Shown here: piece by piece, positions 1-33,624 of the stretch
Numbering within the stretch: position 1 is the first letter of the stretch
How the letters are laid out: every line of letters begins with the position of its first letter
Assembly (NCBI GenBank): GCA_022571865.1
Contig: JACZXA010000018.1
Coordinates: 1-33,624, forward strand
Direction: 5' to 3'
Length of the DNA: 33,624 nt
Origin: Pseudomonadota bacterium
GTDB lineage: Bacteria; Pseudomonadota; Gammaproteobacteria; Pseudomonadales; Azotimanducaceae
Notes under the pieces: generated by a model
Databases searched by the model: none
Seen by the model: only the letters and a program-made list of their open reading frames with translations
What the model was told of the DNA's origin: nothing
Program-made: the position numbers and the translations under genes

Positions 1-47
1 GTCAGGGCGGATGATTACTGGACCAATAACAACAAATGGGGGCATCC

Positions 48-1562
48 ATGAAATCCCTCCGCATCATCCTGGCATACGCAGTCTTTTCCGTGCTGGCGTC
101 CGGTTGCACCAAACCGACTGGTGAGACTGCAGCCTCCGAACCGAAAGTCGCTGCAGAACCCGCAGAAACGCTCATGGAACGCGCCAATCGTCTCGAACTC
201 AACACGGAATACGTAGCGCCTCCCGGCGACCCGATGGCGCATCACACGATGGGATTTGCCCGGACGCTTTGCTCGGGAGTGTTCGTCACGGGCCTGGACG
301 CCGACTTCGCTGCCGAAAATATCGGCTATTTCACCGGACCGTATGAGCATCGACATGTGGTCGTCAAACGCGAGGTAGACCACGCCGAAAAGATGGTCCA
401 TCTCACGATGGACAATGGCGTTGTGCGCTCGGCGAAGTTCATAGGCGACCTAGGCTGCGTGCCGTTGCCGATTGGCGAGTCCGAACCGTATTACGACCCG
501 CCAGAAATAATGTCTGTACTGCCGGATCCAGCGACCACGGCGTGGCCGATGGGCGATGTGCTCGACGCAGAACCAGTCCCTGCGGAGGTCGATCAGGACA
601 AAGTCGCCAAGGCTGTTGAGACAATCTTCGATCCCGACGCGATGACAGCAGCGTTTGTAGTCACCTACAAAGGCCGGATCATCGCGGAGCGCTACGCGGA
701 CGGCATCGACATGCACACGCCGTTGGAAAGCTGGTCGATGGCGAAAAGCCTGTCCGCAACACTGATGGGCGTGCTGGTGCAGCAGGGCGAGTACGAACTC
801 ATGCAACGGGCGCCGATTCCGGAATGGCAGGAAGAAGGCGATCCACGGCAGGAGATACGCATCGCCGATATCATGCGGATGTCGAGCGGTCTGCGGTGCC
901 GTAACCGGGGCGATCCCGGCTACGATCCGGACGCAGGTTATCCCGATCACCTGTATCTCTATACCGGCACAGTCGACTCATTCGAATATGCCGCAACCCG
1001 CCCGCAGCAGTGGCGACCAAACACCGTTGGACGCTATCGGAACTGCGATCCAGTATTAACCAACTACCTGATTCGCCTCGCGGTCGAAGGCAGGGGCAAT
1101 GCATACCACCAATTCCCGCAGCAGCACCTGTTCGACAAGATCGGCGTGCGCAACCTGGTGTTCCAGACCGACCCCTACGGTAACATCCTGCTGAATGGTT
1201 CCGATTTGGGTGCGGCGCGCGATTGGGCGCGGCTGGGCAATCTCTATCTCAACGACGGTGTCGCAGACGGCGAACGCGTATTGCCGGAAGGCTACGCCGA
1301 TTTCGTCAGCACCCTGGCACCGGCGTGGGAAGCTGATGGCCGCCCGATTTACGGCGCGTTTTTCTGGCTGGACGGCGCGAAGTACGGCATGCCGGCGTCA
1401 GAAATGTATTCGATGCGCGGCGCCGGCGGGCAGATGACGATGATCATTCCGTCGAGGGACATGGTCATCGTGCGGCTGGGACACTACAAGGGTGCGCCGG
1501 CCTGGCGCGAGGCCGAGCCGAAAGGCCTGCAGTTACTGCTGGATGCCGTGCCGGCAAACTGA
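48..1562 (+). CDS. Serine hydrolase (class C beta-lactamase-like) lipoprotein
   Basis: A 504-residue protein of the beta-lactamase/penicillin-binding-protein-like serine hydrolase family. The N-terminus has a short basic region, a hydrophobic stretch and a lipobox ending LASGC near residue 20, so it is probably a lipoprotein. The catalytic SxxK is SMAK at about residues 230-233, and a YxN-type motif, YRN, lies at about 330-332. A GAGGQ stretch near the C-terminus sits where the third active-site motif normally falls. These signatures fit an esterase or peptidase-like enzyme rather than a true resistance lactamase; the substrate cannot be read from sequence. The ATG at 48 is preferred over the in-frame ATG at 36 because a GGGGG stretch lies just upstream of it. 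No obvious operon partner downstream. Confidence 0.85.
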   Translation: MKSLRIILAYAVFSVLASGCTKPTGETAASEPKVAAEPAETLMERANRLELNTEYVAPPGDPMAHHTMGFARTLCSGVFVTGLDADFAAENIGYFTGPYEHRHVVVKREVDHAEKMVHLTMDNGVVRSAKFIGDLGCVPLPIGESEPYYDPPEIMSVLPDPATTAWPMGDVLDAEPVPAEVDQDKVAKAVETIFDPDAMTAAFVVTYKGRIIAERYADGIDMHTPLESWSMAKSLSATLMGVLVQQGEYELMQRAPIPEWQEEGDPRQEIRIADIMRMSSGLRCRNRGDPGYDPDAGYPDHLYLYTGTVDSFEYAATRPQQWRPNTVGRYRNCDPVLTNYLIRLAVEGRGNAYHQFPQQHLFDKIGVRNLVFQTDPYGNILLNGSDLGAARDWARLGNLYLNDGVADGERVLPEGYADFVSTLAPAWEADGRPIYGAFFWLDGAKYGMPASEMYSMRGAGGQMTMIIPSRDMVIVRLGHYKGAPAWREAEPKGLQLLLDAVPAN

Positions 1563-1578
1563 CCAGAAAATTCGCCGG

Positions 1579-1861
1579 TCAGGATTGAATTTCCGTCACA
1601 GCATTGCCGCCCTTCCGTGCCTGGAAGAAATACACCATTGCGCCACAATACCAAGCGATCAGCAGGATGATCATTGTCGGCATGACCATGCCCCAGCTCG
1701 GCATGATCGAGATCAATGGCGCAAGATCCGAGCCGGTCTGACCAGCTGCGCGGCAAATACCATGCGAATGGATGCTGCGATAGTGGGCACAATCGTGGCC
1801 ATCGAGAATAAGGTGTAAAGCCCCGATATAGGCCAATAAGAGCTAGTGCAAACCAACACAC
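1579..1861 (-). pseudogene. Decayed small membrane protein (at least two frameshifts)
   Basis: Protein-like hydrophobic sequence on the minus strand is spread over three reading frames. It starts with an ATG at 1861 (MCWFALALIGLY), continues in a second frame (GLYTLFSMATIVPTIAA...), and ends in a third frame with a helix around PTMIILLIAWYCGAMVYFF and a polar tail, stopping at 1579. Stitched together this would be a protein of about 90-95 residues with two membrane helices. At least two frameshifts over fewer than 300 bases point to decay rather than a single sequencing error. The family is not recognised. It could also be chance hydrophobicity, although the continuity across frame switches argues against that. 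Confidence 0.45.
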
Positions 1862-2268
1862 ACACCAGCAGCAAGGCCGTATTGCACGGGGCTATCCAAG
1901 AGAATCTAATGCAAACCAATATGAAGCTGTTTGGTCGTGGCGACCAAAGGCGCGGGCTCCCGGGTAGTTAACGATTCAGTGATCATGAACTTTTGCGGAA
2001 TCCGTACGCTGAGGCGCACGGGCGCAGACAACTCGAGCAATCGGGTATATGCAGTGTAGACAAATGTGCGAATTTGACCGCCCATGAGGCAGCTGAAATC
2101 AACAAAAATTCCCTTCCCCGTCATTCTGAAGCCCGGCAATGAGTATGGCGAAGTTCTTTTTGCTGTCTCGGGAGCGCTCTGACCACCGCGCAGTCGACGG
2201 GTCATCGAGTTCACATCTGGGAGTTTCAGTGCCGGTAGCGACCAGCGTTCTGAGCTACGGCTGGCCGG
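1862..2268. other. Intergenic region with no supported gene
   Basis: About 400 bases. Open frames on both strands here have no recognisable domain, no convincing ribosome-binding site and unlikely composition. No tRNA or strong terminator was found. Confidence 0.5.
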
Positions 2269-3192
2269 TTATTCAGGCCAGATGCAATCCGCACAACCAT
2301 TGCGGGCCAGATTCAGTTCCGCTGCCCGGACATCGTCTTCGAGATGATATTGCGGGTCTGTCGTGCGCTCGACGCGCGCGTCGGCATGTTCTGTCTTTTC
2401 GGAATTTGGCCGCATGACCTGGTCTTTCCAATCCTCGGTTGCCGCCCAGCGGTACGGTAGCGACCGAATGGTTCCGGGAACCTGAATCGTATCCAATGCC
2501 GACAGTGTATCGATCATGACTTTACGCTGTAGTGCTTTATCCCCTGGCTTTCCAGCGGTATGGCCGAGCGGGAAGTCCAGATACACGGCTCGAGGCACGT
2601 TGACCGAGCGGGTAATCGAATAGGCGCTAGACATGCTGATAGTCGGTATGCCGCGCTGTTCGATTTCCCGGGCGATCAGTCCGACGGACTGATGGCAGAC
2701 GGGTCAGACGGGTACCAGGATGACGACATCCACCCCGTCTTTGACGAGTCGGTCGGCGATGGCGGGGGCGAGAATTTCCTTTACCTTGCGGGATGAATAA
2801 ATACCACCCATAAAGGTATAGGCATGTGGCCCCAGTTCACCGATACGACTCAACTGGGCCATATCTCTGAGGGTTTCCAAGGGAAAAACGACGTTCGGAT
2901 CGACCCTTGCCGCGGTGAGATCGTAGGCAAAGTGGGTAACACGCAACTCGCTCAGCTTTACCGTAGTCGGGATGAGGCGAAAACTGCAATCGTCCTTGAA
3001 GTGGAAGGCCACCTGGCCGTGGCGATAAATGCCCCCTGACGCCACCAGTCCAACCCGGGCATCCTGCAACGCCTTGCCGAGTGGTACAAACGGCGGGTCC
3101 CCGGGGTTGTTCACCCATTGGTAGGGCGGATACCCCAAGTTCGCATATTGCTCTAGGGTTCGCTGGATGTAATCGACCGGTTCGTTATGCAT
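2269..3192 (-). CDS. GrdB/PrdB-like reductase family selenoprotein (in-frame UGA = Sec)
   Basis: A 307-residue protein of the glycine/sarcosine/betaine/D-proline reductase selenoprotein-B-like family, read through an in-frame TGA at 2706-2704. Upstream of the TGA the frame gives 162 residues ending VDVVILVPV. After it the same frame continues with PVCHQSVGLIAREIE and on to a TAA at 2271-2269. The recoded residue is Sec163 in a U-P-V-C context, a UxxC redox motif matching the family active site. An 8-bp stem with a short loop begins 10 nt after the UGA (see 2675-2693). A naive gene call would split this into two hypothetical proteins. Classical GrdB and PrdB belong to anaerobic Stickland reductases; family members in aerobic proteobacteria have no established substrate, so none is assigned. 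The Sec machinery (selA, selB, selC, selD) is not in this window. A genuine truncating mutation is the alternative, but conservation on both sides of the UGA argues against it. Confidence 0.85.
2675..2693 (-). promoter_or_regulatory. Candidate bacterial SECIS stem-loop
   Basis: On the coding (minus) strand the sequence ATCAGTCC-GTC-GGACTGAT forms a perfect 8-bp stem with a 3-nt GUC loop. Ten nucleotides separate it from the UGA, putting the loop at +19. Bacterial SECIS elements lie within the coding sequence just downstream of the UGA and expose a G in the apical loop for SelB. The position and loop G fit that. The loop is shorter than the best-known E. coli fdhF example, and the outer C-G closing pairs may open in the real fold. 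Confidence 0.65.
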
Positions 3193-3629
3193 ACGGTTTT
3201 TCGAAACAAGAACTCTTAACGTCGCAAATGGCTATGTAAGTGGTGCGGGGTAGCCTTGTCAACTTGCAAATTTGGTTGCATTAGGAGTAGTCCCGTCGGG
3301 TTCACTCGGACGGTAAACCCCCGAAAGATCAAATGCACGTTGATCCCCAACGGCGGGACATTTGCGGTAGCGGTGACCAAGCCCGCCAGGCAACCCCACC
3401 AGCGGCCGATGCCAAAACGCGCGGGCATGATGATCATCGAGCGGACCGTTGAGATAGTCAGGCAGTTTGAACGTGAGATCCTACCGACCTTGCGCGGAGA
3501 AATGGCTGAAGAACAACGCGACCGCGTGCCCATGAGAGTTTCAACTTCCTGCAAAGCGAGCGCTCATCGAGTCTTGAGGTGATAACTTCAAGCGCATACG
3601 CTTCGCGTTGGTAATTTGGGAGGCTGGTT
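3193..3629. other. Intergenic region, possible gene remnant, promoter space
   Basis: This 437-base gap separates the divergent selenoprotein and methyltransferase genes and must hold both promoters. A plus-strand open frame at 3256-3582 has a fairly protein-like stretch (ERTVEIVRQFEREILPTLRG) but no recognised domain and no clear ribosome-binding site. I treat it as unproven, possibly a remnant. No SAM or B12 riboswitch signature is visible. Confidence 0.35.
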
Positions 3630-4517
3630 GTGGTTACGATACTTGACGGAGGCATGGGGTCCGAACTCAACCGGCGAGGTGACTCCCCGGGAACCGAACT
3701 GTGGTCAGCGCAGGCGTTGTTGGATGCTCCGGAAGCAGTCAGTGCCGTACACGATGAGTTCATCGAAGCGGGCGCCGAAATCATCATCACCAATACCTAC
3801 TCCACGATTCCGAGTTATCTTGGCAAATCGGGGCTCGCCGAACGTTATTTGGAGCTGGCAGGGCTGGCGGGAAAGCTAGCCCGCGAGTCGGCGGATGATG
3901 CTCAGACCACGCAACGAAAAATACAAGTTGCCGGTGCGCTTCCGCCATTGGACGAAAGCTACCGGGCGGATCTCGTGCCTGAAGACGATGTGGCTCGTCC
4001 TATCTATCGGGCACTTGCGAATACGTTGGCGCCGTTCGTGGACCTTTTTGTGTGCGAGACTATGTCATGCGCGCGTGAAGCGGTGAATGCTGCCGAGGCG
4101 GCGGTGGCCGAAGGTGGCGGTAAACCCGTGTGGGTCTCCTGGACTCTCGACGAACGCCCTGGTCATGGACTGAGAAGCGGAGAAAGCATTTTTGACGCTG
4201 TGGCAAAGCTCGAACACCTTCCGATCGATGCGTTTCTCTTCAATTGCACTTCTCCGGAGACGATCACTCAAGGGTTGAACGAGCTAGCCATGCTCACCGA
4301 CAAGCCGCGTGGCGCGTATCCGAACCGAATGCACGTTCCCCCAGGATGGACACTCGATAACGATATTTCCGTCGAGGTTCGCCCCGACCTGGGCGTGGAT
4401 GAATTTGTCGCGTTCGCGCAAACGTGGATTGCAGATGGCGCAAGCATCGTTGGGGGTTGCTGCGGGCTGGGTCCGGAATTTATCCGGGCACTCACGGCCT
4501 CGCTTCAGACCGCATGA
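3630..4517 (+). CDS. Homocysteine S-methyltransferase family protein
   Basis: A 295-residue Zn-dependent methyltransferase of the MmuM/BHMT family. It begins with the typical barrel start VTILDGGMGSEL. The three Zn-thiolate cysteines are visible: Cys206 in FNCTSPE and Cys277-Cys278 in VGGCCG. Length fits the single-domain enzymes that move a methyl group from S-methylmethionine, or a betaine-like donor, to homocysteine; some relatives act on selenohomocysteine. The donor cannot be decided from sequence. The start is a GTG at 3630 preceded by GGGAGG at a 6-nt spacing. Its 3' end overlaps the convergent SDR gene by 13 bases. It is divergent from the selenoprotein gene, an intriguing but unproven link. 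Confidence 0.88.
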   Translation: MVTILDGGMGSELNRRGDSPGTELWSAQALLDAPEAVSAVHDEFIEAGAEIIITNTYSTIPSYLGKSGLAERYLELAGLAGKLARESADDAQTTQRKIQVAGALPPLDESYRADLVPEDDVARPIYRALANTLAPFVDLFVCETMSCAREAVNAAEAAVAEGGGKPVWVSWTLDERPGHGLRSGESIFDAVAKLEHLPIDAFLFNCTSPETITQGLNELAMLTDKPRGAYPNRMHVPPGWTLDNDISVEVRPDLGVDEFVAFAQTWIADGASIVGGCCGLGPEFIRALTASLQTA

Positions 4518-5233
4518 ATACCCCCATCGATAAGAAATTCCGAGCCTGTGGAATAGGAGCTTTCGTCGCTGGCTAGAAAGAGCGCCATGTTAGCGACTTC
4601 TTCCGCGGAAGCTGCGCGCCGCATGGGTGTCCCGCGAACGAGGCGCTCAGGCCCGTTCGGGATCTGTGCCAACATTTCGGTATCGATAGCGCCGGGATGA
4701 ATGGAATTGACTCGTATCCCATAGCGAGCGAGTTCGACAGCAGCAGTTTTGGTCATGCCCCGCACCGCCCACTTTGATGCACCGTAAGCGAACGCACCGG
4801 GCGCGCTGGCCATTCCAGCCAGGGAGGAAATATTGACGATTACGCCGGTTTCCGCGTTCTTCATCGCGCGACCTACGCTGCGCATGCCGAGAAACACGCC
4901 CGTACAGTTCACCTGCATGACGAGTTCAAATTCCTCGATGGGAGTATCCACCATCCGATTTGAACGAAAAATACCGGCATTGTTGATCAGTACGTCAATG
5001 TGCCCTTCGGCGGCCAACATCTCATCGACAAGTGCCTCCCAGTTCGATTCATCGCCTACATCCAGATGCCGGTAGGTACCGGCTACTTGCGCGGCGACGG
5101 CTTCACCTTCTTCATCCAGCACGTCGGCCAACCACACGCGGGCTCCTTCGCTGGCGAAGAGCCTGGCTTCGGCCGCGCCCTGACCTTTTGCCGCACCTGT
5201 AATCAGACAGACTTTGTGTGAAAGTCTCGCCAT
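4505..5233 (-). CDS. Short-chain dehydrogenase/reductase (SDR)
   Basis: A 242-residue classical SDR. The cofactor motif TGAAKGQG starts at Thr12, NNAG is at 84-87, and the catalytic Ser137 with Tyr150-x-x-x-Lys154 (YGASK) is intact. The C-terminus ends in the usual ...LIDGG. It resembles 3-alpha/20-beta-hydroxysteroid-type and other alcohol dehydrogenases; the substrate is not predictable. The ATG at 5233 is chosen because GGAGG sits five bases upstream; a TTG further up is less likely. It lies directly downstream of the amidohydrolase, whose stop is 11 bases away, so the two are almost certainly co-transcribed. Confidence 0.92.
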   Translation of the reverse strand: MARLSHKVCLITGAAKGQGAAEARLFASEGARVWLADVLDEEGEAVAAQVAGTYRHLDVGDESNWEALVDEMLAAEGHIDVLINNAGIFRSNRMVDTPIEEFELVMQVNCTGVFLGMRSVGRAMKNAETGVIVNISSLAGMASAPGAFAYGASKWAVRGMTKTAAVELARYGIRVNSIHPGAIDTEMLAQIPNGPERLVRGTPMRRAASAEEVANMALFLASDESSYSTGSEFLIDGGIHAV

Positions 5234-5244
5234 GGACGCCTCCG

Positions 5245-6360
5245 TCAAAGGCCCATGAATCGGCTGGGGTTCGCATACACGACTTGTTCCGCGACTGTTG
5301 GACCGGCTGAATCGAAAGTAACCTGTGCTTCTTCATACGCGCCGGGATAGGTCGAATCGAAGTGCGGATAATCAGAACCCCAGAGAATGCAATGGGTGAG
5401 ATCCATTTCCATCATCCATTTCAGACCGCTGACTTCATCGGCTTCCATTGAGACAAAGCACTGCTCGTGAAAGATCTCACTCGGCCGCCGTTTCAGCCAC
5501 GGGGTGTGATGACCCATCACCTCGAAGTGTTCGTCCAGGCGCTCCAACCAATAGGGAATCCAACCTAAACCACTTTCAAAAAACCCTACCCTCAAGGTCG
5601 GGAATCGGTCCAATACGCCACCGGCGATGAGGTCCATGACAAGCGCCATCTGTCCGAACGGATGGGCGATCATGTGGTCGTAGAAAACGTTGTCCCGGTA
5701 TCTGCCAGTCGAGAAACTGGGCATCCGGGAACCGAAGCTACCGTGAATGCCCACGGCCAGCTCGTCGCTGGCGGCGACCTCCCACAGCCCGTCGCAGCGA
5801 GCATCGTAAAGTGCAAGACCCTTGAAACGTTCAGGGCGGCTCAAGAATCCTCGCAAGCCGAGCTCTCGCATCCGCTTCGCTTCGCTGATGGCGAGGTCAA
5901 TATCCTGCAGTGGAATGATCCCCATGCCGAACAGCCGCTCGGGATCCGTTTTGCAGAAATCGCTCATCCAGTTGTTGTAAGCACGGCAGGTTTCTGCCGC
6001 CACCAGCGGATCTTCCACGTCACCCCAGAGCAAGTGAATGGAGGGGAAAAACAGTGCTTTGTCGATACCTTCGGCCGTCATGACCTTAAGACGTTCGTTC
6101 GGATCGTGACTCCCGGGTAGAATGTCGGCCCAGGTGAGGTTGCGTCCGGGTTCCATGCCGCCAGGGATACATGCATGCGCAGGGCCGGCGCCAGTATGAC
6201 CCAACCGTCCGTGGCCCTCGACGTAGACCGCGCTCTGGTTATTTTCGGTACGTACCTGCAGCACTTGCTCGCGGAACTTTGCTTGGGTGTATTCCGTCCA
6301 GACGAGTTCGGGCTCGCAGATATGCCCGTCGCCATCGATCACTATTGCTGGTCGTGTCAT
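5245..6360 (-). CDS. Amidohydrolase family metal-dependent hydrolase/decarboxylase
   Basis: About 371 residues of the amidohydrolase_2 superfamily (TIM-barrel, ACMSD/LigW-like). The N-terminus has the metal-binding D-x-D-x-H pattern in VIDGDGHICEP. An internal histidine lies in GIHGSFG, and the C-terminal acid is in WGSDYPHFDS. Family members hydrolyse or decarboxylate ring-cleavage products and similar acids. It is the first gene of a two-gene unit with the SDR. The ATG at 6360 gives the compact family N-terminus and has a GGGGTAAGG stretch upstream; an alternative ATG at 6390 would add ten unlikely residues. It is divergent from the crotonase gene at 6554, with about 190 bases between for both promoters. 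Confidence 0.88.
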   Translation of the reverse strand: MTRPAIVIDGDGHICEPELVWTEYTQAKFREQVLQVRTENNQSAVYVEGHGRLGHTGAGPAHACIPGGMEPGRNLTWADILPGSHDPNERLKVMTAEGIDKALFFPSIHLLWGDVEDPLVAAETCRAYNNWMSDFCKTDPERLFGMGIIPLQDIDLAISEAKRMRELGLRGFLSRPERFKGLALYDARCDGLWEVAASDELAVGIHGSFGSRMPSFSTGRYRDNVFYDHMIAHPFGQMALVMDLIAGGVLDRFPTLRVGFFESGLGWIPYWLERLDEHFEVMGHHTPWLKRRPSEIFHEQCFVSMEADEVSGLKWMMEMDLTHCILWGSDYPHFDSTYPGAYEEAQVTFDSAGPTVAEQVVYANPSRFMGL

Positions 6361-6553
6361 TACCTTACCCCGTTCCGTAGGCAGAACCATAAGCTAACAC
6401 ATGAACCACAGCTGAGTGGGTCATCGTGTATTGCGCAGAAGTAGATATGCGTCCTACCGCACTGGATAGCGCATGAAGCATTCGCTCGGTAACATTCGCA
6501 CCTGTACAAACCGTGCGTTGAATCAACCCAGAAGCGAAGGATGGGAGAAGGAC

Positions 6554-7339
6554 ATGAGCGAATCGGTATTACGCTACGAAGTAAAAGACCATGTGGGGGT
6601 GATCACACTCACGCGTCCCGAGGTGATGAACTCGCTGAACTATCAGTCGTATCTGGAGTTTGAAGACACCGTTCGCGGTTGCACGGCTCGGGTATTGATC
6701 ATCACGGGTGAAGGTCGGGCCTTCTGTGCCGGGGACGATGTGAAGCAGATTCTCGGCAGCTCTGAACCCCCACCGGAGGAGTTTGTCGAGCGATCCAAAA
6801 AGAGTGCAGGATTGACCCCGCTCGCGGATGCGCTGTTGCATACCGACATTCCGATAATCGCTGCGGTGAACGGCCCTGCAGTGGGATGGGGTATGGAGCT
6901 TGCGCTTATGGCCGACATCCGTGTTGCTTCTGAAAATGCCAAATTCGGGGAGCTCTTCGTCATTCGCGGGTTGTGTTGTGATGCGCCGGGGTTTGGTCGT
7001 CTTGCCCAGCTTGTGGGTCGAGAAAAAGCAGCCGAGTTGCTCTTCACTGGCGAGATCATTGATTCGCAAACCGCTCTGGCGATAGGTCTGGTGTCTCGTC
7101 GAGTACCTCACGACGAACTCATGCCGACAGCGTTTGCCCTGGCAGCCAGGATCGCGGGCAATCCGCCTTTGGCCGTACAAGCATTGAAAGCGGGGTTACG
7201 CCGAACGCTGGATCCCGACTGGCAGGACACAGGCCGCTGGGCCATCGAGAAGATCCGAGAACTTCGCCAAACGGAAGATTCTAAGGAAGGCGTACGCGCA
7301 TTCCTGGAGAAACGCGCGCCGGTTTATGTCGGCAGGTAG
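6554..7339 (+). CDS. Enoyl-CoA hydratase/isomerase (crotonase) family protein
   Basis: A 261-residue crotonase-fold protein. The CoA/oxyanion segment AFCAGDDVKQI and the PAVGWGMELALMADIR block are typical. The first hydratase glutamate (in MELALM) is present. The second, normally in FGxPE, is replaced: the aligned stretch reads FGELFVIRGLCCDAPG, with Phe at that position. That pattern, with an Asp in the GLxxD segment, is closer to isomerase-type crotonases, so a plain hydratase call is not safe. The ATG at 6554 follows GAGAAGGAC; an upstream ATG at 6473 would add 27 residues of non-family sequence. It faces away from the SDR/amidohydrolase pair. Confidence 0.88.
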   Translation: MSESVLRYEVKDHVGVITLTRPEVMNSLNYQSYLEFEDTVRGCTARVLIITGEGRAFCAGDDVKQILGSSEPPPEEFVERSKKSAGLTPLADALLHTDIPIIAAVNGPAVGWGMELALMADIRVASENAKFGELFVIRGLCCDAPGFGRLAQLVGREKAAELLFTGEIIDSQTALAIGLVSRRVPHDELMPTAFALAARIAGNPPLAVQALKAGLRRTLDPDWQDTGRWAIEKIRELRQTEDSKEGVRAFLEKRAPVYVGR

Positions 7340-7341
7340 AG

Positions 7342-8652
7342 TTATGACGGTTCGGGTTTCGGGTAGGAGTCGGATAACCGTTCCGGGGGACGCGAACCGT
7401 AAGTCATCCATCGCCAGACGAATTCCAGCGGCCCAAAACGATAACGGCTGAGCCACAGGGGACTCGTGACAAGCTGGAAAGCCCAGATGGCGAGCACGAT
7501 GAGATAGAGCTGTGCCCGCTCGATCTGACCGAATAGCGCAAGCCCCGCTCCAGTGAATAGGAACAGGCAAATCAAGCTGTGGGAGAGATAATTCGTCAGC
7601 GCCATCTTGCCTACGGCTGCCAGTGCGTTTTGCAAACGGCGAAAACGGTCTGATCGACACCAGAGCATGACGAGGCCGATGTATCCACATGCAGTCCCCC
7701 CTCGGCCAAGCTGGTAGGTCGGAGTGAAGTAGGGGCTCGTCCAGTCCAGGGTGAAATTGCCGATAATGGCGAAATAGACTTCCATCACGTTGATCGGCAA
7801 GCCGATAGCGAAACCCAAGGCGGCAAACCAGCCGTAGAACCGAACGCTCCTCCTGCCGGTGAGGATGTGCCATTTGAAGAACGCCATTCCAAGGAACATC
7901 ATCGCCAACACGTCCCATAACGCGCCGGTGAATACGTCCACAGTGGCGAGCTGCCAGGCAGCCGGGGCAAAAGTAACAACGTTGCCAAGATAATCGCCCT
8001 GACGAGCTTCGATTTCCTGGGCGATGTCTGCCTCGGTTGGTAGATGAGCGGCTTGGATGACGAGATAGCGGGCGGCTGCTTGTCGGTCACGGGGCGAGGG
8101 TTCTGTCTCCCCGGCTTCGGCCAACTCCACTCGAGCCGCGGCTGCGCGTTGTTCCGATAAGGCGAAGGTGTTGGCGGTTTGTCCGAGTACCATCACAACG
8201 ACCAGGGTCATGCCGATGATCGCGAGCGCACGTGCGGATCGATTGCGGAAGAAATATAGAACCAGCCCGGCGAGGCCGTAGACGTAAAGAACGTCGCCCA
8301 GCCACAACAGTGCAAACATATCGACCAGGCCAAAGGCGATCAGCACAAAGGTGCGACGAAAGTAGAGGCGTCGCACGATTTCATCTTCGTCTGGTGCCGT
8401 TGATTTGCTGGTAAAAAGCAGAATACCTGCCCCGAATAGCATAGAGAAAATGGCCCGCATCGCACCTTCGACAAACACCCAATTCAGTTCATAGCTCAAA
8501 AGGTTGACGCCCTCGGTCGCGCCATCGACTACGGGGTTGAAATAGGCGGCATAGGGTTGCCCGAACATGATGATGTTGAGCAGCACAATGCCGAGGAGCG
8601 CTATGCCTCGCAGCACATCGATAACCCCGATGCGCTCGGTTCTCGGGGCCAA
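7342..8652 (-). CDS. DUF418 family integral membrane protein
   Basis: A multi-pass membrane protein of about 436 residues. It starts with the DUF418-typical RIGVIDVLRGIALLGIVLLN and has a C-terminal DUF418 region including YLSHSLIC and a terminal PLEFVWRWMTYG block. Around eight to ten hydrophobic segments are visible. Function is unknown; family members are sometimes placed near transport or acyl-transfer systems. The start is uncertain: no ATG precedes the conserved N-terminus. The TTG at 8652 gives the family-like beginning and lies 11 bases after the stop of the upstream DUF427 gene. A longer frame reaching 8766 would overlap that gene. Convergent with the crotonase gene, with almost no gap. 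Confidence 0.8.
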   Translation of the reverse strand: MAPRTERIGVIDVLRGIALLGIVLLNIIMFGQPYAAYFNPVVDGATEGVNLLSYELNWVFVEGAMRAIFSMLFGAGILLFTSKSTAPDEDEIVRRLYFRRTFVLIAFGLVDMFALLWLGDVLYVYGLAGLVLYFFRNRSARALAIIGMTLVVVMVLGQTANTFALSEQRAAAARVELAEAGETEPSPRDRQAAARYLVIQAAHLPTEADIAQEIEARQGDYLGNVVTFAPAAWQLATVDVFTGALWDVLAMMFLGMAFFKWHILTGRRSVRFYGWFAALGFAIGLPINVMEVYFAIIGNFTLDWTSPYFTPTYQLGRGGTACGYIGLVMLWCRSDRFRRLQNALAAVGKMALTNYLSHSLICLFLFTGAGLALFGQIERAQLYLIVLAIWAFQLVTSPLWLSRYRFGPLEFVWRWMTYGSRPPERLSDSYPKPEPS

Positions 8653-8663
8653 CCGGGCTGGGG

Positions 8664-9077
8664 CTACTGTGTCCAGCCGGGACCCACTTTTGCTTGGAGT
8701 TCGCCGTCGATTTCGAGGGTTACCCGGTCGGTATAGAAGGAAACGTAGCCTTGCAGGGCCAGGCACTCATCATAGGGTGTGAGATAGCTCCACATGACGT
8801 CATCCAGCGTGCCGTCTTCGGTAGTGACGTTCCAGTAGCTGGCGTCACCCTTGAACGGGCAGTGAGTGGAGGTATCTGTTGCACTCAGCAGGTTTTCAAT
8901 CACGTCTTCCCGGGGCAGATACCATACCGGACGGTGTCTGGTTTCTGTCACAGCCACGGCTTTTTGGCTATCGGCAAGGACGGTGTCACCCACTAATACC
9001 CGAATGTGTGCGGGGCTGGGCTCGATAAGTACTTCGTAGTTCGGGTGTTGCTGAAAACCCGGTGCGGAATTATTCAT
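8664..9077 (-). CDS. DUF427 domain protein
   Basis: A 137-residue cytosolic protein with the DUF427 signature: RPVWYLPREDV followed by HCPFKGDASYW and a late YVSFY. The family is small and widespread in bacteria with no settled biochemical role. The ATG at 9077 is preferred; an in-frame TTG at 9107 is the alternative, and GAGG lies upstream of the ATG. It sits immediately upstream of the DUF418 membrane protein and is probably co-transcribed with it. Confidence 0.85.
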   Translation of the reverse strand: MNNSAPGFQQHPNYEVLIEPSPAHIRVLVGDTVLADSQKAVAVTETRHRPVWYLPREDVIENLLSATDTSTHCPFKGDASYWNVTTEDGTLDDVMWSYLTPYDECLALQGYVSFYTDRVTLEIDGELQAKVGPGWTQ

Positions 9078-9236
9078 GTGGTCGGCCTCGTTGAAGTCTT
9101 GCGTCAAACCTCCCGGGGACGGTAGGTGAGTGTGTGGGTGCTGTCAAAGTCTGCTGCTGGTGCAACGGTGCTTTCCAGAGGTAGTTAGGGTATTTTCTAA
9201 ACCGAAATTGTGAATCTAGTCGAATAAGGAGCAGAC

Positions 9237-9755
9237 ATGGTTGCTGAAGCCAAGCGGGTCGGGCAGCAGAGGTATCGAGAGTCGTATGGACGGTATCTGG
9301 AGGACTTCTCGGTCGGGGATGTATATGAGCACCGCCCGGGAAGGACGATCACCGAGAGCGATAACACCTGGTTCACCCTGCTGACCATGAATCAGCATCC
9401 ATTACATTTTGATAAAGAGTACGGCGCGAAGAGCGAGTTCGGACAGGTGCTCGTGAATTCCTGCTTAACCCTGTCGTTGGTAACCGGTATGTCCGTCTCG
9501 GATGTCAGCCAGAAAACGATTGCCAATCTCGGCTGGAACAACGTAAAGCTCACGAGACCTGTGTTCATCGGCGATACGCTTTACGCAGAATCCGAGGTGT
9601 TGTCGATTCGGGAGTCTAAATCGCGACCGACTCAAGGTATCGTCAGCATCCGCTCGATTGGCAAGAAGCAAGATGGCACAGAGGTAATCAGTTTCGAACG
9701 TGCGATGCTCATTCCGAAGCGCGGCCACGCAGTCGATGACGCGATCGACTACTAG
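9237..9755 (+). CDS. MaoC-like (R)-hydratase family protein
   Basis: A 172-residue hot-dog-fold MaoC dehydratase. The motif FSVGDVYEHRPGRTITESDNT is followed by the catalytic-region NQHPLHFD, and the C-terminal half has the expected GDTLYAESEV. Such proteins hydrate enoyl-CoA thioesters (mesaconyl-CoA hydratase-like or beta-oxidation variants). The ATG at 9237 is preceded by AAGGAG. The acyl-CoA dehydrogenase starts 12 bases after its stop, so the two form an operon and probably act in succession on the same acyl-CoA pathway. Confidence 0.9.
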   Translation: MVAEAKRVGQQRYRESYGRYLEDFSVGDVYEHRPGRTITESDNTWFTLLTMNQHPLHFDKEYGAKSEFGQVLVNSCLTLSLVTGMSVSDVSQKTIANLGWNNVKLTRPVFIGDTLYAESEVLSIRESKSRPTQGIVSIRSIGKKQDGTEVISFERAMLIPKRGHAVDDAIDY

Positions 9756-9767
9756 GGATTGTTGATC

Positions 9768-10907
9768 ATGTCTGAACAAGAACAGATCATTCTCGATACG
9801 GTAGACCGGTTTCTCGCCAGAGATGTGGCTCCCGTGGCGCAAGCTCTCGAGCGGGAAGATGTTTATCCCCACGAGCTTGTCGAGAAAATGAAGGCGTTGG
9901 GGTTGTTCGGTGCCACCATCGGCGAGGCATATGGTGGGCTCGGATTGCCCGCGAGCACCTATGTCAAGATTGTCGAGCGCATTTCAGCGGTGTGGATGTC
10001 GGTATCGGGTATCTTCAATTCACATCTCATCATGTGCGCGGCGGTGGAACAATTCGGCACGCAGTCCATGAAAGAATCCGTGCTGCCCCGAATGGCCACC
10101 GGCGAATTGCGCGGTGGCATCGCGTTGACAGAACCTGATTGCGGAACGGACCTGCAGGCGGTTCGCACTCGCGCGGTGCGCGATGGTGATGAGTACGTGA
10201 TCGATGGCACCAAACAATGGATTACCAATTCGGTCGAAGGCAACATATTGGCCGTGCTGGTAAAAACCGATCCCGATACGACACCCGCTCACAAGGGCAT
10301 GAGCCTGATCCTTGTCGAGAAACACGCGGGTTACCGAGCTACCAAGTTGAAGAAGCTCGGCTATCGCGGAGTCGATACCGGGGAAGTGCAGTTTGACGGT
10401 GTGAGAGTTCCGGCCGAGAACCTGGTTGGCGAGCAGGAAGGCCGCGGATTGCAGCAGATACTTTCAGGCCTGGCGCTCGGGCGCATCAACGTAGCGGCTC
10501 GCGGAGTCGGGGTTGCCCGCGCGGCGCTGGATGCATCGGTGCGTTACGCCCAGGAGCGTAAGACCTTTGGCGTGCCAATCGGTCAGCATCAGGCCATACA
10601 GATCAAGCTTGCGGACATGGTGACGAGGGTCGAGGCGGCCCGCCTGCTGACCGAAAAAGCGGCGATTGCCTACGATGAAGCAGACCGTTGCGACATGGAA
10701 GCAGGCATGGCGAAACTCTTCGCGACCGAAGCTGCGGTTGAAAATTCCATGGAAGCCCTGCGTATTCACGGCGCCTATGGGTACTCGCCGGATAATCCGG
10801 TCGAACGATACTATCGGGATGCGCCGCTGCTGGTGATCGGGGAGGGTACCAATGAAATGATGCGCCTGATCATTGCGCGGCAGTTGATCGAGCGCAATCC
10901 TATCTAG
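9768..10907 (+). CDS. Acyl-CoA dehydrogenase
   Basis: A 379-residue FAD-dependent acyl-CoA dehydrogenase. It has an N-terminal helical domain, the substrate/FAD signature ALTEPDCGTDL, a mid-domain WITNS stretch, and a C-terminal helical domain with RKTFGVPIGQHQAIQ. The catalytic glutamate is present in the IGEGTNEMMR segment, as in medium/short-chain and glutaryl-type enzymes. The ATG at 9768 gives MSEQEQI; a TTG at 9759 is less likely. It forms a two-gene operon with the MaoC hydratase and needs an electron-transfer flavoprotein encoded elsewhere. Acyl specificity is unknown. Confidence 0.93.
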   Translation: MSEQEQIILDTVDRFLARDVAPVAQALEREDVYPHELVEKMKALGLFGATIGEAYGGLGLPASTYVKIVERISAVWMSVSGIFNSHLIMCAAVEQFGTQSMKESVLPRMATGELRGGIALTEPDCGTDLQAVRTRAVRDGDEYVIDGTKQWITNSVEGNILAVLVKTDPDTTPAHKGMSLILVEKHAGYRATKLKKLGYRGVDTGEVQFDGVRVPAENLVGEQEGRGLQQILSGLALGRINVAARGVGVARAALDASVRYAQERKTFGVPIGQHQAIQIKLADMVTRVEAARLLTEKAAIAYDEADRCDMEAGMAKLFATEAAVENSMEALRIHGAYGYSPDNPVERYYRDAPLLVIGEGTNEMMRLIIARQLIERNPI

Positions 10908-10950
10908 CCTGGATATCTCCCGGTTGGAAAAGAGGCTGAAGCTCCGAGAA

Positions 10951-11136
10951 TCAGGCGGCGTAGGAGGTTGCCTCGGCTAGTCGTTCATCGATGAGTTCCT
11001 GAGCCGTCTCGCGGCAGCGGCCGCAGTTTGTGCCAGCCCCGCAGGCCTCACCCAGTTGCCGTAAATCCTGCACCCCGCCATCGACCGCATCGGCAATCTG
11101 GTGGTCGGTAACCGCATGGCAGATACAAACGTACAT
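10951..11136 (-). CDS. bfd: Bacterioferritin-associated ferredoxin
   Basis: A 61-residue protein with the Bfd pattern: Cys4 and Cys6 (MYVCIC) and Cys38 and Cys41 (NCGRC), the four [2Fe-2S] ligands at the usual positions, plus a further Cys32. Bfd reduces ferric iron inside bacterioferritin to release it. The ATG at 11136 follows AAGGAG at 5 bases; a GTG two codons upstream is less likely. A perfect 7-1-7 Fur-type palindrome lies 33 bases upstream. It is divergent from bfr. Confidence 0.93.
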   Translation of the reverse strand: MYVCICHAVTDHQIADAVDGGVQDLRQLGEACGAGTNCGRCRETAQELIDERLAEATSYAA

Positions 11137-11168
11137 TGGCACTCCTTATCCTGGGAGCGTAACCTAAA

Positions 11169-11183
11169 TGATAATCATTATCA
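11169..11183. promoter_or_regulatory. Fur box upstream of bfd
   Basis: TGATAAT-C-ATTATCA is a perfect 7-1-7 inverted repeat matching the core Fur operator. It lies 33 bp upstream of the bfd start, consistent with iron-replete repression of bfd. Visible directly; Fur binding is inferred. Confidence 0.85.
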
Positions 11184-11237
11184 AATGTAAATGGAATTTA
11201 CCTGCGTTTACGAATCCGGCTCATTGTTAGATAAGAG

Positions 11238-11252
11238 TGATTTTCATTATAA
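11238..11252. promoter_or_regulatory. Second, weaker Fur-like box on the bfr side
   Basis: TGATTTTCATTATAA matches the first box at 12 of 15 positions. It sits about 75 bp upstream of bfr, between the two divergent genes. It may serve bfr or help Fur polymerise across the region. Confidence 0.5.
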
Positions 11253-11326
11253 ATCAAATGGTTAGCGTTGATTCTCAAGTTCGGTTGAGGCATTCTTGGC
11301 AGAACCAGTGGTAACGGAACACCGCC

Positions 11327-11794
11327 ATGAAACCTATCGACACCGATGTCATTACCTTCCTCAACCGGGTTCTCAAGAACGAGCTGACGGCCATCAACCA
11401 GTATTTCCTGCACGCAAAAATGTTCGAAGACTGGGGAATGACGCGACTCGCAGAACATGAGCGGGGGGAATCCATCGATGAGATGAAACATGCGGATGCG
11501 CTGATGGAGCGTATTCTGTTTCTCGAAGGGCTGCCCTGGATGCAGGAACTCGGCAAGTTATACATCGGCCAAAAGGTTGCGGAAATGCTCGAGTGCGACC
11601 TGAAGCTGGAGATGGAGGCAATACCCGTATTGCGTGAGGCAATCGTGCACAGCGAGAAGGTGGGTGACTTTGTCAGCCGGCATCTGTTCCGGGAAATTTT
11701 GTCTTCCGAAGAAGAACACGTTGACTGGATTGAGACGCAGCTCGACCTGATTGGCAAAACCGGGATTGAAAATTACCTACAGTCACAGATGTAA
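11327..11794 (+). CDS. bfr: Bacterioferritin
   Basis: A 155-residue heme-containing ferritin. All ferroxidase ligands are visible with a +1 offset from E. coli numbering: Glu19, Glu52, His55, Glu95, Glu128 and His131. Met53 is the heme ligand. It stores iron in 24-mer shells and is drained by Bfd, encoded divergently next door. The upstream ribosome-binding site is weak (a CGGA ahead of the ATG). Two Fur-like boxes lie in the shared upstream region. Convergent with mobA, with an 11-base gap. Confidence 0.96.
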
Positions 11795-11805
11795 CAGGCG
11801 TTCAC

Positions 11806-12390
11806 TCAGAGGAAGTCGTCTGGATCGTTTAGATTGCGAAAGCTCGAAGTCTCGTGACTGAAATCGACTTCCACCAGGTTGAGCCCGTTGAGCCAGCCAT
11901 GGACGCTTCTGTGGCCTTCAGCCAGGTAACTCAGTAGCGAACCCGTCGTGTTTCGTGCCAGCAGAAGGTGCAGGTTCTGGCGCTGCACGCCGTCGTGGGC
12001 GACGGCGATTTCTTCGCCGGATTCACGATAAGCCTGCAGCATTTTAGCGACTATGGCTGCCGGCAGGTGAGGCACGTCACCCGGACAGATAAACGCAAGT
12101 TCGGTCGTGCAGCACTTCAAACACGTAACAATGCCAGCGAGAGGACCAGAGTAAGCGGGTAACTCATCGCTGATCACAGGTGCGTAGGTTGCGTAATTTT
12201 CGTCGTTACGATTGGTGCTGATCAGTAAACGGTCTACCTGCGGTTTTATCGTCTCGAGCACCCACTCGATGAGAGGGCGGCCTCGATAGTTGAGCAACGG
12301 CTTGTCGGCACCCGCGACTCGGCGACCTTCACCGCCACACAGAACGATGCCGGTAATACCATCTGCTGAGTGAGATCCCTCAGACGTCAT
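11806..12390 (-). CDS. mobA: Molybdenum cofactor guanylyltransferase
   Basis: A 194-residue nucleotidyltransferase. The glycine-rich GTP-binding signature is LCGGEGRRVAGADKPLL near residue 17. Downstream blocks GPLAGI and FICPGDVPHLP match MobA, the latter containing the metal-binding aspartate. The enzyme attaches GMP to molybdopterin to make the bis-MGD cofactor for DMSO-reductase-type enzymes. No molybdoenzyme is encoded in this window. The signature reads GRRVAG where GxRMGG is commoner, a mild variation. The ATG at 12390 gives a 12-residue lead before the signature. Confidence 0.9.
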   Translation of the reverse strand: MTSEGSHSADGITGIVLCGGEGRRVAGADKPLLNYRGRPLIEWVLETIKPQVDRLLISTNRNDENYATYAPVISDELPAYSGPLAGIVTCLKCCTTELAFICPGDVPHLPAAIVAKMLQAYRESGEEIAVAHDGVQRQNLHLLLARNTTGSLLSYLAEGHRSVHGWLNGLNLVEVDFSHETSSFRNLNDPDDFL

Positions 12391-12399
12391 CGGTTGAGG

Positions 12400-12981
12400 T
12401 CATTGTCTGGTACTCGTTATCCCTTGTTGAATCAGCGTCCAGCCTGCCTCCCACGTTCGTGTGGCTTCGAAACTGGGATCTGCGAGCCGCTGAAGAATCA
12501 AACCTTCGATGATGGCAGTCAGCGTCCCGCCAAGCACGGTTGGGTCGCAGTCGCGGAAAACACCTTCGTCGATTCCGCGTTGCACGGTTTCGGCGAGGCG
12601 CTCCCGTGACAGATGGTAAATATCTTTGAATCGCGAACGCGACTTGGGATGACGGAGGAACTCGACCCAGGTTTCGATCATCCCCGGGACGCCGAGCAGG
12701 CTATCGAGGACGAGATGGCCCTGGCTCAAGATGGCGTCATCCGGAACGAGCGTGTCCGCTTCCTGCCAGGCATGCCACAACTTCGCATTCAGGTCGTCGA
12801 AAACACCCAGGAACACGGCTTCCTTGTTTTTGAAGTGGTGATAGAGGGCACCTTTGGACAGGCCAGTGGCTTTACCGATGTCGTCCATGCGAGTCTGGTG
12901 ATACCCCTGTTGCGCGAAGCAACCGAGTGCCGCTTCGAGAATCTGTTGGCGACGAACGTCGGCGGGTGCGTGTTTAGCCAT
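12400..12981 (-). CDS. TetR/AcrR family transcriptional regulator
   Basis: A 193-residue TetR-type repressor. The N-terminal helix-turn-helix reads GYHQTRMDDIGKATGLSKGA followed by LYHHFKNKEAVF, the family hallmark. The C-terminal ligand domain is unspecific. The ATG at 12981 lies inside the upstream Rieske gene, an 8-base overlap, so translation is coupled. A longer frame reaching 13257 is just overlap with the Rieske gene. The 26-bp palindrome at 13963-13988, ahead of this operon, is its likely operator, implying autorepression of the Rieske-TetR unit. Confidence 0.93.
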   Translation of the reverse strand: MAKHAPADVRRQQILEAALGCFAQQGYHQTRMDDIGKATGLSKGALYHHFKNKEAVFLGVFDDLNAKLWHAWQEADTLVPDDAILSQGHLVLDSLLGVPGMIETWVEFLRHPKSRSRFKDIYHLSRERLAETVQRGIDEGVFRDCDPTVLGGTLTAIIEGLILQRLADPSFEATRTWEAGWTLIQQGITSTRQ

Positions 12982-13929
12982 GAGCGGCTGCGCGAGTAGT
13001 CGAGTCCAGCAGTTCGCGACGGCGTTTGCGATACAGCACGATTCCCAGATCGGCCTGTACCATGGGGTAGTCCACGTCATCGATGGTTCCTGGAGCAAAC
13101 CCCGAGAAAATCCGCCGATCCTGTTTTTGCACGATTCTGAGTTCAGACTGAACGGCAAGCCAGGAAATCGCACGACGTACACCAGGCAGGTTGCTGTAGT
13201 CCTGGTAGTAACGAAACCAGAGCCAGGTATGACCATCGTCCATCGGCGTGGAGGCAACGAGCAGGCGAAGTTTATCGGTGAGTTCGATCATCCCGAGGTT
13301 CGGTAGAATGGCGTCGGCACGAAACGCCATGCCTTCGCTTTGCTCCGGCCGACACAATTGTCCCCTGGTGTAAATGCGATTCCCCTCGAGGCGGGCATGG
13401 AAATCCCTGACGATTGCACCCAGACCGGGAACGCTCCACTTGTGTACAAAGGGGGTGTGGTGCATGTCCAGATTGGCTTCCACCATGCGTGTGTAGTGGT
13501 GAGGCAGCACATAAGAAGTTTCGGACGAACGACTCGCCTCCAGGGTAACGTCATCGAAGAAAGGTATGTCGGGGTAGTCTGCTCGCCGCTCCCCATACCA
13601 CATCCAGATGAGACCGTGGGCGCTGCGAAGCGTTGCCGGTGGATGTGCAAGGTCTGCGGGACTTTGGCGTCGGGGCCCTGACAAGGGGTTTTGATGCAGG
13701 TGCCATCGGCCGCGAAGCGAAACCCATGCCAGGGACATTCCAGATGGCCATCGCAAACCCTACCTTGGCCCAGATTCCCGCCGCGATGGGGGCAGAAAGA
13801 TGGAAATGCCACGGGCTCGTTGTCAGCGTCGCGCCATAACGTCCAGGAACGGTTCAAGCGAAGCAGCGTTTGCGGTTTTTTCCGCAACTGCTTCGCCTCG
13901 AGGATGGGGTACCAGAAATTCTCGAGCAT
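12974..13929 (-). pseudogene. Rieske non-heme iron oxygenase alpha subunit, single-base frameshift
   Basis: The N-terminal frame (from ATG 13929, behind GGTGGAG) carries the Rieske [2Fe-2S] centre: CPHRGG at about residues 46-51 and CPWHGF further on. The C-terminal frame carries the mononuclear iron site, NLDMHHTPFVH, with the family DxxHxxxxH spacing. The two frames meet near 13636, within a CCGG stretch. Restoring one missing base gives a continuous 318-residue protein of ordinary VanA-like size, with the KVP...HGLIWMW spacing of the family. So this is either a fresh one-base deletion or a sequencing error in an intact gene. It would hydroxylate or O-demethylate an aromatic or related substrate with a separate reductase, not seen here. 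It is the first gene of the operon with the TetR regulator. Confidence 0.82.
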
Positions 13930-13962
13930 CTGCAATCTCCACCGGATCGTGCTGGAGTTTCA

Positions 13963-13988
13963 TTATATACCGACCAGTCGGTATATAA
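13963..13988. promoter_or_regulatory. 26-bp palindromic operator (probable TetR site)
   Basis: Perfect inverted repeat with 12-bp arms, TTATATACCGAC and GTCGGTATATAA, separated by CA. It lies 34 bp upstream of the Rieske start and about 107 bp upstream of the divergent methyltransferase-like gene. Its size and symmetry fit operators of TetR proteins, and the nearest candidate is the TetR encoded in the same operon. It could control both directions. Confidence 0.75.
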
Positions 13989-14095
13989 AACAATGGAGGG
14001 GGGGATACCCCATGCCGGATTACCGTGTCTCGGAAATCGTGACGTGAAGAACACGTGGCGGTATTCTAGTCGTCAAACCAGAGGGGGAACGAAAG

Positions 14096-14848
14096 GTGTC
14101 TAGACGGATTTATCTCAGGGCGTTGTTTGCGTTGATGCTGGCGATGAGCGTCGGTACCGCGGTGGCGGTCGATATTGAAAGCTTGACCGCCGCGCTCAGT
14201 GGTGGCGATCGAGCAGAGGCTGATAAAGCAAGGGATGCCGGTCGCAAACCGGCGCAGGTCGTGGCTTTTCTAGGCATTTCGGAAGGAATGACGGTAATGG
14301 ACCTCATTGCCGCCGGAGGTTATTACACCGAGGTACTTTCGACTGCGGTGGGAGAGAGTGGTCGTGTTTACGCACAGAATCCGGCCATGGTGTTGCGGTT
14401 TCGTGACGGCGCGAACGATAAGGCGATGACCGCACGACTGGCCAACGATCGATTGGCGAACGTCGTACGCTGGGACCGCGAGATGACGGATATTGGCCTG
14501 GATGCAGGCAGCCTCGACGCTGCCATCACGGCGTTGAACTTTCACGACCTTTACAACAACGATCCTGCCGTTGCCGCCGGTTTTCTTGATGCGGTCATGC
14601 AACTCCTCAAGCCCGGCGGGGTGCTGGGCATCATCGAACACCATGGCAACGCTGCTGGCGACAATGCAGCCCTTCATCGGATGGAAAAGAGCAAGGCGCT
14701 CGAAGCCATTATGGCCGCGGGATTCGAGGTTGTGGGTGACAGTGATCTATTGAGCAATGCCGCGGACGATCGAACCCAGATGGTTTTTGCCCCGGACATA
14801 CGAGGCAAAACCGATCGGTTCCTTTTAAAGCTACGCAAACCCGAATAA
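14096..14848 (+). CDS. Exported class I SAM-methyltransferase-like protein
   Basis: A 250-residue protein with an N-terminal signal peptide (hydrophobic LRALFALMLAMSVGTAVA, probable cleavage near residue 25). The rest is a class I methyltransferase-like fold with a motif-I-like segment TVMDLIAAGGYYTEVLSTAVG. A later block reads LNFHDLYNN, and ...LLKPGGVLGIIEHH forms the motif-IV/V region. Exported proteins of this type exist in proteobacteria; since SAM is cytoplasmic, their real activity is unclear. The start is a GTG at 14096 behind a GGGGGAA stretch. It is transcribed divergently from the Rieske-TetR operon across the 26-bp palindrome. Confidence 0.8.
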   Translation: MSRRIYLRALFALMLAMSVGTAVAVDIESLTAALSGGDRAEADKARDAGRKPAQVVAFLGISEGMTVMDLIAAGGYYTEVLSTAVGESGRVYAQNPAMVLRFRDGANDKAMTARLANDRLANVVRWDREMTDIGLDAGSLDAAITALNFHDLYNNDPAVAAGFLDAVMQLLKPGGVLGIIEHHGNAAGDNAALHRMEKSKALEAIMAAGFEVVGDSDLLSNAADDRTQMVFAPDIRGKTDRFLLKLRKPE

Positions 14849-14852
14849 CGGC

Positions 14853-14915
14853 AAAAGAGGTCAGGTCGAGGTCAGGTTAAGTTTTCGAAGAAGCTAATCT
14901 GACCCCTCTTTTTTT
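14853..14915. terminator. Rho-independent terminator between convergent genes
   Basis: AAAAGAGG and TCAG at 14853-14864 pair with CTGA and CCTCTTTT at 14899-14912, with a two-base bulge, followed by a run of T on the plus strand. The far end overlaps the btuB stop codon. The minus strand has four T after the stem, so it may work both ways. GAGGTCAGGT is repeated in tandem within it (14857-14866 and 14868-14877), allowing alternative pairings. Confidence 0.7.
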
Positions 14916-16752
14916 ACCTGCGCCAGCGTACGCCTACCGAGGCAGACAACCCCGGCGTGCCGTAGCCGAGAACCTGCTGATATTCCTCATCGAACAGGTT
15001 CTCGATTCGGCCATACAGTTCCAGGTTTTCGGTCGCGGTGTAAGTGGCAGACAGATCGATGCGCCACCAGTCGCCGACCACGCCCGAAGGGTCTTGTTCC
15101 TCATCGTTGTAACGTGCGGTCAATGCGGCTCCGAGTCGATCGTTTGGAGACCAGCCGATCACCAGGTCGCCCGTATGTTTCGGCACGCGGATCAGCGGAT
15201 TCCCGGCGCCGTCTTCGGCATCGATGTAGGCGTAGTCCAGTGAAAGATGCAACGTGTCACCGAGCAGATAATGCCCCGTCAACTCTACTCCGCGCGATTC
15301 GGCTACGGCGATGTTGTTGTAACCACCGGCCAGGAACGAAAAGTTGATCAAGTTCTCTGTCCTCTGGTCGAAGTAGGTGAGCCCGATGCCGCCGCGATTG
15401 TTTGCGAAGCGATACTCGACACCGATGTCGAAAGCATCACTTTCTTCCGGGGCCAGATCCGCGTTGGGTGCCATTGCGCCACAACAGAAAAATGTAGTCT
15501 GAAAAAGTGTGGGGGCTTTGAAGCCTTCTCCCCAACTGGCACGCAACGTCACCGAATCGATTGGGGTAAAAGCCACCCCCACACGAGCTGTCGTTATCGA
15601 ACCGAATTGGTCGTGTTCATCCATCCGTCCACCCACGGACAGCGTGAGACCTTTCAGTGGCCGTAGCTCGACGAGCACGAAGACACCGTCGATTGTCGTT
15701 TTGTCACCACCCGCTTTCGACTTGTCCCGCTCGGTGCCAAACGCGACGCGCACTCGCTCATTCACGTCTAGTGTACCCTGGTAGCGGAAGATCCAGCGTT
15801 CGCCTTCGGCGGAGAACGAAGGGACACCGTTAGTGAAATTATTTCGTTCAATCTCGGCGTAACCCAACTGAATGTCATTGACCAGACGGTCGTCGAAAAG
15901 TGTTGCGGTATACCGCAGGTTTCCCGATAGCGTCTTGGATTCCGTGCGCTCGTCACCATCTTGCAATCCAACCGGAAACACGAAGCTGTCGGAATCTTTG
16001 TCAGAATTCACGTATCTGAGATCCGCCTCGATTCGCGAACCGCCTCGGAGGTTTAATCCTCCTCGGGCGACGAGCGTCAGTGACTCGAACGCATCTTCTT
16101 CGGAGTTTCCATCGTTTTCATCCGCGGATGAAATACCCTCTGATTCCACCAAAGTGACACCTACACGCATATCGCCTGTGTCGTTAGCCAGGCCAATTGC
16201 CCCGCCTCCTCGAAGGGTCTTGAACGATCCTGCTTCGGCAAAGGCTTGCAGGTTCAAACCCTGTTGTGGCCGCTTGGTGATGATGTTCACAACGCCGCCG
16301 ATTGCATCGGTTCCCCACAACGTGGATTGCGGCCCTTTTAGAATCTCTATGCGCTCGATGTCGGCGACGTCGAGGGATGCAAAGTCGTAACCGCCACCGG
16401 GCGCTGCCGGGTCGTTCACGACCATACCGTCGATGAGCACCAAGGTTTGATCGCTGGAGGCACCCCGGACCCGAACGGTTGCCTGGCCGCCAATCGCGCC
16501 GTTCTGGTTGACGGTTGCACCGGCAATGCCCGCGATCGCGTCAAGGGCAAAACTGTATCCGTGGGCTTTGATATCTTCGGCCGTAATCACGGCAACGCTG
16601 GTGCCCGTTTCCAGCTCGGTGGTATTCATGCGCAGCGCGGAAACGAAAATTTCTTCCTCGACGCTATCTTCGGCTGTCACGCTGCAGGGAATGACGTAGA
16701 GACAAAAAGCAGCGCAAAATAGCGCCGCCTGTAGGGTGGTTTGAACTAACAT
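14914..16752 (-). CDS. btuB: TonB-dependent vitamin B12 receptor, BtuB-like
   Basis: A 612-residue outer-membrane receptor, essentially the length of E. coli BtuB (614). It has a signal peptide ending near TAEDS, a TonB-box-like EEIFVSA, and the plug domain with VRVRGASSDQTLVLIDG and IERIEILKGPQSTLWG. A 22-strand barrel-like C-terminal half follows, ending in GVRWRR instead of the common terminal phenylalanine. The substrate assignment rests on the cobalamin riboswitch ending about 114 bases upstream, which is decisive context. The ribosome-binding site GGAGGAG is strong. No BtuCDF transporter genes are in the window. Confidence 0.9.
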   Translation of the reverse strand: MLVQTTLQAALFCAAFCLYVIPCSVTAEDSVEEEIFVSALRMNTTELETGTSVAVITAEDIKAHGYSFALDAIAGIAGATVNQNGAIGGQATVRVRGASSDQTLVLIDGMVVNDPAAPGGGYDFASLDVADIERIEILKGPQSTLWGTDAIGGVVNIITKRPQQGLNLQAFAEAGSFKTLRGGGAIGLANDTGDMRVGVTLVESEGISSADENDGNSEEDAFESLTLVARGGLNLRGGSRIEADLRYVNSDKDSDSFVFPVGLQDGDERTESKTLSGNLRYTATLFDDRLVNDIQLGYAEIERNNFTNGVPSFSAEGERWIFRYQGTLDVNERVRVAFGTERDKSKAGGDKTTIDGVFVLVELRPLKGLTLSVGGRMDEHDQFGSITTARVGVAFTPIDSVTLRASWGEGFKAPTLFQTTFFCCGAMAPNADLAPEESDAFDIGVEYRFANNRGGIGLTYFDQRTENLINFSFLAGGYNNIAVAESRGVELTGHYLLGDTLHLSLDYAYIDAEDGAGNPLIRVPKHTGDLVIGWSPNDRLGAALTARYNDEEQDPSGVVGDWWRIDLSATYTATENLELYGRIENLFDEEYQQVLGYGTPGLSASVGVRWRR

Positions 16753-16865
16753 CGACTCTCCTCCGTAAGTACTTCACATGGTTGACCCTGCCTCAAAGTT
16801 CGGCAGTTTGTGTCGCACAACGGAAAGACCGCACCTGCGATTTACCCGATCGTGGTATCGCGACT

Positions 16866-17033
16866 TGGCGGCAGGTCTCCTGACTTACGGGTCGTAGCGT
16901 GTCACCGCCTTCCCAGCTGTTTTGGGACCAGCCAGTGGCGAGTTGGTGAGTACTTATCCGTCTACAGTTGCGGGTACAGCCCCGGCTTCTGACCGGGTTC
17001 CCTTTTGAGCCCATGAGGGCACCACCGTGGCTT
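16866..17033 (-). promoter_or_regulatory. Cobalamin (B12) riboswitch controlling btuB
   Basis: Read on the minus strand, the conserved blocks appear in order. GGTGCC comes first, then AAGCCGGGGCTG and CCCGCAACTGTA (the B12 box region), GCCACTGG, GGGAAGG, and finally CGACCCGTAAGTCAGGAGAC with CCTGCC. This is the textbook cobalamin aptamer. The expression platform is the roughly 110 bases to btuB; it contains a small CTGCC/GGCAG hairpin but no clear intrinsic terminator, so translational control is more likely. It represses btuB when B12 is plentiful. Confidence 0.97.
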
Positions 17034-17073
17034 TTATATCATGGCTTGGCCGAAAAAGGGGGATGCTTTTGTG

Positions 17074-18543
17074 TTAACGAATGCCTTCCCAGGCGGCACG
17101 CTCCAGGCCATCTGGATCGTTCACGACTTCGCACCGCTCCGCAAATCGCATCGTAGCCCGCGATTCCCTGCTATAGGGTGCCCAGCCTGCATCGCCGTCG
17201 CGGATAAAGCTTGTCCAGGCACGGTGCATGTCATCGGCCACGGCTTGCGGAACCGGGCCTTCGCCGAGGAATACATCAACACCCGCTCGGTCCAGATTGT
17301 CGAAGGCAAAGGGGATTTCGAGCGCGTGGGTGGCTTTCAGGTTGCCCCCGAATGCCCGTGATTCCCAGCAGAACCAGTACATCCAGGTTTGGGCATTATG
17401 GGGGTCTCTCGCCTCGGCCAGCCGTATTGCCGGAATGCGGAACATGTGGTCGGTTGTCAAGGCGATGATGAGTTCTTGTGGTGAAGCGTCGGGGCGTTGC
17501 GAGCGATAAACGGCTAGCACCTGTTCGGCGCCGTAGTTCGCAACCATGCGGTTGAGCTTTGCGTCATCTACTTCGCCGTAGCCCCATAGTGTGGTTTCGT
17601 GCCGATTGCTCCCGATGAGTACCGGAATATCCGCGCTCGCGCCTGATTCAATGGCACTAAACGGGTTTTCTGGAAGGACTTCGGTGCCGATGACTGGATA
17701 GAACGCCGATACTGCCATGCCGAGTTTGCTCAGAGCACCAGCAGGACCTTCCAGCTTGTCGCAAACCGTCTGTTGGGCTTTGAGAATGGTGTCGACATCC
17801 ACGGCATCGATGCCAATGGCATCATCAATACCGAGCACTTCGAGAAACAGATCCGCCACCTTTTCGCCCGCTTGTGAGGGGAGCGTGTGGTGGGCTGCAC
17901 CACTTTGCGCGATGGCTGCCCGGAACAGCCCCTGGGCTCGGGGACAGCCGAGCAGGGTGGAAACCGCAAAGCCGCCCGCGGATTCGCCAGCGATGGTTAC
18001 CCTGTTCGCATCGCCGCCAAATTGGGCGATATTGTCCCGTACCCAGGCGAGTGCGGTGATCTGATCGAGAATGCCGTTAATGCCGGAGGTCGCGTATTGC
18101 TCCCCGAAACGGGATAGGTCGGTGAATCCGAGCGCACCCAGGCGATAGTTGATACTGACTACCACGATGTCGCCGTTGCGCGCGAAGCGGGCGCCGTTGT
18201 ACCACGGGATGCCGCCCTGGCCGGTGCGATAACCGCCGCCGTGGATCCAGACCAGCACCGGGCGGCCTGCGTTGTCGAGCGCCGGCGTGGTGATGTTGAG
18301 TGTGAGGCAGTCTTCGGCCCAGCGCGCGGGTGCGCTGTCGGTTAATCCACCGGTTGCGACTTGTGGGGCTGCGGCGCCAAACTTCAACGCGGGTCGAACG
18401 TCCGTCCACCCCAGATGGGGTTGGGCCGCCCGAAAACGTAACTCGTCTATGGGGGGTGCTGCATAGGGAATCCCGGCAAAAAGTAATACGCCTTCCTTTT
18501 CGCGACCCTGTACGGGTCCGGTGGTGGTTTGTGCCACGGTCAT
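17074..18543 (-). CDS. Type-B carboxylesterase
   Basis: A 489-residue alpha/beta hydrolase of the carboxylesterase type-B family. The oxyanion-hole motif HGGGY is at 101-105, the nucleophile Ser188 is in the GESAGG elbow, and the conserved EDCLTLNI is near residue 77. The acid and histidine lie in the C-terminal half, with THALEIPF as the likely histidine segment. There is no signal peptide with this start. The ATG at 18543 follows a GGGGGAT stretch; the longer frame to 18669 would overlap the divergent TAXI gene. It hydrolyses carboxylic esters of unknown identity. It is divergent from the TRAP transporter, a common arrangement for uptake plus processing. Confidence 0.92.
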   Translation of the reverse strand: MTVAQTTTGPVQGREKEGVLLFAGIPYAAPPIDELRFRAAQPHLGWTDVRPALKFGAAAPQVATGGLTDSAPARWAEDCLTLNITTPALDNAGRPVLVWIHGGGYRTGQGGIPWYNGARFARNGDIVVVSINYRLGALGFTDLSRFGEQYATSGINGILDQITALAWVRDNIAQFGGDANRVTIAGESAGGFAVSTLLGCPRAQGLFRAAIAQSGAAHHTLPSQAGEKVADLFLEVLGIDDAIGIDAVDVDTILKAQQTVCDKLEGPAGALSKLGMAVSAFYPVIGTEVLPENPFSAIESGASADIPVLIGSNRHETTLWGYGEVDDAKLNRMVANYGAEQVLAVYRSQRPDASPQELIIALTTDHMFRIPAIRLAEARDPHNAQTWMYWFCWESRAFGGNLKATHALEIPFAFDNLDRAGVDVFLGEGPVPQAVADDMHRAWTSFIRDGDAGWAPYSRESRATMRFAERCEVVNDPDGLERAAWEGIR

Positions 18544-18655
18544 GAGAATCCCCCTTCGTGATTCATGCTCAAGGTCACCATCGTCGTTGACCGACCACCT
18601 GGTTTCAAGGGGCAGGGGGCTGGCATAGAATGCGCGCTCGTTTGAGGGGAAATAA

Positions 18656-19792
18656 GTGCGTCTGATCATTTCGCTAACGCTGCTGAGTACGGTGGTTTTT
18701 GCCCAGGCCGGGGAAGTTCAACTGCCTAAAACGCTCGCCTGGAGTGCCTACAACCTTGGAACGACCGGGTATAACCAGGCTGTTGCCATCGGTAAGGTTT
18801 TAAAAGACGAGTACGACGTGACGTTGCGGGTCATTCCCGGGAAAAACGACATCTCAAGGTTACTGCTTCTCGTGAAGGGACGCGTGCAGTTTTCTGCGAA
18901 TGGCATGGCCACCTATTTTGCCCAGGAAGGCGTATTCCAGTTCGAGCACCGGAATTGGGGGCCGCTACGATTACGGCTGGTCATTTCATCGAACGGAGAA
19001 AGCAATCAGGCCCTGGCTGTCGCCGCCGACACGGGTATCACCCACCCGAGCGAACTGAAAGGCCGTCGAGTGCCCTATGTACGCGGCGCTCCCGCGTTGA
19101 ATGTTGCCATCGAGGCATTTCTCGCCTGTGGTGATTTAGGTTGGGAAGATGTAGAGCGGGTGGATTTCCCTGGTTACAACTCGATGTGGAATGGGATAGT
19201 CAACGGGCATGTGGACGCGGCATTCGCGAATACCGTTTCAGGACCGGCGCGCAAACTCGAAGCCTCGCCGCGAGGCATCAAGTGGTTGGAAATTGCCCCC
19301 GATGACGAGGACTGTATGCGACGGTTGCTGAAAGTAGCGCCCTATTTTACCCCGCACGTAGCTACTCGCGGAGCGGGTATTACCGTGGATGCGCCGAACG
19401 TGGGCGTGACCTATCCGTACCCGCTGTTGATCGGCCTGGACACGACCGACGAGACTCTCGTGTATTCGATGATTCAGGTCATTCACAAGCACTACGATGC
19501 CTTCAAAAATGCCGATCCCGGTGCCATCGGTTGGGCAATGGATCGTCAGCTGTTGAGTTATGTTGTGCCCTATCACACCGGCGCGGTACGGTATTTGCGA
19601 GAGATCGGGGTGTGGTCCGAGGAAAACGAGTTGAACAATCAGCGACTGCTCGAACGGCAGCGTGTGTTGGGCGACGCCTGGTTGCGGCACAAACAAAACC
19701 AGTATTCGGAGGACGAGGCTTTCCAGCTTGCGTGGCGAAGTTCGCGTGTCGCGGCGTTGGAAGCCGCAGGATTCGATCCCATTTGGCGATAA
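18656..19792 (+). CDS. TAXI-type TRAP transporter solute-binding protein
   Basis: A 378-residue periplasmic binding protein of the TAXI (TRAP-associated extracytoplasmic immunogenic) family. It has a signal peptide, MRLIISLTLLSTVVFAQA, cleaved before GEV. The mature start has the typical LAWSAYNLGTTGYNQAVAIG, followed by later blocks SELKGRRVPYVRGAPALN and VDAAFANT. The C-terminal 60-70 residues are charged and longer than many TAXI proteins. The start is a GTG at 18656 behind GAGGGGAAA. Four bases after its stop begins the fused permease, so the two form a transporter operon. The solute is unknown. Confidence 0.9.
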   Translation: MRLIISLTLLSTVVFAQAGEVQLPKTLAWSAYNLGTTGYNQAVAIGKVLKDEYDVTLRVIPGKNDISRLLLLVKGRVQFSANGMATYFAQEGVFQFEHRNWGPLRLRLVISSNGESNQALAVAADTGITHPSELKGRRVPYVRGAPALNVAIEAFLACGDLGWEDVERVDFPGYNSMWNGIVNGHVDAAFANTVSGPARKLEASPRGIKWLEIAPDDEDCMRRLLKVAPYFTPHVATRGAGITVDAPNVGVTYPYPLLIGLDTTDETLVYSMIQVIHKHYDAFKNADPGAIGWAMDRQLLSYVVPYHTGAVRYLREIGVWSEENELNNQRLLERQRVLGDAWLRHKQNQYSEDEAFQLAWRSSRVAALEAAGFDPIWR

Positions 19793-19796
19793 TCGC

Positions 19797-21701
19797 TTGA
19801 GCAAACCCGTGCGTTATCTCGTTATAGCAGGCGCAGTCATCAGCCTGTTTCTGGCGATGGATGCTTTACGGCTTTTCACCAGTACGCAGTTACTGAGTAG
19901 CTGGATACGCATCGAAACTCACTATTACTTTGCTCTCCTGGGTTCGTTGTTGCCGTTGGCTTTTCTAATCTTCCCCCGTATACGTTTTGTTGACAGCGTG
20001 CTCTCCATACTAACCATTTCGATATGCGGCTATTTTTTCTTCAATGCGGAACCCATCGTGGATGAAGGATGGGAGTTTGGTGCCCCGGAACTGGCTACCT
20101 GGATGTCGTTTGCGCTTTGGGTGTTGCTTCTCGAGGCAGTTCGCCGATCTTCAGGTTGGGCGATATTCGGGATTGCGCTTGTTTTCTCGATCATGCCTAT
20201 GTTCGCGGACCATTTGCCTGGGCCGTTTGCTGGTTTGCAATCCACCCCCCAGGAAGCAGCCGTATACCACGCGCTCAGTATCGAGAGCATCTTCGGTTTA
20301 CCTTTCCGCGCATTTGCGGATCTCGTGATCGGATTCATTCTTTTCGGTATCGCGTTGCAGTACACGGGCGGCGGAAAGTTCTTCCTGGATCTGGCGTTCG
20401 CGATATTGGGTCACGTTCGTGGCGGTCCTGCCAAAGTTGCCATACTGAGTAGTGGCCTGATGGGGAGCATGAGCGGCAGCGTGATCACAAACGTACTCAC
20501 GACTGGTCAACTCACCATCCCGGCGATGAAGGAGACGGGAATGTCGCCGGAAACTGCCGCCGGTGTGGAAGCCTGTGCGTCCACGGGCGGCGTCTTGTTG
20601 CCGCCGATCATGGGCTCCACCGCGTTCGTGATGGCTACTTTTTTAGAAGTGCCCTATTACCAGGTGGCCCTCGCCGCGGCCATTCCGGCGTTACTCTATT
20701 TTTTCGGTCTGTTTCTCCAGGTGGATGCTTACGCGGCGACTGTCGGGCTCAAGGGTATGCCTCGTGAGGAATTGCCGGGTATCGCCGAGACGCTCAAGGG
20801 CGGCTGGTTTTATCTCGGCGCCTTTGCCGCGCTCATATTCCTGCTGTTGGTGTTGCAACGCGAGGCGGTGGCACCCTATATCGCCACAGGTTTGTTGCTG
20901 GTGCTGAACCAGTTATCGCCCAAGCACCGTTGGCGAATGGCCGATTTGACAGAATTCCTTGCGGCAACCGGGAAGCTGTTGGTCGAACTGGTTTGCGTTC
21001 TCGCGGGTGTTGGCCTGATCGTTGGCGCGCTGTCGGTGACGGGTCTGTCAGGCACCCTGGTCAACGATCTGTTGTACCTCGCGGGAGACTCGTTGTGGTT
21101 ATTGCTGATCATGGGCGCGGTGACGAGCTTTGTGCTCGGCATAGGCATGACGGTAACCGCTGCCTATATTTTTCTCGCGATCGTGTTGGCACCGGCTCTC
21201 ATCCAGGGGAATATGGATCCCATGAGCGTGCACCTGTTCATCCTGTATTGGGCAATGTTGTCCTTCATCACCCCGCCGGTTGCGCTGGGGGCTTATGCGG
21301 CTGCTTCGATTGCCGGTAGTAACCCCATGCGCACGGGGTTCGCTGCCATGAAACTTGGCAGTGTCATCTACTTCATCCCTTTCATATTTGTATTGGATCC
21401 AGGTCTGATAATGAAAGGCGCACCGATGGCGGTGGCGCAATCCGTGCTGGAAGCTTTGTTGGGTATCTGGCTCATCGTCCTTGGCATCCAGGGCTACTTG
21501 CCGTTTCTCGGAGTCGTTCGATCGATGTTGCGGCGCGGTGGTTTGGTGTTGGCGGGGCTGCTGATCGCACTGCCCAGAATCGAACCCTGGGCCGACATTG
21601 GGTTCGACAACAGTATGCAGATCGTAGCAGGCACGTTGGTGGTTGTGTTGGTAGTTGCCTGGCAGCGATATGCAGGCAGAGCGGCGCAGGCCGGTCAGTA
21701 G
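19797..21701 (+). CDS. TRAP transporter fused permease (DctQ-DctM type)
   Basis: A protein of about 634 residues with 15 or more hydrophobic segments, matching TAXI-TRAP permeases in which the small and large membrane subunits are fused. The DctM-like core has GGPAKVAILSSGLMGSMSGS, TAAGVEACASTGGVLLPPIM, and the late PPVALGAYAAASIAG. No ATG precedes the first helix. The TTG at 19797, four bases after the binding-protein stop, is the best start, with a GTG at 19809 as alternative. A longer frame beginning at 19662 only overlaps the binding-protein gene. Uptake is powered by an ion gradient. Confidence 0.9.
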   Translation: MSKPVRYLVIAGAVISLFLAMDALRLFTSTQLLSSWIRIETHYYFALLGSLLPLAFLIFPRIRFVDSVLSILTISICGYFFFNAEPIVDEGWEFGAPELATWMSFALWVLLLEAVRRSSGWAIFGIALVFSIMPMFADHLPGPFAGLQSTPQEAAVYHALSIESIFGLPFRAFADLVIGFILFGIALQYTGGGKFFLDLAFAILGHVRGGPAKVAILSSGLMGSMSGSVITNVLTTGQLTIPAMKETGMSPETAAGVEACASTGGVLLPPIMGSTAFVMATFLEVPYYQVALAAAIPALLYFFGLFLQVDAYAATVGLKGMPREELPGIAETLKGGWFYLGAFAALIFLLLVLQREAVAPYIATGLLLVLNQLSPKHRWRMADLTEFLAATGKLLVELVCVLAGVGLIVGALSVTGLSGTLVNDLLYLAGDSLWLLLIMGAVTSFVLGIGMTVTAAYIFLAIVLAPALIQGNMDPMSVHLFILYWAMLSFITPPVALGAYAAASIAGSNPMRTGFAAMKLGSVIYFIPFIFVLDPGLIMKGAPMAVAQSVLEALLGIWLIVLGIQGYLPFLGVVRSMLRRGGLVLAGLLIALPRIEPWADIGFDNSMQIVAGTLVVVLVVAWQRYAGRAAQAGQ

Positions 21702-21748
21702 AGGTCCTTGACCCGCGGTGAAAGTTTGGGTGTCCTTATTAGACGTCC

Positions 21749-23740
21749 TTAGAATGCGGGTCGCGGGGTCACGATAGGAAACCGTCTCGGGAACTGATCG
21801 AACAGGCTGCCAAGGTCCGCCAGGGCTGCCAGGTTCCCGTTCAATGCCAGATTGCCGTCAGCGATGAGATCCACGGCCGTTGTGAGGCCTAACATCATCC
21901 GTTTGAAGTCAATGCTCGTCAGGGTGAGTTCGGCGCTGGGTGTGTCTGTTTGCTTGTTCTCGAAGGCGTGCAGTACGGCGTTTTCGATGACCATGAGATA
22001 GCTCGTTTCAAGATCGGAGAAGTGCAGATTGAAGTGCAGTGTCTTTCCGTCTGCCTTCGGGCCGTTCAACCGAACCGCCAGGGCCTGGAACAGATTCCGA
22101 ATTGGCATCGCGTGCGCCATGCTTTCGCTAGCCGTGAATTTAGCTGAACTCTCGGTGTCGGCGCGCAACTCCATGGCGCCACTGAGATAGAAATTTCGCC
22201 AGGGTGCGGATTCGGATTGATAACCGAGTTGCTCCAGCGTGTTCGCAAGCAGTGCTCGGGCTGCCGCGTTGTCGGGTTCAGCCATCACTAGATGATTCAA
22301 TACCTCGGCGACCCAGCGATAGTCACCTTCCGCGTACGATTGACGGCTTTTCTCGATTACGGCATCCGCACCGCCCATGAAGTCGACATAACGTTTGCCG
22401 ACTTGTACCGGAGGCAGCGGATACAGATGTGCCGGGTTGCCGTCGAAATATCCAAGGTATTTGACGTATACGGCACGGGCGTTGTGGTGCACGGTTCCGT
22501 AGTAGCCGCGATTCGAAAACTCGAGGCCTAAGCTGTCTGGTAGACGGACCTGCTCCGCAATTTCTTCTTTGGTATAGCCGTGGTTGGCAAGCCTCAGAGT
22601 CTGATCGTGAATGTACTTGTACATGTCTCGTTGCTTTTTCATGTACTCACGTGCTTCTTCTCGGCCCCAGACCGGCCAATGATGGCAGGCGAACTGCACC
22701 TCGAGACGATCGCCATATCGGTCGATGGACTCGTTGATCTGGCTGCTCCAGGCTAGCGCGTCACGAACTTGCGCGCCGCGAGGCGTGTATACATTGTGCA
22801 GATGGTGTGAGGTGATCTCCGCCATACACAGCGCTTTGAACTGAGGAAAATAGAAAACCATCTCGGCGGGCGCTTCGCTGCCCGGTGTCATCTGGAATTC
22901 TATTTCGACACCATCGAGTACTCGTGTTTCGCCGGTTTCCTTAATCGTGTCGTTGGGTACTACAAAGCCGGTACTACCCATGGAAAGAGCGGCGCCCAGA
23001 CCGGCGGTCACAAACGCGGTAGGCGAGGGGGGCAACAGGTTCCCGTACATATAGGTAGCACGGCGGTTCATCACGTTGCCCGCAAGCACGTTTTCGTTGA
23101 GTGCTTCGTCTACGAAGTGTTCTGGAGCGAGCAGTGGGACAGCACCGGACTCGACATCAACCGGATCAACTACCCCGAGTATACCAGCGAAATGGTCGGC
23201 GTGGCTGTGGGTGATAATAATGGCGGATACCACTCTCTCGCCCAGGTGGGTGTTGGCGAGTTCCAGAGCTGCGCGAGAGGATTCAGCCGAGGTAAGCGGA
23301 TCGATGAGAATCCAGCCGCGATCGCCTCGAATGAGCGTCATGTTGGCGATGTCGAACGAACGAATCTGATAGATTCCATCCACGACCTCGTAAAGACCGT
23401 GATGGCGAGCATTGAGTCGTGCCTGGCGCCAGAGGCTGGGGTTCACCGTGTCCGGTGAAGCGTCTTGTTCGAGAAAATCGACAGCTGACAGATCATACGT
23501 TACGCGACCATCCGGACGGGTAAACGTCACGGGATCGATACTGGCGATGAAACCGCGCGAGGCGTTTTCAAAGCTGCGTTGGTCGGCAAATGGCAGCGCT
23601 TCGCGAACCGCGTCATTGGCGATACGGGTGTGATTGGAGGCGGGTTTTGGTGCGGCTAAGTCCGCTGGAAGCTGAAATAGATGATCGCTCATGTCTGCCG
23701 TTCGCGTGCTTGGAGAAGCCTCCATGCTAGCGACTTTCAT
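21749..23740 (-). CDS. MBL-fold alkyl/aryl-sulfatase-like protein (SdsA family)
   Basis: A 663-residue protein of the SdsA1/BDS1 alkyl-sulfatase family. The metallo-beta-lactamase domain carries the Zn motif THSHADH at 177-183, and the family-typical HNVYTPRGAQVRDALAW and CHHWPVWG. A dimerisation domain follows, and the C-terminal roughly 120 residues look like an SCP2-type lipid-binding domain. Length fits the secreted Pseudomonas enzyme, but no clear signal peptide is visible, so location is uncertain. Start candidates are the ATGs at 23740, 23725 and 23692; the first is kept. It is the last gene of a minus-strand run after the transglutaminase (27-base gap). It would release sulfate from alkyl sulfate esters. 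Confidence 0.9.
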   Translation of the reverse strand: MKVASMEASPSTRTADMSDHLFQLPADLAAPKPASNHTRIANDAVREALPFADQRSFENASRGFIASIDPVTFTRPDGRVTYDLSAVDFLEQDASPDTVNPSLWRQARLNARHHGLYEVVDGIYQIRSFDIANMTLIRGDRGWILIDPLTSAESSRAALELANTHLGERVVSAIIITHSHADHFAGILGVVDPVDVESGAVPLLAPEHFVDEALNENVLAGNVMNRRATYMYGNLLPPSPTAFVTAGLGAALSMGSTGFVVPNDTIKETGETRVLDGVEIEFQMTPGSEAPAEMVFYFPQFKALCMAEITSHHLHNVYTPRGAQVRDALAWSSQINESIDRYGDRLEVQFACHHWPVWGREEAREYMKKQRDMYKYIHDQTLRLANHGYTKEEIAEQVRLPDSLGLEFSNRGYYGTVHHNARAVYVKYLGYFDGNPAHLYPLPPVQVGKRYVDFMGGADAVIEKSRQSYAEGDYRWVAEVLNHLVMAEPDNAAARALLANTLEQLGYQSESAPWRNFYLSGAMELRADTESSAKFTASESMAHAMPIRNLFQALAVRLNGPKADGKTLHFNLHFSDLETSYLMVIENAVLHAFENKQTDTPSAELTLTSIDFKRMMLGLTTAVDLIADGNLALNGNLAALADLGSLFDQFPRRFPIVTPRPAF

Positions 23741-23767
23741 TCGGCATAGGGAGCGTAAGCGGGTTTC

Positions 23768-24637
23768 TCAGATTGGACGAACATCCACCGCGACATGAAG
23801 AGTCTGCGTGCCACCGCCGCGGATGTATCCCCGCGTCGGGCTGACATCGCCATAGTCTCGTCCCCAGCCGATCGTGATGTGCTCGTTCTGCGGACGCAAA
23901 TTGTTGGTGGGGTCGAAATCCACCCAGCCAAATTCGGGGCACCAGACCGAAAACCAGGCGTGCGATGCGTCAGCCCCCGTCAGCCGTGGTTGGCCGTCTC
24001 TCGGGCGGGTAAGCAGGTAACCGCTGACGTAGCGAGCGGGTAAACCGCAGGAGCGCAGGCAGGCAATCGCCAGGTGAGCGAAATCCTGACATACGCCAGC
24101 ACGTGCCCCGAGAATATGGGGTACCGGTGTGTAGACGTCGGTTACTCCGCCCTGGTATTCGAAATCTTCGAAAATTCTCCGGGTTATTTCCATCGCAGCC
24201 CGCAGTAGAGGTTTTCCCCGAGTAAAGCTCACTCGTGCATACTCCCCTACCATATCGATGCTGATCCGGGGCGACGGAAAGCAGAATTTCGACGCGTCCA
24301 GCGCATCGTCATCCAGGGGGTTGAGCATCGATTCTGCGATAGACTCCCAGGGGGGGCTCAACTCCAGCAGGATCTCCTGATCGGCGTTGACGTCCACCTG
24401 TACGAGATTTGTGATGATGAGTTCTTCATGCCGCTCCTGGATCACGATGTCGGTGACGGTGTTACCGAAATAATCCGTACGTTGCTGGAAAGAAACCGGT
24501 ACGGGTTCGATGCTGAGTTTGGTACTGAGCACCTGTTGTTTGTCGAACGACCGTGGGGTCAGGTGCAGTAACTGATAAGAAGTCGCAACGGGTTGTTCGT
24601 AGCAGAAACGGGTTGTGTGTGAAATCTGATAACGCAT
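23768..24637 (-). CDS. Transglutaminase-like family protein
   Basis: A 289-residue protein with an N-terminal bacterial transglutaminase-like domain (MRYQISHTTRFCYEQPV..., residues 1-80) and a C-terminal papain-like transglutaminase core. Its catalytic triad is visible: Cys in GVCQDFAHLAIA, His in ASHAWF, and Asp in VDFDPTNN. These proteins are predicted peptidases or amidases. They are repeatedly found beside circularly permuted ATP-grasp and alpha-E proteins, exactly the upstream neighbour here, and are thought to act on a peptide or amide made by those partners. Confidence 0.92.
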   Translation of the reverse strand: MRYQISHTTRFCYEQPVATSYQLLHLTPRSFDKQQVLSTKLSIEPVPVSFQQRTDYFGNTVTDIVIQERHEELIITNLVQVDVNADQEILLELSPPWESIAESMLNPLDDDALDASKFCFPSPRISIDMVGEYARVSFTRGKPLLRAAMEITRRIFEDFEYQGGVTDVYTPVPHILGARAGVCQDFAHLAIACLRSCGLPARYVSGYLLTRPRDGQPRLTGADASHAWFSVWCPEFGWVDFDPTNNLRPQNEHITIGWGRDYGDVSPTRGYIRGGGTQTLHVAVDVRPI

Positions 24638-24705
24638 GGGTTAGTGCGCTGTCGCGCCCGTTTCGGCACGTCGTGACTGAGTTGGGTTGTTTGCGGGACA
24701 GGGCA

Positions 24706-27264
24706 CTAGCTGTGCCGAGACGTATGATCGAAGTACGTCCGGGTAATCACCTGGGACAACATATTCACCGCTTGTTCGGTGCGCTTGAGAAGTCTGGCAA
24801 GGTGGGTACGAAGACCTCGTTTGCTGATGACGTCTACCAATTTGTCAATTTCTGCGAGTGCAAGGTCGGTGTGCGCAGTGAGCAGTATCCGACCGGATTC
24901 GCTCAATCCTTTTTCCGCGTGTTCCAGCGGCATGACGCTCATATGTTCCTGCATGATCTCAATTTGGTGAATCACTGCGCGAGGATTGGAGTTGTCGACC
25001 AACAGAAGATCAAGAACGGTGTTCAGTGTCGGGTTGGCGCGATAGCGGGCTCGATGGGTAATACTGCTGTCGCAAGCGTCCAACAAGAGATTCAACGCAC
25101 CGAGTTGTTGCGGTTCGCGAGTGCACAGATCGCCGATCACCTGGATAACAAAACGGCTACGTTCGAGGCGGCGACCGAGATCCAACAATCGCCAGCCGTG
25201 ACCGCGCGTCATGTTCTCGTGGATCTGGCCGTTGATCGCTGAGAGCTTCTCGATGAGATCGTCCAGCAGTATTGTCGCATCAGCAACCGAGTGAACCCGC
25301 CACCGTAACTGCGGTACTTCCGATAGTTTTTCGAACAACCGCCAGGCATCACGGGAAAGCCGCTCGCGCACATGGTTGGCGGTGCGATAGACGTTGGCCA
25401 GTACCTTGGCGAGACCGTCTTTGCTTTCCGGCCCAAACAGAATGTTCCACAATTCCCGCTCCACCGCCTGTTGCCCGGCGGCGGCGGCGCGTCGCGCCCG
25501 TTGTGCGGACAGGTAGTCCATCGATCCGAGCAGACGGGTGAGAATATCCAGTGCAACGGGTTGTTCGCTGGCATCCCCACCCCCGCCGATGTAGCGAAAC
25601 AATGTTCTGTATAGCCGTACCGCGCCCTCACTGCGCTCGAGATAGCGCCCAAGCCAGAATAAGTCGTCCGCCGTGCGGCTGGGAAGATCCCGGTCGCTGC
25701 GTCGAGTAGCCACGGACAAGTTGCTGGCAACGCTGGTGAGAAAGCTCTCGTTCGAGCGGATCCACACATCTTTGCTGATGTCGCCGGTTGGAGTTGATAC
25801 CCGAGCGAGCCCTCCCGGCATGACCTGATAGCCATGTTCGGTTGCCGCGACATAAAGCCTGAGGGTCATGGGCGCAGCCTCCCACTGACCGTGTTCGTTC
25901 CAGTAAGGTACTGTGGATAGCGCTACGGGTTCTCTTCCGACGTAGTCATAAGGCAACAGGTTGACCGCGCGCTCGAGTTGCACCATGTCGAGGACATCCA
26001 CATCGGTCGCCATGTAGGTGTGTACCGAACTCTCGAGTAGCGGCCTGCGAACGAATGCCTTACGCAGCACCAGGGTATCGATGTGATTTTGAACGTAAGC
26101 GTATTCTTTGGCTTGACCGCACCACCAGGTCGCAAGGCTTGGCAGTGCGAGTTCTTCGCCGAGCAGGCTGAGGCACAATCCAGGTAGAAAACTCATGATC
26201 GCGTCGTTTTCGACCACGCCGGAACCAATGGCGTTTGCGACGACCACGTGGCCATTGCTTGCGGTGCGCAACAGACCCGGTGCGCCCTGCCTGGAGCGTG
26301 GTCGTAACTCCAGAGGATCACAATCCGCGGATTCGATCTGGCGGGTAAGCAGATTGATGATCTTCAGCCCTTCGAGGGTTTTGAGATACAAACGATCATC
26401 ACGTACGGTGAGATCGGCGCCTTCCACCACGGGGAAACCGAGATAGCGACCCAGGAAGGTGTGCTCCGAATAGATGGCATCCTCGGGTCCTCCGGAGAGA
26501 ATCACCGCCAAGCCATCACCGGCCGTGCTCAAAGCACCCAGACGTTGCAGATTGTCGCTGAATGAGCGAAAGAAGTGAGCCAGACGCGATACGCTGCTGC
26601 GATCGAATAGTTCCGGCAAACATCTGGCCATGATCAGGCGGTTTTCAAGGGCGAAACCGAGGCCGGATGGCGCTTCGGTGCGATTACTCAGCACTCTCCA
26701 CTGGCCGTCGGGGGAACGACCGAGATCGAATGCCAACAGGTGCAGGTAGACGCCTTCAGGTGTCTGATAGCCGCAACTCGGCAGTAGGTAGTCCGGGTTT
26801 GCAAAAATAAGTGCAGGGGGCAGATTGCCGTGCAGCAGGGTCTGCGGACCATAGAGATCCGCGACGATTGCGTTCAGCAACTGAGCCCGCTGGATCAGCC
26901 CCGTTTCGAGCGTCTGCCATTCATCAGGATTCAACAAGAAAGGTAGACCGTCGAGTTGCCATGGCCTACGCGTGCCATCGGCGAGATAGGTCACTGCATT
27001 CTCTTCGAGCAAACGACGTACGTTCGTATTGAGGTTAGCCGCCCAGTTTTGTCCTTGATGTAACAGGGTCTCGCCGATGGATCCCCAATGGGCGCGAAGC
27101 TTTCCGTTCGTCATGAACTCGTCGTAAACGCCGCTTACTGACTGGTAGGTATCAGCGATGGAGTTTTCTGGATCTGGCTTGTTCGATTCTTGAGTCATGA
27201 GTGAAGACTGGTTGTCTCTGGTGTTTTGCGGAGCTTGTCTTTGCGTTGGAGAAATGTTCCTCAT
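24706..27264 (-). CDS. Circularly permuted ATP-grasp / alpha-E domain fusion protein
   Basis: An 852-residue protein combining two usually separate gene products. Residues of about 90-480 are a circularly permuted ATP-grasp type-2 domain, with blocks such as AVILSGGPEDAIYSEHTFLGRYLGFPVVEGADL (cited in part) and VVANAIGSGVVEN. Residues of about 525-850 are the helical alpha-E domain, beginning LPSRTADDLFWLGRYLERSE. ATP-grasp enzymes of this group are predicted amide-bond ligases. With the transglutaminase 68 bases downstream this forms a recognised predicted peptide-synthesis or modification module of unknown product. The ATG at 27264 is the longest start; MTQESNK at 27198 is a realistic alternative. 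Confidence 0.9.
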   Translation of the reverse strand: MRNISPTQRQAPQNTRDNQSSLMTQESNKPDPENSIADTYQSVSGVYDEFMTNGKLRAHWGSIGETLLHQGQNWAANLNTNVRRLLEENAVTYLADGTRRPWQLDGLPFLLNPDEWQTLETGLIQRAQLLNAIVADLYGPQTLLHGNLPPALIFANPDYLLPSCGYQTPEGVYLHLLAFDLGRSPDGQWRVLSNRTEAPSGLGFALENRLIMARCLPELFDRSSVSRLAHFFRSFSDNLQRLGALSTAGDGLAVILSGGPEDAIYSEHTFLGRYLGFPVVEGADLTVRDDRLYLKTLEGLKIINLLTRQIESADCDPLELRPRSRQGAPGLLRTASNGHVVVANAIGSGVVENDAIMSFLPGLCLSLLGEELALPSLATWWCGQAKEYAYVQNHIDTLVLRKAFVRRPLLESSVHTYMATDVDVLDMVQLERAVNLLPYDYVGREPVALSTVPYWNEHGQWEAAPMTLRLYVAATEHGYQVMPGGLARVSTPTGDISKDVWIRSNESFLTSVASNLSVATRRSDRDLPSRTADDLFWLGRYLERSEGAVRLYRTLFRYIGGGGDASEQPVALDILTRLLGSMDYLSAQRARRAAAAGQQAVERELWNILFGPESKDGLAKVLANVYRTANHVRERLSRDAWRLFEKLSEVPQLRWRVHSVADATILLDDLIEKLSAINGQIHENMTRGHGWRLLDLGRRLERSRFVIQVIGDLCTREPQQLGALNLLLDACDSSITHRARYRANPTLNTVLDLLLVDNSNPRAVIHQIEIMQEHMSVMPLEHAEKGLSESGRILLTAHTDLALAEIDKLVDVISKRGLRTHLARLLKRTEQAVNMLSQVITRTYFDHTSRHS

Positions 27265-27372
27265 ACCTACGTCTGTGGTATGACAGCATACTGGAACACC
27301 CGTCGAAGCAGTGGTATCACTGTAGAAAGGTAATCGACTGGCTGCAAGTGGCTGGCGGTTAGAAATGTCGGT

Positions 27373-28788
27373 CTAACCCTCTGTTGGTCTGGTTCGCAAC
27401 GTTGGCCCCGGAGTATCGATCTGCGCGAAATAGCGTTTGGCAGCTTCTTTGACCTTTGGTGCAAGCAGCAGCGTCGAGATCATGGTCGGAATCGCCATGA
27501 GCGCAAAAGCTCCGTCGATGATACCGATGGCCGCCTCAAGGGTAACCACGCTCGCTACGACAATGAAACCGATGTAAACCCACCGGTAATAATGCTTACG
27601 ATGCGCTCCAAACAGGAAGCTTGCGCACTGCGTGCCGTAGAAGGAATAGGTGAAGATTGTGGTGCTGGCAAAGCAGGCTACACAGACAAACAATATCACC
27701 AGCCCGGGTGTTCCGAGCAGTGCTTGAAATGCGCTCGCCGTCAGCGTGACGCCGCTTTCATCACTCGCCTGCCACACACCGGAGAGCAAAATCATGAATG
27801 CAGTCGCTGAGCACACGAGCAGTGTGTCGATTGCAGGACCAAGCATGGCCACGAGGCCTTCGCGAATAGGCTCCCTGGTGCGCGCGGCACCATGTACCAT
27901 GGATTCCGTGCCAATGCCTGCCTCGTTGGAAAAGGCACCCCGTTGTACTCCGTAGAGGATGACGGTGAGTAATGCGCCTCCTGCAACTGCTTCACCGGTA
28001 AACGCATCGGTCACGATGAGGGCAATAACCGCGGGTAGTTCCGCAATGTTCATTAGCACGGCAACGAGCGCTGTAGAAAGGTACAACGCTGCCATGAAGG
28101 GAACGACACGGCTGGCTACCGTGGCTATGCGTTGTAAACCACCGAATATGACTATTGCTGCGACGAACGCAATGAGGATTCCCGTAATCAAGTTGAAGGT
28201 TGGTTGCGCAACACCCGCTTCCAGGATGCCGAGTTCGACAAATACCACCTCTCGAAGAACTTGTACGAGCTGATTAGCCTGAAATGCAGGAAGGCAGCCG
28301 ATCAGGCCGAAAAACGCAAACATAAGGCCAAGGATGCGGTATTTCGGTGAGAGCGCTTCTCGGATGACATACATCGGGCCGCCCTGCAGATCCCCATTGC
28401 TGTCGCGTCCACGGTACATGACGGCCAGTGAGCAGGTGAAGAACTTGGTCGCGATACCGACGATTGCCGTCATCCACATCCAGAAGATCGCCCCGGGGCC
28501 TCCCACCGTGATGGCGAGAGCAACGCCCCCGATGTTGCCCATACCGACCGTGCCGGCGAGTGCCGATGAGAGCGCTTGAAAATGGCTGATCTCACCGGGA
28601 TCATCCTGGGAATCGTATCGACCCATGAGCAGAGCCGCGGCATGGGAAAAATAGCGAAACGGCGTAAAACCACTGTAGAACAGGAAGAACGAGCCGCCGC
28701 CAAGCAACAGAACCAGTAACCACGGACCCCAGGCATATTGTGAGAAAGCTATTGCAAACGATTGAAATTGCTCAAATATATCTATCAA
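27373..28788 (-). CDS. Alanine/glycine:cation symporter (AGCS family)
   Basis: A 471-residue inner-membrane carrier of the AGCS family with about ten hydrophobic helices. Family blocks include LAGTVGMGNIGGVALAI, the GGPMYVI segment and QRGAFSNEAGIGT. It probably couples sodium or proton entry to alanine or glycine uptake. The start appears to be a TTG at 28788, with CCAGGA immediately ahead at a rather short spacing, so the start is not firm. It lies upstream of the ATP-grasp gene with a 108-base gap; co-transcription is possible but not shown. Confidence 0.92.
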   Translation of the reverse strand: MIDIFEQFQSFAIAFSQYAWGPWLLVLLLGGGSFFLFYSGFTPFRYFSHAAALLMGRYDSQDDPGEISHFQALSSALAGTVGMGNIGGVALAITVGGPGAIFWMWMTAIVGIATKFFTCSLAVMYRGRDSNGDLQGGPMYVIREALSPKYRILGLMFAFFGLIGCLPAFQANQLVQVLREVVFVELGILEAGVAQPTFNLITGILIAFVAAIVIFGGLQRIATVASRVVPFMAALYLSTALVAVLMNIAELPAVIALIVTDAFTGEAVAGGALLTVILYGVQRGAFSNEAGIGTESMVHGAARTREPIREGLVAMLGPAIDTLLVCSATAFMILLSGVWQASDESGVTLTASAFQALLGTPGLVILFVCVACFASTTIFTYSFYGTQCASFLFGAHRKHYYRWVYIGFIVVASVVTLEAAIGIIDGAFALMAIPTMISTLLLAPKVKEAAKRYFAQIDTPGPTLRTRPTEG

Positions 28789-29246
28789 TATCCTGGACCA
28801 GAATCATTCTGCTGGGCAAGGTAAACCTTTTTTGATGTCACCGCACCATGTCTCGTGAGATCAATGAAAATACCTCAGCTAGGAATTTTCTATATTCGAA
28901 TGTGCTCGAAGTGTCAGCATGGCGCCTGTGCAGTTTTTGCCTGGACCTCGCGGCCGCCAAGACGCCAGGTGTTCAGCGCGTTCGCCATGCGAAGCCTCAA
29001 TTCGCAGCTACGGCTATGCCTTCGGTCACGAGCCGTCATGACGACCACGAAGAACTCTGCGTCCTCGTGCCATATCCGGGTTAGCTGCCTTGATGACCGG
29101 CTGAGCAGCTAAACCGGCCGTTTATCGACACGGGTTTGACCCTAACCAGTGGCTCACTGTCTTATATACAATGGTAGGGTTGTTGTTGGATGGCTTGGAC
29201 TGCCGGGTTTGACACACCCTGAATTGTTTGGCCTAGAGGCGACCCT
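28789..29246. other. Intergenic region with a long imperfect palindrome
   Basis: A 458-base gap between the divergent symporter and queF genes. It holds both promoters and a 42-base imperfect palindrome at 29076-29117. Short open frames at 28848-29112 have no family resemblance and are not called. A TTGACA at 29209-29214 could be a -35 element for queF but lacks a good -10. Confidence 0.5.
29076..29117. repeat. Imperfect palindrome, 13-bp arms with one mismatch
   Basis: CCGGGTTAGCTGC at 29076-29088 pairs with GCAGCTAAACCGG at 29105-29117, one G/A mismatch, around a 16-nt loop. No T-run follows in either direction, so it is not an obvious terminator. It could be a protein-binding site or an RNA hairpin in the queF leader. 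It does not match the preQ1 riboswitch pattern. Confidence 0.55.
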
Positions 29247-30068
29247 ATGAACTCCACGAAGCTCCCGTTAGGCAGGGCGGCCCGGAATATCGGAACGTAC
29301 ACGCCATCGCTGCTGTGTGCGATTGAACGAGCCAATGGGCGCGATTCTTTTAACCTGCCAGTAGCGTTACCCTTTAGCGGCGAGGATGTCTGGACCTGTT
29401 ACGAGCTCTCATGGCTCGATGAGCGAGGCAAACCGCAAATAGCAGGTTTGCGAATCAAAGTCAGGTGTACGTCTCCTTGTCTGGTGGAAAGCAAATCGTT
29501 GAAGTTGTATCTCAATTCTTTTGCGCAAACCAAGTTCGCTAACAAAGCAGCTGTGTTGAGCACGCTCGACTCAGATCTAACGGTGGCTTTTCGCGCACCC
29601 ATAATGGTGGAGCTTCTCGAAAGCAGTCAGCTGTCGATCGCCAACCATCAGTTTCCTGGCACCTGTCTGGACGACCTGGAGACTGAAGTGACTCACTACG
29701 AACGGGAACCCATGTTGCTCAGACTCGAAGAGGGTGATGAGCGTATGGTCAAGGAGACACTATTCAGCCATCTGTTCCGCAGCCTCTGCCCCCTAACAGG
29801 TCAGCCCGACTGGGCGTCGGTGAGGGTAGAATATGTGGGACGTCCGATTGTGCGAGAAAGCCTGCTGAAGTACCTGGTTTCGTTTCGAAATCACGCGGCC
29901 TTTCACGAGGCTACCGTGGAGCAGATATTCCTGGATCTGAAAAAATATTGCCGGTGCGAGCAACTGAGTGTACTGGGTTGTTTTTTACGCCGCGGTGGAA
30001 TCGAAATAAATCCATTTCGCTCGGATGTGGAAGAAGTTGCGCCGTTGGTGCGGCTGCCGCGGCAATGA
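29247..30068 (+). CDS. queF: NADPH-dependent 7-cyano-7-deazaguanine reductase
   Basis: A 273-residue two-domain (type II) QueF of the E. coli kind. The QueF-specific TCYELSWLDERGKPQ and LVESKSLKLYLNSF lie in the N-terminal half. The catalytic cysteine is Cys181 in SLCPLTGQPDWASV, with Asp188 in the same block. The C-terminal half has the FHEATVEQIF segment. It reduces preQ0 to preQ1 for queuosine in tRNA. The ATG at 29247 gives a normal N-terminus. No preQ1 riboswitch is recognisable upstream. Convergent with the acyltransferase gene. Confidence 0.95.
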   Translation: MNSTKLPLGRAARNIGTYTPSLLCAIERANGRDSFNLPVALPFSGEDVWTCYELSWLDERGKPQIAGLRIKVRCTSPCLVESKSLKLYLNSFAQTKFANKAAVLSTLDSDLTVAFRAPIMVELLESSQLSIANHQFPGTCLDDLETEVTHYEREPMLLRLEEGDERMVKETLFSHLFRSLCPLTGQPDWASVRVEYVGRPIVRESLLKYLVSFRNHAAFHEATVEQIFLDLKKYCRCEQLSVLGCFLRRGGIEINPFRSDVEEVAPLVRLPRQ

Positions 30069-30141
30069 GAATTGCCACGGTAATAAACAATTACCGGGGT
30101 AACAGAATGCTCTCCCGCGTCAGGTCGGTGCAAGCGTCGAT

Positions 30142-30864
30142 CTAATCGCTCCGCTTCGGCCGCACGATTGTGCGCAGCCAGCCTAGCCAACTGTTGTCCC
30201 CGTGAAGTGAGCGCTCCAGATAGTCGATTTGTCTGTTGAGACTCTGCGCGTCTGCGAGTAAATCCCTGCGCCGGCGCAGCTTCCGTGCGGAGTCGAGCTC
30301 CTTGACCACGGTGGCTGGATTGCCTGCGGCAATGACGTTCGCCGGGATGTCGCGAGTCACAACACTCCCCGCACCGATGATGCTATTGGCACCGATCGAA
30401 ACACCCTTGCAGACAATGGCGCTGTCACCGATCCAGACATTGTCATGAAGCGTGATCTTGTGAGCGTTGCCGATCGGTTTGGTTCTGTCGTAAATGTCAT
30501 GCCAATCGGCGTCGGTCAGGTAGGCGCCAGCGGCAATCATGGTGTTGGCGCAAATCTCTATATGGCAGGCCGAGTCCAGCCGCACGCCGGGGCAGAGCAA
30601 GGCGTAGTCGCCAATATCGATACGACCTTCTTGCTCTCCCTGGCACCACACGGTGAGTTGCACTTTGCGATCCCGAGCGGTAATTACATGCACTCCACGA
30701 CCGAAATGGATATTCGGGCCATGTATTTTGAGATTCCACGGTTTCATGATTGCGGCTTCGGCTCCCATGGAATCGAGGTTGGGTTTGATGAAGTGGTTTA
30801 CGTAGTAGCGTTCAATATGGCGGTGTAAACGCTTAGCCAGGTAGGGGCGATGGTCTTTGCGCAA
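30142..30864 (-). CDS. Left-handed beta-helix acyltransferase
   Basis: A 240-residue hexapeptide-repeat protein. Residues of about 80-200 show the repeating pattern of left-handed beta-helix acyltransferases. The segment HDNVWIGDSAIVCKGVSIG runs into SIIGAGSVVTRDIPANVIAAGNPA, the usual O-acetyltransferase signature. The C-terminus is a charged helical tail. It probably acetylates a sugar or similar acceptor; the substrate is unknown. The start appears to be a TTG at 30864 with no strong ribosome-binding site, so the N-terminus is uncertain. It lies downstream of the disrupted coiled-coil gene on the same strand. Confidence 0.87.
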   Translation of the reverse strand: MRKDHRPYLAKRLHRHIERYYVNHFIKPNLDSMGAEAAIMKPWNLKIHGPNIHFGRGVHVITARDRKVQLTVWCQGEQEGRIDIGDYALLCPGVRLDSACHIEICANTMIAAGAYLTDADWHDIYDRTKPIGNAHKITLHDNVWIGDSAIVCKGVSIGANSIIGAGSVVTRDIPANVIAAGNPATVVKELDSARKLRRRRDLLADAQSLNRQIDYLERSLHGDNSWLGWLRTIVRPKRSD

Positions 30865-31272
30865 TCGTTTTTCTCATCGCTTCCCGGAAGGAGGTTGACT
30901 CTAGCCTATGTTCACAACGACAGCCAGACATCCGAAGCTCGCGTTACAGTTTAAGCCGCGTCTTCATCCGCTGAATCTGCGGGCTGTGCCTGGGCTGGTC
31001 CCTCGGAAGACGCGTCGTTTGGCTCGCTTAAGTGTTTCTGAGTTTGCGGGTTTGTCTGCGTTGAGGCGTTCCCGCAATTGCAGATTTTCCGCTTCCAACA
31101 TTTGGATGCAGATCATCATATCCCGGCTGTCACGAGTAAATTGCTGCAGTAGACTCTTTAGATCCTCACCTTCGGTATTACCTTCGCCTGCAGCAAGGAG
31201 TGCTTCGCGGGCCGATTGCAGCTGTTCAAGGAGGTGCTCGTTTTCACTCCGGAGCTGTTCTTCACCCGCTAG

Positions 31273-31294
31273 CCTGGATTATTCATGAACAAGC
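31273..31294 (+). repeat. Left terminal inverted repeat of the 245-bp element
   Basis: Begins CCTGGATTATTCATGAA and pairs with 31496-31517 at 19 of 22 positions. Confidence 0.85.
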
Positions 31295-31495
31295 TACTGC
31301 GGTCGCCGATAGCAGCAAAACGTCGGGCCTCGCAGGCGGGCGTGCTCCTTCCGGGTGCTCGACGTGCTATCGATGCACGCGCCCGTCCCCATGGGACGGG
31401 ACCCGCGCCCTCCAGTCCGCGCACCCTGCGTTTGTACTACTCTGGCAGTTTGCTTCGCAAACGCTTGCGAATTGCCCTCGACCCAACCTCGCTAC

Positions 31496-31517
31496 GCTTC
31501 TTCGTGAATAATCCGGG
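31496..31517 (-). repeat. Right terminal inverted repeat of the 245-bp element
   Basis: Complement reads CCCGGATTATTCACGAA from position 31517. Read from the coding strand it also encodes the artefactual ARIIHEEA tail of the disrupted protein. Confidence 0.85.
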
Positions 31518-32125
31518 CTAGAACCGTGCCCTCTTCCGGCTCTGGAATCGCGGGCAGGTCGATTCCAAGAGATTCCTCCAGCGTCGAATACACTTCGTAA
31601 AGTCTCACGATGGAAGTATGTTGTGAAGGAGAAGTGCCGATGAGTTTGGCGGAGAGTTCATGTTGATTGGCACGGAGTTCGCGCCAGCTCTCCTTGATGT
31701 TCGAGCCACCACCCAGTTGGGCCGATAAGTCATCTTGGAACGATTTCTTAGGCTTCGACTCGTTTTGCAACACCATTCGCTGAACAACGGTCACTGGATC
31801 GTCGCCGTCAAGTGGGGCGATGCGCCCTTTCAGCCACTCTTTGCGTTCCTCGATGGATTCAAGCTTGGTTTTCGCCTCGGCAAGAACCTGATCGGCTTCA
31901 TCGTGAGATGCCTCCATCCTGGCGAGGTGTTTTTGCAACTCACGATTACGCAGCCAGAACGCGGCCACGATTCCCGTAGCAGTAACGCCTAACTGAATGA
32001 TCGCGAAAAGCGACCAGCTCATGAGTGGGTGGACGGGTTGCAACTCATCTCAAACAGTATAGGTAAGGATTGGCTTGCTACACTTCGCGGTCGAGTTCCG
32101 CTAGCATACTTCGCCCGTGATCAAT

Positions 32126-32236
32126 GGTGACCCAGGTCGGTCCCCTCGCAATGACAAGTTGTGAACTCCGCCAGGCCCGGAAGGGAGCAACGGTAGCAGC
32201 GGCCTCGTGTGCAAGGTGTGGCTGGTTTGGGTTGCC
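32126..32236 (+). ncRNA. ffs: 4.5S signal recognition particle RNA
   Basis: The conserved SRP domain IV is plain: CCAGGCCCGGAAGGGAGCAA followed by GGTAGCAG, matching the GGAAG tetraloop region and the asymmetric internal loop that bind Ffh. The ends pair: GGTGACCCA at the 5' side with TGGGTTGCC at the 3' side, allowing G-U pairs. That gives a rod of about 111 nt, the usual size in gammaproteobacteria. Exact ends are estimated from this pairing. It lies 26 bases before tRNA-Ser. Confidence 0.93.
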
Positions 32237-32262
32237 TCCATCGTCCCGGTTAATGGTGTTTT

Positions 32263-32353
32263 GGAGAGGTGTCCGAGCGGTTGAAGGAGCACGCCTGGAA
32301 AGTGTGTATGGGTTTATAGCCCATCGAGGGTTCGAATCCCTCCCTCTCCGCCA
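32263..32353 (+). tRNA. tRNA-Ser(GGA)
   Basis: The acceptor stem GGAGAGG pairs with CCTCTCC, followed by G and an encoded CCA. The anticodon stem CACGC/GTGTG encloses the loop CTGGAAA with anticodon GGA at 32297-32299. A long variable arm (TATGGG...CCCAT) identifies a class II tRNA. The T-arm is GGGTTCGAATCCC. Length is 91 nt with CCA. It is a plausible integration site for the accessory genes beyond. Confidence 0.97.
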
Positions 32354-32678
32354 TGATATTCTCTAACGTATTGAAAACGTTACGATTGTGTGTTGATGTG
32401 AAAATCGACCTACAAAACAGCCTACAAAAGTATGAGATGTATGCAAAGCACCAGCTCACGTTATTCCCGGAACATCGACACCAACCACTTCCTTTTTCCA
32501 GTATTCAACCATCCGGGAATCCAAACGGGGCGGCCACCCTTATCTCAACTTTTCACTATTTCCAGGGAAAACCAACTCAAAAAGCGCTGTACCTATTCGA
32601 TCTACAGCGTAGTAAAATGGTCAGTCCCTAGGGTTCCTTAAACCTTGGGGCATCGATGCCTCCGAAAGGAGGTATCTG
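32354..32678. other. Post-tRNA region, possible integrase remnant
   Basis: This 325-base stretch directly follows tRNA-Ser and is AT-richer than the core. Where an island integrase would be expected there is only a short open frame at about 32432-32641. It contains STSSRYSRNIDTNH, vaguely like an integrase N-terminus, with continuing similarity in other frames. I consider it a possible decayed integrase start, at low confidence. The 3' end holds the alpA leader hairpin. Confidence 0.25.
32655..32676 (+). promoter_or_regulatory. GAAA-capped hairpin burying the alpA Shine-Dalgarno
   Basis: GATGCCTCC at 32655-32663 pairs with GGAGGTATC at 32668-32676 (nine pairs, one G-U) around a GAAA tetraloop. 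The 3' arm contains the AAGGAGGT-like ribosome-binding site of the gene starting at 32679. In this fold the Shine-Dalgarno is fully paired. Confidence 0.75.
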
Positions 32679-32855
32679 ATGAAGGTGCTATCTAAGAAGG
32701 AGGTACGTAGCCTAGTTCTCTATTCTCCGCAACATATCGCCAGACTCGAGAAGGCTGGGTTGTTCCCAAAGAGAGTTCAGCTTGGTCCGAATCGAGTCGG
32801 GTGGATTGAAAGCGAAGTATTGGACTGGCTCCAAACACGTATCGACGCCAGATAA
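32679..32855 (+). CDS. AlpA-family small DNA-binding regulator
   Basis: A 58-residue protein, MKVLSKKEVRSLVLYSPQHI continuing to ARLEKAGLFPKRVQLG and ending EVLDWLQTRIDAR. It has the AlpA/excisionase winged-helix pattern: a helix-turn-helix near residues 5-25, a FPKRVQLGP turn, then a GWIESEV helix. AlpA proteins are phage or island regulators, often activating an excisive integrase. It has a very strong ribosome-binding site, GGAGGT, that is masked by the leader hairpin. A terminator follows 29 bases after the stop. Its position just past tRNA-Ser supports an island. Confidence 0.85.
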   Translation: MKVLSKKEVRSLVLYSPQHIARLEKAGLFPKRVQLGPNRVGWIESEVLDWLQTRIDAR

Positions 32856-32883
32856 GCCAACACGATAGCTCCGAAATGGAGCC

Positions 32884-32918
32884 GAGGGTGGAAGGGAAAC
32901 CGACCGCCCTCACTTTTT
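32884..32918 (+). terminator. Rho-independent terminator after the alpA-like gene
   Basis: GAGGGTGG at 32884-32891 pairs with CCGCCCTC at 32904-32911 (one T-G wobble) around a 12-nt loop, followed by ACTTTTT. Confidence 0.8.
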
Positions 32919-32938
32919 CTCGAGCTACCTATACGGAC

Positions 32939-32975
32939 GGAGCGGACGGGATTTGAACCCGCTGGTTCAACCAGC
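32939..32975 (-). repeat. tRNA-Ser 3'-end-like fragment (possible att remnant)
   Basis: On the minus strand GCGGG-TTCAAAT-CCCGT forms a T-arm, continuing CCGCTCCG like a tRNA acceptor strand. It resembles the 3' end of the nearby tRNA-Ser with roughly six mismatches in 25. It is preceded by GCTGGTT-G-AACCAGC, a 7-1-7 repeat that could be a variable-arm remnant or an operator. No full tRNA can be folded and no CCA follows. It is inverted relative to tRNA-Ser at 32263, so it is not a simple attL/attR pair with it. Confidence 0.4.
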
Positions 32976-33117
32976 CTAGACCAACTGAAACCGCTAGGTG
33001 CCTGATTTCATTGACCTCGGCTTGACTGCGCTTGGTCTCGATTAGATTGTGGGACAGCAATACTGCATGTGACGATGATACCGGCACTGTGTTCGCCTGG
33101 CTACGCGATCCCCGATG

Positions 33118-33624
33118 TTACGACGGCAATTGTTGGTTCCGAGAACAGATAACTAGTCGCTTTGAACCTCGCGTCATCGCCACATAGAGGTTCTCTGCGT
33201 CCATCCCGTCAGCCTTGAGGATCACGGCCACTTCGGCCTCCAGACCTTTTAGCAGAAGAGTGCTCCCAACGGCACGTCGCGATATACGCCTACCATGCAC
33301 GCGGTTCTGCTCCCGGACCTGAACCGCTGCATCATAGAAACTTTTGTTTGCGCACATTTCGAGCGCCTGGAGACATGATCGAAGAACCGCGGGACGATAG
33401 ACCCTAACGCCGGATTGCGTACTCATTTCCGACAAGAGCCACGCCATGGTTGAACTTGATGGATCCTGACAAAATGCAAGGGCAGCTGATTCGACGCTCT
33501 TCGCTCGTTTACGGTTCTTGCCTTTCTGGATCGTCGAAACCCGATCCAACAACCTCTGTTGCTCAACCTTGGTCATTAGGTTCGAGGCAAAGCTGACGAC
33601 CTTCTTCAGTGCGCCTGCTTCACC
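33118..33624 (-). CDS. UvrD/Rep-like helicase, C-terminal part (cut by window edge)
   Basis: The frame is open from the window edge for 168 residues to a stop at 33118, so the N-terminal helicase core lies outside. The C-terminus has the superfamily 1 pattern GSTLLLKGLEAEVAVIL (motif V region) and NLYVAMTRGSKRLVIC (motif VI), as in UvrD_C_2 domains. An ATG at 33576 exists, but family resemblance continues upstream. Small UvrD-type helicases of this kind are partners of OLD-family nucleases in Gabija-like defence modules. No nuclease is visible here, so that role is only a possibility. It is convergent with the alpA-like gene. Confidence 0.78.
   Translation of the reverse strand, partial: GEAGALKKVVSFASNLMTKVEQQRLLDRVSTIQKGKNRKRAKSVESAALAFCQDPSSSTMAWLLSEMSTQSGVRVYRPAVLRSCLQALEMCANKSFYDAAVQVREQNRVHGRRISRRAVGSTLLLKGLEAEVAVILKADGMDAENLYVAMTRGSKRLVICSRNQQLPS

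Follow-up and report, generated by a model that had tools for sequence, protein, structure and literature searches.

A predicted selenoprotein of the GrdB/PrdB superfamily with a C-terminal CxxC tail in an oxygen-respiring gammaproteobacterium

When translation table 11 is applied to one locus of the window (the whole 33,624-nt stretch of gammaproteobacterial DNA analysed here), its frame splits into two ORFs, at 2704-3192 (162 aa) and 2269-2634 (121 aa), the form that automated gene calling would give it. Are these two hypothetical genes or a single selenoprotein gene with a recoded UGA and, if the latter, what might its product do in an aerobic bacterium? Read through, the locus is one 307-codon frame on the minus strand (2269-3192), in which the lone in-frame TGA is codon 163, at 2706-2704. 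Retranslation reproduced the coordinates, the VILVPV-U-PVCHQSVG motif and the 307-residue length given in a preliminary description of this DNA, and the chance of a further 143 codons without a stop after the TGA is approximately 0.005 at this GC content. The features of the locus are:

2269..3192 (-): predicted complete selenoprotein coding sequence, ATG at 3192, TAA at 2271-2269, 307 residues including Sec163 (translation with TGA=U; homologues aligned over residues 1-307)
2704..2706 (-): in-frame UGA, codon 163, predicted selenocysteine at position 1 of UPVC (UxxC); TGA in 82/82 aligned loci, Cys in the distant homologues L107-L109
2695..2697 (-): Cys166, position 2 of UxxC, an invariant column of the alignment
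2675..2693 (-): predicted bacterial SECIS hairpin, AUCAGUCC-GUC-GGACUGAU, with an 8-bp stem and apical loop GUN (from fold energy, pairing and loop conservation)
2443..3099 (-): PrdB/GrdB-like core, residues 32-250 (TIGR04483 match; PF07355 over residues 40-160)
2272..2442 (-): C-terminal extension past the PrdB model, which ends at about residue 250; residues 251-307, with W255, R273 and R276 invariant
2284..2295 (-): C-terminal CxxC (C300-A-D-C303), proposed resolving dithiol; CxxC in 79/82 loci

Conservation around the codon is extensive. The aligned loci comprise 80 from other genomes, this gene and its paralogue, and the titles of the homologue records span Gammaproteobacteria, Deltaproteobacteria, Myxococcota, Acidobacteria, Chloroflexi, Binatota and Acidimicrobiales. 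Homologues that are 50-88% identical align across the TGA without a break, all carry it in the same column, and in every aligned homologue the frame runs on beyond it, none of the close ones stopping there. Codon changes relative to the closest relatives (L025 and L026) fall mostly in third positions on both sides of the TGA. The preliminary description had claimed that family sequence is continuous across this codon and forms a UxxC motif, and the alignment bears out both statements. In the distant homologues L107-L109 the same column holds TGC. One of several search patterns carried Cys in place of Sec, so any bias in the search ran against selenocysteine.

At the RNA level, a candidate SECIS element starts 10 nt 3' of the UGA. 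Counted from the UGA, 39 nt form a hairpin with a minimum free energy of -16.1 kcal/mol (z -3.06), its stem 8 bp long and its loop GUC, with 18 nt between UGA and loop. The bSECIS model specifies a loop of 3-9 nt, an upper stem of 4-16 bp, a G at one of the first two positions of the loop, a UGA-to-loop distance of 16-37 nt and an MFE of -7.5 or lower (PMC13188914), and the present hairpin lies within all of these limits, its 3-nt loop starting with G. The loop opens with GU in 81 of the 82 loci and pairing holds in 96.2% of the stem cells of 52 distinct sequences, falling to 46% or less when the partner strand is slid out of register. In pair 18/28, position 3 of a Gln codon (CAG/CAA) faces position 1 of a Leu codon (CTG/TTG), and in 10 of the 52 distinct sequences the pair switches between G-C and A-U with both sides changed; since both changes are synonymous, selection on the RNA is the best explanation. 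The paralogue L002 and L106 (38% identical) retain the stem with different bases. No such hairpin was seen in the Cys homologues L107 and L108, but in a third, L109, a stem still forms at this place, which blurs the contrast between Sec and Cys forms.

The machinery for selenocysteine insertion, which the preliminary description had named as the first thing to look for, is encoded in full in the same genome. On contig C185, selA (8320-9657), selB (6470-8299) and selC (6318-6405) form one cluster, selD lies on contig C233, all four score above curated cut-offs, and ARAGORN also detects a tRNA-Sec with anticodon UCA. This capacity tracks the gene: selA is found in 43 of 50 genomes bearing a homologue vs 12 of 274 genomes of the class, and some of the seven without it may be incomplete, as these are mostly MAGs. 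Within the class sample, selA is present in all three genomes that have a TGA form (hypergeometric 6.5e-5) and in neither of the two that have Cys forms only. Two observations on selenium genes may be recorded here. SelD (L012, contig C233:3388-4290) occupies the C-terminal portion of an open frame of 766 residues and may be fused to another domain on its N-terminal side. In another genome (G265), a diverged GrdB-like frame with an in-frame TGA (L111, contig C42:5007-5573) lies ~1.3 kb upstream of selA on the same strand, a position that might tie the GrdB/PrdB superfamily to selenium metabolism itself.

The locus thus presents the features expected of a bacterial selenoprotein gene, namely a conserved UGA followed by conserved sequence, a SECIS and selA, selB, selC and selD. 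Because four independent lines (machinery, conservation, RNA hairpin and co-occurrence) agree, decoding of UGA 163 as selenocysteine is close to certain, and insertion of Sec163 through a SelB-bound hairpin is a prediction strongly supported by the machinery, the hairpin and conservation. Two other accounts of the codon must be considered. Were the UGA a true stop in a decaying or mis-sequenced locus, the split under table 11 would follow directly, yet a TGA in every aligned locus, a purifying pattern on both sides of it, the SECIS and the full Sec machinery leave that account with a negligible probability; the invariant TGA and the SECIS rule out a pseudogene or sequencing error. A read-through frame by itself leaves the inserted residue unnamed, and some other amino acid could in principle be supplied by a reassigned or leaky code. 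Here, however, the TGC codons of the distant homologues, together with tRNA-Sec, SelA, SelB and the SECIS, make this vanishingly improbable, and code reassignment is ruled out by the Cys homologues and the full machinery.

What kind of selenoprotein is this? Profile searches place it in the GrdB/PrdB superfamily: it exceeds the cut-off of PF07355 (a partial match over residues 40-160, 43 vs 22 bits) and narrowly that of the broad subfamily model TIGR01918 (68.8 vs 65.45), and it has Sec in the UxxC column, where relatives have Sec or Cys. Its best family is TIGR04483 (PrdB), on which residues 32-250 cover model positions 17-235 of 238 and which all 52 aligned members scanned match, also with the best E-value, but the score of 160.7 bits is well short of the cut-off of 300, so that by the curated test it would not be classed as PrdB. 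On the GrdB, GrdF and GrdH equivalog models (TIGR01917, NF040794 and NF040795) it scores 69, 66 and 63 bits against cut-offs of 602, 800 and 775. The preliminary assignment to a GrdB/PrdB-like family therefore holds at the level of the superfamily, with the correction that the profile scores put the gene nearer to PrdB than to GrdB. No solved structure of a relative was found by sequence search, nor by a fold search with a confident model (pLDDT 92.3), for which the best E-value, 0.006, was judged not meaningful; a search for viral homologues found none. The genome holds a second PrdB-like gene with an in-frame TGA (L002:1432-2379, contig C289:1609-2415; 34-36% identical), which has a SECIS-like stem with a compensatory change (AGAC/GUCU), has no C-terminal CxxC and shares an insertion with the Cys homologues L107-L109. 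One homologue, 54% identical to the window's (L090), sits on a contig that a MAG record labels Klebsiella pneumoniae; to judge from this title, the MAG looks misassigned.

Beyond the end of the PrdB model the protein continues for ~57 residues, and a CxxC motif within the last 30 residues recurs across several phyla, the only exceptions being the paralogue L002, L080 and L093, the last of which runs off its contig. A literature search for such a tail returned no paper matching all terms, and the conserved CxxC tail, absent from the PrdB model, is new in this analysis. C-terminal redox tails occur in class I ribonucleotide reductase and thioredoxin reductase, and analogy with these suggests that C300/C303 may serve the protein as its own dithiol relay and return the Sec site to its reduced form; the motif could instead bind metal.

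The partner on which the known reductases depend appears to be missing. PF09338, the pyruvoyl partner family (GrdE-like/PrdA), has no match in this genome (93% complete), in agreement with the earlier remark that the usual Grd partners are not among the neighbouring genes; it occurs in 2 of the 50 genomes bearing a homologue, matches that show the search able to detect it, and not in the other 48. PrdA (TIGR04480) exceeded its cut-off in 0 of 51 genomes and had no match in this one, in a search run without a PrdA-bearing control genome. Clustering of the genes neighbouring the loci revealed no shared partner or operon: neighbours vary by lineage, with lineage-specific synteny in some Gammaproteobacteria (the nqr operon, or a bfr/mobA/DUF427/acyl-CoA dehydrogenase group) and a homocysteine methyltransferase gene near the locus in the closest relatives only. 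The protein thus probably works without the pyruvoyl subunit on which D-proline and glycine reductases rely, although an unrelated protein, encoded at another locus, could act as its activating partner. Three heme-copper oxidases in the genome confirm the aerobic host that had been surmised, one that respires oxygen, unlike the anaerobic Stickland fermenters.

These results bear directly on competing functional assignments. Marine surveys name such genes PrdB, and the gene might accordingly encode an ordinary D-proline reductase PrdB subunit acting with a PrdA-like partner; TIGR04483 is indeed its best family, and alignment over the core and Sec in UxxC are held in common. Tested on two marks of that enzyme, however, the gene falls under the TIGR04483 cut-off and has no PrdA in its genome, PF09338 is confined to two relatives, and the extra C-terminal segment with its CxxC and the aerobic host are further differences, so that this assignment is improbable. 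With protein B of glycine, sarcosine or betaine reductase the protein has UxxC and the C-terminal portion of the GrdB domain in common, but the first half of GrdB is missing here, the equivalog scores are far under their cut-offs and no GrdE-type PF09338 gene was found. A further alternative is a stand-alone enzyme in which Sec is the nucleophile and expels the leaving group of substrates that are already activated, such as halo-acids or quaternary amines. It has a precedent in FarB, a GrdB-type selenoprotein proposed for monofluoroacetate defluorination, with C-F cleavage where a Schiff base is impossible (PMC10838667), an attack on a substrate that is not an amino acid. The absence of a pyruvoyl subunit suits a substrate for which iminium activation is unnecessary. 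FarB, however, comes from an anaerobe; its partner is the GrdE-like FarE, and their operon also encodes a transporter and a radical SAM enzyme (PMC10838667), whereas at the present loci neither a shared operon of any kind nor a substrate was found. We consider this alternative unlikely.

The best overall explanation, with a probability of roughly 0.6, is a GrdB/PrdB superfamily selenoprotein that acts as a thiol-dependent reductase without a pyruvoyl subunit. SelB would dock on the hairpin that follows the UGA and direct insertion of Sec163, whose selenol would attack an electrophilic substrate; Cys166 would then resolve the product to leave a selenenyl-sulfide, which the C300/C303 tail could reopen by handing on electrons that thioredoxin or a comparable donor supplies. 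A single polypeptide would in this way hold both active site and relay, and a stand-alone reductase with such a tail relay, argued from analogy, is slightly better than an even bet. In the known enzymes the PrdA/GrdE carbonyl subunit polarises the amine. Without that subunit, and so without such polarisation, the substrate is probably an already electrophilic compound, or a disulfide or peroxide-type oxidant, and in these oxygen-respiring bacteria the product of the gene would be a soluble, thiol-dependent reductase acting on a small molecule, rather than a D-proline reductase of the Stickland type.

Genes of this type have been counted in the sea since 2005. According to the accessible portions of two surveys, 'PrdB' selenoproteins with UxxC rank among the most abundant marine selenoproteins, with 42 genes in the Sargasso Sea (PMC1088965) and 235 Sec and 110 Cys forms in the GOS data, where Pfam07355 stands in the 2008 table (PMC2398784); in a later survey proline reductase made up 6.4% of selenoprotein genes (PMC9402790). 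Several homologues derive from marine MAGs, and the present gene therefore most likely belongs to this group, with which it has UxxC and Pfam07355 in common. As far as their accessible portions extend, the two earlier surveys name the group by homology, and no mention of a missing PrdA or a CxxC tail was found in any of the three. The preliminary view that the protein has no settled function stands in so far as 'PrdB' is a name given by homology, but the broad family itself was already known from these surveys. The 'proline reductase' label on the marine group probably describes the wrong job. If most marine 'proline reductase' genes lack PrdA and have the redox tail, then a leading marine use of selenium is misannotated. 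More tentatively, and at somewhat less than even odds, the proteins may form a distinct class of single-polypeptide selenoenzymes in oxygen-respiring bacteria, joining a PrdB-derived Sec core to its own C-terminal dithiol relay, performing a novel reduction and accounting for much of marine 'proline reductase'. The CxxC tail and the invariant residues offer handles for mutagenesis and substrate screening.

Elsewhere in the window, a cobalamin riboswitch (16853-17039 (-), 119 bits) lies directly upstream of a TonB-dependent receptor-like gene (14914-16752 (-)), which is probably a vitamin B12 importer, and a bacterial small SRP RNA (32135-32230 (+)) is followed immediately by a tRNA gene (32263-32350 (+)).
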